DNA from: an uncultured Bacteroidales bacterium
GTDB taxonomy: Bacteria; Bacteroidota; Bacteroidia; Bacteroidales; UBA932
Assembly (NCBI GenBank): GCA_905234475.1
Contig: CAJOHX010000004.1
Coordinates: 1-64,000, forward strand
Reading direction: 5' to 3'
Length of the DNA stretch: 64,000 bases
Within the stretch, counting starts at the first letter, position 1, and each line of letters starts with the position of its first letter. Positions 1 to 64,000 of the stretch are shown here, piece after piece. The notes under the pieces were generated by a model. It worked only from the letters and a program-made list of their open reading frames with translations. It had not been told where the DNA came from and searched no databases. Both the position numbers and the translations under genes were made by a program.

Positions 1-11
1 TATTGCTTCAT
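1..11 (-). CDS. 5' end of another CDS running off the left edge (MKQ...), possibly a further fimbrillin copy
   Basis: ATG (complement of cat at 9-11) preceded by the same leader and palindromic element that precede the other fimbrillin copies. Confidence 0.35.
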
Positions 12-23
12 ATTCTATTTGCT

Positions 24-78
24 TGGAGATTCGCCGAACACGTCGGCGAATGACGGTTTGGTTGTCGGCGAATGACGG
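24..78. repeat. palindromic element (full copy 24-56 plus partial copy 64-78)
   Basis: ggagattcgccgaacacgtcggcgaatgacgg + gtcggcgaatgacgg. Confidence 0.75.
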
Positions 79-948
79 TTAGTCGTCCTGGGCCTCGCCG
101 CCGTCGATGGTGGAGCCGGCGACCCAGTTGTTGATGGTCATGGAGCCGAGGTCGATCCGGTCGCGGCCGATGTTCAGGTTCACCGTGGTGTACTGACCGC
201 CCGCCAGGGGGATGTCGGCGCTGTGGGTGAAGACGTAGTCCTTGCCGTCGATCGTGATGGTGAGGGTGCGCAGGCCCGTCTGGGGAACCTGCAGGCCGCT
301 CCAGGCGGCGTCGGACTTCTTGGAGAGGGCCACTTTGGCGGCCTCGCCGGTGGCGGTCACCGGCGCTGCGGCCAGGTAGTTGACCGTGGCGGTCTTCTTG
401 GCCGTGGCCGTGACGGCGGAGACTGTCGGGGTGGTCTCCCACTGGTTGCGGAAGTTGAGATTGACGTCCAGCCGCGCCATGGCGTGGCCGAAGGTCAGGG
501 CCACCGGGGTGGCCGAGGCTTTGAGGCCGGTCGCGTTCACGGCAATCATCAGGTCCGAGGCCTTGTAGTCATCGGGATCCAGGGTGAAGGGATCGGCCGT
601 AAAGTCTTTGACCGTGCGGACGGGATGGATGCCGAGGAAGTAGTGCGGCGAGGAGACGTCTTCCCAGAGCATCTGGGCGGCGGGGGTCCATTTGACTCCG
701 TCGTAGGTGTTCACGACACCGTCCACCACGCGGGTGGCGGGGACTTCCGTGGCGCTGCCCGTCCAGGCGTAGACGGTGATCTGGTCTTTGGCGTCGAAGG
801 TCGCCTTGTCGCCGGTGGTGGAGACTTTGGTCATCGCTCCGATGCCGGCCTGGATGGTGATCTCCCGGGTACGGCCGGGGAATTTGTCGCAAGCGGCGAG
901 AGCCAGGAGGGCGGCCGCGGCGGCGAAGTATTTGATAAGTGTCTTCAT
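79..948 (-). CDS. fimbrillin family lipoprotein (paralog 1)
   Basis: MKTLIKYFAAAAALLALAACDKFPG lipobox; strongly similar to 992..1867 (SDAAWSGLQVPQTGLRTLTITIDG). Confidence 0.8.
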   Translation of the reverse strand: MKTLIKYFAAAAALLALAACDKFPGRTREITIQAGIGAMTKVSTTGDKATFDAKDQITVYAWTGSATEVPATRVVDGVVNTYDGVKWTPAAQMLWEDVSSPHYFLGIHPVRTVKDFTADPFTLDPDDYKASDLMIAVNATGLKASATPVALTFGHAMARLDVNLNFRNQWETTPTVSAVTATAKKTATVNYLAAAPVTATGEAAKVALSKKSDAAWSGLQVPQTGLRTLTITIDGKDYVFTHSADIPLAGGQYTTVNLNIGRDRIDLGSMTINNWVAGSTIDGGEAQDD

Positions 949-961
949 ATTCGTTTTGCTT

Positions 962-991
962 GGAGATCCCCGATCAAGTCGGGGATGACGG
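962..991. repeat. palindromic element
   Basis: ggagatccccgatcaagtcggggatgacgg. Confidence 0.75.
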
Positions 992-1867
992 TTAGGAGGC
1001 AGGTTTAAAGACATCGCCGCCGTCAATAGAGGTGCCGGCTTGCCAGTCGGTGATGACAATAGAATCGAGCTCAATCGTGTCACGGCCCATGGTCAGGTTC
1101 AGCGTAGTGTACTGGCCTCCCACCAGAGGGATGTCGGCGCTGTGGGTGAAAACGTAGTCCTGTCCGTCGATCGTGATGGTGAGGGTGCGCAGGCCCGTCT
1201 GGGGGACCTGCAGGCCGCTCCAGGCGGCGTCGGATTTCTTCGCCAGAGCTACTTTGGCGGCATCGCCGGTCGGCGTGACGGCCGCGCTCAGCAGGTCCAC
1301 CGTGGCGGCCTTTTTGGCCGTAGCCGTGACGGAGGAGACCGTCGGGGTGGTCCCCCACTGGTTGCGGAACGCAAGGTTGACGTCCAGCCGCGCCATGGCG
1401 TGGCCGAAGACCAGCGCCACCGGGGTGGCCGAAGGGGTAAGGCCGATCAAGTTCGTGGCGAGCAGGAGGTCGGAGGCTTTCTGGTCCGCTGGATCCAGGG
1501 TGTACGGGTCGGCCGTGAAGTCCGTGATGGTGCGGAGCGGATAGACGCCGAGGAAGTAATGGGCCGACTCGTCGTCGTCCCAGAGCATCTGGGCGGCGGG
1601 GGTCCACTTGCCGTCGGTGCCGAGGGTGTTGGCGACGCCGTCCACCGCGCGTGCGGCAGGGACGGCCGTCTTGTCGCCCGTCCAGGCGAAGACGGCGATC
1701 TTGTCGCCCGCCTCGAAGGCGGCTTTGTCGCCGGTGGTGGCGACCTTGGTCATGGCGCCGATGCCGGCCTGGATGGTGATCTCCCGGGGGGTGCCGGAGA
1801 ATTTGCCGCAGGAGGCGACGGCCAGCAGGGCGGCCGCGGCGGCGAGGTATTTGATTATTGGCTTCAT
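992..1867 (-). CDS. fimbrillin family lipoprotein (paralog 2)
   Basis: MKPIIKYLAAAAALLAVASCGKF lipobox; fimbrillin-like ITIQAGIGAMTKVATTGD start and GRDTIELDSIVITDW end. Confidence 0.8.
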   Translation of the reverse strand: MKPIIKYLAAAAALLAVASCGKFSGTPREITIQAGIGAMTKVATTGDKAAFEAGDKIAVFAWTGDKTAVPAARAVDGVANTLGTDGKWTPAAQMLWDDDESAHYFLGVYPLRTITDFTADPYTLDPADQKASDLLLATNLIGLTPSATPVALVFGHAMARLDVNLAFRNQWGTTPTVSSVTATAKKAATVDLLSAAVTPTGDAAKVALAKKSDAAWSGLQVPQTGLRTLTITIDGQDYVFTHSADIPLVGGQYTTLNLTMGRDTIELDSIVITDWQAGTSIDGGDVFKPAS

Positions 1868-1880
1868 ATTCATTTTGCTG

Positions 1881-1910
1881 GGAGATTCCGGGTCAAGCCC
1901 GGAATGACGA
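1881..1910. repeat. palindromic element
   Basis: ggagattccgggtcaagcccggaatgacga. Confidence 0.8.
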
Positions 1911-2786
1911 TTACTCGGTGGGTTTGAAGATTTTTCCGTTGAGGTCGTCGCCCTGGCTGGTCCAGTCGGCGATGGAGATGTCCGAGGCGAGCTCGATCGT
2001 GTCGCGCCCGAGGAGGAGGTTGAGCGTCGTCACCTTCCCGCTCGCGAGGGGGATGCTTTCGCCGTGGGTGTAGACGAAGGCCTGGCCGTCGATCGTCACG
2101 GTGACGGTCTTCATCCCCTCCTGGGGAACCTGCAGGCCGGCCCAGGAGGCATTGTCCGTCTTGGCGAGGTCCACTTTGACGGCATCGCCCGTGGCCGTGA
2201 CGGCTTTGGCGAGGAGGTCCACCGTGGCGGTCTTTTTGGCCGTGGCCGTGACGGAGGCGACTGTCGGGGCGGTCTCCCACTGGTTCTTGAACGCGAGGTT
2301 GACCTTCAGTTTCGCCATCATGTGATCAAAGACCAGCTCCACGGAGGATTCCGATGAGAGGAGGCCCTCCAGGTTCGTGGCGACCAGCAGGTCGGAGGCC
2401 GCCTGGTCCGCCGGGTCCAGGGTGTACGGATGGGCCTTGAAAACCGTCACCGTCTGCACCGGCCAGAGGCCGAGGAAGTAGTGTATCGAGGCCTCGTCCG
2501 CCCAGCGCATCGGGGCGGCGGGGGTCCATTTGTCACCATCGAAGGTGTTGACGACGCCGTTCACCATGGGCGAGGCGGGGATGGTCGTCTTGCTGTTCGT
2601 CCAGGCATAGACGGCGATCTGGTCGCCCGCCTCGAAGGCGGATTGGTTGCCGGTGGTCTCGACTTTGGTTTGCGGGCCGATGGCGGCCGTGACAGTGATC
2701 TCCCGGGGGCTGCCGGGGAATTTGCCGCAGGCAGACAGAGACAGGAGGGTCGCTGCGGCGAGGAGGTATTTGATTGTTGGTTTCAT
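1911..2786 (-). CDS. fimbrillin family lipoprotein (paralog 3)
   Basis: MKPTIKYLLAAATLLSLSACGKFPG; same architecture as neighbouring paralogs. Confidence 0.8.
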   Translation of the reverse strand: MKPTIKYLLAAATLLSLSACGKFPGSPREITVTAAIGPQTKVETTGNQSAFEAGDQIAVYAWTNSKTTIPASPMVNGVVNTFDGDKWTPAAPMRWADEASIHYFLGLWPVQTVTVFKAHPYTLDPADQAASDLLVATNLEGLLSSESSVELVFDHMMAKLKVNLAFKNQWETAPTVASVTATAKKTATVDLLAKAVTATGDAVKVDLAKTDNASWAGLQVPQEGMKTVTVTIDGQAFVYTHGESIPLASGKVTTLNLLLGRDTIELASDISIADWTSQGDDLNGKIFKPTE

Positions 2787-2800
2787 ATTCCTTTTGTTTC

Positions 2801-2830
2801 GGAGATTCCGGGTCAAGCCCGGAATGACGA
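2801..2830. repeat. palindromic element
   Basis: ggagattccgggtcaagcccggaatgacga. Confidence 0.8.
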
Positions 2831-2838
2831 TGATTAAG

Positions 2839-3714
2839 CTATTCGGGATCGGTGACGGTGCCGTTGATGGTCCAGGCGTCGGTCCAGTCGTTGATGGCGG
2901 AGGAGGATACGGTCATCTCGGGCAGGAGGTCGTTGTAGTCCAAATTAAGATTGTAAGCTTTGCCGCCCTGCATGACCGGGCCGGTGACATTGAAGGAGCC
3001 CTCCACGGAGCCGTCAGCGCCTACTTTATTGATGGTGATGGTGCTGTGCTCCTGGCCGGAGGCCGTGGGCATCAGGTTGATGGTACCGCCATTGTCGCAT
3101 TTGATCTCGCCAGGGTCGACCTCATCGGACGGACGGCCCTGGCGGCCGTTGTCGTCGACCGCCGTGAGATCCAGGGTCTGGGCGGCATTGGTCACGTTAG
3201 CCGTGAGATGCATATCGGCCGGCACGTTGTTGACGTTGACCGACAGCTTCGCGAGCGCGCGGCCGAGGTTTATGGGCTGAACCGTGGCAGATCCCGGGCG
3301 TATGGGAGCCACGCCAGAAAAGACATCGTAGCCAGCTATAAGTCTGAGTATTCTCGCTCTGACCATGAAGCCGAACAACTTGGTAGGGGGCAGACCCTCG
3401 AGCTGGAAGCCGTCGGCCTCCGACATGTTGACGGTGACCAGTACTTCGTAGTCTCCCTCGGGAAGCTGCTGGAGCTCGCTCGAGACCGCCTCCACGCTGG
3501 TGAACTCCCGGGTGTAGGAGACACCGGAGCCGTTTACGACCAAGTAGACGTGGTGGACGGGGGTGCCGGCGTCTTCGGCCCGCTCCCAGCGGAGCGTCGG
3601 AGCGAAGCCGACGGTGCCGGGCTGCAGGTCGTGGTTATCGTGGAAGCAGCCCGTCAGGAGGAGCGTTGCGGCCGCAGTGGCCAGGATAATGTTTCCTTTC
3701 ATGGCTGTCGTCAT
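2839..3714 (-). CDS. FimB/Mfa2-like fimbrial anchor lipoprotein
   Basis: lipobox LLLTGCFHDNHD; position between OmpA-like gene and fimbrillins; ATGA overlap with upstream gene. Confidence 0.65.
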   Translation of the reverse strand: MTTAMKGNIILATAAATLLLTGCFHDNHDLQPGTVGFAPTLRWERAEDAGTPVHHVYLVVNGSGVSYTREFTSVEAVSSELQQLPEGDYEVLVTVNMSEADGFQLEGLPPTKLFGFMVRARILRLIAGYDVFSGVAPIRPGSATVQPINLGRALAKLSVNVNNVPADMHLTANVTNAAQTLDLTAVDDNGRQGRPSDEVDPGEIKCDNGGTINLMPTASGQEHSTITINKVGADGSVEGSFNVTGPVMQGGKAYNLNLDYNDLLPEMTVSSSAINDWTDAWTINGTVTDPE

Positions 3715-4979
3715 TTTGCGAATCTGATTTCGGCGCGACGGGCGGTCTGCGCGTCGGGCGCGTTGTAGTCGATGCCGTGGTAGTAGGCCTTGACGATGCG
3801 CTCCGGGGCGACGCCGTGGGCGATGTACCATTGGCGGACCGCCTCCATGCGGCGCTCAGTGAGCTTCTCGTTATATGCCGCGCTGCCGCTGCGGGAAGCG
3901 TAGGCGTGGATCTCCAGCTGGAAGTCCGGGTAGCGCTCCAGGATCGGGAGGGCCGTCTCCAGCGAGGAGGCATAGGCGTCTTCGACGCTGCTGCTGTTGT
4001 TGGCGAAGTAGACCGTCGGGATGGGCGTCTGGAAGGCCTCTTCCTTGGCCACGGCAGCGGCCTTTTCGGCGGCCTCGCGCTCAACACGCTCGCGCTCCAG
4101 GCGTTCGCGTTCGGCGCGCTGCGCCGCCTCGCGTTCCGCTTTTTCGCGGGCGGCCTGCTCGGCCGCGATGCGCTCACGCTCCGCAGCTTCCCGTGCCAGG
4201 CGCGCGGCTTCTTCCGCGTCCTTGATGGTGGTGGGGTTGGCGGGCTGGCCGTACTCCCGGGCTTCGCCCAGGCTGCAGGCCAGCCGGACGCCGGCGTCCC
4301 AGAGGAGGTTGCTCCTGTGGGCGTGCTCCGGGATGTTGTCGAAACGCTCGCCGGTCAGGCACGTGATGCCGCTGTAGAGCGCAGCGCTCAGGCGGCTGCC
4401 GATGGGGATGCCGAAGCTGGCTTCCCCGCCCCAGCCCAGGTGCCACTGGCGGGGCTGGCCGATCTGTTTGTCCGGGGCGACGAGCACCGTCCGCGTGGTC
4501 ACGGCGGCGATCTGCGGGGAGAGGTTCAGCGACCAGCGGCTGCCCGGCTTCGTGAAGAGGCTGAGCAGGTTGACATTGGCCTGGAGGGCCACCTTGCCCC
4601 ACTGCGTCGCAGTGCGCAGGTCTTCGTAGGCCCAGCCCGTTTCGTCCAGGACGGGAGAGAAATAGCGGATGCCGTCTTCCGACAGCCAGTAGGGGCAGCA
4701 GTCCAGCGCGAACTGGCTCTGGCCGCCGTACTGGACGCCGAGCTCCACGGACAGGAGGCGGTTCAGGCCGATGCCGGCGAAGGCTCCGCCCTGGGCACCC
4801 CAGTGGATGCCGTCTTCGGTGATGCTGCGGAAGGTGGCCTGCCCGAAGGAGGTGCCACCCCGAACGCCCACGTACCAGCGGTACTCTGCAGGCGCGAACG
4901 CCTGCCCCCACGCGCCTTGCGCGGCGCACGCGCACACGATAAGCGCCGCCAGCAGGGGTTTATTCTTTAGATGGATCAT
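3711..4979 (-). CDS. outer-membrane protein with C-terminal OmpA-like domain and long charged helical linker
   Basis: signal peptide; VYFANNSSSVEDAYAS...LTERRMEAVRQWYIAHGV...RRAEIRFAK OmpA-like motif; E/A/R-rich helix in the middle. Confidence 0.75.
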   Translation of the reverse strand: MIHLKNKPLLAALIVCACAAQGAWGQAFAPAEYRWYVGVRGGTSFGQATFRSITEDGIHWGAQGGAFAGIGLNRLLSVELGVQYGGQSQFALDCCPYWLSEDGIRYFSPVLDETGWAYEDLRTATQWGKVALQANVNLLSLFTKPGSRWSLNLSPQIAAVTTRTVLVAPDKQIGQPRQWHLGWGGEASFGIPIGSRLSAALYSGITCLTGERFDNIPEHAHRSNLLWDAGVRLACSLGEAREYGQPANPTTIKDAEEAARLAREAAERERIAAEQAAREKAEREAAQRAERERLERERVEREAAEKAAAVAKEEAFQTPIPTVYFANNSSSVEDAYASSLETALPILERYPDFQLEIHAYASRSGSAAYNEKLTERRMEAVRQWYIAHGVAPERIVKAYYHGIDYNAPDAQTARRAEIRFAK

Positions 4980-5012
4980 ATTGATAAAAACACTTCTAAC
5001 TCACTAGTCCTT

Positions 5013-5038
5013 CAAATTTAATGATTCTCAATGAGAAT
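5013..5038 (-). promoter_or_regulatory. putative promoter -7 box (TAAATTTG) plus 7-1-7 palindrome ATTCTCA-A-TGAGAAT upstream of fimbrial operon
   Basis: caaattta at 5013-5020 (complement TAAATTTG = Bacteroidetes TAnnTTTG); perfect inverted repeat 5024-5038. Confidence 0.5.
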
Positions 5039-5044
5039 GCAAAC

Positions 5045-5079
5045 AAAATCGCCGCCCGATTTTGTCGGACGGCGAATTA
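5045..5079 (-). terminator. rho-independent terminator of the 5104..5649 gene
   Basis: minus strand CGCCGTCCGA-caaaa-TCGGGCGGCG hairpin followed by TTTT. Confidence 0.6.
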
Positions 5080-5103
5080 TTGCAAGGATTTGGGTGAAGC
5101 CTG

Positions 5104-5649
5104 CTATTTCTGGTTCGGGTGGAGCTTCTTGTAGAACTTGAGGCCGTTCAGCAGGGAGCCGAAGTTGCTCTTGGTGATGTAGTTGGCACGGACAAGGTCG
5201 TCGCGCTTGACGCTGAATTCCATGATCTTGCTTCCCAGAAGCCTTCTCGAGGTGAGGGTGACCGTCTCCATGTTGTCGCTGGGATAGCCGGCGGCGAGGC
5301 AGCCCTTTATTTCCTTGGTGGACCGGCGCTGGGCCTTGAAGAAGGCCTTCAGGTCGTTCATGGTCGCAATCGCTTCGTCAATCGTATCGCCGATGGGGAT
5401 GAAGAGCTCGTAGACCGGGTCAAAATTGAGCTGGACGATGTCGCCGCCGATGCCGAGGTGGCCGACCGACAGCCAGTATTTGCCGGTGTCCTTCATCTGG
5501 AACACCTCGATCTCGCCGGACAGGGAGTTCTCGCCGTATTCGGTCTCGACGGTGCAGATCTCAAGTCTGTTGGCGGCCTTCTCGAGGAACTGGGCGGAGG
5601 CCATCAGCGGCATCACCGCCACGAGCAGGGTAATAAGGATTCTTTTCAT
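5104..5649 (-). CDS. hypothetical secreted protein
   Basis: intact ORF with signal peptide MKRILITLLVAVMPLMASAQ. Confidence 0.6.
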   Translation of the reverse strand: MKRILITLLVAVMPLMASAQFLEKAANRLEICTVETEYGENSLSGEIEVFQMKDTGKYWLSVGHLGIGGDIVQLNFDPVYELFIPIGDTIDEAIATMNDLKAFFKAQRRSTKEIKGCLAAGYPSDNMETVTLTSRRLLGSKIMEFSVKRDDLVRANYITKSNFGSLLNGLKFYKKLHPNQK

Positions 5650-5732
5650 GGTATGGACGTTTTAATTGTGTGTTTGCGGTTTCCGCACAAAAATAGCAAA
5701 TATTATGCTAAAGTCCGCGGCCTTGCCTGCCG

Positions 5733-6578
5733 CTACGGCAAAAGGTTGATGATTTTGCGGGTTGCTTCCTCAGGGAGGGCGGTGTGGTAAGCCATGTCAA
5801 AGACATAGGGCACCTTGACGGCGTAGAACGGGAGCAGGCGACGGGTGAAGCTTTCCAGCGCCTGCGCGTCGGTCGTCCCCAGGTAGGCCGGGAGGAAGAT
5901 GTTCCAATGGGCGGTGAGGGTCTCGGGACTCACGTGGAAGAGGTCCTCGGCCCGGGTCTTGTCCATGTTGTGGCACATGGTCCACAGGATGGACAGGTCC
6001 CATTCGGGCAGTCCGTAGCTGAATTCACCCACATCGATCCACCAGACGCCCTTGCCGTCGGTGATGATGTTCCCGAAATGGAGGTCGCCGTGCAGGCAGG
6101 TGGCGGCGTCCGGGACCTTCTCGATGAAAGCCAGGGCACGCTGCCGGTAGGCCTCGGGGACCAGGTCCTTTTCCAGATAGAATTGCCGCAGGGCCTGCCG
6201 GTAGGAGCGCAGGCGCGAGGGGTCCGCCGCCCGGGCATGGAGCGCGCGGGCCTGCCGGGCGAATTCCAGGGAGATTTCTTCGAGCCGCGCCGGCTCTTCG
6301 GAGACGATGCGCGTGAAGGAGCGTTTGCCGGGAATGAATTCATATTCAGCGCCGAAGCGCTCTCCGTCCGTCACCAGGCGATAGGGCTCCGGCGTGGAGA
6401 TGCCCATTTCGAAAACGGTGCGGGCTGTCAGGAATTCCGCTTCCGCCCTGTCTGCCTCGAAGCCCGGGTTGTAGAGCTTGGCCATGGTGTTGCGGGACTT
6501 GTGTTTGTAGGAAACAGCCGTTCCGCCTTCACCGCTGCGGACGTACTCGTCCAGGTCAATGGTTTCGTAGGATTGCAT
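5733..6578 (-). CDS. aminoglycoside phosphotransferase-like kinase (TIGR02172-like)
   Basis: CLHGDLHFGNIITD and WWIDVGEFSYGLPEWDL kinase motifs. Confidence 0.7.
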   Translation of the reverse strand: MQSYETIDLDEYVRSGEGGTAVSYKHKSRNTMAKLYNPGFEADRAEAEFLTARTVFEMGISTPEPYRLVTDGERFGAEYEFIPGKRSFTRIVSEEPARLEEISLEFARQARALHARAADPSRLRSYRQALRQFYLEKDLVPEAYRQRALAFIEKVPDAATCLHGDLHFGNIITDGKGVWWIDVGEFSYGLPEWDLSILWTMCHNMDKTRAEDLFHVSPETLTAHWNIFLPAYLGTTDAQALESFTRRLLPFYAVKVPYVFDMAYHTALPEEATRKIINLLP

Positions 6579-6784
6579 GGGTGCAAATTTAAGCCACAGA
6601 ACCAGTAAATCCAAATCTTTGCAAAGTGGCTGAGAATAAAAGAAGACGGACACCAATTAGGGGTAGTGTCCGTCTTTCAAAGTTCGCTAATGAATTATCT
6701 ATATGATAACACTGCAAAGGTAGAGAAAAAAAATGAACCCGCAAGTCATCTCCTTACGAATGTTGTATAACACTTTTGTATAAC

Positions 6785-6816
6785 AAAAAGACAACCTCTT
6801 GCGAAGCTGTCTTTTT
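6785..6816 (-). terminator. hairpin terminator, probably the original tRNA-Leu terminator displaced by an insertion
   Basis: aaaaagaca...tgtcttttt 9-bp stem immediately downstream (minus strand) of a 14-bp tRNA-Leu 3'-end copy. Confidence 0.6.
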
Positions 6817-6829
6817 GTGCCTCGGGCGG
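6816..6829. repeat. putative att copy (tRNA-Leu 3' end duplicate)
   Basis: tgtgcctcgggcgg identical to 9379-9392. Confidence 0.6.
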
Positions 6830-6936
6830 AAGCTAAATAACTGGTGGCTATCGTGTATTCTTGGTGGCTATCAAACTATTTGTATATCAAGTGGTTGAAT
6901 TATATCAGCGGAGTATTCAAATAATAAGCGGAAAAG

Positions 6937-6985
6937 GTGACCAAAAGTGACCAAATTTTAAAGGAGGTGACCAAAAGTGACCAAA
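6937..6985 (+). repeat. four GTGACCAAA direct repeats
   Basis: copies start at 6937, 6947, 6967, 6977 (10-bp phased). Confidence 0.75.
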
Positions 6986-7021
6986 GAATTCTATCAATAA
7001 TTGATGGTCAGATGATGCGCC

Positions 7022-7045
7022 ATATAAGAATATTTCTTATATTTG
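7022..7045 (+). promoter_or_regulatory. parDE promoter/operator: 21-bp palindrome overlapping -7 box TATATTTG
   Basis: ATATAAGAA-tat-TTCTTATAT perfect 9-bp arms (7022-7042); TATATTTG 7038-7045. Confidence 0.6.
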
Positions 7046-7063
7046 TTGCAAATATTGATAGAA

Positions 7064-7312
7064 ATGAAAACAACTACTGTTGCATTAGGGTCTCATTTTG
7101 ACGAATTTATCCAGGCCAGCGTTCTTGGCGGCCGTTACACGAACGCCAGTGAGGTGATTCGTGCCGGGCTCAGGAGGCTGGAAGAAGATGAGCAGAAGAT
7201 AGCAGCTCTCCGTGCTGCCATAGAGGAAGGTGAAGCAAGCGGGTATGTCGAAGACTTTGACTTCGAATCCCACTTGGAGGAGTTGAAGGCAAAACGGAAG
7301 AACAATGGCTAA
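7064..7312 (+). CDS. parD: ribbon-helix-helix antitoxin, ParD family
   Basis: VALGSHFDEFIQASVLGGRYTNASEVIRAGLRRLEE. Confidence 0.85.
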   Translation: MKTTTVALGSHFDEFIQASVLGGRYTNASEVIRAGLRRLEEDEQKIAALRAAIEEGEASGYVEDFDFESHLEELKAKRKNNG

Positions 7313-7601
7313 GATCAGATTATCCAGAAAGGCAATAGCCGATTTGGATGGCATTTGGGACTATACCGCCCAAACCTGGTCGGAAGGACAGGCGGTCATC
7401 TATTATCGGCAGATATATGGCGCTATTCAGGGATTGAACAATCTGCCTGTTTTCCTTGAAAAGAGATATGACGTCATAAAGCCGGGGCTCTTTGGTTTTA
7501 AGGTAGGGCACCACATCCTTTTTTACAAAAAGGGCAACAATGGCTCCATTAGCGTAGATCGTATCCTCCACGAGAAGATGGACTATCAAAGACACCTGTA
7601 A
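7305..7601 (+). CDS. parE: ParE/RelE-family toxin
   Basis: RLSRKAIADLDGIWDYTAQTWSEGQAVIYYRQI; overlaps parD by 8 bp. Confidence 0.85.
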   Translation: MAKIRLSRKAIADLDGIWDYTAQTWSEGQAVIYYRQIYGAIQGLNNLPVFLEKRYDVIKPGLFGFKVGHHILFYKKGNNGSISVDRILHEKMDYQRHL

Positions 7602-7641
7602 TACTTGGATTCGATAAATCGGAATTTAACCACTTAATAAC

Positions 7642-7848
7642 ATGGGCAGTTTCTGGAACAAGACAAAAGTGTTTTTTGAATCGAGAGGATGGCGCATCTT
7701 CTGGTCATTGTTTGTCATCGCCGTTTTCGTCAACTTATTGCAGATGGATTGGTTCCGTGTGGTCCTCCTCATCACGCTTCTCATCTTTGTCATAAGGAGA
7801 GTATTCGAGATTGTGCAGGCCATTAAATCTAAAGCGAAGGACCAGTAA
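7642..7848 (+). CDS. small membrane protein (68 aa)
   Basis: two hydrophobic segments; downstream of parDE. Confidence 0.5.
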   Translation: MGSFWNKTKVFFESRGWRIFWSLFVIAVFVNLLQMDWFRVVLLITLLIFVIRRVFEIVQAIKSKAKDQ

Positions 7849-8067
7849 ATTCACTATTTATTTACTAGTATTGAACGACATTTAATCGTGTCTAGTTTTA
7901 GACGTTATTTACGCACCTAATGGAAGTTTTACGCTTAATCACTTATGAATCACCCGTGACAGAGGTCATTGAGGTCATGTTGGAAGGCATTGTCTGTGCC
8001 AGTGGAGAGGTCCCTGATATGGAACACGGCTGGGATTTGGACTTTTAACCTATTGAAAAACTGCAAG

Positions 8068-9117
8068 ATGAAACGCATCCTAACGAGTGTTTTAATGACG
8101 GCCTGCGCGGCCGTGCTGATGAGTAGCTGCCAGAAGACGCCGGCCGAAAAGAAGGAAGGCATTCCGATGACAATTCAGGCGTCCGTAATCGCTCCGGCGA
8201 CCACGAAGACGATTTATGAATACGACACGGAAGACAGGACGCTGAAAGGCTCCTGGGACTCGGAAGAGTCCATCACGGTGGTCTCTTTCGGCCGGGACGG
8301 CATCACGGCCATCGATATCTTCACTTCTACCGGGGAGGCCGGCCGCAAGAAGGCGGAATTCTCCGGTACCTGGACCGAAAACGAAGGGGACAAGGTCATC
8401 TGCCTGTATCCGTCCTTGGATACGTACGCGGGCAATTCGATCTTCGATGGCGTGAGGCTGTACTCTCCGACCATTTATATGAGGAGTCTTTCGACCGCTT
8501 CGGGCGCCCTGCAGCACGATGATCCGTCTTCTATCTCCGATGTCGACCTGATGCTGGGTGAGGTGCTGATCTCCGGCGATGTCGCCCACGTGTACCTGGA
8601 GCACCAGCTCGCCGTGTTCCGCATCGAGGTGACCCTTAGGAACTTCCCGTACGAGGCGCCTCCCGGTTCGCCCTTCGACCAGGCAAGGGTCAATTCCATC
8701 CGCATCAAGTGCGTCGATCCCGATTCGGAAGAAGAGGAAGAGTGGGGCGTGAATGGCGATCCGGTCTTTGTCCGGATGTCCGGGCTGGATGTGACCACCG
8801 GAAGCTACACGGGGGAGCCCTTCACGATCGAGCGGGGACCGCTGGACTATTACCTGCTCGACAGCGGCAACAACAGCGATCTCACGCTGATGGAGGAGGA
8901 TGTGGTTGAAAAGACTTTCTTTGTGCCCGTCCGCTTCGACAAGGATCTCGAGGCGGGATATGAACTCTGTCTCCAGTTCGGCGGCAACTATTACGACGAC
9001 GAGGAGGAACGCCGGAATTCGGTCACCGTGTTCCCGGGCTGCGACATGCGGAAGACGATCACGAGCAAGCTCTCGCTTGAAAATGGTAAAATCTACGGCC
9101 TCAAGGTAACCATATAG
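8068..9117 (+). CDS. fimbrillin-like lipoprotein (orphan)
   Basis: MKRILTSVLMTACAAVLMSSCQK lipobox; fimbrillin-like architecture. Confidence 0.65.
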   Translation: MKRILTSVLMTACAAVLMSSCQKTPAEKKEGIPMTIQASVIAPATTKTIYEYDTEDRTLKGSWDSEESITVVSFGRDGITAIDIFTSTGEAGRKKAEFSGTWTENEGDKVICLYPSLDTYAGNSIFDGVRLYSPTIYMRSLSTASGALQHDDPSSISDVDLMLGEVLISGDVAHVYLEHQLAVFRIEVTLRNFPYEAPPGSPFDQARVNSIRIKCVDPDSEEEEEWGVNGDPVFVRMSGLDVTTGSYTGEPFTIERGPLDYYLLDSGNNSDLTLMEEDVVEKTFFVPVRFDKDLEAGYELCLQFGGNYYDDEEERRNSVTVFPGCDMRKTITSKLSLENGKIYGLKVTI

Positions 9118-9334
9118 GCTTATATCCTGTCTGAAGTCCTTTTTGATTGCATTTGCGGCTAACTCTACGCTGCGATATAAACTCTTTTTATATCACAACA
9201 ATCCCGGCCAGCTGGATCTGAGTAAATATCAAGTCCACATATTTTTGATGATACACGTACGGAGTGAGGTCGCTGGAAAAGGGTTCTTAAATGTGGTCAA
9301 ATTGTGACCAAATTTGGTGAATAGAAAAATTAAA

Positions 9335-9373
9335 GACTTTGTAAGTGCTTGAATATTGGCAACATACAAAGTC
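9335..9373. repeat. inverted repeat gactttgta/tacaaagtc next to the putative att site
   Basis: 9-bp perfect arms 9335-9343 and 9365-9373. Confidence 0.6.
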
Positions 9374-9380
9374 ATTAATG

Positions 9381-9465
9381 TGCCTCGGGCGGGACTCGAA
9401 CCCGCACGGCCGTTTCGGGCCAAGGGATTTTAAGTCCCTCGTGTCTACCATTCCACCACCAAGGC
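9381..9465 (-). tRNA. tRNA-Leu(TAA)
   Basis: GCCTTGG...ACTTAAAAT...GGTTCGAGTCCCGCCCGAGGCA; 7-bp acceptor stem, long variable arm, no encoded CCA. Confidence 0.93.
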
Positions 9466-9492
9466 GTGGATGCAAAGGTAGCTATTTTTCGG

Positions 9493-9721
9493 GATACTGA
9501 AATACCCCCGACCCGAAAACGGTCGGAGTATCGCGGTCTAACCGTAGGGCTGGCATCGAAAAAGGGCGATATCGATGCGACCCCTGGCTGCACACCCGGG
9601 GGTCGCACCGAAAAACGCCAAAATCGATCCCAACCCCATTGTATTATCCTCCGGTTAGGGCAGTCGCAGCTGCGCATAGCCCGGAGCCGCCGCGTTCCGC
9701 AATGCGCGGCGGTGACTGCCC
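9493..9721. other. intergenic region with three consecutive stem-loop modules (candidate structured RNA)
   Basis: gatac/gtatc enclosing ccgacc/ggtcgg (9493-9532); gcgacccc/ggggtcgc (9577-9606); gggcagtc/gactgccc enclosing cgccgcg/cgcggcg (9658-9721). Confidence 0.4.
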
Positions 9722-9759
9722 AATACTGTCTTTATGTGCTGGTGCGGTGAATGGCGCCG

Positions 9760-11238
9760 CTACCGCATCATGAAAAAGCCGCGGGATTCGGTCTGGGCGG
9801 CGGGGTCGATGGTCTTGGCGATGATCGCCGCCATCTTGCGGGCGCCTTCCTGGGTGGGGTGGATGCCGTCGGCGGCGAAGAGGTTCGCGCTGTCCTCGAA
9901 CGGGGTGTGGAGGTCGATCAGGCCGGCGAGGCCGTTCTTCTTGACGGCGGCCTCAAGGATCGGGATGATCTCGTCCGTAATCACCTTGTCGTTGATGGTC
10001 CAGCTGCGCTTGAAGGCCGGCACGGGCGCGACCAGATAGATCTTCGGCTTGGACGGCAGGGCCTGCAGGGCGTCGATCATCTGCTGGAGGTCGCCGGCGA
10101 AATCATTCTTGTAGACCCAGTTGTAGTCCTTGGTGTCGTTGGTGCCGAGCTTGATGACGACCACGTCCGGCTCGAAGGCCTGCGCGTCCTCCCAGGCGAG
10201 CTCCTTCATGTAGGGGAAGTCGCCCTTGTTGAGAAGCGTGCGAGCGCCGACGCCGAAATTGCGCACCCAGTAGCCGTCGCCCAGCATGGTCTGCATCTGG
10301 GCGGGATAGCCGTTGGTGTCGTTGAGGTCGATCAGGTAGCCGTCGGTGATGCTGTCGCCGATGCAGGCCACGCGCACGGCGTCCTGCTTCGGGGCCTTCA
10401 GGTGGTCCAGCCAGGCGGAGAGGTCGGAGACCATCTGGTCGTGGTAGGCGAAGAACGGCATGTAGCCGAAGCCATGGCCGCCGGTGGGATAGATATGGAT
10501 CGAACAGGAGTTGCCGGCATTGCGCATCGCGGTGTAGTAGGCGATGGCGTTCGGCACGGGCGGGACCAGCGCGTCGTCGCTCGCCAGCAGCAGGATAGCC
10601 GGCGGGGTGAGGTGGCTGCGGACCTGCTTCTCGTTGCTGTACAGGTCAATGAGCGAAGGATCGTTCTGCAGGTCGCCCAGCAGGCCGTCCAGCGATCCCT
10701 GGTGCGTGCCGGGGCCCATCGTGATGACGGGATAGATGAGGATCTGGAAGTCCGGACGCAGCTCGTACGGGGTGTGCGTGGCGATGGTCGAAGCCAGGTG
10801 TCCGCCCGCGGAGGAGCCCATGATGCCGATGTCGCGGGGATTGAGATGCCACACCGCGGCGCTGTCGCGCATGGTCTTCATGGCATTCTCCACATCCGTG
10901 AAAGGCAGGGAGCGGTCCCCGTGCGGGATGCGGTAGTTCACGAGCGCGAAGGCGATGCCGCGCTCGTTGAAGAACGTCGCCCAGGAGGCTCCCTCATGGG
11001 TGTTGGAGAGCACCGCATAGCCGCCGCCCGGGCAGCACACGACACCGCGCCCGGTCGGCTCCTGCGGCAGGTAGACCACCATCTGGGCGGCCCCGTCCGG
11101 GGTCAGGTTGAGCGTAAACTGGCGCGCCGGCTTGGCGAGCCCCTCGGGCTCGGCGGCCTGGCCGAACATGAAACCGGGCTGTGCGGCGCCCATCAGGCAC
11201 GCCGCCAGCAGCAGGGAAACCAACAAAAACCTCTTCAT
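9760..11238 (-). CDS. two-domain secreted esterase: alpha/beta hydrolase (BD-FAE-like) fused to SGNH/GDSL hydrolase
   Basis: CCPGGGYAVLS and GSSAGGHLAS in N half; VACIGDSITDG, KLGTNDTKD, DGIHPTQEG in C half. Confidence 0.85.
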   Translation of the reverse strand: MKRFLLVSLLLAACLMGAAQPGFMFGQAAEPEGLAKPARQFTLNLTPDGAAQMVVYLPQEPTGRGVVCCPGGGYAVLSNTHEGASWATFFNERGIAFALVNYRIPHGDRSLPFTDVENAMKTMRDSAAVWHLNPRDIGIMGSSAGGHLASTIATHTPYELRPDFQILIYPVITMGPGTHQGSLDGLLGDLQNDPSLIDLYSNEKQVRSHLTPPAILLLASDDALVPPVPNAIAYYTAMRNAGNSCSIHIYPTGGHGFGYMPFFAYHDQMVSDLSAWLDHLKAPKQDAVRVACIGDSITDGYLIDLNDTNGYPAQMQTMLGDGYWVRNFGVGARTLLNKGDFPYMKELAWEDAQAFEPDVVVIKLGTNDTKDYNWVYKNDFAGDLQQMIDALQALPSKPKIYLVAPVPAFKRSWTINDKVITDEIIPILEAAVKKNGLAGLIDLHTPFEDSANLFAADGIHPTQEGARKMAAIIAKTIDPAAQTESRGFFMMR

Positions 11239-11251
11239 ATCTCGGGTTAAC

Positions 11252-12565
11252 TTAAAAATACTTCTTCTCCTGGCGGTCCAGTGCCACAAAGATAAACAAC
11301 ATCATCGAAAAAGCCCAGAGCGACGAGCCGCCGTAGCTGAGCAGCGGCAGCGGGATGCCGATGACCGGCATCAGGCCGATGGTCATGCCGATGTTGATGA
11401 ACAGGTGCATGAACAGGCACGACGCCAGACAGTATCCGTATATTCGCGTAAACGCCTCCCGGCTCTTGTCCGCATCGTTGACGATGCGCCAGATCAGGAA
11501 CACGTACAGGGCGATCACGATCAGGCAGCCCACGAAGCCCCATTCCTCCCCGACAGTGCAGAAAATGAAGTCCGTACTCTGCTCGGGCACAAAGCCATAG
11601 GTGGTCTGCGTGCCCTGCAGGTAGCCCTTGCCGAACATGCCGCCGGAGCCGATGGCGATCATCGACTGGCGGACGTTGTAGCCCACCCCCGCCGGGTCCT
11701 CCTTGAGCCCCAGCAGCACCTCGATGCGCTTGCGCTGGTGGTCCTGCAGGACGTGCTCGAAGATGAAACCGGTCGCGAAGACCATCATCACGCCTGCGGC
11801 GAATGCCAGCACGGTGCGCAGCAGCGCGCGGCGCCGCAGCACCCGCTCCTCGCGGCGGCTCGTCCGCAGCACCTGGATGAAGTACACCAGGCAGATGCCG
11901 AACAGCACCGCCACCGCCACCCACCATTGCGTGACGAGCGTCAGGATAAACAGCAGGATGGCCATGCCCAGCTGGAAGAGCCACCAGCCGGACAGCCCCT
12001 CGCGGTACAGGACAAAGAGAAATCCCACGTACACCAGCGCGGAGCCCGTCTCGCTCTCCCCCAGGATGGCCAGCATCGGCAGCCCGATGATGGAGGCCAC
12101 CATCAGCAGGTGCATGCGCTTGGACATGCGGAAATTGGGCTTGCTCATCACCGTGGCCAGAACCAGCGAGGTAGTAATCTTGGAGATCTCCGCCGGCTGG
12201 AACTTCACCGGGCCCAGCTCAAACCACGAGTGCGAGCCCTTGACGTCCTTGCTGACGAAGATGACCAGCACCAGCAGGAAGAATACCACGATGTAGGCAT
12301 ACGACGAGAAGACCTCCCACAGCCTCGGATTGATGACGAACAGGATCAGGATGTCCAGCACGAACGCCGTCGCGATCCACATGGCCTGCTTGCCGCTGCG
12401 CGCCGTCCAGTCCAGGATCGAGGACGGCTCGGTGGAATGGATGGAGGCGTAGATGTTGATCCAGCCGATCAGCACCAGCAGCAGGTAGCACGCCACCAGC
12501 GTCCAGTCCACGGTCTTGCCGAGTCCCCGGTCGAAAGAGCCGGGCAATCCATCCGCCTGCCTCAT
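11252..12565 (-). CDS. rodA: rod shape-determining protein RodA
   Basis: FtsW/RodA/SpoVE membrane protein; adjacent to mrdA and mreBCD. Confidence 0.9.
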   Translation of the reverse strand: MRQADGLPGSFDRGLGKTVDWTLVACYLLLVLIGWINIYASIHSTEPSSILDWTARSGKQAMWIATAFVLDILILFVINPRLWEVFSSYAYIVVFFLLVLVIFVSKDVKGSHSWFELGPVKFQPAEISKITTSLVLATVMSKPNFRMSKRMHLLMVASIIGLPMLAILGESETGSALVYVGFLFVLYREGLSGWWLFQLGMAILLFILTLVTQWWVAVAVLFGICLVYFIQVLRTSRREERVLRRRALLRTVLAFAAGVMMVFATGFIFEHVLQDHQRKRIEVLLGLKEDPAGVGYNVRQSMIAIGSGGMFGKGYLQGTQTTYGFVPEQSTDFIFCTVGEEWGFVGCLIVIALYVFLIWRIVNDADKSREAFTRIYGYCLASCLFMHLFINIGMTIGLMPVIGIPLPLLSYGGSSLWAFSMMLFIFVALDRQEKKYF

Positions 12566-12566
12566 A

Positions 12567-14390
12567 TCAGAAGAATTTGGTCCGGATCAGACGGTCCTCC
12601 AGGTACTGCCGCTCGGGGGAAATCTCCCCGGTGAGGTATTTCTCCAGCATGAGCGACGCCACCGGCAGCGCCCAGGTGGCGCCGAAGCCGGCGTTCTCGA
12701 CATACGCGGCCACGGCAATCTTGGGATCGTCCTTGGGCGCGAAACAGATAAAGACCGAATTGTCCTTGCCGTGCGGGTTCTGCGCGGTACCGGTCTTGCC
12801 GCACACGTCCAGGCCCGGGATGCGGGCGGCGAAGGCGGTCCCGCCCGCCGAGCCGCCGCCGTTCACGGCCATGTACATGCCCTGCACGGCCGTGTGGAAG
12901 TGGGCCGTGTCCACGAGGGTGTACTGCCGCTCCTTGAATTTGGGGTCGATGCTGACCCCGTCGGAGTCCTTGACGATGTGGGGAATGTAGTAGTAACCCC
13001 GGTTGGCCATCGTGGCCGCGAGGTTGGCGATCTGCAGGGGCGTGGCGCCGATCTCACCCTGTCCGATGGACAGCGAGATGACGGTCTGGAAGCGCCAGCG
13101 GCCGCTGCCGTAGACCTTGTTGTAGAAGTCGGAGGTGGGGATGTTGCCGCCCAGCTCCGAAGGGAAGTCGCTGCCCAGCTTGCGGCCGAAGCCGAAACTG
13201 AGGACGTACTCCCGCCACTTGTCGAACGCCTCGGCCGTGGTCTTGTACTGCTTGTTGTCCAGGATGTTGCGGAAGACGTAGCAGAAGTAGCCGTTGCACG
13301 AAGTGGCGATGGCGCTCAGCAGGTTCAGCGGGGAGGCGTGGTTGTGGCAGCCCAGGCGCCGCCCGTTGCCGTAGGGGAAGCCGCCCACGCAGGGGTAGCT
13401 GTCGGAGGGCTTCAGCACGCCCTCGTCCAGGCCGATCAGGCCGTTGATGAGCTTGAACACGGACCCCGGCGGGTAGGACGCCTGGACGGTGCGGTTGAAC
13501 ATCGGCTTGCGCGGGTCGCGCGAAATCTCGGCGTAGTGCTTGCCGATGTCGCTGAGCACGTCCACGTCGATGCCCGGGCTGGAGACCATCGCAAGGATCT
13601 CGCCGGTGGACGGCTCGATGGCCACGACGGAGCCCACCTTGCCCTCCATCAGGCGCTGGCCGTACTGCTGGAGGTGGGCGTCAATCGTGGACACCACGTC
13701 ATGGCCGGGCTCCGCTTCCTTGTCCTCCGCGCCGTCCTGGTAGGGCGACTGGAGGCGGTTGCGCGAGTCGCGCAGATAGATGTGGTAGCCCTTGACGCCG
13801 CGCAGCTCTTCCTCCATGGCCGCCTCGAGGCCCGTCTTGCCGACATAGTCGCCGGAGCGGTAGTCGGGGTGGTCCTTGAGGAAGTCGGCGTCCACTTCGG
13901 AGATGTAACCGAGGAGGTTGCCGCCGGCGTTGAAGGGGTACTGGCGGATGCTGCGCACCTCCGCCTTGAAGCCCGGGAAGCGATAGGCCTCCTCAGCGAA
14001 CTTGATGTAGTTCTCGGGCGTGATGTGCTTGATGAAGGACAGCGTCTGGTAGCCGATGCGCGTGCGGTACTGGCGGTAGTAGGCCATCCGCTCGCGGATG
14101 AAGTCCACCGTCGTGTCCAGCGCCGCGGCGAGCGCCACCGTGTCGAAGGGGGCCACGTCGCGCGGGGTCACGGAAATGTCGTAGCAGACCTCGTTGCCCA
14201 CCAGGATCTCCCCGTTGCGGTCGTAGATCACCCCGCGGGGCGGGTAGATGTAGTTGTAGACCATCGAGTTGTTCGATGCGTCCTTCTTGTACTTGTCGTT
14301 GACGATCTGGATATAGAACAGCTTGGCCAGCAGGATGACCGCCACGGCCACCAGCCCGATCAGAAGCTTGTCTTTGCGGTTTATTTCCAT
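12567..14390 (-). CDS. mrdA: penicillin-binding protein 2
   Basis: PPRGVIYDRNGEILV, YPPGSVFKLINGL, CGKTGTAQNP motifs. Confidence 0.92.
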   Translation of the reverse strand: MEINRKDKLLIGLVAVAVILLAKLFYIQIVNDKYKKDASNNSMVYNYIYPPRGVIYDRNGEILVGNEVCYDISVTPRDVAPFDTVALAAALDTTVDFIRERMAYYRQYRTRIGYQTLSFIKHITPENYIKFAEEAYRFPGFKAEVRSIRQYPFNAGGNLLGYISEVDADFLKDHPDYRSGDYVGKTGLEAAMEEELRGVKGYHIYLRDSRNRLQSPYQDGAEDKEAEPGHDVVSTIDAHLQQYGQRLMEGKVGSVVAIEPSTGEILAMVSSPGIDVDVLSDIGKHYAEISRDPRKPMFNRTVQASYPPGSVFKLINGLIGLDEGVLKPSDSYPCVGGFPYGNGRRLGCHNHASPLNLLSAIATSCNGYFCYVFRNILDNKQYKTTAEAFDKWREYVLSFGFGRKLGSDFPSELGGNIPTSDFYNKVYGSGRWRFQTVISLSIGQGEIGATPLQIANLAATMANRGYYYIPHIVKDSDGVSIDPKFKERQYTLVDTAHFHTAVQGMYMAVNGGGSAGGTAFAARIPGLDVCGKTGTAQNPHGKDNSVFICFAPKDDPKIAVAAYVENAGFGATWALPVASLMLEKYLTGEISPERQYLEDRLIRTKFF

Positions 14391-14896
14391 CGCTCGCCGG
14401 TCTCTTCAAGCATCAGGTACGCGACGAACACGCCCACGGCAGAACTGACCGCGAGTGAGAGGGCGAACTTCAGCACATTGAACCACAGGGGGCGCGTGCC
14501 GGCGCTGTCCGCCCACAGGAAGACCAGCAGGAAGAGTGCCGTCACCAGCAGCACGGCCGGCACGAATTTCTGCCAGCCCTGGCGGTGGAAGGAGAGGTCT
14601 TCGCCCCGGGAGAACAGCTCCGCGCCAAAGACCAGCGAGACAACGGGGCGGCGCAGCAACGCCACGGGCACGAGCGCGAGCGAGGTCATGCCGATCTGCC
14701 CCGTGACGAGGAAATCCATCAGCAGGCCCGTCACGAAGGCGACGACCATCGCGTAGATGGGGCTGCGCCCGACGGGCAGGCACAGGATCATCACGGGCAG
14801 GAACGCAATCAGCAGGTACTGCGAGAAATTGCCGTAGTTCCACAGGGCCGCCTGCGCCAGGAAGAGCAGGATGTATTTGAGCGTGGAAGCTTTCAT
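14381..14896 (-). CDS. mreD: rod shape-determining protein MreD
   Basis: hydrophobic MreD-like protein between mreC and mrdA. Confidence 0.8.
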   Translation of the reverse strand: MKASTLKYILLFLAQAALWNYGNFSQYLLIAFLPVMILCLPVGRSPIYAMVVAFVTGLLMDFLVTGQIGMTSLALVPVALLRRPVVSLVFGAELFSRGEDLSFHRQGWQKFVPAVLLVTALFLLVFLWADSAGTRPLWFNVLKFALSLAVSSAVGVFVAYLMLEETGERWK

Positions 14897-15726
14897 CGGC
14901 GGCCCTCCCCGGCGGCTTCGACCGCCATGATTTCAGCGCGTTCGAGATTGTCCACCACGGTCACGTAGCGGACCGTGGCGAAATCCTGGAAGAGGGCCAC
15001 GTCCACCGCCCGCGTGGAGCCGTCCACGAGATGCGTGCGGCCCGTGGTCCCGATGGGGATCCCCGGCGGGAAAATGGTGGAGTAACCGCTCGTGCGGACC
15101 GTGTCGCCGGGCTCGATGGCATAGTGCGGCGGGATGTTGCGCACCACGGCGCCGGCGGTGCCGATCCCGTCCCAGGAGAGCGGCGCCACGACGTCGGACG
15201 AGCCGACGCGCGCACCGACGCTCATGTCGGGATTCATCAGGGTCAGCCCGTAGGAGAAATGTCTGTCCACGGCCTCCACGATGCCCACCACGCCCCGGTC
15301 GGAGATGATGCCGCTCTGGGGCCGGACGCCGTCTTCGCTCCCCTTGTCGAGGATGATGTAGTTGTGAGTCCGGTTGCGGCTCATCTTGACCACGGTGGCG
15401 GGAATGTAGCGGTAGCTGGCCTTGGGCGGCGAGCCCGTGCGCGCCTGCCCCTCCCGTTCGGCTTCCTGCCGCTCGTAAGCGCGCAGGCGCTCCTGCAGCG
15501 CGGCATTCTCCGCCTGGAGCTCCTCGTTGAGCCGCTCCAGCTGGAAATGACTGCGCAGCGTCTCGCCGCTGCCCCACAGCAGCGCCATGACGCGGTGCGA
15601 GGCCCGGTTGATCCAGATGTTCTGCAGGGCCGATGTACCGTGCAGCATTACCAGCGCAGCAACCTCCATCAGGATGAAGGTTGCCGCGCAGATAAGGATA
15701 GACGATGACTTCCGGCCCTGTGCCAT
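14893..15726 (-). CDS. mreC: rod shape-determining protein MreC
   Basis: single TM, coiled coil, VVGIVEAVDRHFSYGLTLMNPDMSVGA. Confidence 0.9.
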   Translation of the reverse strand: MAQGRKSSSILICAATFILMEVAALVMLHGTSALQNIWINRASHRVMALLWGSGETLRSHFQLERLNEELQAENAALQERLRAYERQEAEREGQARTGSPPKASYRYIPATVVKMSRNRTHNYIILDKGSEDGVRPQSGIISDRGVVGIVEAVDRHFSYGLTLMNPDMSVGARVGSSDVVAPLSWDGIGTAGAVVRNIPPHYAIEPGDTVRTSGYSTIFPPGIPIGTTGRTHLVDGSTRAVDVALFQDFATVRYVTVVDNLERAEIMAVEAAGEGRR

Positions 15727-15727
15727 C

Positions 15728-16756
15728 CTAACGCATCAGGAAGGAGTAGCGGTCGGTGTGCTTGAGCGCATCGCACGTGCCGCGCGCCACCGCGTGAAGC
15801 GGGTCGTCGGCCACGTGGAAGGCGATGTTGACCTTGTCCTGGAAACGCTTGGCCAGGCCGCGGAGCAGGGCGCCGCCGCCGGACAGGTAGATGCCGTTCT
15901 CGACGATGTCGGCGTAGAGCTCCGGCGGGGTGTTCTCCAGGACGTGGAGGATGGAGGTCTCGATCTTGGCGATGGACTTGTCCAGGCAGTGGGCGATCTC
16001 CTGATGGGTGATCGTGGCCTCCACCGGGTGGGCCGTCATGAGGTTCGGGCCGCGGACGATGAAGGGGGCGGGCTCCTCCTCGGCCGGAAGGTCGGGGATC
16101 ACGGCGCCCACCGCCACCTTGATCTTCTCGGCGGTAATCTCACCCACCTTGATGTTGTGCTGCTGGCGGAGGTAGTACTGGATGTCGCTGGTGAAGACGT
16201 CGCCCGCCGTGCGGATGCTCTCCTGCTCGACCAGGCCGCCCAGGGAGATCACGGCGATCTCCGTGGTGCCGCCGCCGATATCGACGACCATATTGCCCTG
16301 CGGGGCCTCCACGTTGAGGCCCGTGCCGAGCGCCGCCGCCATCGGCTCGAAGATGAGGAAGACATCCCGGCCGCCGGCGTGCTCGGTAGAGTCGCGCACG
16401 GCGCGGATCTCCACTTCCGTGGAGCCGGAGGGAATGCCAACCACCACCTTGAGGTTGGGGGTGAAGATCTGGTGGCGGCGTCCGCCGGCCTGGCGGATGA
16501 AGCCGCGGATCATCATCTCCGCCGCATTGAAGTCGGCAATCACGCCGTCGCGCAGCGGACGGACGGTCTTGACGCCCGGGCTGGTGCGCTCATGCATGAG
16601 CTTGGCCTGCTGGCCCAGGGCGATGCATTTGCCCGTATTATTGTCGATGGCCACGATGCTGGGCTCGTCCAGCACAATCTTGTCATTCTGGTAAATGACG
16701 GTGTTGGCGGTGCCGAGGTCGATGGCCAGTTCCTGGTTCAGGAAAGAGAATGCCAT
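15728..16756 (-). CDS. mreB: rod shape-determining protein MreB
   Basis: QELAIDLGTANTVIY; GNMVVDIGGGTTEIAVISLGG. Confidence 0.96.
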   Translation of the reverse strand: MAFSFLNQELAIDLGTANTVIYQNDKIVLDEPSIVAIDNNTGKCIALGQQAKLMHERTSPGVKTVRPLRDGVIADFNAAEMMIRGFIRQAGGRRHQIFTPNLKVVVGIPSGSTEVEIRAVRDSTEHAGGRDVFLIFEPMAAALGTGLNVEAPQGNMVVDIGGGTTEIAVISLGGLVEQESIRTAGDVFTSDIQYYLRQQHNIKVGEITAEKIKVAVGAVIPDLPAEEEPAPFIVRGPNLMTAHPVEATITHQEIAHCLDKSIAKIETSILHVLENTPPELYADIVENGIYLSGGGALLRGLAKRFQDKVNIAFHVADDPLHAVARGTCDALKHTDRYSFLMR

Positions 16757-16784
16757 AGTGCTAAAAGGGTTTGCTATTGAATGA

Positions 16785-16792
16785 CAAATTTA
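16785..16792 (-). promoter_or_regulatory. putative -7 box (TAAATTTG) for mreB operon
   Basis: caaattta on + strand, 28 bp upstream of mreB. Confidence 0.45.
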
Positions 16793-16804
16793 AATAAAAA
16801 TCTT

Positions 16805-16812
16805 TAATTTTG
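16805..16812 (+). promoter_or_regulatory. putative -7 box (TAATTTTG) for ispD
   Basis: TAnnTTTG motif 20 bp upstream of ATG. Confidence 0.45.
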
Positions 16813-16832
16813 TGGAAAGATAATCTGGTTTT

Positions 16833-17516
16833 ATGCGCAGAAAAATCTACGGTATTTTCGTGGCCGGCGGCAGCGGCACCCGGATGGGTGGAGACATCCC
16901 CAAGCAGTTTCTCCTGCTGGACGGGAGGCCCATTCTCCAGTGCACCATCGAGCGCTTCCTGGAGGCCGTTCCGGACATGAAAGTCATCACCGTGCTGCCC
17001 CGCGCCGGCTTCCAGACCTGGAAGGATCTCTGCGCCGCCTATTCCTTCAACTGCCCGCAGATGCTGGTGGCCGGCGGGCTGACCCGTTTCCACTCCGTGC
17101 AGAATGCGCTGAAGAAAGTGCCGGACGGCGCGATCGTGTGCATCCACGACGGCGTGCGGCCGCTGGTGACCCCCACCCTCATTTCGCGCATGCTGGAGCG
17201 CATGGAGCGCGAGGAGTGCCGCGCGCTGATCCCGGTCCTGCCGGTCACGGACACGCTGCGCGCCAGGGACCCGGAGCAGCCGGACCCGGACCGCGCCGCC
17301 GTGGTGGCCGTGCAGACCCCGCAGATATTCCGTTCGGAGGACATCAAGGCCGCCTACGCGCAGGCCTACGACCTGTCCTTCACGGACGACGCCTCCGTGG
17401 CCGCCAGAATAGGAATACCGCCCGCCTTCGAAGAGGGCGAGCGGTTCAATCTCAAGATCACGACCCCGGAGGACCTGGTCCTCGCGGAGGCGATCCTGTC
17501 TATACGGCAGGGGTAG
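16833..17516 (+). CDS. ispD: 2-C-methyl-D-erythritol 4-phosphate cytidylyltransferase
   Basis: VAGGSGTRMGGDIPKQFLLLDGRPI; IHDGVRPLV; VQTPQIFR. Confidence 0.93.
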   Translation: MRRKIYGIFVAGGSGTRMGGDIPKQFLLLDGRPILQCTIERFLEAVPDMKVITVLPRAGFQTWKDLCAAYSFNCPQMLVAGGLTRFHSVQNALKKVPDGAIVCIHDGVRPLVTPTLISRMLERMEREECRALIPVLPVTDTLRARDPEQPDPDRAAVVAVQTPQIFRSEDIKAAYAQAYDLSFTDDASVAARIGIPPAFEEGERFNLKITTPEDLVLAEAILSIRQG

Positions 17517-18000
17517 GATGGAAGGTGGTCGCCTTGTAGTCCTTAACCCACACTTCCCGCTCGAAGGACTGGTCCAGTGAGATCATTGTGTCCGTGGACT
17601 GGATGTAGGGAATCCGCTGGATCGTGTTGAGCAGGATGCTCATCAGGTGCTCGTTGTCAAAGCAGTACACCTTCAGGAAAAGCGCCGCCTTGCCGGTGAC
17701 GAAGTGGCATTCCACGATCTCGGGAATGTGCTTGAGCGCGGCGACGACGTCGGGATACTTGTTGTCCTCGGAGAGGTTCACGCTGATGAAGGCACAGACG
17801 TTCAGTCCGAGGGCGCCCGGCTTCACCACCATGCGGGAGCCGGTGATGACCCCGTTGTTCTCCATCTTGCGGACGCGCTGGTGGATGGCCGCGCCGGAAA
17901 TGCCGCATTCGCGGGCGATTTCCAGGAAGGGCATCCGGGCGTTGTTCACCAGGAAGGAGAGGATCTTCCGGTCGATTGCATCAATCTGGTAGTTGGACAT
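17500..18000 (-). CDS. Lrp/AsnC family transcriptional regulator
   Basis: IDAIDRKILSFLVNNARMPFLEIARECGISGAAIHQRVRKMENNGVI. Confidence 0.93.
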   Translation of the reverse strand: MSNYQIDAIDRKILSFLVNNARMPFLEIARECGISGAAIHQRVRKMENNGVITGSRMVVKPGALGLNVCAFISVNLSEDNKYPDVVAALKHIPEIVECHFVTGKAALFLKVYCFDNEHLMSILLNTIQRIPYIQSTDTMISLDQSFEREVWVKDYKATTFHPTPAV

Positions 18001-18016
18001 ACGCTATTGGGTTGTA

Positions 18017-20329
18017 TTATGATTTCTTTCGGAATCGTCTGGCCTTGGGCGCCGCGCCCGGCTCCGGGGCGGTCTCGATGATCCGGCGGCAGTCCTCCTC
18101 CGTCAGGAGGGAGGCGTCGGTCCCGCGCGGAATGCGGTAGTTGCGCTCGCCGCACTTGACGTACGGGCCGTAGCGGCCCTGCAGCACGGAGATGCCCGCC
18201 TCCGGGAATTCCCGGATCACCGGGGTGGCATTAGCGCCCGAAAGGGCCTCCTGCACGAGCCGGATGCATTCCTGCTGGCCGATGCGCTGCGGATCCGCGC
18301 CGCGCGGCAGGGAGATGTTCTTGTCGCCGTATTTGACGTAAGGGCCGAAACGCCCCTTCATTACGAAGATGTCCACGCCTTCGTAGTTGCCCACCCGGCG
18401 GGGGAATTCCAGCAGCTTGAGCGCCTCCTGGAGCGTGATGGTCTCGATGAGCTGGCCCTTCACCAGGCTGGCCGACTGGCGGTCGTCGCCCTCGCCCTTC
18501 TGGACGTAGGCGCCGAACTGGCCGAAGCGGGCCACGACGGGCTTGCCGTCCGCCGGGTCCACACCCAGCTCCCGCTCCACGTGGGCGAACTGGCGGTCCT
18601 CCATCATGGTCTCCACTTTCTTGTGGAATTGGCCATAAAGCGTTGCGATGACCTCGTTCCAGACAAGCTCGCCGTCCGCGATCCGGTCGAAATCCTTCTC
18701 CACGTTGGCCGTGAAATCATAGTCCATGATCTTCGGGAAGCTCTCCACCAGGTAGTCCGACACGATCATGCCGATCTCCTGCGGGATGAGCTTGCCGCGC
18801 TCCGCGCCCACGGTCTCGTTCTTGACGGATTCCACGACCGTGGAGCCCTTGAGCGCGAGGTTGGTCACGGGGACCTTGCGGCCCTCGACGTCACCTTTGT
18901 AGAGGTAGCCGCGGCCCGTGGTCAGGGTGGAGATGGTCGGGGCGTAGGTGGACGGGCGTCCGATGCCGAGCTCCTCCAGCTTCTTGACGAGGGTGGCCTC
19001 GGAATAGCGGGCCGGCGCCGCGGTGTACTTGCATTCGGCCGTGATGCCTTTCGCCGTGAGCGGGTCGCCTTCGGACATCGGCGGGAGGATGGTGTTGTCC
19101 TCCGCCACGTCGTCGTCGCTGCCCTCCATGTAGAGCTTCAGGAAGCCGTCGAAGAGCACTTCCGTGGCCTGGATGCCGTATTGCTCGGGACGCTTGTCGG
19201 AGGCCACCTTGATGGCGGTACCGAGCACCTGGGCCTCGGCCATCTGGGAGGCGACGGTGCGCTTCCAAATCAGCTCGTAGAGCTTTTTCTCCTGCGCGGT
19301 GCCTTCGATGTCGGTGTTGGCGATATAGGTCGGGCGGATGGCTTCGTGCGCCTCCTGGGCGCCCTTGGAGCGCGTCTTGTACTGGCGCGGGTGCGAATAT
19401 TCGGGTCCGAAATTGTCCAGGATGAACTGCTTGGCAGTGCCGAGCGCGAGGGAGGACAGGTTGGTCGAGTCCGTACGCATGTAGGTGATGAGACCCCGCT
19501 CGTAGAGCCCCTGCGCCAGGCGCATGGTCAGCGCCACGGGGAAGCGGAGCTTGCGGGAAGCCTCCTGCTGGAGCGTGGAGGTCGTGAACGGCGGAGCCGG
19601 GAAACGGGTGGCTTCCTTCTTCTCGACAGAAGCGACGCGGTACACGGCGCCAATGCTGTCCTGCAGGAAGGCGCGGGCCTGGTCGATGGTGGCGAAGCGG
19701 GTGTCCAACTGCCCTTTCACCTTGACGTCCCCGACCAGGAACTGCGCTTCCACCTTATAATAAGGGGTGCTGTCGAAACCGATGATCTCCTTCTCGCGGT
19801 CCACCACCAGGCGGAGCGCCACGGACTGGACCCGGCCGGCGGACAGGCCGCGCTGGACCTTGCGCCACAGGATCGGGGAGAGCTCGAAGCCCACGAGGCG
19901 GTCCAGCACGCGCCGGGCCTGCTGCGCCTTGACGAGGTTGTCGTCGATGTCGCGGGGGTTCTCGATGGCGTGGAGGATCGCGTCTTTGGTGATCTCGTGG
20001 AAGACGATGCGGCGGGTGCGGCTGCGGTCCAGGCCAAGCGTCTCGACAAGGTGCCAGGAGATGGCTTCTCCCTCGCGGTCCTCATCGGAAGCCAGCCAGA
20101 CGAGCTGCGCCTGGTCGGCGGCTTTCTTCAGGTCGGCGACGACTTTTTTCTTGTCCGCGGGGACCACGTATTCGGGCTTGAAGCCGTCGGCGATGTCGAC
20201 GCTGAGCTTCTTCTCCTGCAGGTCCCGGATGTGTCCGAAACTGGACTTGACCGTGTAATCCCTGCCTAAATATTTCTGGATGGTCTTCGCCTTGGCCGGC
20301 GACTCCACGATGACTAAATTCCCCTCCAT
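18017..20329 (-). CDS. topA: type I DNA topoisomerase
   Basis: LVIVESPAKAKTIQKYLG; ITYMRTDSTNLS; C-terminal repeats. Confidence 0.96.
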   Translation of the reverse strand: MEGNLVIVESPAKAKTIQKYLGRDYTVKSSFGHIRDLQEKKLSVDIADGFKPEYVVPADKKKVVADLKKAADQAQLVWLASDEDREGEAISWHLVETLGLDRSRTRRIVFHEITKDAILHAIENPRDIDDNLVKAQQARRVLDRLVGFELSPILWRKVQRGLSAGRVQSVALRLVVDREKEIIGFDSTPYYKVEAQFLVGDVKVKGQLDTRFATIDQARAFLQDSIGAVYRVASVEKKEATRFPAPPFTTSTLQQEASRKLRFPVALTMRLAQGLYERGLITYMRTDSTNLSSLALGTAKQFILDNFGPEYSHPRQYKTRSKGAQEAHEAIRPTYIANTDIEGTAQEKKLYELIWKRTVASQMAEAQVLGTAIKVASDKRPEQYGIQATEVLFDGFLKLYMEGSDDDVAEDNTILPPMSEGDPLTAKGITAECKYTAAPARYSEATLVKKLEELGIGRPSTYAPTISTLTTGRGYLYKGDVEGRKVPVTNLALKGSTVVESVKNETVGAERGKLIPQEIGMIVSDYLVESFPKIMDYDFTANVEKDFDRIADGELVWNEVIATLYGQFHKKVETMMEDRQFAHVERELGVDPADGKPVVARFGQFGAYVQKGEGDDRQSASLVKGQLIETITLQEALKLLEFPRRVGNYEGVDIFVMKGRFGPYVKYGDKNISLPRGADPQRIGQQECIRLVQEALSGANATPVIREFPEAGISVLQGRYGPYVKCGERNYRIPRGTDASLLTEEDCRRIIETAPEPGAAPKARRFRKKS

Positions 20330-20397
20330 TTCTCGTTCTTTAGGTTTTCAGACTGCAAAGAAAATCACAAACTCGGTAATTTTCAAAATATAATCGT

Positions 20398-20405
20398 TAA
20401 TTTTG
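20398..20405 (+). promoter_or_regulatory. putative -7 box (TAATTTTG) for PBP1A gene
   Basis: TAnnTTTG motif 31 bp upstream of ATG. Confidence 0.4.
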
Positions 20406-20436
20406 CGCTCAGTAATCTGGAGTCATAATATTTATT

Positions 20437-22833
20437 ATGACATTTTTTTCGCCGATGAAAGAGAAGAACAAGAAAAAGATCGTCAAGTGGTTTTGGATCC
20501 TGGTCGCGGCTCCTTTCGCCCTTGTTCTCCTGCTCCTGCTGCTGGTGGGCATCTTCGCCAAGATCCCCTCATTCGAGGAGCTGGAGCACCCGGACAACAA
20601 GCTGGCCACCCAGGTCATCGCAGAGAACGGAGAAGTTCTCGCCACCTTCCATATCGAGAACCGTACCTATGTCAGCTACGACGAGCTGTCCCCCCACCTG
20701 GTGAACGCCGCGGTGGCCACGGAGGACGCCCGTTTCTACAAGCATTCCGGCATTGACATGAAAGGTCTCGCGCGCGTGCTCGTGAAGACGCTCCTGCTGC
20801 GCGATTCCAGCCAGGGCGGCGGCAGCACCATCACCCAGCAGCTCGCCAAGACCCTGTATCCCCGCCAGGAGATCCGGAGCAAGTTCCAGATGGTCTTCAT
20901 CAAGCTCAAGGAGTGGATCACCGCCGTCAAGATCGAGCGCGACTACACCAAGAACGAGATCGTGGACATGTACCTCAACTCCATCTTCTTCGGCAGCAGC
21001 GCCTATGGCGTCAAGGCTGCCGCGGAGACGTACTTCGCCAAGGAACCCGCGGACCTGACCGTCGAGGAGGCGGCCCTGCTGGTGGGCATGGTCAACAAAC
21101 CCACGCGCTACAACCCCGTCCTCAACCCCGACCGCTCCCTGGAGCGCCGCAATTTCGTCATCGGCCAGATGGAGAAGAACGGCTACCTGACCGCCGCGGA
21201 GCGCGATTCCATCCGCGCCATCCCCATCACGCTCAACTTCCAGGTGCAGGACCACAACGCCGGCCGCGCCCCGTATTTCCGCGACATGCTCCGCCGCGAC
21301 ATGTCCGCCCAGCGCCCGCGCCGGGAGGACTACCAGTGGCCGGAGGATTTCGCGCACGACTCGCTCCGCTGGCGCGACGACCCGATCTACGGCTGGCTCA
21401 ACAAGCACAAGAAAAACGACGGCTCGTCCTACGACCTCGACCGGGACGGCCTGCGCATCTATACTACCATTAACTACAAGATGCAGCAGTACGCCGAGGA
21501 GGCCGTGGCGGAGCACATGGGCAAGAACCTCCAGCCCGCCTTCGACCGCGAGCTGCGCGGCAAGCGCAACCGCCCCTTCGCCAACGACGTGGACACCAAG
21601 ACCGCCAACACGCTGATGAACCAGGCGCGCCGCTGGAGCGACCGCTACCGCCTGCAGCACCGCGCCGGCAAGTCGGACGAGGAGATCCTCGCCCAGTTCT
21701 CCAAGCCGGAGAAGATGCGCGTCTTCGCGTGGAACGCCAAGGGCTACATCGACACCACGATGACCCCGGACGACTCCATCCGCTACTACAAGAGCTTCCT
21801 GCGCTGCGGCTTCATGGCCATCGAGCCCAACACCGGCTACATCAAGGCCTATGTCGGCGGCCCCAACTACCGCTATTTCAAATACGACAACGTTCGCCAG
21901 GGCAAGCGCCAGGTCGGCTCGACCATCAAGCCGTACCTGTATACCCTCGCCATGCAGGAGGGCATGACCCCCTGCGACCGGGTGGTCCTGCTGCCGCAGA
22001 CCTTCGTCCTGCCCAACGGCAACGTCTGGACGCCGCGAAGCACGGACAAGCAGGAGATGATCGGCCAGATCGTCACGCTCCGCTGGGGCCTCGCCCACAG
22101 CTCCAACAACGTGTCGGCCTTCCTGATGAAGGAGCTCGGCCCCGCCGCCCTCGTGCGCATGGTGCACCAGATGGGCGTGCAGACGCACCTGGATGAGGTT
22201 TATTCCCTGTGCGTGGGCGCCGCCGAAGTCCCCGTATTCGACATGGTGGCCGCCTTCAACACCTTCCCTTCGCACGGCACCTACGTCACCCCGCTCTATG
22301 TCACCCGCATCACCGACAGCGACGGGCGCGAGATCGACACCTTCTCCAACCAGAAGCACGACGTAATCTCCGAGCAGACGGCCTACCTGATGGTGGACCT
22401 GATGCGCGGCGTAGTCAACGAAGGCACCGGCAACCGCCTGCGCTCCGTGTACAAACTGCTCGGCGAGGTGGCCGGCAAGACCGGCACGACCAACGACAAC
22501 TCCGACGGCTGGTTCATCGGCTACACGCCCAACATCACCGCCGGCGTGTGGGTGGGCGGCGAGGACCGCTACGTCCACTTCGCCTCCACCGCCCTGGGCC
22601 AGGGTGCCAACGCCTCCCTGCCGATCTGGGGCATCTGGATGCAGAAGTGCCTGGCCGACCCGACCATCGGCTGGTCCATGGAAGACGACCATTTCCAAGC
22701 CCCGAGCGGCGGCGCGCTGCTGTACAACTGCGCCACCGACGGTTCCTTCCTGGGCGGCTACGGCGATGACTACATGGGTTCCGACGGCGCCGGCGGCGAG
22801 CGGGACGAAGAAGAAGATTACTATTTCAATTAG
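20437..22833 (+). CDS. penicillin-binding protein 1A (transglycosylase/transpeptidase)
   Basis: ATEDARFYKHSGID; GGSTITQQLAK; RQVGSTIKPYLY; GKTGTTNDN. Confidence 0.95.
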   Translation: MTFFSPMKEKNKKKIVKWFWILVAAPFALVLLLLLLVGIFAKIPSFEELEHPDNKLATQVIAENGEVLATFHIENRTYVSYDELSPHLVNAAVATEDARFYKHSGIDMKGLARVLVKTLLLRDSSQGGGSTITQQLAKTLYPRQEIRSKFQMVFIKLKEWITAVKIERDYTKNEIVDMYLNSIFFGSSAYGVKAAAETYFAKEPADLTVEEAALLVGMVNKPTRYNPVLNPDRSLERRNFVIGQMEKNGYLTAAERDSIRAIPITLNFQVQDHNAGRAPYFRDMLRRDMSAQRPRREDYQWPEDFAHDSLRWRDDPIYGWLNKHKKNDGSSYDLDRDGLRIYTTINYKMQQYAEEAVAEHMGKNLQPAFDRELRGKRNRPFANDVDTKTANTLMNQARRWSDRYRLQHRAGKSDEEILAQFSKPEKMRVFAWNAKGYIDTTMTPDDSIRYYKSFLRCGFMAIEPNTGYIKAYVGGPNYRYFKYDNVRQGKRQVGSTIKPYLYTLAMQEGMTPCDRVVLLPQTFVLPNGNVWTPRSTDKQEMIGQIVTLRWGLAHSSNNVSAFLMKELGPAALVRMVHQMGVQTHLDEVYSLCVGAAEVPVFDMVAAFNTFPSHGTYVTPLYVTRITDSDGREIDTFSNQKHDVISEQTAYLMVDLMRGVVNEGTGNRLRSVYKLLGEVAGKTGTTNDNSDGWFIGYTPNITAGVWVGGEDRYVHFASTALGQGANASLPIWGIWMQKCLADPTIGWSMEDDHFQAPSGGALLYNCATDGSFLGGYGDDYMGSDGAGGERDEEEDYYFN

Positions 22834-22840
22834 CCCTCCT

Positions 22841-23857
22841 ATGAGCAAATACAAAACCATCGCCGTCATCTACGGCAGCGACTCCTCCGAGTGGGAGGTC
22901 TCCTGCCGCAGCGGGGAGTTTGTCGCCTCCCGCATCGACGGCAGCGAATACGACGTGTACGAGATCTTCGCCCGCTTCGGCAAGTGGCAGCTCGTCGCCG
23001 CCAAGAAGCGCAATTCGATGCGTGTCACGTTCCCCGAAGGGTCCCGCCCGGAGGTGGACAAGACCGATTTCACCGTGCAGGTGCTCGGCGAGCGCGTCAA
23101 GTTTGACTTCGCCTACATCGTGCAGCACGGCGCGCCCGGGGAGACGGGCCAGATCGAGGGCTACCTCGAGATGCTCGGCATCCCGTGCAGCACCTGCGAT
23201 TCCAGCACCTGCTCGATTGTCTTCGACAAATACGCCTGCAAGTGCTATATCCGCGAGCTCGGGCTCGCGAAATGCGCCCCCGACGTGTTCATCCGCCACG
23301 GCATGGACCACGAGGAGATGAAGGCCGAGGTGGCGCGCAAGCTGCAGTTCCCCGTGTTCGTGAAGCCCACGCAGGGCGGCTCCAGCTTCGGCGTCACGCG
23401 CGTGACGAAGCCGGAGGATGTCGGACCCGCCGTCCAGTTCGCTTTCAGCGAGAACCATACGGTGCTCATCGAGCAGGGCATCAGCGGCCGTGAGCTCACC
23501 TGCGCGGCGTATTTCGACGGCAAGGAAGTTAAGACGCTTCCGCTGATCGAGATTGTCTCCGACAACGAGTATTTCGACTACGACGCCAAGTACAACGGCC
23601 ACAGCCAGGAGATCTGCCCCGCCCCCGTGTCCGACGAGGTCCGCGAGCTGGTGCAGAAGACCACGGCCAGGATCTATTTCCGGCTGGGCTGCCGGGGCGT
23701 CGTCCGCATGGACTACATCCTCGCCGAGGACGGGCTGTACTTCCTGGAGATCAACACGATCCCGGGCATGACGAGCGCTTCGCTCGTGCCCCGGATGGTC
23801 CGCACCGCCGGTCTGGACATGACCGCCTTCCTGACGACCATCATCGAGAACTGCTAG
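22841..23857 (+). CDS. ddl: D-alanine--D-alanine ligase
   Basis: ATP-grasp motifs VKPTQGGSSFGVTRV and INTIPGMTSASLVPRM. Confidence 0.92.
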   Translation: MSKYKTIAVIYGSDSSEWEVSCRSGEFVASRIDGSEYDVYEIFARFGKWQLVAAKKRNSMRVTFPEGSRPEVDKTDFTVQVLGERVKFDFAYIVQHGAPGETGQIEGYLEMLGIPCSTCDSSTCSIVFDKYACKCYIRELGLAKCAPDVFIRHGMDHEEMKAEVARKLQFPVFVKPTQGGSSFGVTRVTKPEDVGPAVQFAFSENHTVLIEQGISGRELTCAAYFDGKEVKTLPLIEIVSDNEYFDYDAKYNGHSQEICPAPVSDEVRELVQKTTARIYFRLGCRGVVRMDYILAEDGLYFLEINTIPGMTSASLVPRMVRTAGLDMTAFLTTIIENC

Positions 23858-23860
23858 CGC

Positions 23861-24748
23861 GTGCTGCTCGCTGATTTCATCCGCAGCGGGACTGCCCGCC
23901 TGGAGAGCCTTTACCCTTCGCCTGAGGCGAGGGGTTTGGTTTTGATGCTCTGCCGCGAGCGGCTCGGGGTGACGAATTATACGCACATCGTCGAGCCGGA
24001 GTCGGCCGTGCCGCCGGAGCGCGAGGCGGACCTGGAGGCGGACCTGCGGCGCCTTTGCGCCGGGGAGCCGATCCAGTATGTGCTGGGGGTTGCGGAGTTC
24101 TGCGGGCACCGTTTCGCCGTGGGGCCGGGTGTGCTCGTCCCGCGGCCGGAGACGGAGCTGCTGGTCGCCGAGACCGTCCGCGCGCTGCGCGAGATGCCGC
24201 TCGACCGGGGGCCGCGGGTGCTTGATCTGTGCACCGGTTCCGGGTGCATCGCCTGGTCCGTCGCCCTCGAAATCCGCGACGCGCAGGTCATTGGCGTTGA
24301 CCTGTCTGAAGATGCCCTGCGCTATGCGCGCAACCAATTCCCGTCATCCGCCGGCTCTTCTTCGTCATTCGCCGGCTTGACCGGCGAATCTCCCACCTTC
24401 CTGCAGGCCGACATCCTCGACACGGAGCAGGCCTTCCCCTATGGCCCCTTCGATGCGGTCGTCAGCAATCCCCCGTACGTGATGGAGCGCGAGCGGGCGC
24501 TGATGCGCCCCAACGTGCTCGACTGGGAGCCCGCCAGCGCGCTGTTTGTCCCCGACGACGATCCGCTGCTTTTCTACCGGGCGGTCGCCCGCTGGGCGCA
24601 GCGTTTTCTGCGGCCCGGTGGCGTCGGCCTCGTCGAAATCAACGAGGCGCTCGGCCCCGAAACCGCCGCCGTCTTCCGCGCCGCCGGATTCAAAAACGTA
24701 CAAATCCTCCCGGATTTCGCCCACAAAAACCGCTTTATCCGATTCTAA
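23861..24748 (+). CDS. prmC: peptide chain release factor N5-glutamine methyltransferase
   Basis: VLDLCTGSGCIAWSVA; VVSNPPYV; GTG start; contains in-frame palindromic repeat. Confidence 0.9.
   Translation: MLLADFIRSGTARLESLYPSPEARGLVLMLCRERLGVTNYTHIVEPESAVPPEREADLEADLRRLCAGEPIQYVLGVAEFCGHRFAVGPGVLVPRPETELLVAETVRALREMPLDRGPRVLDLCTGSGCIAWSVALEIRDAQVIGVDLSEDALRYARNQFPSSAGSSSSFAGLTGESPTFLQADILDTEQAFPYGPFDAVVSNPPYVMERERALMRPNVLDWEPASALFVPDDDPLLFYRAVARWAQRFLRPGGVGLVEINEALGPETAAVFRAAGFKNVQILPDFAHKNRFIRF
24341..24392. repeat. palindromic element inside prmC (partial plus full copy)
   Basis: ccgtcatccgccggc then cgtcattcgccggcttgaccggcgaatctccc. Confidence 0.8.
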
Positions 24749-24884
24749 AAGCCGGCAGGCAGTGCCCCGGCAAACCCGTGATATATATAATTGCGGGACA
24801 GCTGCCAGTTGGCGGAGTCTGGCGGCAGATTGCTGAATCGGAAAAACGGAATCTAAACGTTTAAAAGGAGGGGAAAACGGCTAA

Positions 24885-24914
24885 TTGTTCGTCAATTTGC
24901 AGTCGAACAAATTG
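24885..24914 (+). promoter_or_regulatory. overlapping inverted repeats immediately upstream of a lipoprotein start
   Basis: ttgttcg/cgaacaa (24885-24891/24904-24910) and caatttg/caaattg (24893-24899/24908-24914), sharing caa. Confidence 0.4.
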
Positions 24915-24922
24915 ATTGCAAA

Positions 24923-26107
24923 ATGAAAACAATGAAACGACTTCTTCCGCTCGGGCTGCTGCTGTTTGCCCTTGCCCTCACCGCCTGCGAAGGGCAGAAA
25001 AACCGCCTCGATCCCACCCCGGCCGACAACGGGCTCTTCACCCTGTCCGACGTGGCCAGAATCCTCTCCGACCTGCCGCTGGAACGCGACCACCTCGCCG
25101 AAGTCCACGACGCAGTCAGTGCCTCGTCGGGCCACGGCTACGACGAGGAGTACCTCCTCTCCGACCTGTTCAACGCGCCCGGCGCAGGCGTGGGCGACAA
25201 CGGCGAAAGCACCAAGGCCGGCGGTTATGCCACGCCGCTTCGCGACCTGTTCGCCGACTACTTCGCGCGCACCTACGGCACCAAGGCCGGGGCCGCGGAC
25301 GTCGAGCGCTACATCGACGAACTGAGCGGATCCGACATGCAGATCTACTGGCCGTTCTCACAAGACTGGGACGGCAAGAGCTTCCCCATTGTCACCTTCG
25401 ACCCGGGCTACGGTGCCGAATCCAACTACGGCTATGAAGTCCGCATTGACGCCTCCGGCGCCCACGTGGTGGACTCCGTCCTCGTCACCGAGCAGGTGGC
25501 CATGGAGCGCCCTGTGTGGGTGATCAACCGCAACGACGATGCGGCCTTCACGCCCTGGGAGCTATTTGCCGAAGAGCAGACCAAGGCCGGCAAGGACAAC
25601 AAGACGACAACCGCGGAGAACGAGTACATCTTCAGCATCTGCAATTTCAAGATGCTCCGCCACTACGACTCCTGGTTCGCCGGCGCGTCGGAATTTTTCA
25701 TCAAGACCGGCGCCGTGGACGGCTTCAAGGCGACCAAGGACGAGGAGCTCAAGAATTACTCGCCCAGCATGACGGATTTCATGGTCGTGGTGCGGCGCAA
25801 CCAGCTGGGCAAAAAGATTCCCTTCAACGCCGTCCTGCTGACCAATTTCACGGACCAGATGGAGAAGATTGCCTTCATGGTGATCGAGGACGACGGCGGC
25901 ACGACCACCAGCTGGAAATGCAGCGCCGTGGTCAAGTACAACTCCAAGCAGTACGGCTTCGAGCTGGAGATTCCCTACAAGGACAAGGACGATGTCGTCT
26001 GGCGCGGCCAGCTCACCCGCAATTATTTCAAGGATCTCTTCGACAAGGGCGGCGGCACCCTCACCAGCCGCCTCGGCGACGTCGAGATCACCTTCGCCCT
26101 GGAGTAA
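24923..26107 (+). CDS. hypothetical lipoprotein
   Basis: MKTMKRLLPLGLLLFALALTACEG lipobox; 394 aa intact ORF. Confidence 0.7.
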   Translation: MKTMKRLLPLGLLLFALALTACEGQKNRLDPTPADNGLFTLSDVARILSDLPLERDHLAEVHDAVSASSGHGYDEEYLLSDLFNAPGAGVGDNGESTKAGGYATPLRDLFADYFARTYGTKAGAADVERYIDELSGSDMQIYWPFSQDWDGKSFPIVTFDPGYGAESNYGYEVRIDASGAHVVDSVLVTEQVAMERPVWVINRNDDAAFTPWELFAEEQTKAGKDNKTTTAENEYIFSICNFKMLRHYDSWFAGASEFFIKTGAVDGFKATKDEELKNYSPSMTDFMVVVRRNQLGKKIPFNAVLLTNFTDQMEKIAFMVIEDDGGTTTSWKCSAVVKYNSKQYGFELEIPYKDKDDVVWRGQLTRNYFKDLFDKGGGTLTSRLGDVEITFALE

Positions 26108-26130
26108 TCCGTCATATAACTAATATTTTT

Positions 26131-26173
26131 CTATTAAATAGTAAAATGTTTAATAGAATTATTACTATCTTTG
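26131..26173 (+). promoter_or_regulatory. hicAB promoter/operator
   Basis: CTATTAAA-N10-TTTAATAG (26131-26156) and TATCTTTG (26166-26173). Confidence 0.55.
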
Positions 26174-26184
26174 TATCGCTTGCT

Positions 26185-26373
26185 ATGAAATACACCGAGT
26201 TTCATCGGCTCGTTCTGGCCAACGGCTGGACGAAACTCCGGCAACTGGGCTCCAGCCATATTATTTACAAAAAGGGGGACCGGACCTACCCGGTCCCCTA
26301 TCATGGAGGAAAAGAAGTGGGCCGGGGGCTGGAAAGGAAAATGCGAAAAGAAATGGGATTAAAAAAAGTATGA
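26185..26373 (+). CDS. hicA: HicA-family toxin
   Basis: MKYTEFHRLVLANGWTKLRQLGSSHIIYKKGDRTYPVPYHGGKEVGRGLERKM. Confidence 0.85.
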   Translation: MKYTEFHRLVLANGWTKLRQLGSSHIIYKKGDRTYPVPYHGGKEVGRGLERKMRKEMGLKKV

Positions 26374-26777
26374 CGACAATTGAAGCAATGATCGAACGGG
26401 CGTCCGACGGCACATTCGATGTCTACTGCAAGGATGAAATTTTCTCCGGGGCCGGGACGACCCTCGAAACGGCAAAGGAAGACATGGCACGGCAGATGGC
26501 TTTCTACAAGGAAACAGCCATCCAGGAAGGATTCAAATACCCGGCATTCCTGGATGAAGCGTATGAGATCCATTATTCCGTGGAGGTCACCAGTTTGTTG
26601 AAGTACTATGTCAATTCCGGAATCTTTTCGCTGGCCGGCATGGAAAAGATCACCGGCATCAACCAGAAACAATTGTGGTCCTATCTGAACGGCACAAAGC
26701 CCCGCAAGGCCCAGGCGGAGCGCATTGAGCGCGGCTTCCGCACCCTGAAAAACGACCTGGCTATGCTGTTTGCGTGA
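26370..26777 (+). CDS. hicB: HicB-family antitoxin with C-terminal HTH
   Basis: MIERASDGTFDVYCKDEIFSGAGTTLETAKEDM; 4-bp overlap with hicA. Confidence 0.85.
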   Translation: MTTIEAMIERASDGTFDVYCKDEIFSGAGTTLETAKEDMARQMAFYKETAIQEGFKYPAFLDEAYEIHYSVEVTSLLKYYVNSGIFSLAGMEKITGINQKQLWSYLNGTKPRKAQAERIERGFRTLKNDLAMLFA

Positions 26778-28533
26778 CGGTCATTTCACAGGCGGCGCAG
26801 TCGAAGTGGAGGGCGAGGCGGCGGCCGTTGTTGAGAAGGAACAGCTCCTGCGGAGGCTTTGCGCCCTGGTACTTCGGGCACAGGCCCAGTTCGTAGCGGA
26901 CGCAGTACTTGCTGCGCATCAGGGGAGATCCTTCGACAGGCTCAGGATGACATGAGGCGGGAGATTCGCCGGTCACGCCGGCGAATGACGGTTGGAGGCG
27001 TGCAGCACGCTGTCTGCTGACGCCGACATTATCCAAATCTTCGGCAACGAGGCGGCGGATGCCGTTGATTGTAGAAGCGCTAAGCAGCGGCAGGCGGCCG
27101 CCGGGGGTGGCGATTTCGAGCTCGTCGAGCGAGAAATGGTAGACCCCGGCGCGCTTGGAGAGCTGCTCACGCAGCATCGCCTCGGCCCGTTCGCGGTTCT
27201 CCGCCGTCTCTACGTCCGTGTGGAACGGGCTGAGCACCTCGCGGCCGTCCTGACTGCGCGCCGTGACCTCCAGCACATAGTCGCCGTGCACCCGCACGGA
27301 CAGGCTTACCGGGACCTCCCGGCGGCAGACGCGCGTCTCCAGCTCTTTTTCGAAAGCCGTATTGATATTGCGGTAAAGCGTCATCCCCTCGCGCAGGTCG
27401 GGAACATCCTTGCAGCGGACCTGCAGGCCCTCGCAGACGTCGCCCCGGAAACCGGTCACGCCGTCCGCAGTGGCGATGGCGAAGCCGTCGCCGTTGTGCA
27501 GCTCGAGCCCGCCGCGGAGCGGCTTGACGCGGAACTGCATGCCCCGGCCGGGCTCGCGCCGCACGGCCTGGACCGTCCCGACGGCCTCCCCCATCGACTT
27601 GGGGGCGTCCATCGAGGACCAGCGGCCGCGCTTGCCGTCCAGAAACAGCTCCGTGTAGCCGCGGTTGAAGGTTTTGGCGGTGTCCGGGGTGAACCCGCCC
27701 GTCACCACCCCGAAGGAAGCGCGGCGGTAGCGGTCGGGATATTTCGCGACCAGCGCGTCCAGCGCCAGGGAATAGTCCCGGACCACATTGCGGACATAGG
27801 AGGCATTCTTGAGCCGCCCCTCGATCTTGAAGGAGCACACGCCGGCGTCGGCGAGCTCCTCCAGGCGGGCCTTCAGGTTGAAGTCCTTGAGCGACAGGAC
27901 GGCCTTGTTGCGCAGCAGCACGCGGCCGTCGCCGTCCACCAGGTCGTAGAGCGAGCGGCAGGCCTGAATGCATTCGCCGCGGTCGGCGCTCCGCCCGTCG
28001 ATATACTCCGACAGGCGGCACTCGCCGCTATAGCACACGCAGAGCGCCCCGTGCACGAAGAATTCCACCTCGCAGGGCACGGCGGCGCAGATCTGGCGGA
28101 TCTGCTCCAACGAGAGCTCTCGCTCCAGGATGATGCGCTCGCAGCCCAGCGAAGCGAAATAGCGGGCCCGCTCCACGTCCCGGATGGCGCACTGCGTGGA
28201 AGCGTGCAGGGGCACGGTGATATCGTCCCAGGCCGCGATCCGCGGCTCCCGGATGATGAAGGCGTCCGCCCCCGCCTCCTGCGCACGCAGCATCTGCGCG
28301 TGGGCTTCCGCCTCTTCGCCTTCGCGCCAGAGGGTATTGTAGGTCACGAAAATGCGCACGCCGAAGCGGTGCGCATAGGTGCAGAGTTCCGCAATGTCCT
28401 CGAAGCTGTTGCCCGCCGCCTTGCGGGCCCCGAAAGCGGGCCCGGCGATATATACGGCATCGGCACCGCAGTCAATGGCTGCGATGCCGATATCCTTGTT
28501 TCTGGCGGGAGCCAGCAGCTCAAGGCTTTGCAT
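26761..28533 (-). CDS. peptidase U32 family protein
   Basis: LLAPARNKDIGIAAIDCGADAVYIAGPAFGAR; FVHGALCVCYSGEC; C-terminal KYCVRYELGLCPK; contains two in-frame repeats. Confidence 0.93.
   Translation of the reverse strand: MQSLELLAPARNKDIGIAAIDCGADAVYIAGPAFGARKAAGNSFEDIAELCTYAHRFGVRIFVTYNTLWREGEEAEAHAQMLRAQEAGADAFIIREPRIAAWDDITVPLHASTQCAIRDVERARYFASLGCERIILERELSLEQIRQICAAVPCEVEFFVHGALCVCYSGECRLSEYIDGRSADRGECIQACRSLYDLVDGDGRVLLRNKAVLSLKDFNLKARLEELADAGVCSFKIEGRLKNASYVRNVVRDYSLALDALVAKYPDRYRRASFGVVTGGFTPDTAKTFNRGYTELFLDGKRGRWSSMDAPKSMGEAVGTVQAVRREPGRGMQFRVKPLRGGLELHNGDGFAIATADGVTGFRGDVCEGLQVRCKDVPDLREGMTLYRNINTAFEKELETRVCRREVPVSLSVRVHGDYVLEVTARSQDGREVLSPFHTDVETAENRERAEAMLREQLSKRAGVYHFSLDELEIATPGGRLPLLSASTINGIRRLVAEDLDNVGVSRQRAARLQPSFAGVTGESPASCHPEPVEGSPLMRSKYCVRYELGLCPKYQGAKPPQELFLLNNGRRLALHFDCAACEMTVTQTA
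26924..26951. repeat. palindromic element, variant B, inside U32 peptidase gene
   Basis: ggagatccttcgacaggctcaggatgac. Confidence 0.75.
26960..26991. repeat. palindromic element, variant A, inside U32 peptidase gene
   Basis: ggagattcgccggtcacgccggcgaatgacgg. Confidence 0.8.
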
Positions 28534-29462
28534 TACTTGAGCGCGTCAAGCATCTTCTTGGCCTCGGCGCCGTACTTGGGATCGCTCACGGCCTTGCCGT
28601 AGAACTCCTTGGCCTTGGCGTTGTTCTTGGCCTGCTGGTAGAGGGCGCCCACGGTGTAGGCGATCTGGCCGGCGTTGCTGGCGGTCGGAGCCTTCTCCAG
28701 GTACTGCTCGAAGTACTTGATGGCGTCGTTGTTCTTGCCGGCGAGCTGGGAAGCCTGGCCGGCGATCTGCAGGGCCTGGGCGTTCTCCGCATACTCATTG
28801 GCCTTGACGGCGGCGGTCACGGCGTCGGCGTACTTCTTGGCCTTGAGGTCAGCGGCGGCATCCTTCAGGTAGAGGTTGCCGAGCTGCTTGTTGGCCGTGG
28901 CGGCCTGGCCGTTGGCGGCAGCCTTCTCGAAGGCGGCCTTGGCCTCGTCGGTCTTGCCGGCCCCGTTCAGGGCGACACCCAGGCGGAGGGCCACGGTGCC
29001 GTTGTCGGGATCGTCGGCGAGAAGCTCCTGATAGGCAGCGGCGGCCTTGTCATACTCCTTATTATTAAGGAGGGTGCCGGCCATCGAGTTCTTGACCTGC
29101 GGGATCAGGGTCTTGGCCTCATCGAACACGTCGAAGGCCTCGTATTTGTCAGCCACTTCCTGAACTTCCTTCAGGGCGGCGATCGCTTCTTCGAATTTGG
29201 TAGCCTTCACCAGATCCTTTGCGAGGGACAGCTTGATGTTGGGGATGATGCCCTTGCAGTTGGCGACGATCTCGGCGCCTTCGTCACCCAGGGCAGTGGC
29301 CTGCTCGAGGGCCTGTTCGAAAGCGGTGAGGGCGGCAGCCTTGTCCGTCTGCACGGCGGCGGCGCCAGAGTTGTAGAGTTCGGTCACGGCAGCCAAATCC
29401 TGGGCCCAGGCGGCAGCGAAAGCCAGGGTGAGGGCTGCGATGGTTGCGATTAATCTTTTCAT
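28533..29462 (-). CDS. tetratricopeptide repeat protein, secreted
   Basis: signal peptide and TPR units (LLNNKEYDKAAAAYQELLADDPDNGTVALRLG). Confidence 0.85.
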   Translation of the reverse strand: MKRLIATIAALTLAFAAAWAQDLAAVTELYNSGAAAVQTDKAAALTAFEQALEQATALGDEGAEIVANCKGIIPNIKLSLAKDLVKATKFEEAIAALKEVQEVADKYEAFDVFDEAKTLIPQVKNSMAGTLLNNKEYDKAAAAYQELLADDPDNGTVALRLGVALNGAGKTDEAKAAFEKAAANGQAATANKQLGNLYLKDAAADLKAKKYADAVTAAVKANEYAENAQALQIAGQASQLAGKNNDAIKYFEQYLEKAPTASNAGQIAYTVGALYQQAKNNAKAKEFYGKAVSDPKYGAEAKKMLDALK

Positions 29463-29499
29463 GGTACTATAAGTTATTTAGTTTTTCCTTATGCGGATG

Positions 29500-29507
29500 C
29501 AAATGTA
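29500..29507 (-). promoter_or_regulatory. putative -7 box (TACATTTG) for TPR gene
   Basis: caaatgta on + strand. Confidence 0.4.
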
Positions 29508-29521
29508 AGCATTTTCTTTTT

Positions 29522-29529
29522 TACTTTTG
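29522..29529 (+). promoter_or_regulatory. putative -7 box (TACTTTTG) for DUF3109 gene
   Basis: TAnnTTTG motif. Confidence 0.4.
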
Positions 29530-29583
29530 CAACCGTTACTGCGGAAGTGTCTCGAACATATTTCGTGCCAATTTTGTCTGACT

Positions 29584-30168
29584 ATGGGAAATAGCCCCTT
29601 CGGAACCATCATCCAGATCGGCGACATCCTCGTCTCGGAGGAGGTCGTGACGGAGTATTTCGCCTGCGATTACGGCGCCTGCAAGGGCGCCTGCTGCATC
29701 GAGGGCGACAGCGGCGCGCCGCTGGACGAGCGCGAGCCGGACGCGCTGGAGCGCGATTATCCGGCCTTCAGCGGGTACATGACCCCGCAGGGGCGTGCGG
29801 CCGTGCAGGCCAAGGGGTTCTTCGAGATTGACCGGGACGGCGACATCGTGACCCCTTTGGTGGAGCACACATGCGAGTGCGCTTTTTGCCACTTCGGCGC
29901 GGACGGCGGATGCCTCTGCGCCATCGAGACGGCGGGCCGCACCAAGCCGGTCTCCTGCTCCCTTTATCCCATCCGCGTGACCCGGCTCACCGGGGGCGGA
30001 CTCGCCCTCAATTTCCACCGCTGGGAGATTTGCAAGCCCGCCTTCGAGCGGGGCGAGCGCGAGGGGATCCGGGTGTACCAATTTCTGAAAAATCCCCTCA
30101 CGATCGCGTTCGGAGAGGATTTTTATGAGGCGTTGAGCGCTGCCGCTACACACCTTCTTCGCGGGTAG
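29584..30168 (+). CDS. DUF3109 family protein (Cys-rich)
   Basis: CDYGACKGACCIEGDSGAPL; CAFCHFGADGGCLCAIE. Confidence 0.85.
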   Translation: MGNSPFGTIIQIGDILVSEEVVTEYFACDYGACKGACCIEGDSGAPLDEREPDALERDYPAFSGYMTPQGRAAVQAKGFFEIDRDGDIVTPLVEHTCECAFCHFGADGGCLCAIETAGRTKPVSCSLYPIRVTRLTGGGLALNFHRWEICKPAFERGEREGIRVYQFLKNPLTIAFGEDFYEALSAAATHLLRG

Positions 30169-30610
30169 CCTCCAGCGCGGAGACGACCCTCGAGAGGTCG
30201 CGCGTCAGCCCTTCCACTTCCATCCCCGCACCCGTCGGCGACAGGGTGATGCGGTCCTCCCACATCTTCAGCGCACGCGAGAAGCCCGAGCGGCGCAGGA
30301 AGGTAAATTTTCCTTCCCCCTCGTTTTCAAGGCGATAGCCCAGGTTCTCCATCACCTTCATGATGTCCGGGCGCAGCTCCTCCGGGGAGCCGTAGATGTG
30401 CGCCGTGCGCTTCGAGAACCCGAAGCGCGGATAGACCAGGGCGAAGACGAGCATGATGAGGGCGATCTGCCACAGGGAATCGTAGCCGTTGACGAACATC
30501 TTGGACAGGTCGGCCTCCACGAAACCCGTCAGGACCAGGGCCAGAATGATGACCACCAGAAGGATCAGGAGGTAGACGTAGTACTTAAGTGCGCGGATGA
30601 AATAGTTCAT
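30146..30610 (-). CDS. hypothetical membrane protein
   Basis: two TM segments; convergent 23-bp overlap with DUF3109 gene. Confidence 0.65.
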   Translation of the reverse strand: MNYFIRALKYYVYLLILLVVIILALVLTGFVEADLSKMFVNGYDSLWQIALIMLVFALVYPRFGFSKRTAHIYGSPEELRPDIMKVMENLGYRLENEGEGKFTFLRRSGFSRALKMWEDRITLSPTGAGMEVEGLTRDLSRVVSALEATREEGV

Positions 30611-30636
30611 AATTACAAATTTAGCATTTTTTTGCT

Positions 30637-30644
30637 ATTTTTGC
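30637..30644 (+). promoter_or_regulatory. putative -7 box (TATTTTTG)
   Basis: TAnnTTTG motif 26 bp upstream of ATG 30670. Confidence 0.4.
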
Positions 30645-30669
30645 ATGTTGTTTATCAATTGTATCGATT

Positions 30670-31584
30670 ATGGAAAAAGAAGATCCCATCGAGAAGCTTG
30701 AGAGAAAGCAAGCGGAAAAGAAGTCCAACGGCGGCCTGAAGGCTGTCATGATCGCGATGATCATCATCGCCCTCGCCCTGGGTGCCGCCCTCTATTATGT
30801 GCTGACTTCGAAGAACAAGCTCGTCAATGAGCTGAATGAAGAAAAGGCCGACCTGACCGAACAGATCGTCGCCCTGCAGAGCGACTACGAGAACCTCTCG
30901 TCCGAATACGATGTCATCAACGCACAGCTCGACTCCTCCCGCGAGGAGATCGCCCAGCTCGTCGCCCGCGTCAAGAACACCGAGGCCACGGACCGTGCGA
31001 AGATTCGTCAGTATGAGAAGGAGCTCGGCACCCTGCGCACCATCATGCGCGGCTACATCGCCCAGATCGACTCGCTCAACACCCTCAACCACCAGCTGGC
31101 CGAAGAGGCCGCCACGGCTCGCAGGGAAGCTGAAGAGACCAAGCAGGCCAACGTCAAGCTCACCCAGCGCGTCGACGAGCTGGCCGGCCGCGTGACCGCA
31201 GGCTCCATCATCAAGGCGCACAACTTCGTGATGTATGCCTACAACAACAACGACAAGATCACGGACAAGGCCAACCGCGTCGTCCGGTTCCTGGTGAACC
31301 TCAGCCTCGTGGAGAACGACCTCGCGCCGCACGGCCCGGTCCGCGTGTATGTCCGCGTGACGGATCCGGACGGCAACCTGCTCTCCGACGGCCGCGGCAC
31401 CACCTTCACCTTCGGCGGCGAGACGCTGGAGGCCACGGCTTCCCGTGAGGTGGACTACCAGGGCCAGGAAGTGGACCTCGGTATCTACATCAACAACATT
31501 CCTTCCTTCCAGAAGGGTGTCTACACGGTCAACGCCTACACGACCCAGGCGCAGCTTGGCCACGGCGAGCTTCTGCTCCGCTAA
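30670..31584 (+). CDS. membrane-anchored coiled-coil protein of unknown function
   Basis: one TM then long coiled coil; conserved-looking C-terminal beta domain. Confidence 0.7.
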   Translation: MEKEDPIEKLERKQAEKKSNGGLKAVMIAMIIIALALGAALYYVLTSKNKLVNELNEEKADLTEQIVALQSDYENLSSEYDVINAQLDSSREEIAQLVARVKNTEATDRAKIRQYEKELGTLRTIMRGYIAQIDSLNTLNHQLAEEAATARREAEETKQANVKLTQRVDELAGRVTAGSIIKAHNFVMYAYNNNDKITDKANRVVRFLVNLSLVENDLAPHGPVRVYVRVTDPDGNLLSDGRGTTFTFGGETLEATASREVDYQGQEVDLGIYINNIPSFQKGVYTVNAYTTQAQLGHGELLLR

Positions 31585-32831
31585 TGGTCTATCTGCACGT
31601 CCCGTTCTGCAGGAGCTTCTGCACCTACTGTGATTTCTATTCGGAGATCGCCTGCCGGGACCGGGACGCGCAACTGTTCGAATCGTTCACGGACGCGGTC
31701 TGCGAAGAGATCTCCCGCCGGCGGGATGAGATCGAGGCGACGCGCAGCCTGAATACCTTCTATATCGGAGGCGGCACCCCAAGCGTGCTGCCTCCGATGT
31801 ATTTAAAAAGAATCATTTGTCATCCTGAGCTTGCCGAAGGATCTCCGTTCACCGAGTTCACCATCGAGGTGAACCCGGAGGACATTGTCGAGAAGGGCGA
31901 GGCGTACGTCCGGGAGCTGCTCGAGCTGGGGGTGAACCGCGTCAGCATGGGGGTGCAGTCGCTGGACGACGGGATCCTGCGCTGGATGAACCGGCGCCAC
32001 GACGCCGCCCATGCGCGGGAGGCGTTCCGCATCCTGCGAGAGGCGGGCGTCGGCAATATCAGCGTCGACCTGATTTTCGGCCTCTCACAGCTCCCGGAGG
32101 CTACTCTGGCGCAGACACTGGAGGAGATCATCACCTGGCGGCCGGAACACGTGAGCGCCTATCAGCTCAGCATCGAGGAGGGCAGCGCGCTGGGGCGCCT
32201 CGTGCGCGAAGGCCGCTATACCGAGGCCCCGCAGGAGCAGTGCGCCGCGCAGTACCAACTGCTGTGCGAGACCCTTCGCGCCGCCGGCTACGTCCACTAC
32301 GAGATCTCCAACTGGGCCCTCCCCGGCTTCGAGGCCATCCACAACGCCGCCTACTGGTCCCGGCACCCCTACGTCGGCCTTGGCCCCGGCGCTCACTCGT
32401 TTGACGGAAAAACCCGCTCCTGGAATGAATACTCGCTCTGCTCGTATTCATTCGCACTCTCAAACCCCCACCGCTTCGCGGAGCCCCCTATGGAGGGGGC
32501 ATCGCCCTCCACTTCCGTTCCGGGCGGCGACTCCGTTGCTGCGACTTTCTCCGAAAGTCTTGCTGACACTCCGTCGCGGCGCCTGAAGGCGCCCTCGCTT
32601 CGCTCGTATGCAAACCAGGCATCCGAGCAATTAACCGACATCGAGGAACGGGAGGAGGAGATTATGCTGGGGCTGCGGACGGCGAAGGGAGTACCGGAGG
32701 GGCTGCTGGATGCGGCGAAGGCCGCGGCGATGCTTGCCGACGGCCGCCTGGAGCGCGTCGGCCCGGACCACCTGCGTATCCCGGAAAATTACTGGTTCGT
32801 CAGCGATGATATTATCGCCGACTGCTGTTAA
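31584..32831 (+). CDS. hemW: HemW-type radical SAM protein (coproporphyrinogen III oxidase-like)
   Basis: VPFCRSFCTYCDFYS; YIGGGTPSVLP; NRVSMGVQSLDDGIL; two insertions from repeats. Confidence 0.88.
   Translation: MVYLHVPFCRSFCTYCDFYSEIACRDRDAQLFESFTDAVCEEISRRRDEIEATRSLNTFYIGGGTPSVLPPMYLKRIICHPELAEGSPFTEFTIEVNPEDIVEKGEAYVRELLELGVNRVSMGVQSLDDGILRWMNRRHDAAHAREAFRILREAGVGNISVDLIFGLSQLPEATLAQTLEEIITWRPEHVSAYQLSIEEGSALGRLVREGRYTEAPQEQCAAQYQLLCETLRAAGYVHYEISNWALPGFEAIHNAAYWSRHPYVGLGPGAHSFDGKTRSWNEYSLCSYSFALSNPHRFAEPPMEGASPSTSVPGGDSVAATFSESLADTPSRRLKAPSLRSYANQASEQLTDIEEREEEIMLGLRTAKGVPEGLLDAAKAAAMLADGRLERVGPDHLRIPENYWFVSDDIIADCC
31819..31846. repeat. palindromic element, variant B, inside hemW
   Basis: gtcatcctgagcttgccgaaggatctcc. 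Confidence 0.75.
32465..32620 (+). repeat. repeat-like insertion within hemW (second type)
   Basis: cccccaccgcttcgcggagccccctatggagggggc...cgcctgaaggcgccctcgcttcgctcgtatg; interrupts the region between RSWNEYS and EEEIMLGLRT. Confidence 0.5.
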
Positions 32832-32858
32832 GGGTCCAAGACGTGGACCCTCAACAGC
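32824..32858. terminator. bidirectional hairpin at convergent hemW/comF-like junction
   Basis: gctgtt-a-agggtcca-agacg-tggaccct-c-aacagc. Confidence 0.6.
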
Positions 32859-32872
32859 ACTTGGATGCGATG

Positions 32873-33616
32873 CTAATCCCCGACGGCGGCGAGGGTGGCG
32901 GCGGAGATGCGCACCTGCGGGCCGTAGGCCTGGCGCAGGGCGCGGTGGCACGCCGCCAGCGTGGCGCCGGTCGTAAAGACGTCGTCTACCAATAATATAT
33001 GCCGCGCAGCCGGAGGGGAAATGCGCCGCAGGACGAAGGCGCCGGCGACGTTGGCGGCCTTCGCGGCGCCCGACAGGCGCGTCTGGCTGCGGGTGCGGCG
33101 CCGGCGGCGGAGCAGCCGTTCCGCGCAGGGCGCGCCCAACGAGCGCGCGACCTCGCGGGCGATGACCGCCGCCTGGTTGTAGCCGCGCCGCCAGTGCCGC
33201 GACCAGTGGAGCGGGACGGGGACCACCAGGTCCACGTCCGCGTAGAGCGGCGAGGCCGCCAGCCGCTCGCCCAGCATCCGGGCAAAGGCCCGCCCGGCGG
33301 GGAAATTGCGGTGGTATTTCAGCGCTTGCGGTATCCGCTTGTAGCCCGAATCCGCCCGATAATGGAAAAGAGCCGCAGCATAGGCGTACGGCTCATATTC
33401 GTCCGGATCGAGGACGGCATTGAAACGGTCGGCCATCGGATTGTGGCCGAGAGGGGCGTAGCGGGTTTCCGGCAGATCGGCAAGACACTCGGTGCAGAGG
33501 TGCTGCTCCTGCGGGAGGAGCGGACGGCCGCACACCAGGCACACTCTCGGCAGGACGAGGTCCAGCAGGGCCGAGAGTGAAGTTTTCAAGTCAAGTCCGG
33601 TCAGCCGGGGGTCCAT
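32873..33616 (-). CDS. ComF family phosphoribosyltransferase-like protein
   Basis: CLVCGRPLLPQEQHLCTECL; ILLVDDVFTTGATLAACHRAL. Confidence 0.9.
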   Translation of the reverse strand: MDPRLTGLDLKTSLSALLDLVLPRVCLVCGRPLLPQEQHLCTECLADLPETRYAPLGHNPMADRFNAVLDPDEYEPYAYAAALFHYRADSGYKRIPQALKYHRNFPAGRAFARMLGERLAASPLYADVDLVVPVPLHWSRHWRRGYNQAAVIAREVARSLGAPCAERLLRRRRRTRSQTRLSGAAKAANVAGAFVLRRISPPAARHILLVDDVFTTGATLAACHRALRQAYGPQVRISAATLAAVGD

Positions 33617-33619
33617 CCG

Positions 33620-34357
33620 CTAGCAGTTCATCGCCCCGCAGCAGTTGATGACCTGTCCGCTGACATACGAGGAGAGGTCGCTCGCGAGGAAGAGCGCCAC
33701 CTTGGCGACTTCCTCCACCGTGCCGCCGCGACGCAGCGGAATGGTCTTGACCCAGGCCTCGCGGACCTCGTCGGGCAGCGCCGCCGTCATGTCGGAAATG
33801 ATGAAGCCCGGGGCGATGCAGTTGGCGCGGATGCCGCGGGGGCCCATTTCCTTGGCGATGGACTTCGCCAGACCGATCAGGCCCGCCTTGGAGGCGGAAT
33901 AGTTGCACTGTCCGGCATTGCCGCTGACACCCACCACGGAGGACATGTTGATGATGCTGCCCCCGCGCTGGCGCGCCATGATGGGCGTGACGGCGTGGAT
34001 ATAGTTGTAGGCCGACTTGAGGTTGACGTTGATGACAGCGTCCCACTGCGCCTCCTCCATGCGGAGCATAAGGCCGTCGCGGGTGATGCCGGCGTTGTTG
34101 ACCAGGATGTCGATGCGGCCGAAATCGGCCATTACCTGCTCCACCGTCTCGTGCGTCTGCGCATAGTCGGCGGCATTGGAGGCATAGGCCTTGACCTTGA
34201 CGCCCAGCGCCTCGAGTTCCGTGACCGTATCCTCAATGATCTTGATGTCCGTGAATGCGATGGCCGCCCCTTCGGCGGCGAATTTCAGGGCGACGGCCTT
34301 GCCGATGCCCCGGGATGCGCCCGTGATGAGCGCGACTTTCCCTTCGAGTAATCCCAT
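33620..34357 (-). CDS. fabG: 3-oxoacyl-[acyl-carrier-protein] reductase
   Basis: ALITGASRGIGKAVA; NNAGITRDGLMLRM; YSASKAGLIG. Confidence 0.93.
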   Translation of the reverse strand: MGLLEGKVALITGASRGIGKAVALKFAAEGAAIAFTDIKIIEDTVTELEALGVKVKAYASNAADYAQTHETVEQVMADFGRIDILVNNAGITRDGLMLRMEEAQWDAVINVNLKSAYNYIHAVTPIMARQRGGSIINMSSVVGVSGNAGQCNYSASKAGLIGLAKSIAKEMGPRGIRANCIAPGFIISDMTAALPDEVREAWVKTIPLRRGGTVEEVAKVALFLASDLSSYVSGQVINCCGAMNC

Positions 34358-34360
34358 AAT

Positions 34361-35779
34361 TTATTGCTTGTCGTTTGCCATGGCGGTCTCGACCTCGTCC
34401 GGGGCGATCGGAAGGCGCTGCGGGCCGAGCCGGCGCGCGCCGCCTTCCGTCACGAGGACATCGTCTTCCAGGCGAATACCGCCAAAATCGTAATATTCAG
34501 AGAGTTTGTCGTAGTTGACACGGCCCTTGTCGGTGCCTTCCCGCTTCCACTGCTCGATGAGCGCGGGGATGAAGTAGATGCCCGGCTCGTCGGTGATGAC
34601 GTTGCCCGGGGTGAGGGCGCGGGCCATGCGCAGGCTGCCCAGGCCGAGCTGCGGCGAGCGGGTCTGGCCCTCGTCGTAGCCGACCAGGTTCTCGCCCAGG
34701 TCTTCCATGTCGTGGACGTCAAGGCCCATGTTGTGGCCCAGGCCGTGCGGCATGAACAGGCCGGCGATCCCGTCCGCGACCATCCCGTCGATATTGCCGC
34801 GCACGAGGTCCAGCTGCCGGAGGTTGTCCAGCATGTGGGCGGCCACCGCGAGGTGCACGTCGCGGTACGGCACGCCCGGGCGGATCATGCTGAATGCAAG
34901 CTCGTTGCACTCATACACCGTCTGGTAAATATCGCGTTGCTTCTGGGTGAAGCGGCCGGAGGTCGGGTAGGTGCGCGTGAAGTCGGAAGCGTAGTGGTCG
35001 TTGCCCTCCGCGCCGGCGTCGATCACCATCAGCTTGCCGGGCTCGATGGGGAGCGCGTGGCTGTGGCAGTGGAAGATCTCACCGTGCTGTGTGAGGATGG
35101 TCGGGAAGCTGGTGCCCCAGCCTTTCGCGAGGGTCACGCCCTCCATTTCCCCAACAATCTCCTGCTCGATGCGGCCGAGGCGGATGCCGCGGCGGGCAAT
35201 GGTGTGCATTTCATAGCCCAGCGCGCAGGCCGCGTCGATCTGCGCAATCTCGCGCGGCTCCTTGACAAGGCGAAGGGAAATGACGGCGCGCACCAGCGCC
35301 TCGGACGCCTTCGCGCAGCCGGCCTTGCCGGCCGACGTGACCTCGGAGGGGTCGAGGCCCAGCAGCGCGGCCATCTTCATCCGGTTGTAGTAGCGAGAAG
35401 CCGGCAGGAAATGCACCGGGCGGCCTTTCAGCGCAGCGCCCAGGGCATCGTAGGGCGCGGTCTTCGCCACCCCCACGCGGTCCGCCAGCGAGCGCACGGA
35501 CGGCATCGGGCCCATCCAGATGATGTCGTCGATGTCGAAATCGTCGGCATAGAGGGTCTCCTCCCCGGTCTCCAGGTCAATCGTCGCCGCGAAGCGCGGC
35601 TCGTCGATCCCGAAGAAATAGAGCCAGTTGCTGTCCTGGCGCCACTTGTAGCAATTGTCCTTGTACTGGGCGGGAGCGTCCACGTTGCCCAGGAACAGGG
35701 CGATGCCCTTCTGCTCCCCGAGGCGCTCCAGCAGCGCCTTGCGGCGCGCGATGTAAACTTCCTTTTCAAACATAGTCAA
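34361..35779 (-). CDS. pepP: Xaa-Pro aminopeptidase (M24B)
   Basis: DAGAEGNDHYASDFTRTYPTSG; MPHGLGHNMGLDVHD; ITDEPGIYF. Confidence 0.9.
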   Translation of the reverse strand: MTMFEKEVYIARRKALLERLGEQKGIALFLGNVDAPAQYKDNCYKWRQDSNWLYFFGIDEPRFAATIDLETGEETLYADDFDIDDIIWMGPMPSVRSLADRVGVAKTAPYDALGAALKGRPVHFLPASRYYNRMKMAALLGLDPSEVTSAGKAGCAKASEALVRAVISLRLVKEPREIAQIDAACALGYEMHTIARRGIRLGRIEQEIVGEMEGVTLAKGWGTSFPTILTQHGEIFHCHSHALPIEPGKLMVIDAGAEGNDHYASDFTRTYPTSGRFTQKQRDIYQTVYECNELAFSMIRPGVPYRDVHLAVAAHMLDNLRQLDLVRGNIDGMVADGIAGLFMPHGLGHNMGLDVHDMEDLGENLVGYDEGQTRSPQLGLGSLRMARALTPGNVITDEPGIYFIPALIEQWKREGTDKGRVNYDKLSEYYDFGGIRLEDDVLVTEGGARRLGPQRLPIAPDEVETAMANDKQ

Positions 35780-35785
35780 AGCATA

Positions 35786-36667
35786 TTATTGGACCCGCAG
35801 CCGCTGGCCGAGCTTGAGCCGGGCTTTCTGGCTGAGGCCGTTCATCTCGCAGAGGGCCTCGACCGGGAGGCCGAACTGGCGGGCAATTTTCTGGAGGGTG
35901 TCGCCGGACTTGACCGTGTAGAACTCCGCCGAGGAGGCTTCCTCGAAACGCCACGTGGCGTCGGCATGGAGGACGAAATCCTTGTCGCCCGGCGGGGCGA
36001 CGTATTCCCCGTTCTCCCCCAGCAGCGCCCAGCTGCCGTCCGGGAACAGAATCACGCGGCGCTCCTGGATGGCGTTGAGCACGGAATCCCGCGCCGCCGG
36101 ACTGCGGCCGCTGAAGAGCTCCTGCAGGTTGAACAGCGCCCGGCGCTCCTTCTCCTCCGGCGGGAAATCCGGAAGGATCCGGCGTACGCCGATGAAGCGC
36201 TGCGCGTAGTACGGCTCGTCGATGTGGGAGATGGTCACGCCGGAGTTGCAGGCATGGATGAAGGTGAAACTCTTGTTCAGCGAGTCCGCCGCGATGAAGA
36301 TACCCACGTGGCCCGGGGTCTTCTTGGCACTCCGCCCGCCGAACACGATGATGTCGCCCTTCTGGTAATTCTCAATGCCCCCCTTGACCTCGCGGCCGTC
36401 CTTGGACTGGTCGGCCGAGGAGCGGGAGAGCTTATAGCCGAATTTATTAAAGACGTAGCAGGTGAAGCCGGTACAGTCGAAGCTCTGCGGGCCGTTGCCG
36501 CCGTACAGATACGGCTTGCCGAGATGCTTGCCGGCCTCCTTGATGATCTCGTCGGCCACCTTGCGGGGGTTCTCCTTCGCAGCGCCGTCATGCTCCTGCG
36601 CGGCCGCATGGAGGACGGCCGAGCAGCACAGGATGCTGACAAGCAGCAGGCGGATCAACTTCTGCAT
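35786..36667 (-). CDS. C40 (NlpC/P60) peptidase with C-terminal LysM
   Basis: GNGPQSFDCTGFTCYVF; YTVKSGDTLQKIARQFGLPVEALCEMNGL. Confidence 0.9.
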   Translation of the reverse strand: MQKLIRLLLVSILCCSAVLHAAAQEHDGAAKENPRKVADEIIKEAGKHLGKPYLYGGNGPQSFDCTGFTCYVFNKFGYKLSRSSADQSKDGREVKGGIENYQKGDIIVFGGRSAKKTPGHVGIFIAADSLNKSFTFIHACNSGVTISHIDEPYYAQRFIGVRRILPDFPPEEKERRALFNLQELFSGRSPAARDSVLNAIQERRVILFPDGSWALLGENGEYVAPPGDKDFVLHADATWRFEEASSAEFYTVKSGDTLQKIARQFGLPVEALCEMNGLSQKARLKLGQRLRVQ

Positions 36668-36711
36668 ACTCCACAAAGATAGCAAAAAACATGCACATCT
36701 GCCGCACTTCG

Positions 36712-37344
36712 TCACGGCCAGTCCTCAGAGACGCAGGAGCTGTGGTACTCCGGGGCGGCACAGGCGCGGGCAATCTCCGCGATATTGCCGGGGCGCACAC
36801 CGCAGCCGGCCATGACCACGATGCGGCCGGCGGCGCGGCGCACCAGTTCGCCGATCAGGGCGCGGCCCGTGAAGGCGTCCGGCGCGTGACCGGAGGTCAG
36901 CAGCCGGTCGCAGCCCAGGGCGATGACGTCTTCGAGTGCGGCAAGGGGGTCGGCCGTCTCGTCGAAGGCGCGGTGGAAGGTGACGGAAAGGGGCCGGGCC
37001 GCGGCGATCAGGCGCCGCATCAGCGGGAGGTCCACTTCCCCGGCAGAGGTCAGCGCACCGATGACAACGCCGTTTACGCCCAACTCCCGGCACAGCCGGA
37101 TGCCTTCCAGCATCGCTTGCGTCTCCTCTTCCGTGTAGACGAAATCCCCGCCGCGCGGGCGCACCAGCACGTTCACGGGCAGGTGCGTGGCCGCAAGGAC
37201 GCGGCGCAGGAGCAGCTCCGACGGGGTCACGCCGCCGACCTCCAGCCGTTCGCACAGCTCAACCCGCTGCGCGCCGGTCCGTTCGGCGGCGAGCACGGCC
37301 TCCAGGGAGGTACAGCAGGCTTCGCGGAAATATTTCATCGGCAC
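36712..37344 (-). CDS. cutC: copper homeostasis protein CutC family
   Basis: RVELCERLEVGGVTPS; VNVLVRPRGGDFVYTEEE; VTFHRAFDE. Confidence 0.92.
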   Translation of the reverse strand: MPMKYFREACCTSLEAVLAAERTGAQRVELCERLEVGGVTPSELLLRRVLAATHLPVNVLVRPRGGDFVYTEEETQAMLEGIRLCRELGVNGVVIGALTSAGEVDLPLMRRLIAAARPLSVTFHRAFDETADPLAALEDVIALGCDRLLTSGHAPDAFTGRALIGELVRRAAGRIVVMAGCGVRPGNIAEIARACAAPEYHSSCVSEDWP

Positions 37345-39692
37345 TGGGAGATTACCCGGCGGAGGTCGGAAGCCAGGGAGGTGTTGTAGCCCTTGGTAAG
37401 GTAGACAATACGCCCGAAGCTGTCGCAGACGGCGACGAGCGGCAGGCGGAAAGATTCCTCCCCGACGCCGGAAGCCAGCATCGCGGCGACCTTGCCGCCG
37501 GTGTCGGTGCCGAAAACGCTGTTCTCCGGATTGGGGCCGAACGCAGGGCCCAGGACAATGACCGGCCGCCCCCAGGCATCCAGTTCCGGCTTCGCCGCGG
37601 AGAGTTGCCGCATGGCGTGGACGGAGGGCTCGTCCCCCCGTCCCAGTACGGCGATCAGGAAATAACCGCGGCCGGCGGCCGAAAGGATCGAAGTCTCGAC
37701 GGCCTGACCGCCGTCAGGCAGGAAGGTCTGTTCGACATCGATGGACCCCAGGACAGGAAGGCCCGACTCCGCGGAACGGATCTCAAGTGGGACTATCGTC
37801 CTTTCTCCTTCCTTTATCTCAAAGAAGGAGGCCCGGGACAGGACGCTTCCGTCCGCCATCCTCCGGCCGGTGGTAAGCAGATAGTATCCTGCGTCAAGGC
37901 TGTAAGGGTCAGCGAACAGCGAACAAAAATCCAACGGACCATCCTCGTTGAAACTAAGGAGCTTACACGTCAGGCTGCCGTCTTCCGGGACGATCCTGGA
38001 GAGGGTGAAATGGGTATAATACAAAGGATTGTCGGAAAATGCGGCGGCATTTGCCGCGAAAGCGGCTTCCGGAATGCCCAGCACGAGCCTGCCCTGCGGA
38101 GCCGCTGCGGCCAGCACCACGTCGTTCCAACGGCCGTCGGCGAAATACTGGGCCTTGCCCGTGACTTCGTCGAGACGCGCCGGGAACCCGAACTTGCGGC
38201 ACATCGCGACGAAAAAGATGTCCCGCGAGCGGGTATCGGCCTCGCGGCCGCGCCACACGAACACCGGCGGTATCCTCAACCCCTGCGGGTTGGCCGCATC
38301 GTCGATCCTGACATGGTCGCAGACCCAGTCCCAGATCTCAAGAGGAGAGGAAAAAGACAGGCCCTCGCCGATCTCCGCGAAATAGGGATACAGCGCTTCC
38401 AGCTCAATGCGGGGGTTGTCCGTCCACACATCAAACGGATCATCGACATGGTCGAAAGCATCCTCCAAAACGTCGGCAGTGACATCATCCTGATCTTTGG
38501 CGGACAGGTGCGCAAGAATCTGGAGAGCGGTGGATTGATGTGCCTCCAGGAAAGCATCCGTCACTTCCCCGTTGCCATGTGCGTGGGCATTGCGGATGGC
38601 GTCCTCTTCCGCCAGGCGCTTCGCGTTCTCCGCGATCTGCTCCGCCGTGGCGGCGGACGGAAGCGGATTCTCCGGCGGCGGGACGATATCAAAGTCCAGC
38701 GCGAAGGGCTCGCCGAACGAATGGTCCAGGATGACCGTCACCTCCTCCGACGAAGCCCTGGCAAGGCCGAAGCGGCCCCCTTTGGACGCCCAGACCATCA
38801 TGTCGCCGAGGCCGGTATCCAAGGAAGCGTGTCCCCCGGCGTCCGTAAGGTAACTTGCAACAGTATAATACTCAGCGTAGTTGTAAATCTTGAATTCGAC
38901 GGCAGCATCCTGCACGGGCGCGCCCTGCGCATCCACCACCGTCACGGTCGTCCTGCGCGCAGGGACGTAGCCGCGGATGACGTTGATCTCGGTATAGGCG
39001 GAAGTCCGCAAGATGACGTCTTCCGGACCTTGATAGTCCCCGAACACCTTCGTGTGCAGCAGCAAGGCCCTGGATACGGCGGAATTGAACCATCCGAGAT
39101 CCAGCACCGGCTCCGGCTCGCAGGCGCCCATGAAATGCCATTTTCCGTCCACCCAGACCTCCACCCAGGCGTGGTTGTCGTCGGTGTGGGCCCAGCGCGG
39201 GGTGTAGACCTGCCGGGCCGGGATGCCGGCCGCACGCAGGGCAGCGACCGTCAGGACGGATTCCTCGCCGCAGCGGCCCGTGCCCCGTCGGACCGTGGCC
39301 ATCGGCCCGCTTGTCCGGGCGTCGGAAGGCCGGTAGGTTGCCTGCTCATGGCACCAGTGGTTGATCTCCAGCGCCGCCTCGCCCAGCGACAGGCCGCGCA
39401 CGCGCCGGCAGAGCGTGTCGGCATATTCCGTACGGAAATCGTCGAGCGTCTCGTTGTTGACGCGCAGCGGCAGCACGAAGTGGCGGAATTCCCGCTCGGG
39501 GATGTCCCAATGCATGCTGCGGCGCACCTCCAGCGTCTTGGCGACATTGGCCTCCCAATAGCTCCGGGGGTACTGGAGGCTGTCCGGCAGCGGCATTGAC
39601 GCGTAGAGCCAGTCGACATATTTCTTCGTGGGGGTGCTGCAGGCGGCAAGCAGCAGCACGGCCAAAACCAAGTCAATCCGTTTCATATCCAC
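37335..39692 (-). CDS. transglutaminase-domain lipoprotein
   Basis: lipobox VLLLAACST; GRCGEESVLTVAALRAAGIPARQVYTPRWAHTDDNHAWVEVWVDGKW. Confidence 0.85.
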   Translation of the reverse strand: MDMKRIDLVLAVLLLAACSTPTKKYVDWLYASMPLPDSLQYPRSYWEANVAKTLEVRRSMHWDIPEREFRHFVLPLRVNNETLDDFRTEYADTLCRRVRGLSLGEAALEINHWCHEQATYRPSDARTSGPMATVRRGTGRCGEESVLTVAALRAAGIPARQVYTPRWAHTDDNHAWVEVWVDGKWHFMGACEPEPVLDLGWFNSAVSRALLLHTKVFGDYQGPEDVILRTSAYTEINVIRGYVPARRTTVTVVDAQGAPVQDAAVEFKIYNYAEYYTVASYLTDAGGHASLDTGLGDMMVWASKGGRFGLARASSEEVTVILDHSFGEPFALDFDIVPPPENPLPSAATAEQIAENAKRLAEEDAIRNAHAHGNGEVTDAFLEAHQSTALQILAHLSAKDQDDVTADVLEDAFDHVDDPFDVWTDNPRIELEALYPYFAEIGEGLSFSSPLEIWDWVCDHVRIDDAANPQGLRIPPVFVWRGREADTRSRDIFFVAMCRKFGFPARLDEVTGKAQYFADGRWNDVVLAAAAPQGRLVLGIPEAAFAANAAAFSDNPLYYTHFTLSRIVPEDGSLTCKLLSFNEDGPLDFCSLFADPYSLDAGYYLLTTGRRMADGSVLSRASFFEIKEGERTIVPLEIRSAESGLPVLGSIDVEQTFLPDGGQAVETSILSAAGRGYFLIAVLGRGDEPSVHAMRQLSAAKPELDAWGRPVIVLGPAFGPNPENSVFGTDTGGKVAAMLASGVGEESFRLPLVAVCDSFGRIVYLTKGYNTSLASDLRRVISQCR

Positions 39693-39733
39693 TAAGATAC
39701 AAAAAAACGCGGTGCCGCACCGAAATTTTTGAT

Positions 39734-39741
39734 TATCTTTG
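39734..39741 (+). promoter_or_regulatory. putative -7 box (TATCTTTG) directly before GH43 start
   Basis: TAnnTTTG motif ending 4 bp before ATG. Confidence 0.4.
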
Positions 39742-39745
39742 GCAT

Positions 39746-41362
39746 ATGATGAAACGTTCTTCCTTCTCCCGCCTCGCCGCCCTGCTCGGCGGCGCCTGCC
39801 TGATTTGCGCCTCCGCCGGCGCCGCCAACCCTTACCTGCCCATGTGGGAGTACATCCCCGACGGCGAACCCTACATCTTCGAGGATCCCGACAACCCGGG
39901 CCAGTACCGCGTCTATATCTATGGCTCCCACGACATCGAGCTGACCACCTACTGCGGCCGCAACCAGGTGGTGTGGTCGGCCCCGGTGGACGACCTGCTG
40001 CATTGGCGCTACGACGGGGTGATCTTCGAGTCGGTGCTGGACGCCGACGGCAAGCCGCTCAATCCGGACGGCAAGGGCGACATCCTCTACGCCCCCGACG
40101 TGGTGGAGAAGGTCGGCCCTGACGGGAAGAAGACCTATTATCTGTATCCCAACACCCAGGCGGGAGGCCGCAACTCGATGATCGCCCGCTCCGACCGGCC
40201 GGACGGCCCCTTCACCGTGTGCAACTGGAGCAAAAAGAATCCACGGGCAACCGAAGGCGTGCTGGGCTTCGACCCGGGCGTGTTCATCGACGACGACGGC
40301 CGCGTGTACGGCTACTGGGGCTTCCAGCAGAGCTGGGGCGCCGAACTGGACCCGGAGACGATGTGCACCGTCAAGAAGGGCACGCAGGTCGTCAAGGACA
40401 TGGTCTCCAACCTCAACCAGGAGGGCGTCTTCCGCTTCTTCGAGGCCTCCTCGCTGCGCAAGATCAAGGATAAGTACGTGTTCGTCTACAGCCGCTGGAC
40501 GGCGGACGGCGAGTTCGGCCTGCCGGAGGCCAACAACACCCTCGCCTACGCCTGGAGCAACTCCCCGCTGGGGCCCTGGACCTACGGGGGCACCATCATC
40601 GACGCCCGCGGACGCGATGTCGACGAGCACGGCAACGCCATCTTCACCGCCTCGCCCGGCGGCAACACCCACGGCAGCCTTTGCGAAATCAATGGCCAGT
40701 GGTACATCTTCTACCACCGCCAGGCCGGTCTCGGCGGCTTCGACCGCCAGCCCCTGGTCGCGCCCGTGGAGGTGAAGGTCACCGAGGGCCCGGACGGCAA
40801 GGTCGAGATCTCCGAGGCGGAGTATACCTCCGAGGGCTTCGAGCTCGGCGGCCTGGACCCGCTCGTGCGCCATTCCGCCGGCATCGCCTGCTACTACACC
40901 GGCCCCGCGCCCGCCGAGAAGGACGACCTCGGCAACCGCTTTTCCGGCTCCTACATCCAGCCTTTCCGTCCCGTCTGGGACGGGAAATCCGACCCTTACG
41001 AGCTCAGCATCAACCATAACCCCGTGGTGAACAACACCGCCGGCTCCGTGGTGGGCTACAAGTATTTCAACTTTGACGGCCTGCGCGCCGCCCGGGCCGG
41101 CAAGCTGCTGCTCCGCCTCATCCCGCAGGGGGTCAAGGGGCGCATCGTCATCATGGCCGACCACCCGCGCCACGGCACGCGCCTCGGCGTGATCAAGCTG
41201 GGCGGCAAGGCATCGGAGGCGCCCGTCGAGCTCTGCGCCCGGGTGCCGAAGGCCAAAAAGCTGCAGGGAAAACACGCCCTCTACTTCGTCTTCGAATCCT
41301 CCACGCCCGACCGGTCAATGTGCGAACTCGAGGATTTCGTCTTCGCCCGCAGGAGACGCTGA
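39746..41362 (+). CDS. glycoside hydrolase family 43-like protein
   Basis: signal peptide; five-bladed propeller-like YIFEDPDNPGQYRVYIYGSHD, LYAPDVVEK, FFEASSLRKIKDKYVFVYS; C-terminal CBM-like domain. Confidence 0.85.
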   Translation: MMKRSSFSRLAALLGGACLICASAGAANPYLPMWEYIPDGEPYIFEDPDNPGQYRVYIYGSHDIELTTYCGRNQVVWSAPVDDLLHWRYDGVIFESVLDADGKPLNPDGKGDILYAPDVVEKVGPDGKKTYYLYPNTQAGGRNSMIARSDRPDGPFTVCNWSKKNPRATEGVLGFDPGVFIDDDGRVYGYWGFQQSWGAELDPETMCTVKKGTQVVKDMVSNLNQEGVFRFFEASSLRKIKDKYVFVYSRWTADGEFGLPEANNTLAYAWSNSPLGPWTYGGTIIDARGRDVDEHGNAIFTASPGGNTHGSLCEINGQWYIFYHRQAGLGGFDRQPLVAPVEVKVTEGPDGKVEISEAEYTSEGFELGGLDPLVRHSAGIACYYTGPAPAEKDDLGNRFSGSYIQPFRPVWDGKSDPYELSINHNPVVNNTAGSVVGYKYFNFDGLRAARAGKLLLRLIPQGVKGRIVIMADHPRHGTRLGVIKLGGKASEAPVELCARVPKAKKLQGKHALYFVFESSTPDRSMCELEDFVFARRRR

Positions 41363-41416
41363 AACAGGCCGGAGACACTGAAACAGGCCGGCCCCGCAAG
41401 GGGGTCGGCCTGTTTC
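41352..41416. terminator. hairpin with 19-bp tandem repeat at convergent GH43/GH127 junction
   Basis: ggagac[g/a]ctgaaacaggcc x2 (41352-41370, 41371-41389), then gaaacaggccggcccc-loop-ggggtcggcctgtttc. Confidence 0.55.
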
Positions 41417-41433
41417 GTCAGACAAAAGACCAA

Positions 41434-43794
41434 TCAGATCTCGGGGAAGACGGTGAGCCTGATTGTGGATGCGCCGTAGGGCACGAGCTCGATGAAGGTG
41501 TCGCTGCCCGGTTCGGGAACGACGGTCTCGGGGAGATGGGGCGTGAGGTACGCATCTTCCATTTCCCAGCTGCAGTACCACTTGCCGTCTTTCTGGAACA
41601 GCTCGTTGTAGGCATCGCGGACCCGGCCGTAGTTGCCTTCCGGATTGACGTAGTACTTGTGGTTGCCGGCGCGGCTGAGCTGGACGAGCTTGCCATTGAA
41701 ACGGACATAGCCGCCGTCTTTCGCCGGTTTGCCGTTCTTGTCCAGCAGCTGCTCGTTGGTCACCTGGGTGAAGTGCTCGCCTTCATACGGCACGCTCGGG
41801 ATGACGTCGAAATCCCAGTCCTTGACACCCGTCACGGGGATGCGGATCTTCAGCGGGACGTTCTCGAGATCGAACGGGAAGCCCTTGGCGTGGGTCTTGA
41901 TGAGCTTGACCTTGTCCAAGTCGTCGTCGCGGATCGCGTAGTTCCATTTGCCGGCAGGCGTGATGTTCCAGTCCACGAAATCGGGATTCTTGGAAGCCTT
42001 GCCCGCGAGGTAGTCGTAGACCGTCGTGTCGACCTCCCAGTTGGCCGGGATGGCGTAGGTATAGGTCAGCGGACCGCGCACCACGCTCTCGCCCTGGACC
42101 GCGTTCTTGACGAACTCGATCTCCATGGGGAAGTTGACGCGGAAGGACTCGCCGCTCTTCCAGGTCTTGCTGACGGTCTGGAAGCCCTGCTTGTCGGAGG
42201 CCTTGCACCATCCGGGGATGCGGTAGGTGAAGTCCATCTGATGCGGCTTCTTCGAGACCTTGCCGTCCTGGTAGAAGGTGAACTTGAACTGGATGTTCTC
42301 CTCGAACGGGTAGTTGGTGATCTCCTCAATCTTCACGGTGACGCCGTCACCGAGGTCATATACCACGGACGAAGGGCCGTAGAGGGCCGCCACCGGCTGA
42401 CCGTTCTTGTCTTTCAGCCACATCCTGGACGCAAAGTTCGGGAAGTACCTGTGGAGGTTGCCGATGCAGCACTCCACCTCGTGGGCGGAGCGGTAGGCCA
42501 TCCAGGTCTTCGCCTTCTTGTAGTCGTTGTGGTTGGAGTTGCCCGTGCAGATGAACTGGTTGGGGCAGGAGAAATACTGCATGGCCTTGAAGTCCTTGGT
42601 CACTGCGCCGAAACCGGCGTTGTAGATGGCCCGCTCCAGCCTGTCGGCGAAGGTTGCATCGCCGGTGACCATCAGGTAATAGCCCATGGTCCAGGTGTAG
42701 TCGGAGATGTCGCAGGTCTCATGCGAAGCCAGGGATTCGACACCGGCCAGGCCTTCGGAGCTGGAGATGATGCCGTCGATGAGCATGTTCTCGTCCTCCA
42801 TCTTCTGGTCGCCCTTCAGGGCCGCCTCCTTGTAGATCTCCTTGCCCGTGAAGGCGTAGAGAAGCATGGGGAGCTTGAGGGTCTCGCAGAGGGTGACGCC
42901 GTGGCCCGTCATGGGCCGGTCGCTCAGGTACTGCTCCATGTTGCTCGGGACGAGCTCCCAGACCTTTTCCGCCAACTCGAGGAGCTTGGGGTTGCCGGTC
43001 AGGGCGTAGGTCCAGAGGATGCCTTCGATGTTGATGATGTAGCGGCTCTCGCTGAGCTCCTCCGGGGTGTAGGTGAAGTAGTTCTTCTCGAGTGCGACGG
43101 GGATCCGGGGATCGCCGGTGGCCTCGTAGTAGGTCTTCATGGTCCGGAAGAACACGGCGAAAGGCCAGCCCATGGACTCGCCCTCACGGCCGAGGCGGCC
43201 TTCGGGACGGCCGGCCTCGGAAATGATCCGGCGCCGCTCCATCTGGGCCTTCCGGCTCGCCTCACGCTCCTTGGCGCGAGGGTCGTTGGTGATCTGCGAC
43301 GCCAGGCCGAAGCCGAAGAAGCCCGCAAAGCGCTGGTTGTAAGCGGCCTCGTCGAACTTGGTGCCCGGCAGCGGGGGAAGCGGATGGTCCAGGACATAGT
43401 CCACGTTGGCCTTGCCCTTGGCCATGAGCTCCGGGTTGCCGAGGATGTAGCCCAGGCGGGTGAAGCCGTCCACGTAGTAGGCGGACTGCTCGAAACGCCA
43501 CCAGTCGGAGCCCCAGTAGTGGGGGTTCTTGCTCATCTCCAGGTCACCCGCCCAGCAGCAGCTGTCGAAGGGATACGACATCGCTTCCGGATGGCCCGTG
43601 AGGCCGTCCACCTGCCGCTGCAGGATCTCCCGGACCCAGCCCTCGGGGGTGATGTCCTCGATGAGGCCCTCCGCGAAAGCGGCATAGGGGGCTACGGGGA
43701 TCTTCGGTGCCCGGGCAACCGGGGCTTTGCCCTCTTCCCCGCAAGAGACGAGGAAGAGGACAAACCCGAGTAAGAGAAGGGATAATCTTTTCAT
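41434..43794 (-). CDS. glycoside hydrolase family 127-like (DUF1680; beta-L-arabinofuranosidase)
   Basis: lipoprotein; HETCDISDYTWTMGYYLMVTGDATFADRLERAIYNAGFGAV; EVECCIGN Cys motif. Confidence 0.88.
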   Translation of the reverse strand: MKRLSLLLLGFVLFLVSCGEEGKAPVARAPKIPVAPYAAFAEGLIEDITPEGWVREILQRQVDGLTGHPEAMSYPFDSCCWAGDLEMSKNPHYWGSDWWRFEQSAYYVDGFTRLGYILGNPELMAKGKANVDYVLDHPLPPLPGTKFDEAAYNQRFAGFFGFGLASQITNDPRAKEREASRKAQMERRRIISEAGRPEGRLGREGESMGWPFAVFFRTMKTYYEATGDPRIPVALEKNYFTYTPEELSESRYIINIEGILWTYALTGNPKLLELAEKVWELVPSNMEQYLSDRPMTGHGVTLCETLKLPMLLYAFTGKEIYKEAALKGDQKMEDENMLIDGIISSSEGLAGVESLASHETCDISDYTWTMGYYLMVTGDATFADRLERAIYNAGFGAVTKDFKAMQYFSCPNQFICTGNSNHNDYKKAKTWMAYRSAHEVECCIGNLHRYFPNFASRMWLKDKNGQPVAALYGPSSVVYDLGDGVTVKIEEITNYPFEENIQFKFTFYQDGKVSKKPHQMDFTYRIPGWCKASDKQGFQTVSKTWKSGESFRVNFPMEIEFVKNAVQGESVVRGPLTYTYAIPANWEVDTTVYDYLAGKASKNPDFVDWNITPAGKWNYAIRDDDLDKVKLIKTHAKGFPFDLENVPLKIRIPVTGVKDWDFDVIPSVPYEGEHFTQVTNEQLLDKNGKPAKDGGYVRFNGKLVQLSRAGNHKYYVNPEGNYGRVRDAYNELFQKDGKWYCSWEMEDAYLTPHLPETVVPEPGSDTFIELVPYGASTIRLTVFPEI

Positions 43795-43798
43795 GAGA

Positions 43799-45466
43799 CT
43801 ATCTGCTGTTCATGATGGCAAGCGCCTCCCGGTCGGGAGCGTACAGGACGTAGCTCTGGTCCTCTAGAATCATGGTCGCGCCCTCTTCGGTGGTGTATTT
43901 GGGCCACTCGGGCAGGCCGGTCTTCAGGCCCTTGTTGGGGTCGCCGTTGGCCATGAAATTGTACAGGGCCTTGGACATCTTCTTGGAGAGGTTGCGCGGG
44001 TACTGTCCGCCGCCGGTGTGGGACACCTGCAGGTCGGTGTTCATGAACCAGAACGCGATGTCCATCGTATGGAAAGCATGCAGACGGCCGTCCAGGATGG
44101 GCGGCTGCCAGTCAAACCAGGCCACGTAGACCGGGGCGCCCTGCTTGACCTTGAGGTCGGCCGTGTGGAGGGCGTTGGCGCGGGAGCTGGCCACGAGGTC
44201 GTTGATCTCGATCGGGAGCTTCTTCGGGAAAGCCTTGGCAAAAGCGTCATAGACGGCCTCCGCCTTGTCCGGGCTAATGGCGGGCGCAAAGAAGCTGCGG
44301 CCGCCCTGGGACATCATCTGGATGACTTCCTCCCTGGAGGACGCGTGCTTCTTGGCGTCGTCGCGGGCGGAAGGCCATTCGGCCGTCGTGGTGCAGATCA
44401 GCAGGGGGACGTTGGCGCAGTGGTCGCCCTGGAAGAATTCGCCCACGGGAATGTGGTCGCCGTCAGCGATCGGGCCGAAGCCGAAGCGGCCGAGGCCGGG
44501 GTTGCTCATGGCATACTCCCGCTGGACCTTGTTGGCGAGCTCCATATACTCCTCGAACGGCATCTCCTGGAGCTTGTTCATCTGGTTCGGCTTCAGGCCG
44601 GCAGCCTTGAGGATGGCGGGGCCGAGGCCCTTGGCGGCATCCTTGTCGATGGCGGAAGTGGCGTTGCCGCTGAGGGCAACGGCCTTGTGGATCAGACCCT
44701 TGGTCTCAGGCATGGTCACCAGGTTGCAGACCTTGGCACCGCCACCGCTCTGGCCGATGATCGTCACATTGTTGGGGTCGCCGCCGAAATTGGCGATGTT
44801 GTTGTGGACCCACTTCAGGGCCTCCACGAGGTCGAGGATACCCACGTTGCCGGAATCCTTGAACTTGGGATCCACCTCGGAGAAATCGGTGAAGCCGATG
44901 GAATTCAGACGGTGGTTCGGCGACACGAACACGGCGTTGGTATAATGGCTGAAGTTCTCGCCATGATACTCGTGGTGCTCGATGCTGTTGCCGCTGGAGA
45001 AGCCGCCGCCGTGGATCCAGACGATCACCGGGCGCTTGCCGTTGTCGAGCGCCGGTGTCCAGACGTTGAGGTTGAGGCAGTCCTCGCTCATGTCGAAGTA
45101 GTTCCAGCAATCCAGGAAGGTGGCGATGTTGTTGGGATACTTCATGACGGACTGCGGGGCGCAGGCGCCGTAGAACACAGCGTCCTTGACGCCCTCCCAG
45201 GGCTGCGGCGGTTTCGCCGGCATGAAGCGGTTCTCACCGGCCGTGCTGGCGCCGTAGGGGATGCCGAGGAACGTGTAGGTATCGCGCATGATGTAACCCC
45301 TTACCTTGCCGTACTGGGTGTTCGCGATGGCGATGTTGTCGCCGATAAACAGCTGCTGGTCTGTGCGGCTGAAGAAGTTCTCTTCCTTGTCGTTGGTGCC
45401 GTTGTTGCAGGACACGGCAGCCACCACGGCGGAAAGGGTCAGGAGGGACAGTAAAACCTTTTTCAT
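43799..45466 (-). CDS. type B carboxylesterase lipoprotein
   Basis: FLGIPYGAS; SEDCLNLNVWTP; VIVWIHGGGFSSG; GQSGGGAKV. Confidence 0.9.
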   Translation of the reverse strand: MKKVLLSLLTLSAVVAAVSCNNGTNDKEENFFSRTDQQLFIGDNIAIANTQYGKVRGYIMRDTYTFLGIPYGASTAGENRFMPAKPPQPWEGVKDAVFYGACAPQSVMKYPNNIATFLDCWNYFDMSEDCLNLNVWTPALDNGKRPVIVWIHGGGFSSGNSIEHHEYHGENFSHYTNAVFVSPNHRLNSIGFTDFSEVDPKFKDSGNVGILDLVEALKWVHNNIANFGGDPNNVTIIGQSGGGAKVCNLVTMPETKGLIHKAVALSGNATSAIDKDAAKGLGPAILKAAGLKPNQMNKLQEMPFEEYMELANKVQREYAMSNPGLGRFGFGPIADGDHIPVGEFFQGDHCANVPLLICTTTAEWPSARDDAKKHASSREEVIQMMSQGGRSFFAPAISPDKAEAVYDAFAKAFPKKLPIEINDLVASSRANALHTADLKVKQGAPVYVAWFDWQPPILDGRLHAFHTMDIAFWFMNTDLQVSHTGGGQYPRNLSKKMSKALYNFMANGDPNKGLKTGLPEWPKYTTEEGATMILEDQSYVLYAPDREALAIMNSR

Positions 45467-45496
45467 GTGTGTATTAATTAAGTGATTATCGTATGC

Positions 45497-46621
45497 TTAG
45501 CGACGGGCACCCTGGGGAGGACCCTGGAAATTGCCCTGCGGAGCGCCCTGGGGGGCACCCTGCGGACGTCCGCCGGGAGCGCCGCCGGGACCGCCCTGGC
45601 CACCCTGACCGCGCATGCGGTTCACGGCCTCATACTGACCCGGACGCACGGTATCGAGCCAGTTGGCATCGGTACGCGGCTTCGGGGACTTCTCGACCAT
45701 GTGGACCTTGATGTTCTGGCCGCCGAGGACAATGCGGTCCATGAAGGAATCGATTTCGTTCCAGAACCACTTCAGCGGGAGGAGCGCCATGGCGTGGTCG
45801 CCGCCGAAATACTCGCAGAGCATGTACGGGACGTCCATGGTGTAGAGCTGCTGGCTGACATAGTTGGGACCGAACCCGTGGCGGTTCGGATTGTTCTCGA
45901 TGTCAAAGGTAACGGTCGGGTCGGAGGAGCCGTGGAAGAAGCACATCGGGCACGGCTTTTTGTCCCACTTGAGCATGGTGTCGTTCTCGCCGGTCAGGTA
46001 GACCGCACCCGCCATGGGGATGACGCCGGCATAGTTGAAATCTTTGGGGAGGTTGTCCTTCGCCAGCTTGTGGCCAGAGCAGATGTAGTACTCGGCGTTC
46101 ATGCTGTTGATGGCGCCGGCGCTGCTGCCGCTGATGACGATCTTCTCGGGGTCGATGTTGTACTCGTCGGCGTGCTTGATCAGCCAGGTGGTAGCCGCAT
46201 AGATGTCCTCAACGCCGATGTCGATGGAGAACTGGAAAGCATTGTACCCTTCAGGAGGGGTGATAAGCGGCTTGCCGTCGCGGCCGCGGGCGGAGCCGAG
46301 GCGGTAGTCGATGGCGACGCAGACCCAGCCTTTCTCGCAGAGGTGGTCATACAGCGGGTTGCAGAGGGCGTCCACCCTGGAGCCCATGGCCCAGGCACCG
46401 CCGAAGGAATAGATGAACACCGGGCGCTTGCCCTCGGTCTTCTGTCCCTTCATCTGATAGATGTCCATCAGGATGGGTTTGCCGTCGCGGACGACGAACT
46501 CCACGGTATTCATGTCAGCTTTGGACACAATCTGCTGTGCCTGCTGCTGCGGGAACTGCGCGTTGGCGTTGATGGTGCAGGCCATCAGGAACGCGGCAAC
46601 GAGAATGAGTAATCTCTTCAT
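45497..46621 (-). CDS. alpha/beta hydrolase (esterase) with Gly/Pro/Gln-rich C-terminal tail
   Basis: VFIYSFGGAWAMGSR; ISGSSAGAINSM; tail RGQGGQGGPGGAPGGRPQGAPQGAPQGNFQGPPQGARR. Confidence 0.85.
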   Translation of the reverse strand: MKRLLILVAAFLMACTINANAQFPQQQAQQIVSKADMNTVEFVVRDGKPILMDIYQMKGQKTEGKRPVFIYSFGGAWAMGSRVDALCNPLYDHLCEKGWVCVAIDYRLGSARGRDGKPLITPPEGYNAFQFSIDIGVEDIYAATTWLIKHADEYNIDPEKIVISGSSAGAINSMNAEYYICSGHKLAKDNLPKDFNYAGVIPMAGAVYLTGENDTMLKWDKKPCPMCFFHGSSDPTVTFDIENNPNRHGFGPNYVSQQLYTMDVPYMLCEYFGGDHAMALLPLKWFWNEIDSFMDRIVLGGQNIKVHMVEKSPKPRTDANWLDTVRPGQYEAVNRMRGQGGQGGPGGAPGGRPQGAPQGAPQGNFQGPPQGARR

Positions 46622-46673
46622 GGTCGTTCAGTGTTTTTAAAGGTGTTGGTATAATTGGATTGGTTATGTCTGT

Positions 46674-47795
46674 CTAACGTCCCTGGGGGCGCGGGCCGCC
46701 GGGCATCCCGCCGGGCATCCCGCCGAACATGCCGCCCCGCTGCGCTGCGGCCTTCTTGGCCGCTTCCATCTCCTCGAGGCCGCCGAGCCAGCGGGACAGG
46801 GAATTCAGAAACTCGGCGCGGCAGTAGTCGATGTTGTCGTTCATGCCGTATTCCTTGAGCGTGAAGCCCCAGCCGTGGACGCCCTTGGGATACATGTGCA
46901 TCTCCGCCGTGACCTTGTTCTTGAGGCAGGCCTCATAGAAGCGCAGGCTGTTCTGGGGCGGGACGACCATGTCGTCGTAGCAGAGGGCGATAAACACCGG
47001 GGGCGTGTCGGGCGTGACCTGCTTCTCGCAGGAGAACTTCTCCACGAGGGCGTCCCTTTGGGCCTGGCGGGCCAGGTATTCGTCCATGGAGTACTTGGCG
47101 CGGTCGTTCCATGCGGTGTCGCTGCCGATCAGGGCGTTGCGCGTGCCGCCGTGGGTGATGGCGGCGTCCATGGAGATCACGGGATACACCAGGATGCCGA
47201 AATCGGGACGCGTCTCGGGGTCGTCGTACAGGACCACGCCACTGGCCGCCAGGTGGCCGCCGGCAGAGAAGCCCATGATGCCGACCTTCTTGATGCCGAG
47301 CTCGTCGGCATGGCTGCGCGCATAGCGGAAAGCATGGTGCACGTCCTCGAGGGGGGCATCCCACGTGCCGTTCGGCATGCGGTATTTGAGCACGCCCACG
47401 GTCACGCCCTGCTTCACGAGCCAGTCAGCGGGATAGATGCCTTCGTTGTAGGTGGCGATCAGCGCATAGGCGCCGCCGGGGCAGACGATGACCATCTGGC
47501 CGTTGGGCGTCTTGGGCTGGTAGATGTCCATGCGGGCATACTCGGAAATGTTGGTGATCGAGCCGGCCTGGTCGATGGACTCGGGACCGGGCGCGGTGGT
47601 CGGATGCTGGATGGGAGCAGCCAGGGTCTCGACCTTTTTGGCGATGACGGGATCGTCAGCCACCGCCTTGGCAGCGGCCTTCGCGTCCTTGGCATAGAAG
47701 AAGACCGTCCGGTCCGGGCGCAGGGAAATGTTGGGCTGGGCCAACAGGGAGAATGACAGGGCCGCAAAAGCGGCGGTCAGCAGGAATCGTTTCAT
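46674..47795 (-). CDS. alpha/beta hydrolase (BD-FAE-like esterase) with Gly/Pro/Met tail
   Basis: VIVCPGGAYALIATYNEG; GFSAGGHLAASGV; tail GGMFGGMPGGMPGGPRPQGR. Confidence 0.87.
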   Translation of the reverse strand: MKRFLLTAAFAALSFSLLAQPNISLRPDRTVFFYAKDAKAAAKAVADDPVIAKKVETLAAPIQHPTTAPGPESIDQAGSITNISEYARMDIYQPKTPNGQMVIVCPGGAYALIATYNEGIYPADWLVKQGVTVGVLKYRMPNGTWDAPLEDVHHAFRYARSHADELGIKKVGIMGFSAGGHLAASGVVLYDDPETRPDFGILVYPVISMDAAITHGGTRNALIGSDTAWNDRAKYSMDEYLARQAQRDALVEKFSCEKQVTPDTPPVFIALCYDDMVVPPQNSLRFYEACLKNKVTAEMHMYPKGVHGWGFTLKEYGMNDNIDYCRAEFLNSLSRWLGGLEEMEAAKKAAAQRGGMFGGMPGGMPGGPRPQGR

Positions 47796-47804
47796 GGGAC
47801 GGGA

Positions 47805-48776
47805 TTATTTGCCGAGGAGGAAGAGGACGGGGACGTCAAGGCGGGAAGCCCAGGAGCCTTCCACGTGGGAAAGGCCCGGGTAGACCTTGCTGACATAGTG
47901 AGCGTCGTCCCAGCCGGCGTCCTTGAACATCTTGTCCAAGCGGTCCTGGTACTTGGGATACTGGGCGTCGAGGGTCTGGTCGCCGCGGTCCATGTAGAGC
48001 TTGCAGCTGTTGGGCTTAAGGTTTGCCTTCAGGTAGTCGACATAGCACTGGTTGGCCGCGTCGATGGACTCCTGCTCGGCACCGTAGTTGGTGATGTAGA
48101 GCACGGAGTGGGTGGACAGGCAGCCGGCGCCGCCGAACACCTCGGGATACTTGGTCACGGCATAGGAGGAGATCAGGCCGCCCATGCTGGAGCCCATGTG
48201 GAAGGTGTGGTCGCGGTCCTTGCGGGTCGAATAGGTCGCGTCGATAAAGGGCTTCAGCTCCTCGACGAGGAACTTCAGGTAGTTGTTGGCCAGGAGGTCG
48301 TCCTCGCCCATGCGCTTGCTCTTCGAATATTCCTTCAGCTCAGGGGAATAGAGGTCATAGACGTCCTGCGGGAAGTATTCCTGGCTGCGGGTGCGCATGG
48401 CGCAGGCCACGCCCACCACGATGCAGTTCTGGATCTTGCCCTCGGCCAGGAGGCCGCCGACGACTTCGTCCACCTGCCACTCCTGGTGGTTGAACATCTT
48501 CTCTGCATCCCAGAGATTCTGTCCGTCGGACATGTAGATGACAGCGTATTTCTTGCTTCTGGAATAGTCTTCCGGGAGCCAGACATACACGTTTCTCGGG
48601 GTGATGAGCCCCGAGGGGGATTCGAAGTTGGCGTAGAAGTCGAGTTTGCCCACGGAAACGTTGGGCTTGTTGGGATCGCCGTCACCCACGGTGCCGGCCG
48701 TCTCGTCCGCGCGGCAGGCGGTGAAGAGGGTCATCGCCAGCACAGCGGCAGTTGCCAGGATTTTGGAGAATTTCAT
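47805..48776 (-). CDS. alpha/beta hydrolase-fold esterase (esterase D/IroE-like)
   Basis: lipobox LFTACRAD; YAVIYMSDGQNLWD; MGSSMGGLISSYAVTKYPEVFGG. Confidence 0.87.
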   Translation of the reverse strand: MKFSKILATAAVLAMTLFTACRADETAGTVGDGDPNKPNVSVGKLDFYANFESPSGLITPRNVYVWLPEDYSRSKKYAVIYMSDGQNLWDAEKMFNHQEWQVDEVVGGLLAEGKIQNCIVVGVACAMRTRSQEYFPQDVYDLYSPELKEYSKSKRMGEDDLLANNYLKFLVEELKPFIDATYSTRKDRDHTFHMGSSMGGLISSYAVTKYPEVFGGAGCLSTHSVLYITNYGAEQESIDAANQCYVDYLKANLKPNSCKLYMDRGDQTLDAQYPKYQDRLDKMFKDAGWDDAHYVSKVYPGLSHVEGSWASRLDVPVLFLLGK

Positions 48777-48805
48777 GGTAGATAACGTATTGATTTCAGT
48801 GATTC

Positions 48806-50440
48806 TCATTGGATGGAATAATCGATGCCGCCCATCTGCCAGGCTTCGGCGCTCCGGACCACCGTGCCGTTGCCGAAGGCTTTGACGAACACGCCGGTGC
48901 TCTCCTTGAGGATGGGGTAGGTGCGCAGCATCACCCAGGCCTTGTCGTTGACGAAGACCTCGACGATGGACTTGTCGATGAAGATCTTCACCTTCAGCGG
49001 CTCGTCCTTGGCGCAGGCGAAATCTGCAATCTCCGGCGTCCGTGGCACGAACTTCTCGGAGAGCGATCCGTGCGTGTGGTCCAGGATCATCCGCCAGCTG
49101 TTGCCGCCGCGAAGCGACACCATGCCCGCGTCGCGGTAGAACGTCAGGGCGGTGTACTCCCGCTGTTTGGGGTCCGCCAGGACCTTGATCTCGAAGTTCG
49201 GGGTGTCGACGTCGAACTGCAGGTCGAGCTCCATCGCGTCGCCCGAGATGCCCTTCAGCTGGACCTCCTTGTTGGCGGGGACCACGATGTCTGACAGGGC
49301 CTTCCTGCCCTTGCGGAACGTCTGATAGCCGTCGAACGGGCGGATGAGCAGGTTGTCCTGGCCATCGAGGGAGAGCACCTGGGGCAGCGTGAAGCATTCG
49401 ACGTTGGTGCCGGGGATGATCTCGAGCGGCTTGACATTGTAGAGTGCGACTACCTCGCCGCTGCCGTCAGGGAGCGGGAAGGCTGAAGGGGCGTGCGTGC
49501 CGCCGGGCCGGGCCGGGCCTTCGTTGATCTGGGCGCCGCCGGTCACGTGGAAGACCTGCTCGCGGGTGTCATAATTGCCGATGAGGTATTTGGCACCCCG
49601 CCGGTGGGAGAAATGCAGCAGCATGTACTTGCCGTCCTTGCCGATCGGGAGGAAATACGGGCAGCCCCCGTCGTCGCCCACGGCGGAGAACCAGTCGTCC
49701 TGGATGAAGGGATGGACATATTCCCAGGTCTTGAGATCCCGGCTGCGGAAGAGATAGCCGTTGCACAACCTCGTCCCCGCAGGCCCGGCCGGGATGGCGC
49801 CGCCCGAGAGGGCGTAGTAGAAGTCGCCGTTTTTCCAGACGCAGGGGTCGAACAGCGAATAGCTCAGGCCATCGTTGGCAATCGAAGGAGCGATGTAACC
49901 CACTTTATCCCAGTTGAGCAGAAGCGGATCGGAGGCGGTGGCGAACATGTTGCCCACGCCCATGCCGTTGTACACAGCCACGACCCGGCCGTCCGCCACC
50001 GTCGTGGCGCCGGAGAAGCAGGACCGCTCCTCGTCCGGATACAGGGCCAGGGGCAGGTCTTTCCAGTTGTACATGTCGTCGCTGACCGCATGGCCCCAGT
50101 GCACCCGGGGATCAGCCGTGGGGTAAGCCTGGTAGAAGAGATGCCACCGGCCGTTCCAGAAGCAGAGGCCGTTGGGGTCGTTGAGCTGCTTCTCCGGACT
50201 GGTGAAATGGTAGACGGGCCGGTGGTCCAGTTCGTCCAGTGCGGCCATCGCCTGGCGGTTCTGCCGGAACCACTGCAACATGGAATTGCTGCGGAGCTGC
50301 TCCATCTGCGTGGATTCGTCGGCGGCGAAGGAGAATTTCTCCGCCTTGGACGGTCCCGTCACGGTCGGCATCATGAAACCTTGGGCGAAAGCGCTCAGGG
50401 AAGAAGCCAGGAAGAGGACGAAGAGAAGCCGGATTTTCAT
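48806..50440 (-). CDS. divergent glycoside hydrolase family 32-like protein
   Basis: QLNDPNGLCFWNGRWHLFYQ; LFDPCVWKNGDFYYAL; DDGGCPYFLPIG; SIVEVFVND beta-sandwich. Confidence 0.82.
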   Translation of the reverse strand: MKIRLLFVLFLASSLSAFAQGFMMPTVTGPSKAEKFSFAADESTQMEQLRSNSMLQWFRQNRQAMAALDELDHRPVYHFTSPEKQLNDPNGLCFWNGRWHLFYQAYPTADPRVHWGHAVSDDMYNWKDLPLALYPDEERSCFSGATTVADGRVVAVYNGMGVGNMFATASDPLLLNWDKVGYIAPSIANDGLSYSLFDPCVWKNGDFYYALSGGAIPAGPAGTRLCNGYLFRSRDLKTWEYVHPFIQDDWFSAVGDDGGCPYFLPIGKDGKYMLLHFSHRRGAKYLIGNYDTREQVFHVTGGAQINEGPARPGGTHAPSAFPLPDGSGEVVALYNVKPLEIIPGTNVECFTLPQVLSLDGQDNLLIRPFDGYQTFRKGRKALSDIVVPANKEVQLKGISGDAMELDLQFDVDTPNFEIKVLADPKQREYTALTFYRDAGMVSLRGGNSWRMILDHTHGSLSEKFVPRTPEIADFACAKDEPLKVKIFIDKSIVEVFVNDKAWVMLRTYPILKESTGVFVKAFGNGTVVRSAEAWQMGGIDYSIQ

Positions 50441-50637
50441 GGTACACGATTCTTTTGATTCAAATATATAATATATATACCCATTGTTTTTTCACTATCA
50501 CGTCATAAAATGGCACAACCATCATCGTTTCCCGATTCCGGCCGCTTCGCCTCGTTTTTCGCCGAATTGGATAAAAAAATGATAAATAAATGCCAATAAT
50601 TGAAAGGATAGGTAAAATAGTTCAGTAGGAATGTGCC

Positions 50638-50645
50638 TAAATTTG
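50638..50645 (+). promoter_or_regulatory. putative -7 box (TAAATTTG) for esterase-SusC-SusD transcript
   Basis: TAnnTTTG motif 45 bp upstream of ATG 50691. Confidence 0.4.
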
Positions 50646-50690
50646 AAAAAAATTTATAAATAGGATTTCTAACTCTAAAACTGATTAAAA

Positions 50691-51650
50691 ATGCAAACGA
50701 GAATCAATTGGCAAAGAATGCTGGCCTTCTCGGTGCTCGCGTTGATGTCCGTCAACGTCTTTGCACAGGCCGAGAAGATCCGCCTTTACGAAGGCAAGGC
50801 TCCCGGATCCGAAAAATGGACCCAGACGGAGTATCTCTTCCAGTATACGACGCCGCAGAATCCCACCGAGGTGGGCGAGTGCATCCTGAACGTCGTGGAT
50901 CCCGAGATCTGGTCCTATCTCCCGGCGCAGGGCACCGCGACCGGCGCTGCCGTCCTGGTCTGCCCCGGCGGCGGCTTCACGGCCCTGTCCTGGCACCAGG
51001 AAGGCCCCAACGTGGCCAAATGGTTCGCCGAGCACGGCATCACCGCGTTCGTGCTGAAATACCGCATCGCCTTCTCCGGCGGCGATTATGAGGAAGCGAA
51101 ATATGTCGCCGACCATTCCTACGGCAACCAGGGCCGCGACGCCCGCATGCGCGAGCTCACCGAGAAGCACGCCAAGATCGCCGAGGAGCAGGGCTATGAC
51201 CGCAAGATGGCGTGGGACGACGCCCGCGTTGCCATGACCTACATCCGCAAGAACGCGGACAAGTACGGCATCAACCCCAAGGCCATCGGCATCATCGGAT
51301 TCTCCGCGGGTGGCAACATCGTCTACCACGTGGCGCTCGACCATGACGAGATGAGCCGTCCGGACTTCCTCGGCATGTTCTATCCCGCCTGGTACGAGAG
51401 CGATGTCCCGGCCGACCCGATGCCGCTCTTCCTCTGCTCCAGCACGAGCGAGGCCTCTTCCGCCAACGGTTTCGGCGACATGCCCGCCCTCTACAACGCC
51501 TGGAACAAGACCCGCCAGCCGCTGGAGGTTCACTCCTTCACGAGAGGCTTCCATGGCTTCGGCTACCGCGACAACGGCCAGTCGGTCTACATCTGGCCGA
51601 CGCTGTTCGTCAACTTCCTCGACAACTGCGGCCTGCTGAAAAAGAAATAG
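50691..51650 (+). CDS. alpha/beta hydrolase (BD-FAE-like acetyl xylan esterase)
   Basis: signal peptide; LVCPGGGFTALSWHQEG; GFSAGGNIVYHVALDHD. Confidence 0.87.
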   Translation: MQTRINWQRMLAFSVLALMSVNVFAQAEKIRLYEGKAPGSEKWTQTEYLFQYTTPQNPTEVGECILNVVDPEIWSYLPAQGTATGAAVLVCPGGGFTALSWHQEGPNVAKWFAEHGITAFVLKYRIAFSGGDYEEAKYVADHSYGNQGRDARMRELTEKHAKIAEEQGYDRKMAWDDARVAMTYIRKNADKYGINPKAIGIIGFSAGGNIVYHVALDHDEMSRPDFLGMFYPAWYESDVPADPMPLFLCSSTSEASSANGFGDMPALYNAWNKTRQPLEVHSFTRGFHGFGYRDNGQSVYIWPTLFVNFLDNCGLLKKK

Positions 51651-51699
51651 GCTACGGACCCAATCACACTCTCAATACTAACATCTAAAACAAACCACA

Positions 51700-54648
51700 A
51701 TGAACAAAAAACTTATTTCAAAGTTGTTTCTGTCTTTGTGCCTGACTTGCGCCAGCCTGACGCTCTTTGCGCAGACGAACGTGTCGGGTGTCGTCTCCGG
51801 CCCTGATGGCCTGGGGATTCCTGGCGCAGCGGTTTTGCTGCAAGGCACGAGGACCGGTGTTGCGACCGACATTGATGGTAAGTACACCATCACGGTGACG
51901 GGCAACAATCCTGTTCTGGAGATTTCCTGCATCGGCTACGAGACGCAGGAAGTTCCGGTGAACAGACGTTCTGTGATCAATGTCGTCCTGGAAGAGGAAT
52001 CCACCCTCCTGGACGAGACGCTCGTCATCGGTTACGCTGTCGGTAACAAGCGTTCCGTCTCCGGTACCGTCGAAAAGGTCACGGCCGACAGGCTGAACAA
52101 AGGTTATGTTGCGGATGCCATCGAAGCACTGGCCGGTAACATCCCGGGCCTGCTGATCACCAACAACGGTGGCAACATCAACGGCAGCCCGACCGTCCGA
52201 CTCAGAGGTACGACCTCCCTGTCCGGCGGCAACGACCCGCTCGTCATCATCGACGGTGTGTTCTCGAATCTCTCTGCCCTCCAGAACCTTTCGGTCGAGG
52301 ACCTCGCAGACCTCACCGTCCTGAAGGATGCTTCCGAGACCGCCCAGTACGGTAGCCGCGGCGCCGCCGGCGTCATCGTGGCCACCACGAAGCGCGGCGA
52401 GAGAGGCCAGTTTAACGTAGAGTACAGCGGCCGCTTCGGTGTCGGTACCATCGCCCGCGAGATCCTCCCGCTGAACGCAGACCAGTGGAGGCAGCTCGTC
52501 AACGACATCTGCCCGGGTTCCGGCTACGACATGGGTTACAACACGGAATGGATGAAGTGGGTCCGCAACGACCATCCGATGCAGAACAACCACACCATCT
52601 CCCTCACCCACGCCACGGACAATTTCAACATGCGTGCTTCCGTCGGTACCCAGCTGCAGAACAGCTTGATCCGCGACACCTACAACCACAACTACAACAT
52701 CAACTTCGCTGCCCAGCAGAAGGCCCTCGGCGGACGCCTCGTCTTCGACCTCAACCTCCGCGCTTCCCAGCGTGACCAGAAGAACGTGGGCAACAACGTC
52801 ATGTCCGGCGCCCTGACCTACAACCCGACCTTCCCCGGCTTCCTGAACCCGGAGACCGGCGTGTGGGACCGCGACCCGAACTCCATGATGGCCGGCCACC
52901 CGGGTGAGGCTTTCGAGTCCCCGACCTACATCACCGGCAACAACATCACGGCTTCCGGCAAGATCACCTGGAATATCATCCAGGGCCTGCAGCTGAGCGC
53001 CTTCGGCAGCTTCGGCCGCATGATCAACTCCAACAAGAACTACTCGCCGACCACCATCTCCACGAGCGTGGGTTCCGCGACGATCCGCAACACGGACCGC
53101 ACGGACATGATGGGCAACATCCAGCTCTCCTACGTGAAGACCTTCGGCAAGCATGAGATCAACGCCCTCGGCCTCGTGGAGGCCCAGAAAGTCGAGTCCT
53201 TCACCAGCTCGATGTCCGCTTCCAACTTCGACACCAACAAGTTCGGCTTCAACCGAATGGATGCCGGTGCCGTCGTGAAGTACGGCAACGTCTCCTCCAG
53301 CGCCTCCGCCAACCAGCTGCTCTCCTACATGGTCCGTCTGAACTACATGTTTGACAGCCGCTACGTGCTGACCGCCAACTTCCGTGCTGACGGTTCCTCC
53401 AAGCTCGGCAAGAACAACAAGTGGGGCTATTTCCCTTCCGCTTCCGCAGCGTGGATCATCACCAACGAGCCGTGGATGAAGGGCCTGAAGGCTCTCAACA
53501 ACCTGAAGCTCCGCGTCGGCTACGGCCTGACCGGTAACCAGGACGCCATCTCCGCCTACAACTCCCTGCAGATCATGAACCCGACTGGCATCACCAACTA
53601 CAACGGCATCCCGACCGTCACGTATGCCATCGGTTCCAACGCCAACCCCGACCTCAAGTGGGAGACCAAGGCCACCTTCGACGTCGGTCTGGACTTCGCG
53701 TTCCTCAAGTCCCGCATTTCCGGTACCATCGACTACTACCGGTCCAGGACCAAGGACCTGCTCTACACCTACAAGGTCCCTGTCCCTCCGTTCGTGTACA
53801 CCAGCCTCCTCGCCAACATGGGTGAGATGACCAACAACGGTATCGAGTTCGCCATCCGCGGCGATGTGATCCGCACCAAGGACTGGACGCTGAACATTTC
53901 CGCCAACGCCGCCTACCAGGTCAACAAGCTCGTCTCCCTCCACGGCACCTACAACGGTGAGGAGCTGACGACGCCGAAGTACATCGTCCTGGCCTCCGGT
54001 GCCGCCGGCGGTCTGACTTCCAACACGGGTGTCACCTACATGACGGAAGGCAAGCCGGTCGGCATCTTCCGCCTCCCTGTCCACGACGGCTTCGACGAGG
54101 ATGTCCAGGGCCACCTCCACTACCGGGTGAAAGACCTTGACGGCAACGGTGTCGACCTGTCCGACGAAGGCGACCGTGAAGAAATGGGCCAGGCCATGCC
54201 TAAGGTCACGGCCAACATGACCTTCACGCTGCGCTACAAGGACTTCGACCTCACCACCCAGCTCCAGGGCGCTTTCGGACACAAGATCTACAACTTCACC
54301 TCCATGTGTCTGCATGACCTGTCCGGCTTCCCGATGTACAACGTCCTCCAGGATGCCATCCAGGCGAACATCTACGGTCTGTCCCACACCTCCTACTATC
54401 TGGAGAAAGGCGACTACGTGAACATCGCCTACATCACCGTCGGCTACAACCTCCCGACCAGGATCACGAGGTCTTCCCTGATCAAGGGCCTCCGGGTCGC
54501 TCTCTCCTGCAACAACGTAGCTACGATCACCGGATACACGGGCTTGACCCCTATGATCAACTCCGCTTCCATCTCCGGTGGTGTCGACGCCCGCAACGTC
54601 TTCCCGATCATGAGGACGTTCACGGCCCAGCTCAATGTCAAGTTTTAA
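51700..54648 (+). CDS. SusC/RagA family TonB-dependent outer-membrane transporter
   Basis: VSGVVSGPDGLGIPGAAVLLQGTRTGVATDIDGKYTITV; plug LTVLKDASETAQYGSRGAAGVIVATTKRG. Confidence 0.96.
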   Translation: MNKKLISKLFLSLCLTCASLTLFAQTNVSGVVSGPDGLGIPGAAVLLQGTRTGVATDIDGKYTITVTGNNPVLEISCIGYETQEVPVNRRSVINVVLEEESTLLDETLVIGYAVGNKRSVSGTVEKVTADRLNKGYVADAIEALAGNIPGLLITNNGGNINGSPTVRLRGTTSLSGGNDPLVIIDGVFSNLSALQNLSVEDLADLTVLKDASETAQYGSRGAAGVIVATTKRGERGQFNVEYSGRFGVGTIAREILPLNADQWRQLVNDICPGSGYDMGYNTEWMKWVRNDHPMQNNHTISLTHATDNFNMRASVGTQLQNSLIRDTYNHNYNINFAAQQKALGGRLVFDLNLRASQRDQKNVGNNVMSGALTYNPTFPGFLNPETGVWDRDPNSMMAGHPGEAFESPTYITGNNITASGKITWNIIQGLQLSAFGSFGRMINSNKNYSPTTISTSVGSATIRNTDRTDMMGNIQLSYVKTFGKHEINALGLVEAQKVESFTSSMSASNFDTNKFGFNRMDAGAVVKYGNVSSSASANQLLSYMVRLNYMFDSRYVLTANFRADGSSKLGKNNKWGYFPSASAAWIITNEPWMKGLKALNNLKLRVGYGLTGNQDAISAYNSLQIMNPTGITNYNGIPTVTYAIGSNANPDLKWETKATFDVGLDFAFLKSRISGTIDYYRSRTKDLLYTYKVPVPPFVYTSLLANMGEMTNNGIEFAIRGDVIRTKDWTLNISANAAYQVNKLVSLHGTYNGEELTTPKYIVLASGAAGGLTSNTGVTYMTEGKPVGIFRLPVHDGFDEDVQGHLHYRVKDLDGNGVDLSDEGDREEMGQAMPKVTANMTFTLRYKDFDLTTQLQGAFGHKIYNFTSMCLHDLSGFPMYNVLQDAIQANIYGLSHTSYYLEKGDYVNIAYITVGYNLPTRITRSSLIKGLRVALSCNNVATITGYTGLTPMINSASISGGVDARNVFPIMRTFTAQLNVKF

Positions 54649-54673
54649 TTAAACCCCAAATCTCAGCAACATT

Positions 54674-56539
54674 ATGAAAAAATTATATTTTGCATTATTT
54701 GCAATCGTTGTCATGCTTGCTTCGGGGTGTGAAGGTTTCCTTGATGAGAACCCGAAGAGTTCGTTTATCGGCGTCGAGGCATACGCAAACCCCAAGCTTG
54801 TGTATATCAACTGCGTCGCTTCCCTGTACGTCCCCCGTGCAATTCCCAACCTCTCGGAATTTGACCAGGTCCTGTACTACTTCGACAACTGTGCGGGCGA
54901 CATGGTGATCACCCCGGGCCGGCGCAACGGCTGGGTCGACGGCGGTCCCCATCAGCAGATCTTCCAGCACGCCATCGACCAGACCTTCTCCAAACTGGCT
55001 GACGCCTGGAACTCGGTCTACACCTATATCGCACTCTGCAACCGGTCCCTCGACCAGGTGAAGGAGATCCTTGCGGACGGCGGCGATCCCAACGTCCTGA
55101 ACCCTTATATCAGTGAGATCTCCATCCTGCGCGACATCTACTACATGGTCGCCCTTGACTACTGGGGACGCATTCCTATCGTGGAGTCCGGCTCGGCCAG
55201 CATTGCGGACGTGAAGCAGTCTTCCCGCAGCGAGGCCCTCAAATGGCTCATCGAGGACGTGTCCACCCTCATCCCCGACCTGCCCAGTGCCCAGTCCCAG
55301 AAGACCGGCGAGTTCTATGGCCGTATGACCAAGGCCATCGGCTACACCCTGCTGATGAAGCTCGCGCTCAACTCCCCGATCTGGTCCAAGGACAACTGGG
55401 AAGACGGCGAGTATATCGCCAAGGTCGTGAAGGACAACTATCCCGAAGCCCACAACTTCCCCAGCCCGGTGGTTGGTGGCGGCAAGGACGATGACTCCAT
55501 CATCTTCCCGCCCGAGCTGATCAAGACCGGCCGCTTTGAGTACAACATGGACGACGTGTTCAACAAGGTGTCCGCCGCCGGCAAGAACTACAGCATCAAG
55601 TGCCCGGACGGGACGACCCGCAATGCCTGGGAGACCGTCGTGTGGTGCCAGGAGCAGATCGAGGCCGAGGGCTACAAACTCGCGACCAACTTCGGCGACA
55701 ACTTCACCGCCAACAACGACGCCACCTCTCCTGAGAACATCTTCGTGATGCCGATGGACGAGGACGCCGGCTTCTTCCAGTCTACCGTCTTCTTCTCGAT
55801 GAACTTCGACCACGCCAAGCAGATCGGCATCTCCATCGCCTGCAACGGCCCTATCTCCACCATCCAGTCCGCCAGACTGTGGGGCTATGATCCCGACACC
55901 ATGACCGCCGCTGATCCCCGTATGGGCCAGACGGTCTACTTCGGTGTCCAGAAGGGCAAGGACGGCGAACCGCTCGTGTCCACCAACGGTACCGACTGGA
56001 ACCCGCAGCTGGTCTACTATCCCGAGTATTCCCGTCTCGACTACCAGGAGTCCTATGCCGGCGCCAAGTGGGATTACCTCTTCACCTACGGCGGCCCGCG
56101 CGGCGGCAAGAAGCGTGACTGGGACTTCTCCGTGTCCAACCCGGCCTTCTACAACAACAGCGACCGCGTCGTCTGGCGTTATGCCGACTGCGTGCTCGCC
56201 GCTGCCGAGGCCTACAAGCGTCTGGGCAACGAGGGCAAGTGCGTTGAGATGTTCAACAAGGTCCGCTCCCGTGCACATGTCGCCGATTACACCGAGGTCA
56301 AGCCTTCCGACCTGCTCGACGAGCGCGCACGCGAGTTCGCGTGGGAGTACGGCCGCCGTACCGACCTCGTCCGTTTCGGCATGTTCACCCTGCCTACGGA
56401 TGACAAGTTCGTCGGTGTGCCCGCTCACTCGCTCGGCGGCAAGTTCCAGGAGGACCCGACCGGCAAGACCACGGTCTACCCGATCCCTCTCTCCGTGCTG
56501 CAGCTGAACCCGAACCTCACCCAGAATCCTTGGAAATAA
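54674..56539 (+). CDS. SusD/RagB family nutrient-binding lipoprotein
   Basis: lipobox ASGCEGFLDENPKSSF; DERAREFAWEYGRRTDLVRFGMF; YPIPLSVLQLNPNLTQNPW. Confidence 0.95.
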   Translation: MKKLYFALFAIVVMLASGCEGFLDENPKSSFIGVEAYANPKLVYINCVASLYVPRAIPNLSEFDQVLYYFDNCAGDMVITPGRRNGWVDGGPHQQIFQHAIDQTFSKLADAWNSVYTYIALCNRSLDQVKEILADGGDPNVLNPYISEISILRDIYYMVALDYWGRIPIVESGSASIADVKQSSRSEALKWLIEDVSTLIPDLPSAQSQKTGEFYGRMTKAIGYTLLMKLALNSPIWSKDNWEDGEYIAKVVKDNYPEAHNFPSPVVGGGKDDDSIIFPPELIKTGRFEYNMDDVFNKVSAAGKNYSIKCPDGTTRNAWETVVWCQEQIEAEGYKLATNFGDNFTANNDATSPENIFVMPMDEDAGFFQSTVFFSMNFDHAKQIGISIACNGPISTIQSARLWGYDPDTMTAADPRMGQTVYFGVQKGKDGEPLVSTNGTDWNPQLVYYPEYSRLDYQESYAGAKWDYLFTYGGPRGGKKRDWDFSVSNPAFYNNSDRVVWRYADCVLAAAEAYKRLGNEGKCVEMFNKVRSRAHVADYTEVKPSDLLDERAREFAWEYGRRTDLVRFGMFTLPTDDKFVGVPAHSLGGKFQEDPTGKTTVYPIPLSVLQLNPNLTQNPWK

Positions 56540-56561
56540 GGATTTCCTGAGCTGAATCCAT

Positions 56562-56600
56562 GAGAGAGGCCGGCCCCGCGGGGGCCGGCCTCTCTCTTTT
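56562..56600. terminator. strong bidirectional terminator
   Basis: gagagaggccggcccc-gcg-ggggccggcctctctc (16-bp perfect stem) followed by tttt. Confidence 0.8.
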
Positions 56601-56616
56601 CACTCCAGATCCGCCG

Positions 56617-57792
56617 TTATTCCTTGAACAGCAGCGGGACCACCGCGTTCAGGTGGTGGCGGCAGTTGTACCAGGCATGCCCGCCGGGCGTCACCGAGAA
56701 CACGTGCCACATCTCCAGCCGGTCCAGCAGGTTGTGCATGGCGACGCAGCCCTCGTAGCCCGTGTCGTCAATGCCGGTGGCCACATAGATCAGGTTGTAG
56801 CCTTTGGCCTTGACATTCTCCCACTGGGCGGCGGCCTGCGGCGTGTCGCGCGCCGAACCCGGGACGACGAACAGGCTGCCGATCAGATCCGGCAGGGCCA
56901 GGAAGCAGTTCGACGAAGTGATGGACCCCATGGAAAAGCCGCCGACGGCCCGGTGGGCCTTGTCGGGGATGGTCCGGAAGTGGCTGTCGATATAGGGGAT
57001 GATGTCTTCCTTCAGCGACTGCGGGAAATTGCCCCGGGAGAAGCTGAGGGCGTTCTGCCGCTTGAAACGATAGCCCGGGACCTCGATGTGCTCCGCGGCG
57101 GCGTATTCCATGCGGTAGTTCGGCATAACGACGATCATGGGCTCCGCCTCGCCCTTCTCGATCCGGTTATCCAGGATCTGGCGGACCAGGCCGAGGTCCG
57201 CCCACTGCTCCTCGTCGCGCATGCCGCCGTGCATCAGGTAGAGCACCGGGTAGCGCTTGTCGGGATTCTCGTCATAGCCGTAGGGCGTATAGACGATCAT
57301 GCGCCGGTTGGCGTTGAGCGAAGGCGAATCGTACCAGATCTGGTGGAGGTTGCCGCGCTGGTTCGCCTCCCGGTAATTGGCGGAGTAGTCCCCGTCCACG
57401 ATGAAGGCGCTGAGCCAGTCGTAACCGTCCCGCTGGCGGTACGGGTTGGCCGGATCGCAGATGGACAGCCCGTCCACGATGAACACGTAGTTGTAGAAGT
57501 TGGGGCTGCAGGTGCAGGTGTATTCCCACACCCCGTCGGCGTTCTTCACCATGTCTTTCGGCCGGCAGGCGCGGGCCTCGCCGCCGAACTGGTTGACGAT
57601 GGTGTACTCCTCGTTCATGGTGCCGTTGACCTGGACGCTGCGCGCGTCCGGCGCCTCCAGCCTGAACGTGACCGTGGTGCCGTTGACCTCCGGGGAGACC
57701 ACATTGATGGTCTTGCCGATATTCGCCATTTCCTGCGCACCCGCACCCAATGAAAGCGCCATGAACATGGCAATGATAAACCGAGTTTTCAT
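56617..57792 (-). CDS. CE1-like (feruloyl) esterase with N-terminal E-set/CBM48-like domain
   Basis: TVTFRLEAPDARSVQVNGTMNEEYTI; YPVLYLMHGGMRDEEQW; GGFSMGSITSSN; GGHAWYNCRHHL. Confidence 0.9.
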   Translation of the reverse strand: MKTRFIIAMFMALSLGAGAQEMANIGKTINVVSPEVNGTTVTFRLEAPDARSVQVNGTMNEEYTIVNQFGGEARACRPKDMVKNADGVWEYTCTCSPNFYNYVFIVDGLSICDPANPYRQRDGYDWLSAFIVDGDYSANYREANQRGNLHQIWYDSPSLNANRRMIVYTPYGYDENPDKRYPVLYLMHGGMRDEEQWADLGLVRQILDNRIEKGEAEPMIVVMPNYRMEYAAAEHIEVPGYRFKRQNALSFSRGNFPQSLKEDIIPYIDSHFRTIPDKAHRAVGGFSMGSITSSNCFLALPDLIGSLFVVPGSARDTPQAAAQWENVKAKGYNLIYVATGIDDTGYEGCVAMHNLLDRLEMWHVFSVTPGGHAWYNCRHHLNAVVPLLFKE

Positions 57793-57851
57793 GATCTGTC
57801 CGATTTTAGTGTTATTCCTCTCCAAAATTACAAATAATTTGGCAGGGTACG

Positions 57852-57875
57852 AAAAAACCCCGCCGGAATGGCGGG
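57852..57875 (-). terminator. rho-independent terminator of tRNA-Val
   Basis: minus strand cccgcc-attcc-ggcggg then TTTTTT. Confidence 0.7.
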
Positions 57876-57883
57876 ATTTGGGG

Positions 57884-57961
57884 TGGTGAGGCTTAGCAGA
57901 TTTGAACTGCTGACCTCTTGCCTGTCAAGCAAGCGCTCTGAACCAGCTGAGCTAAAGCCTC
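57884..57961 (-). tRNA. tRNA-Val(GAC), CCA encoded
   Basis: GAGGCTTTAGCTCAGCTGG...CTTGC TTGACAG GCAAG...GGTCAGCAGTTCAAATCTGCTAAGCCTCACCA. Confidence 0.9.
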
Positions 57962-58005
57962 GTTTGGGACTGCAAAGATACAACCTTTTTTCTATTATGC
58001 AAAAA

Positions 58006-58035
58006 AGATTCGCCGATCGAGTCGGCGAATGACGA
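58006..58035. repeat. palindromic element downstream of DUF4230 operon
   Basis: agattcgccgatcgagtcggcgaatgacga. Confidence 0.75.
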
Positions 58036-58042
58036 CGATGGG

Positions 58043-58708
58043 CTAGCGGCCGGCGGAGCCGCCGGGGCGGAGCGGGAGCTGTTTGCTGAGGATGATGTCG
58101 ACCTCGCGGTAGCCCAGGGAGGTGAAGAGGCGCTGAAGGCTGGCGACGCCGGAGGCCTCGGCCTGGTCCAGGACACCGGCCTGGACGGCGTCGGCGCGCA
58201 ACCGCTGCTTAGCCTGGAGGATGATGCCGACCGTCTCCTCATGCGTGCGGTGGCCGGAGAAGTGCTCGTAGTCCGTCGGGTTGATGATCACGTCCAGGAC
58301 CTCCACCGGCGGGAGCGTGACCCGCAGGGTGTCGCCCGAGACGGAGAAATCCGACGGCTTCATCTTGGTCAGGTCGAAGCCGGCGCGCACACGCCCCTTG
58401 CAGATGATCACGAAATCGCCGCTGCCGGTAAAGCGGCGGATGCCGTCGACGCGCCGCAACTCTCCCAGGTAAGAATTGTCCCGGTCCGTGAGGACCAGCT
58501 CCTCGTAAAAGCCGGCGCTGGACAGCTCGCCGATGCGGCGTACCTGCTCCACGACCGTGGCCGTCTTGTCGATCTGCAGGCCGCGGGACGAGCGGGTCCG
58601 GCCGGGCCAAATTACCCAGATCACCCCTGCCGCCAGACACAGGAGGAAGACCAGCAGCAGCACAAGGCGCCGCAGGCGGGATTCTCTGGGTTGACGGGGC
58701 TTGCTCAT
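58043..58708 (-). CDS. DUF4230-like membrane-anchored protein (second copy)
   Basis: N-terminal TM; VRRIGELSSAGFYEELVLTDR...FVIICKGRVRAGFDLTKMKPSDFSVSGDTLRVTLPPVEVLDVIINPTDYE; 4-bp overlap with upstream gene. Confidence 0.75.
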   Translation of the reverse strand: MSKPRQPRESRLRRLVLLLVFLLCLAAGVIWVIWPGRTRSSRGLQIDKTATVVEQVRRIGELSSAGFYEELVLTDRDNSYLGELRRVDGIRRFTGSGDFVIICKGRVRAGFDLTKMKPSDFSVSGDTLRVTLPPVEVLDVIINPTDYEHFSGHRTHEETVGIILQAKQRLRADAVQAGVLDQAEASGVASLQRLFTSLGYREVDIILSKQLPLRPGGSAGR

Positions 58709-59304
58709 TCGAAGACGATCTGGATGTTCTCAAAACCCATCTGCTCCAGCATGGAGCGGAAAAACTCCTCCGCGTTGGCCTCGGCCTCGTCGAGGATGCC
58801 CAGTGTGGGCAGGTCGCGGACGATGTCGCGCTCGCCCTGCCGGAGCAGGGCCTGGCGCTCCCGGTCACTGAATTTCTGGCGGAAGCCGGTCACGTCCTCG
58901 TACTCGAGCCGGATCTCCTCCGGGGGGATGTTGATGGTGAGCACCGTCGCGTGCGGCAGCACCATGGCGACGGAGCGCGACTCCTCGTCCACCACGATCC
59001 TGTCCAGCGGGATGCGGTCGAGGTGGATGCCTGCCTTGAGGTAGGCGGTGCAGGTGAACAGGATGCGGCGGTTGCCGATCTTGAACCATTCCCCTTCGTC
59101 GCGGGCGCGGACGGCCTTGCGGACGGTGTATTCCACCGTGCCGAGCTCGGAGGTCTGGCTCAGCGCCTGGATGCGGCTGGCGAGCAGGTCCTGCAGCGAG
59201 GGGCCGCGGGAACATGCTGCCAGCAGGGCGACTGCCACGAGGAGGGAGATTCGCCGGTCAAGCCGGCGAATGACGGATCGGGGTGCGGACCGGAAACGGG
59301 ACAT
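58705..59304 (-). CDS. DUF4230-like lipoprotein
   Basis: lipobox VALLAACSRG; TVEYTVRKAVRARDEGEWFKIGNRRILFTCTAYLKAGIHLDRI; palindromic repeat within signal-peptide region. Confidence 0.75.
   Translation of the reverse strand: MSRFRSAPRSVIRRLDRRISLLVAVALLAACSRGPSLQDLLASRIQALSQTSELGTVEYTVRKAVRARDEGEWFKIGNRRILFTCTAYLKAGIHLDRIPLDRIVVDEESRSVAMVLPHATVLTINIPPEEIRLEYEDVTGFRQKFSDRERQALLRQGERDIVRDLPTLGILDEAEANAEEFFRSMLEQMGFENIQIVFE
59245..59276. repeat. palindromic element inside signal-peptide region of DUF4230 lipoprotein
   Basis: ggagattcgccggtcaagccggcgaatgacgg. Confidence 0.8.
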
Positions 59305-59305
59305 G

Positions 59306-60292
59306 CTACTGCGCGGCTTCGGCGGGGACTTCCGCGGGTTGTTCTTTCTCGCCGTTGATCCACGCGTCCAGCTTCTGCCCCATCAGGGACAGGCCGGAGA
59401 TGGTGGTGTCCCGGGACAGGACCAGGAAGGACTTGACCGCGTCCAGCATGGCGCGGCGGCGCACCTTGGCCCCAGACTTGCCGGACAGGGCCTGCGCGCC
59501 TTCGCGCAGGTACGCCAGCGTCACGTGGCCGATGCGCAGCGACAGCAGGGTGTTGGCCGTGCCGTCCACCAGCGACTTGGTCACCGTGCCCACCAGGGGC
59601 ATGTTGGAGAGGGCCTTGAGCTGCAGCATCTCCGGATCCACCTCCACCTTGTCGAGGGCGTCGGAAAGGTAGTAGCTGAAGAGCGAAGTCGCAAGGATCC
59701 GGGCGTACTGCCTGCCGAGCTGGCCCCAGGTGGGACGGTAGCCCGAGCAGCGGATCACGTCTGCGATCATCCGGCAGTTGATCACCAGCGAGGTGATGGC
59801 GTCGATGCGCCCGACCTGCGAGACCGTGGTCACGAGGAAAACGGTCTTCGCCCACTGGTGGATGTGCTCCTGCGCCTTCGCGAAACGGCGGTCCAGCTCG
59901 CCCTGGATGATGCCCCGCAGCTCCGCCAGGTCATAGAAACGGTCCAGCTGCGCGAGCAGTTCGCTGCGCCGCGCGGCGGCTTCCTCCGCCGGCAGGTCGC
60001 CGAGGTTGTCGGCCAGCGAGCGGGCAAAGGACTTCAGCTCCCTGCGCAGCTCGGGCGTGTCCTCCGCGGCGGGGTCCACCGACAGCTTCGGGAAGGGCTT
60101 CGCAAACAGGATGCGGCAGGTCGGGATGACGACCAGCCACACCAGCGCCCCGGCCAGCAGGCCGTAGAAAACCCACGCGAGCACGGGCGAAGCCGCGGCG
60201 AGCTTGTCGCCGATCACGATGACATTGCCGGCCAGCAGGATGACGGTGACCAGCGCCAGGCTGACGCCCAGGGTGACCAGCGTGCGTTTCAT
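59306..60292 (-). CDS. DUF697/YcjF-like membrane protein
   Basis: two N-terminal TMs; GTVTKSLVDGTANTLLSLRIGHVTLAYLREG; 4-bp overlap with GTPase gene. Confidence 0.7.
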   Translation of the reverse strand: MKRTLVTLGVSLALVTVILLAGNVIVIGDKLAAASPVLAWVFYGLLAGALVWLVVIPTCRILFAKPFPKLSVDPAAEDTPELRRELKSFARSLADNLGDLPAEEAAARRSELLAQLDRFYDLAELRGIIQGELDRRFAKAQEHIHQWAKTVFLVTTVSQVGRIDAITSLVINCRMIADVIRCSGYRPTWGQLGRQYARILATSLFSYYLSDALDKVEVDPEMLQLKALSNMPLVGTVTKSLVDGTANTLLSLRIGHVTLAYLREGAQALSGKSGAKVRRRAMLDAVKSFLVLSRDTTISGLSLMGQKLDAWINGEKEQPAEVPAEAAQ

Positions 60293-62055
60293 ATAATGAT
60301 GTCTTTAAGCTGACGCAGCAGGGATTCGAGCGTGTCCAGCAACGCGTCCTCTTCCGGATGCGTCATCTGCTGCAGCCGCTCGGTGAACTGGCCGCGGATC
60401 TGGCCGAGGTAGCCGGCCTGGATGCGGTCGATCTCCGCCGTGAGCAGGCGCTTGAGGTTCTGGATCGTATGTCCCTCGGCGTCGCCGTAGAAATAATGCT
60501 CCATGTTGGCGATGCTCTCGCGGACCGTGTCGGCCTTGAGCGGGAAGATCGACGGGCGCATGAAGCGCTTCACCTTGTCTTCCGGGATGTTCTGCTCGCT
60601 CTCCGCGCGGACGGTTTCCAGCGCGGCAAGCGGCTCCAGGGGCACGCCGAGGCGGGCGTTCACCGCCTCGAAACTGTCGCGCTGCCGGTCGCCGAACAGG
60701 CGGTACAGGCGACCTGTCAGCTTCTCGTCCACGTCGTAGAGGAACGACGCGAGGATCTCCTTGAGCAGCGCGAGGCACTCCTTGCCGGACATCGACTTGT
60801 TGACCATGCTCTTGGCGAGGGTCTTGAAAAGGGACCGGTCGGCGTCTTCGGAGATATTGGCCACGATGGTGTCGTAGTCGGTCTGCGAGAGGCCCAGGGC
60901 CTTGTCCAGGCCGTCCAGGTGCTCCTGCAGGGCCTGGCGGTCGCGGCGCCGGGCGTCGAGCTCCTGCGTCCGCTCCCAGATCTTCTTCACGAGGTCGTCG
61001 CGGAGCTTGTCGGTCCGCTCCAGGCAGCGCTCCAGGCGCTGCTCGCCGACCTGGGAAGTGATCTTGCCGACCAGGCGCTCCTCCACCTCCTCGAAGGCAT
61101 GATACTCCCGCTCCAGCTCCGCCTCACAGCCCGGCCGGGCATTGCCCTTGAGGTGGTCCGTGACCATGCCGAGGTTGAGGCAGCTGACGTAGTCGGGCTC
61201 GATGTTGAAGCCCTTGCGCTTGATCTCCTCGTACTCGCTCTTGCTCTGACGCTCCACCTCCGCGCGACGCTGCTCGTCATTCTGCCACCAGGAAGCGTCG
61301 AAGATATTGTGGATCAAGTACACCGGCACGGAGCCGTTGTATTCGCGGAGCTTGTCGAGATACTCGTTGGAAGTCACGTTGAAGGCCGACACCGAGCTGT
61401 GGACGAACAGGATCAGGTCCACGCGCCGGGACATGGCGTCATACAGGGCGCCGGAGAGGTTGATCCGGTTGCCGTCGAAGCCCGGCATGTCCGCCAGGAA
61501 AATCTTGCCGGCGTCGGTCCCGGTGAGCATCTTGCTGCCGGGGGTGGTGATGGCCGTGATGATGGAGTTGTCCTGCCGGCTGTACGACGGGGCGATGTAG
61601 TTCTCGATGTTCTCGTCGCTGAGCGGATAGGCCTCGCGGGTGAGGTGCTCGCGCAGCTCCGAGTCGTCCTCGATGATGCCGCGCAGCTTGTCGATAATCA
61701 GGTCCAGGTCCTTCTCCTTGCGGGATTCGTCCTTGGAGGAATAGATCTCAATCGCCGGTTCGGCACCCGCCTCCACGCTCGAGATGATGGTCGGACGCAG
61801 GGTGCATTCGAGCTTGTCGGTGGGGCTGACGTAGCGATGCGCCAGCAGGTTGACGAGGGTGGATTTGCCCGACTTGACGGGCCCCACCACCAGCATGATG
61901 AACGAGCCGTGGCGGTACTCCTGCGCGCGGCGGGCAAGCCGCTGCAGGCCGGCGGCGATCTCTTCGTCGCCGCCCAGCCGCGGCACGTATTCCGCGCTCA
62001 GGGCTTCCAGGAGCGCGGATACCGCATCAAGCTTCTTCTCGTTGCCGGCTGCCAT
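60289..62055 (-). CDS. dynamin-family/P-loop GTPase
   Basis: VVGPVKSGKSTLVNLLAHRYVSP (G1), IFLADMPGFDG (G3), long helical C-terminal half. Confidence 0.85.
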   Translation of the reverse strand: MAAGNEKKLDAVSALLEALSAEYVPRLGGDEEIAAGLQRLARRAQEYRHGSFIMLVVGPVKSGKSTLVNLLAHRYVSPTDKLECTLRPTIISSVEAGAEPAIEIYSSKDESRKEKDLDLIIDKLRGIIEDDSELREHLTREAYPLSDENIENYIAPSYSRQDNSIITAITTPGSKMLTGTDAGKIFLADMPGFDGNRINLSGALYDAMSRRVDLILFVHSSVSAFNVTSNEYLDKLREYNGSVPVYLIHNIFDASWWQNDEQRRAEVERQSKSEYEEIKRKGFNIEPDYVSCLNLGMVTDHLKGNARPGCEAELEREYHAFEEVEERLVGKITSQVGEQRLERCLERTDKLRDDLVKKIWERTQELDARRRDRQALQEHLDGLDKALGLSQTDYDTIVANISEDADRSLFKTLAKSMVNKSMSGKECLALLKEILASFLYDVDEKLTGRLYRLFGDRQRDSFEAVNARLGVPLEPLAALETVRAESEQNIPEDKVKRFMRPSIFPLKADTVRESIANMEHYFYGDAEGHTIQNLKRLLTAEIDRIQAGYLGQIRGQFTERLQQMTHPEEDALLDTLESLLRQLKDIII

Positions 62056-62060
62056 GGGGT

Positions 62061-62804
62061 TTAGTCCTTGTCGGACCAATAGGTGATCTTGCGATACTCG
62101 CGGTTCACGTAGGTGTCAGTCTCGACCTCGGGCTCGCTGTCATCCCAGGGCTCCTCCCAGCTGTCCGTGGTCGTGGTGACCAGGCGGACCGTCCAGTTGC
62201 CCTTGTCGTCGAACTCCTGGTAGTCGTACTCGATGGTGCAGGACTCGTTGTAGCCTTCGTTGTAGCTCTCGAAGGTGATCCGGCTCGGATAGAACTTGTC
62301 GCCCTCGTACTCGTACTTATAGTCGGCGCCCCATTCCCAGCCGGTATACTCTTCGGTGGCTACGCGATCCTTCGCGTCATAGGTATACTTATAATGGCTC
62401 TCGTTAAACACATCCAGGTCGTCGTCAAGGAAGTTGCCCTCCTCGTCGAGAACCGAGCAGTCGTAAGAGACGAGCCTGCCCTTCGCATCACGGGTGATCG
62501 TCGACCACTGGCTGGTGCCGGCGATGAAATTGCCCTCGGTGTCGTAGATGTAGAGGTTGCCATACTCATCCTGGATCACGCGGCCCTCCCGGTCGAAGGA
62601 CATCAGGAGTTCGTCCTGCTCGAGCCAGGGGTCGCCCTGCTCATCCTCCGAGGAGGTCTCCAGGAGCAGCACGGAGTAGAAAACGTTCTTCACGTCGCCG
62701 GTCATTCCGAAGGTGTGCACGTCTGCGGAGGTCTTCTGGGCGCCCTTCTCGCAGGACACGAGGGCGAAGACCGCCATCAGCACAAAAACTGCAATCTTTT
62801 TCAT
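62061..62804 (-). CDS. hypothetical lipoprotein with YD/RHS-like repeats
   Basis: MKKIAVFVLMAVFALVSCEKG lipobox; DEYGNLYIYDTEGN...YDAKDRVATEEY. Confidence 0.75.
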   Translation of the reverse strand: MKKIAVFVLMAVFALVSCEKGAQKTSADVHTFGMTGDVKNVFYSVLLLETSSEDEQGDPWLEQDELLMSFDREGRVIQDEYGNLYIYDTEGNFIAGTSQWSTITRDAKGRLVSYDCSVLDEEGNFLDDDLDVFNESHYKYTYDAKDRVATEEYTGWEWGADYKYEYEGDKFYPSRITFESYNEGYNESCTIEYDYQEFDDKGNWTVRLVTTTTDSWEEPWDDSEPEVETDTYVNREYRKITYWSDKD

Positions 62805-62826
62805 ATTCATTTTGGTTATATCAAGG

Positions 62827-62857
62827 CAAAGATAATGATTTCAAGGAATATCCCCAA
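62827..62857 (-). promoter_or_regulatory. putative promoter (TTG-N20-TATCTTTG) for lipoprotein/GTPase operon
   Basis: caaagata at 62827-62834 and caa at 62855-62857 on + strand. Confidence 0.5.
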
Positions 62858-63985
62858 CTATCGCGCACTGGCGATGACCTCGGCGAGGAGCCTGACGCCG
62901 GCTTCCATGCGGGAGGCGTCGAGGAAGGAGAAGTTGAGCCGCATGGTGTTGCGGTGCGAGCCGTCGGGGTAGAAGAAGGAGCCCGCGACGTAGGCGACCC
63001 CGGCGGCGAGCGCCCGGTCGTACAGCGCCACGGTGTCGATCTCCTCCGGCAGGGTTACGAACAAGAACAATCCCCCCTCCGGATGCGTCCAGGACACGCC
63101 CTGCGGCATGTATTTGTCCAGCAGGGCGAGCATCTTGTCCCGCTTGGCGCGGTACAGCGCGATGCTCTTCTGCAGGTTGGCGTCCAGCGCGCCGCTGCCC
63201 ATGAATTCCGCCGCCATGTACTGGTCCATGATCGGCGGGCAGAGGTCCAGCGACTGCTTGCAGACATAGATCTGGTCCAGCAGCTCCACGGGTCCGAGGA
63301 TCCAGCCCAGCCGGAAGCCCGGGGCGAAAATCTTGGAGAAGCTCCCCAGGTGGAGCGTCCGCTCCGGCGCCAGGGAATAGATGGTCGGCACCGGCTCGCC
63401 GCTGTAGCGCAGCTCCCGGTACGGGCTGTCTTCTACGATCAGGAAATCCTGCTCCCGCGCCATCGCCACCAGCTTTTCGCGCGCCTCCAGCGTCATCGTC
63501 TCCCCGCTCGGATTCTGGAAATCCGGGATCACGTAGCAGAACTTCGGCCTCTTGAGGCCAAATTCTTCCAGGGTGCGGATCTCCGCGCGGTAGGATTTGA
63601 AGGACTGCAGGGCGCCGAGGTAGGTCGGGGCGGTGGTCAGGACCACGTCGCCGGGATTGACGAACACGCGCGTGCAGACGTCGATGCCCTGCTGCGAGGA
63701 GGTCGTGATCTGCACGTTCTCCACCGGGACGCCGTAGCGCCGGGAGATCACCTCCCGCAGCTCCGGCACGCCCTGCGTCGCCCCGTACTGGAGCGCCCTG
63801 GCGCCGTATTTCTCCAGCACCTGCGCGCTGATGCGGCGGATATCCTCAATAGGAAAGGTCGCCGCATCGGGATAGCCCCCGGCGAAAGAATAGATCGCCG
63901 AGAGATCCACCTTCTTGAAGATCTCGCGCACCGGGGACCGCATAAACGATCCTACATCCTCGGAGAAGAACTTATCGTACTCCAT
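62858..63985 (-). CDS. PLP-dependent aminotransferase, MocR/2-aminoadipate aminotransferase-like
   Basis: YGATQGVPELREVISRRYGVPVENVQITTSSQQGIDV; VIPDFQNPSGETM; GSFSKIFAPGFRLGW. Confidence 0.9.
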   Translation of the reverse strand: MEYDKFFSEDVGSFMRSPVREIFKKVDLSAIYSFAGGYPDAATFPIEDIRRISAQVLEKYGARALQYGATQGVPELREVISRRYGVPVENVQITTSSQQGIDVCTRVFVNPGDVVLTTAPTYLGALQSFKSYRAEIRTLEEFGLKRPKFCYVIPDFQNPSGETMTLEAREKLVAMAREQDFLIVEDSPYRELRYSGEPVPTIYSLAPERTLHLGSFSKIFAPGFRLGWILGPVELLDQIYVCKQSLDLCPPIMDQYMAAEFMGSGALDANLQKSIALYRAKRDKMLALLDKYMPQGVSWTHPEGGLFLFVTLPEEIDTVALYDRALAAGVAYVAGSFFYPDGSHRNTMRLNFSFLDASRMEAGVRLLAEVIASAR

Positions 63986-64000
63986 ATCTCAGATCAGCGT

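Follow-up and report, generated by a model that had tools for sequence, protein, structure and literature searches.

CIMEs (cis-mobilizable elements) retain both attachment sites, attL and attR, lack integration and transfer genes, and form tandem series next to the 3′ end of their target gene (PMC5704250). NBU1 and MTnPi4 are tabulated in the same source as Bacteroidetes IMEs that target the 3′ end of a tRNA-Leu gene, and NBU1 is listed with a toxin-antitoxin system. The ssrA islands of Dehalococcoides are likewise arranged in tandem and are bounded by 20-bp copies of the target-gene 3′ end, 15 of them being devoid of an integration module (PMC3146451). Furthermore, in the additive flexible genomic island of Methylophilaceae, copies of the last 20 bp of tRNA-Lys precede variable islands that start from 330 bp in size (PMC10872708). 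This report is focused on a 2.6-kb element in the window, i.e., the whole 64,000-nucleotide stretch analysed (positions 1 to 64,000 of contig CAJOHX010000004.1 of an uncultured Bacteroidales bacterium). An earlier note on this DNA proposed insertion of an element at the 3′ end of tRNA-Leu with rebuilding of the tRNA, and this proposal is borne out by relatives, in which tandem elements with the same ends and the same core carry other cargo. Positions 6817-9379 probably constitute one integrase-less integrative cassette, which entered through site-specific recombination by a tyrosine recombinase at tRNA-Leu(UAA).

Boundaries of the Element

The element is bounded by two copies of a 14-nt core, tgtgcctcgggcgg (6816-6829 and 9379-9392), and the core-to-core interval between the displaced core and the 3′ end of tRNA-Leu(UAA) is 2,563 bp (Table 1). 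The repeat had been noticed previously within the window, and a search of the whole 2,310,805-bp genome for TGTGCCTCGGGCGG returned exactly these two exact copies, with 0 matches to the reversed-pattern control in the same genome; the repeat is therefore not abundant genome-wide by chance, a case considered in the earlier note. By our estimate, approximately 0.02 second exact 14-mers are expected by chance per genome, and the chance of one within 2.6 kb of the tRNA is approximately 1e-5. From left to right, the left core is followed by two TGGTGGCTATC repeats, two GTGACCAAA pairs, parD, parE, the gene for the 68-aa membrane protein, the 42-aa ORF, the 349-aa lipoprotein-like gene, one arm pair, a hairpin, and the tRNA. 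The G+C content is 40-46% in the first half of the element (about 6.5-8 kb) and at its right end versus approximately 63% around it.

Table 1. Coordinates of features at the tRNA-Leu(UAA) locus, numbered within the window.
Feature	Position	Strand	Remarks
Hairpin/terminator left of displaced core	6784-6817	-	-17.5 kcal/mol, z -6.3
Left attachment core	6816-6829		Displaced tRNA-Leu(UAA) 3′ end; exactly two genome copies
Left-end direct repeats TGGTGGCTATC, +25 and +45 from core	6842-6872	+	Shared left ends
Left arm-type repeats, two tandem pairs GTGACCAAAAGTGACCAAA, +120 and +150	6937-6985	+	Pattern unique to this place in the genome
parD antitoxin gene	7067-7312	+	PF03693, 6.7e-28; TIGR02606
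parE toxin gene	7305-7601	+	PF05016, 1e-13
68-aa predicted membrane protein	7642-7848	+	DUF2633 match, sub-threshold
42-aa ORF upstream of lipoprotein gene	7920-8048	+	Also precedes lipoprotein homologues elsewhere
349-aa fimbrillin-like lipoprotein gene	8068-9117	+	Copies at other loci; no family match
Right arm-type repeats GTGGTCAAA / GTGACCAAA, about -87 and -76 from tRNA core	9293-9312	+	Shared right ends
Right-end hairpin abutting tRNA, T-rich tail on tRNA strand	9329-9379	-	-14.7 kcal/mol, z -4.6
tRNA-Leu(UAA), 3′ end = right core	9380-9465	-	Single copy in assembly

The tRNA-Leu(UAA) gene is the sole UAA copy detected, and the two other matches in the genome, approximately 78% identical, are tRNA-Leu(CAA). 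Elsewhere in this genome (G000:C28:33542-34817, L148), two complete tRNA-Leu(CAA) genes lie approximately 1.19 kb apart with an ORF of approximately 317 aa between them and a hairpin after each 3′ end; this arrangement may reflect a comparable insertion in which the entire tRNA was duplicated.

Integration at tRNA-Leu(UAA) in the Genus

The tRNA was matched in 89 of 101 genomes of the genus, and in relatives tandem copies of its 3′ end bound elements of approximately 0.9-7 kb. Elements accrete in tandem, as in G073 (four elements of 1154, 1267, 1546, and 7159 bp), G037 (three elements of 1989, 4785, and 1372 bp), and G160 (1400, 1090, 15191, and 5496 bp), and elements are also present in G048 (5391 bp), G027 (2188 bp), and G016 (2757 bp). 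On the 5′ side of the tRNA, mrd/mre genes recur (RodA-like at 16 loci), and on the 3′ side there is no common gene besides cassette cargo, which is found at varying distances; the synteny on one side only is that of a one-sided integration hotspot. In G241 (L118:3250-3361), a 56-bp partial duplicate of the 3′ part of tRNA-Leu directly precedes the intact tRNA.

An empty site, in which tRNA-Leu directly precedes the terminator at 6785-6816, had been expected in relatives and was found in none of them, and among the 101 genomes searched through the neighbouring APH gene (5736-6575), none showed a strict empty-site allele that retains this left flank. Orthologues of this gene, up to approximately 74% identical, lie away from tRNA-Leu with unrelated upstream sequences, and the original left flank could therefore not be fixed. 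The absence of an empty site with identical flanks and the non-syntenic left flank in relatives would suit an ordinary chromosomal region without any site-specific insertion, in which the second copy of the tRNA end arose by chance or through recombination; this explanation is nevertheless hardly credible, given that the core occurs exactly twice in the genome, the architecture is repeated in dozens of genomes, the G+C content is atypical, and ParDE is transferred horizontally, and it is already contradicted by the termini shared among elements with different cargo.

The tRNA-Leu(UAA) gene of the window is intron-free. In many genomes of the genus, an intervening sequence of 212-739 nt separates U34 from A35 of this gene (e.g., L076:370-1180, L081:1204-1501, L078:1685-2172, L100:1650-2459, L110:12485-12787, and L119:8445-8756); the cyanobacterial and plastid intron occupies this position. 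Two of these introns score above the gathering score of the Rfam group I model RF00028, and five more fall below it at 6e-7 or better. Both introns of approximately 725 nt that were examined contain a homing-endonuclease-like ORF with an HNH motif, and the one tested against Pfam matched PF01844 at 1.5e-5. A limited literature search found no report of a group I intron in tRNA-Leu(UAA) of Bacteroidales.

Termini and Hairpins

Ends of fixed geometry are common to elements with unrelated cargo. In 32 distinct left ends, the left-end repeat is located at exactly +25, in 25 of them also at +45, and the arms are located at +119/120, +130, +149/150, and +160; in 29 distinct right ends, the arm pair is mostly located near -86/-76. 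The left end was found in 21 of 300 genomes of the genus (reversed control pattern, 0) and also in 14 contigs of GTDB Bacteroidales/Bacteroidia/Paludibacteraceae MAGs, several of which are titled rumen or omasum. The right end was found in 45 of the 300 genomes, nearly always adjoining a displaced core or a tRNA-Leu gene, namely the UAA gene or, twice, the CAA gene. Furthermore, GTGACCAAANGTGACCAAA occurs at 19 sites in 232 genomes, 17 of which are at fixed offsets from a core, with no match to the control. The matching of left and right arms within elements is weak (15 of 46 versus 10.2 after shuffling; 33 of 500 shuffles reach 15). A viral origin was considered and rejected, the left-end pattern being absent from IMG/VR and the lipoprotein being without a viral relative.

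The intact tRNA had been described as lacking an obvious terminator; in fact, the right-end hairpin and its T-rich run begin right at the tRNA 3′ end. Of 29 homologous right ends, 27 fold into the long stem of this hairpin, with stems counted singly, sequence by sequence, and the outer bases of the stem vary (ATTAA/TTAAT, AACAA/TTGTT, AAATC/GATTT, and AAACC/GGTTT); the retention of the stem despite these differences points to selection for the hairpin, which may represent a replacement terminator carried in by the element. The hairpin left of the displaced core, also reported previously, is real (0 of 200 shuffles fold as well), although its identification as the native tRNA terminator is not established, with no relative carrying the tRNA directly before it. 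It could be the native terminator or, equally, mark the right end of an older element adjacent to this one; the former reading is unproven because the right ends of other elements share the layout of repeat pair, hairpin, and core, and a TTGTATAAC pair adjoins. This pair, TTGTATAAC-N5-TTGTATAAC at 6763-6771 and 6777-6785, resembles the arm pair of a right end, and an older element may accordingly lie further left.

Cargo Genes

The ParDE pair recognised in the earlier note is confirmed by the profile matches given in Table 1. The label "fimbrillin" is not upheld, the 349-aa protein being without a Pfam, NCBIfam, or PDB match; since its N-terminus is of lipoprotein type and no family is matched, "fimbrillin-like lipoprotein" denotes resemblance only. 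A single-sequence structure model of this protein (pLDDT 34) is unusable. The window contains three further tandem paralogous fimbrillin-like lipoprotein genes on the minus strand near the contig end (79-2816).

The same 2.6-kb content, a case that the earlier note had also considered, was not seen in relatives, where ParDE alone recurs with differing neighbours and positions. The parDE DNA is 88.6, 87.9, and 86.9% identical to that of G160, G073, and G016, respectively, versus 75, 76, and 76% for mreB, and 92-97% identical in two pieces to that of G221, versus 75-76% for mreB. As parDE identity is 87-97% against 75-76% for mreB, ParDE moves horizontally. The lipoprotein gene has copies in 14 further species that are approximately 84-93% identical at the DNA level, and these lie at loci that lack the core and have differing flanks; the similarity spans from about 7850/7962 to 9119/9210, and in G265 the gene again follows an arm pair. 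Together with the small upstream ORF (7850-9210; L329-L342), it moves as a unit of its own and is found at many loci in the genus, and the present element is probably a ParDE cassette that also acquired this second mobile gene.

Source of the Integrase

The element was previously said to have no integrase, and none was found in it or in the left flank of the window by ORF, Pfam, and local profile searches; a tyrosine integrase is also absent from the whole contig. No mobilization or relaxase gene is present, and the element encodes only ParD, ParE, and the 68-aa and 349-aa proteins, in addition to the 42-aa ORF. Among 46 candidate core-to-core elements of <8 kb, a list that includes some chance cores, an integrase was detected in one, a 3.8-kb element of G030 in which it lies beside the tRNA, and in none of the other 45. 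Larger elements at the same core encode a tyrosine recombinase of approximately 450 aa (G160, G221, G149, G184, G067, G225, and G282). The 15.2-kb element of G160 (L106:14147 to L206:8337; G160:C7:62146-77336) contains the integrase with excisionase-like and type I restriction-modification genes and is probably a defence island at the same hotspot.

Tandem repeats with a period of 10-11 bp, GTTGTCCAA, GTTTGCCAA, GTTTACCAA, and TCGGCAAAA, are generally located near the start of the integrase where the core and an integrase are both present, and they are laid out like the arms of the cassettes. The GTTGTCCAA arms belong to the G160 type of integrase, GTTTGCCAA to the G149/G067 type, and TCGGCAAAA to the G225/G282 type. 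Arms of the GTTTGCCAA or GTCGGCAAA kind are also seen in right ends at tRNA-Leu in other genomes. In two genomes, G160 and G221, an integrase-bearing element directly adjoins, at a shared core, the right end of a cassette of this family. An integrase with GTGACCAAA arms was found neither among 50 integrases of the G160 type nor at 19 arm sites, and we therefore infer the identity of the helper; viral-contig matches obtained in this search look unrelated and were set aside. The genome of the window encodes three PF00589 proteins, one of them near tRNA-Ala, and none matches the G160 type; as the assembly is 86% complete, a helper integrase could be missing from it. Furthermore, integrases of the same family lie at L228, L230, L232, L250, and L253 beside another core, GTGAT[CT]CGGTTGGGA, which could itself be a tRNA 3′ end, from a gene other than tRNA-Leu, and the same system may use a second tRNA.

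At L259 (JAFUVU010000046.1, reverse strand, approximately 170-3900), a cassette left end precedes a 411-aa hydrolase-like gene, after which comes an integrase remnant, i.e., the C-terminal 104 aa, 98% identical to the G160 integrase, with its downstream AlbA-like and excisionase-like genes. This locus is a fusion of a cassette and an integrase element. Such a junction of a cassette left end with a truncated integrase and its downstream genes would be expected of a CIME formed by decay, namely a remnant of an autonomous tRNA-Leu element that has lost its integrase and transfer genes, has kept its two att sites, and moves, if at all, with a neighbouring element. Remnants of this kind are known in tandem arrays (PMC5704250; PMC3146451), and integrase-bearing full elements occupy the same site, so that decay is a possible, if doubtful, origin; it accords less well with the different single- or few-gene cargos between the same long ends and with the 45 small candidate elements without a detected integrase, and the exchange of common-ended cassettes is more parsimonious than a separate decay for each cargo.

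The housekeeping recombinases XerC and XerD, acting in place of an element integrase in insertion and excision, are highly unlikely agents. The genome G016 (98% complete, 8 contigs) does carry a cassette of this kind with only two PF00589-detectable tyrosine recombinases, probably XerC/D, but past visits by mobile integrases would explain this genome. The site is moreover a tRNA 3′ end and not dif-like, and arm-type repeats are characteristic of integrases with an arm-binding domain, of which PF17293 is weakly present in the G160 integrase.

Under the preferred reading of a single cassette inserted by a tyrosine recombinase, the core of a circular form would have recombined with the 3′ end of the single-copy tRNA-Leu(UAA) gene. 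The last approximately 13 nt of the rebuilt tRNA are those that the cassette brought with it, the cassette hairpin would have been set behind them as a new terminator, and the old 3′ end was displaced by 2.56 kb. The GTGACCAAA arms, present at both ends at fixed distances from the cores, are presumed integrase-binding sites, and the integrase itself would presumably have come from larger elements at the same tRNA, either in trans or by accretion. ParDE would have a stabilising role, and the cassette might also be excised. More broadly, in a proposal that falls somewhat short of being probable, tRNA-Leu(UAA) may anchor an integron-like system, in which a shared pool of integrase-less cassettes with standard ends and one to few genes is exchanged between species, with integrases from resident or visiting elements acting in trans to insert them in tandem. 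If cassettes are mobilised in this manner, one essential tRNA gene serves as a plug-in site for a gut genus, through which species can exchange toxin-antitoxin, acetyltransferase, hydrolase, and lipoprotein genes that need no integrase of their own. The core, left repeats, and arms provide a readable signature for such cargo in metagenomes, and the way in which arm repeats pair with integrases amounts to a code that can be tested directly.

Comparison With Known Systems

Membership in the NBU group, as suggested in the earlier note, is unsupported. The cassette agrees with NBU-type IMEs in its target, the 3′ end of tRNA-Leu, alone; NBU1 and MTnPi4 encode a tyrosine integrase, and NBU1 also a relaxase, whereas the cassette has neither an integrase nor a mobilization gene. 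With tycheposons it has in common the tRNA border and not the tyrosine recombinase. The Dehalococcoides islands are larger and involve a serine recombinase and the tmRNA gene, in contrast to tRNA-Leu and tyrosine recombinases here. For the tRNA-Lys islands of Methylophilaceae, the accessible part of the report describes no conserved internal ends or matched integrases, unlike the present cassettes. The likeness to CALINs (PMC11389934) consists in arrays of small gene cassettes that lack an integrase and are in principle movable in trans, although the cassette sites here are tRNA 3′-end cores flanked by arms and by a terminator hairpin, and not the attC sites of CALINs and integrons. A limited literature search found no published tRNA-Leu arrays in Bacteroidales, and such absence of a prior report is weak evidence given the limits of the search.

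The closest likeness is to CIMEs. Two attachment sites bound the cassette, one of them within the end of the target gene, and integration and transfer genes are lacking. As regards derivation by deletion from an ICE or IME with the same att sites, elements with an integrase exist at the same core, but none has the same arms as the cassette; as regards mobilisation in cis by accretion, integrase elements adjoin cassettes in G160 and G221. Compared with streptococcal tRNA/ICE CIMEs, many cassettes here are 0.9-7 kb in size, with varied cargo and long conserved termini that include arm repeats. The element thus works like a CIME and shares both CIME features that were compared; CIME-like cassette arrays are known, and the standardised ends on many small cassettes are new.

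Follow-up and report, generated by a model that had tools for sequence, protein, structure and literature searches.

In Proteobacteria, the GTP-binding protein YcjX (DUF463) is encoded beside YcjF, a membrane protein of the DUF697 family, and YcjX is reportedly Ras-like, according to work by Tsai in 2019. Both ycjX and ycjF rise together with the PSP genes on infection with phiX174 (PMC8125068). For most bacterial dynamin-like proteins (DLPs), the partner is another DLP (PMC6104087), and DynA of B. subtilis has been reported to delay phage lysis or to reseal the membrane (PMC8844932). The DUF4230 protein SMU_1803c of S. mutans is encoded by a single gene, the deletion of which caused no significant biofilm defect (PMC13041782). 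Here we analysed a 64,000-nucleotide stretch of DNA from a gut bacterium (the window), in which a dynamin-like GTPase, a DUF697 protein and two DUF4230 proteins are encoded side by side.

The window contains five open reading frames in one operon-like cluster on the minus strand, and all five were present when checked. In order of transcription, they encode LP, a predicted lipoprotein of 249 amino acids with an LVSC lipobox (62061..62810); a dynamin-like GTPase of 588 amino acids with an ATG start (60289..62055); a DUF697 protein of 328 amino acids with two N-terminal transmembrane (TM)-like helices at residues 9-27 and 38-56 (59306..60292); DUF4230a, a predicted periplasmic lipoprotein of 199 amino acids with an LAAC lipobox (58705..59304); and DUF4230b, 221 amino acids long, with one N-terminal TM segment (residues 15-33) after a basic N terminus and a domain that is predicted to be periplasmic (58043..58708). 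These are the families named in the original prediction, and the assignments hold, for LP by its lipobox and for the other four by Pfam matches above the curated cut-offs. The start of LP was moved to 62810, as the previously given 62804 is its second Met.

The ORF coordinates bear out the predicted spacing, with gaps of 5 bp or less (5 bp between LP and GTPase, 1 bp between DUF697 and DUF4230a) or ATGA overlaps (GTPase/DUF697 at 60292-60289 and DUF4230a/DUF4230b at 58708-58705). The anticipated promoter-like motif of the Bacteroidales type, TTG-N20-TATCTTTG, lies on the minus strand upstream of LP (62857-62827); it is a consensus match only. The pattern TTG-N19-21-TANNTTTG is enriched in the window, with 5 occurrences versus 0.55 in shuffles, and a matching motif precedes LP in two related loci (L079 and L081). 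After DUF4230b, we found a predicted terminator-like stem-loop with a T run, formed by a REP-like palindrome (58030-58008, minus strand), in a region where the number of such stems is at chance level. The gene for tRNA-Val(GAC) (57884..57961, minus strand) lies outside the operon and is its constant downstream flank.

LP is a locus-specific gene and not a constant part of the operon. The LP of the window had no confident family match, and among its homologues only that in L138 matches a family, RHS_repeat. LP is fast evolving, with a dN/dS of 0.31. In related loci, it is found between an aminotransferase gene and either GTPase or DUF4230a, and in L070 and L074 it was not found in the interval from the aminotransferase gene to GTPase. 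In L086, which is also listed as L073, another gene lies between LP and GTPase and the promoter-like motif directly precedes GTPase, so transcription of the four remaining genes probably does not require LP.

The GTPase matched PF00350 (Dynamin_N) with an E value of 3.9e-14 and 53.5 bits against a curated cut-off of 27, and a profile search of the PDB with the GTPase matched mitofusin and BDLP. We built an AlphaFold (AF2) model from 47 sequences (pLDDT 84), the top Foldseek matches of which were IniA, BDLP, SynDLP, Cj-DLP (the Campylobacter DLP pair) and Fzo1, at E values of 1e-12 to 1e-8. Identity in these matches was about 15% and whole-chain TM-scores were low, as expected because these are hinged proteins. 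In the model and its matches, a helical neck or trunk is predicted to follow the G domain of a large GTPase. By profile and predicted fold, this is a true dynamin-superfamily protein; the dynamin fold itself is a prediction from sequence. Residues 469-511, between two long predicted helices, are variable in sequence and may form a membrane-binding tip.

Of the nucleotide-binding motifs, G1 (GPVKSGKST) is invariant in 47/47 homologues, G2 is ECT, and G3 reads DMPG[FL]D in all 47 (DMPGFD in the window), which agrees with the clear G1 and G3 that had been predicted. A canonical G4, (T/N)KxD, was not found in the GTPase, in which G1, G2 and G3 are intact. The HNIFD previously picked out at the G4-like site is present and belongs to a conserved type, HN[IV]xD, that is, NxxD with the usual Lys replaced; as HN is invariant in 47/47 homologues, this odd G4 is a signature of the family, and a homologue from Treponema has HNIMD. 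It is a motif variant only and no bar to membership of the Pfam family. By analogy with its family, the GTPase would bind or remodel membranes. No TM-like segment was found in it by sequence prediction.

The neighbouring protein matched PF05128 (DUF697) with an E value of 3.8e-9 and 36.9 bits against a cut-off of 27.7. Its match to TIGR01620 (YcjF) was partial, at 2.5e-6 and 27.4 bits, far below the cut-off of 160. Our comparison covered about 1,200 genomes overall. Scanning one genome per species yielded 49 GTPase loci in Bacteroidales that span Prevotella, Bacteroidaceae, Paludibacteraceae, B. faecis, Odoribacter and others. Wherever the contig extends beyond the GTPase gene, a DUF697 gene lies directly 3' of it (48/48 relatives), and no second DLP gene was found beside the GTPase in these loci. 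The trees of the two proteins agree, with a distance correlation of r 0.88 (none of 2000 permutations was as high) and 19/26 splits in common, which fits co-inheritance and is no proof of contact. The spirochete Treponema saccharophilum also has an annotated copy of the pair, again with an ATGA overlap, on its plasmid pTS2, where the GTPase matches at 28% over the G domain and the DUF697 protein with an hhalign probability of 95. The view of DUF697 as a companion of GTPases was thus well founded, and on comparative evidence GTPase-DUF697 is one fixed unit, constant across Bacteroidales and present in a spirochete. From its TM-like segments and constant adjacency, DUF697 most likely anchors the TM-less GTPase at the inner membrane. 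The GTPase family is found in 15/400 genomes of the window's genus and in 5/324 genomes of the order, one of them marginal. Within the genus, a divergent version of the pair (30-33% identity) is followed by a phosphomannose-isomerase-like gene and not by DUF4230.

Both DUF4230 proteins matched PF14014, DUF4230a at 3.1e-26 (92.7 bits) and DUF4230b at 1.6e-23 (83.9 bits), against a cut-off of 27. The domain is present in 50/400 genomes of the window's genus, all 50 with at least two copies, and in nearly all loci examined gene b follows gene a in a same-strand tandem. Rare rearranged exceptions occur, for example in L164. An N-terminal TM segment was predicted for DUF4230b in 54/54 pairs and a strict lipobox for DUF4230a in 37/54, and the asymmetry of a lipoprotein and a TM protein is therefore a feature of the pair; both are predicted to be membrane- or lipid-anchored, in line with the membrane components that had been proposed. 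In a Prevotella genus, DUF4230 was found in 48/55 genomes, nearly always in two copies, and the a-b pair in 12/12 fetched loci. Judged by this conservation, DUF4230a-b is a second fixed unit, common without the GTPase, and the two proteins probably form a heterodimer.

We also modelled DUF4230a (pLDDT 83). Its top matches were the TULIP-type proteins BPIFA1/SPLUNC1, at E 0.02 and with low probability and TM-score, and the model had no significant match to any known fold; a TULIP-like lipid-binding fold is a lead at most. Neighbours of stand-alone pairs are mostly varied genes. In Prevotella, a sodium:alanine symporter gene follows the pair in 7/12 loci, and the neighbourhoods of stand-alone pairs gave no functional lead beyond this symporter. 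An open-access literature search, which left most subscription papers outside its reach, found neither the GTPase-DUF697 nor the DUF4230a-b unit described and nothing on DUF697 together with dynamin; DUF4230 is mentioned in three papers, one of them on the SMU_1803c deletion. The DUF4230 pair is thus a constant, undescribed combination of a lipoprotein and a TM protein, shared by the majority of genomes sampled from a Prevotella genus, and the uncharacterised DUF4230 domain gains a likely native partner. Each of the two pairs is a defined target of two proteins for purification and deletion.

How are the two units linked? An orthologous GTPase (77-89% identity) is found in 11/400 genomes of the window's genus, and the tight order GTPase-DUF697-DUF4230a-DUF4230b is present in 10/10 clade GTPase loci with enough contig; the eleventh contig ends inside DUF697 and was left out. 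Across the 49 GTPase loci, the window's clade was the only one in which a clean profile detected DUF4230 close to the GTPase; at the loci outside the genus, no DUF4230 is linked. The conserved co-occurrence on which the original prediction relied fails outside one clade of one genus. Apparent DUF4230a matches in L087, L091, L093 and others came from a profile built on over-extended reading frames and were gone with the clean profile. At the level of whole genomes, DUF4230 was found in 21/30 GTPase genomes outside the genus versus 31/324 in the order. This association in trans vanished against the Prevotella background (48/55), and for that reason the co-occurrence outside the genus is most simply taxonomic.

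Within the clade, the site of the locus is fixed: most loci have the aminotransferase gene upstream, and 12/13 related loci have tRNA-Val(GAC) downstream, the thirteenth contig ending too early. Three of these loci (L138, L140 and L145) read aminotransferase-LP-DUF4230a-DUF4230b, the GTPase-DUF697 pair being missing, and their genomes contain no GTPase match anywhere (completeness 95% for G741 and G619 and 88% for G569). Their DUF4230 proteins nest inside the GTPase-bearing clade, with node supports of 0.80-1.0. The absence of GTPase-DUF697 is most simply explained by two losses, as a unit; the phylogeny could also reflect exchange and not loss at these three loci. All four core genes are under purifying selection (dN/dS 0.10-0.39), as are the DUF4230 genes in comparisons that involve the GTPase-less loci (0.19-0.28). 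The four genes stand together in tight order in 10/13 clade loci, which could point to a functional tie between the units.

We consider it reasonably probable that the five-gene operon is a composite of two separately conserved units whose linkage arose a single time, within one clade, probably to allow co-expression. We favour this interpretation because each pair is fixed alone and the linkage is limited to one clade. Drawing on family knowledge (bacterial DLPs, DynA and ycjX/ycjF) and on gene anatomy, we propose that the two-TM DUF697 protein would keep the cytosolic dynamin-like GTPase at the inner membrane, and that GTP-driven dimerisation or assembly of the GTPase would tether, seal or remodel this membrane under envelope stress. 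DUF4230a and DUF4230b would present homologous periplasmic domains, one lipid-anchored and one on an inner-membrane helix. This pair would have an envelope role of its own for which the GTPase is not needed, and would be co-expressed with GTPase-DUF697.

The GTPase-DUF697 pair could, compatibly with such a composite, act in defence, as an accessory anti-phage or membrane-damage unit that delays lysis or reseals the membrane in the manner of B. subtilis DynA. The DynA precedent, the patchy spread of the GTPase family, the apparent loss of the pair as a unit and its plasmid copy in Treponema are all consistent with this. However, a PADLOC search returned no confident defence family: LeoBC, PDC-M15A and PglZ matched weakly, at E 8.7e-5 or worse, and the LeoBC match (8.7e-5) was limited to the GTP-binding region. 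In addition, the clade locus, fixed before tRNA-Val, looks vertically inherited, and no phage-encoded copies were found. The phage-defence suggestion made earlier thus lacks a family match good enough to back it, and we treat defence as an unlikely alternative and not as the main reading.

The operon had also been proposed to encode one conserved inner-to-outer-membrane GTPase machine, in which movement generated by GTPase and DUF697 would be transmitted across the inner membrane to DUF4230b, then to DUF4230a and finally to outer-membrane lipoproteins. The ATGA overlaps and the order conserved in all ten complete clade loci argue for such a machine, the predicted topology could in principle span cytosol, inner membrane and periplasm, and the DUF4230 pair of the window's clade forms its own branch in the tree. 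Yet neither unit depends on the other for its conservation: outside the genus, DUF4230 is unlinked at GTPase loci, many genomes have the DUF4230 pair and no GTPase, and the three GTPase-less loci retain LP-DUF4230a-b under purifying selection. An obligate machine is not supported by this comparison, and a single trans-envelope machine appears doubtful. It is quite improbable that, in the window's clade, the DUF697-anchored GTPase drives the bi-anchored periplasmic DUF4230 pair as a trans-envelope device; if true, such a device could serve, for example, lipid movement or a link between the two membranes under stress, and we are aware of no case in which a cytosolic dynamin is coupled to a pair in the periplasm. 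Integration at the tRNA is not favoured, as the genes are placed 5' of tRNA-Val and there is no sign of an element.

As a composite of two units, the operon resembles several known systems in part. The GTPase shares the Dynamin_N domain with IniA, BDLP, SynDLP, Cj-DLP1/2, DynA and LeoA, and its predicted G domain and long helical bundle are those of bacterial DLPs, with significant Foldseek matches to IniA, BDLP, SynDLP and Cj-DLP. It differs in its DUF697 partner, where most bacterial DLPs have a second DLP, in a G4 of the form HNxxD and in having no TM segment. Eleos/LeoABC has a dynamin-like GTPase in common with the operon, and there is the weak LeoBC profile match, whereas the operon is without a second DLP and without a confident defence-family match. 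SMU_1803c has the same PF14014 domain and is membrane-associated; here, the domain occurs in a pair of a lipoprotein and a TM protein. YcjX-YcjF is alike in that a GTPase gene lies next to that of a DUF697 membrane protein, and differs in that YcjX is reportedly Ras-like and the GTPase here dynamin-like. The GTPase-DUF697 pair would thereby extend the YcjX-YcjF theme, a GTPase with a DUF697 protein, to dynamins.

With up to three mismatches allowed, the window contains four copies of a REP-like palindrome of 27 bases, GTCATTCGCCGGCTTGACCGGCGAATC (59248-59274, 58007-58033, 24364-24390 and 26963-26989), and none would be expected from shuffled sequence. One exact copy lies within the part of the DUF4230a gene that codes for the signal peptide (59248-59274), at the residues SVIRRLDRRIS. 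The terminator-like stem that we observed 3' of DUF4230b is another copy of this palindrome (58007-58033). The signal peptides of some homologues contain a VIPGLTG stretch, which may represent another REP-like element.

We also recorded the neighbours of both gene pairs in related loci (L-numbers) of other genomes. In Prevotella, a sodium:alanine symporter gene was found 3' of the DUF4230 pair in 7 of 12 loci (L169, L170, L173, L174 and L176-L178). Some genomes of the window's genus carry two adjacent DUF4230 pairs (L132, L136, L137, L151 and L164), which are oriented toward each other in L137 and L164. These double pairs are adjoined by a protein of 976-983 amino acids that, judged by eye from its sequence, resembles a response-regulator/PEP-synthase type.

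The window's genus also has a divergent GTPase-DUF697 pair, with a phosphomannose-isomerase-like gene immediately 3' of it (L036, L076 and L077; also L106, L117 and L121). Outside the window's phylum, overlapping genes for a dynamin-like GTPase and a DUF697 protein are present on plasmid pTS2 of Treponema saccharophilum (L179:3860-6747), and are followed there by an HNH endonuclease-like gene.
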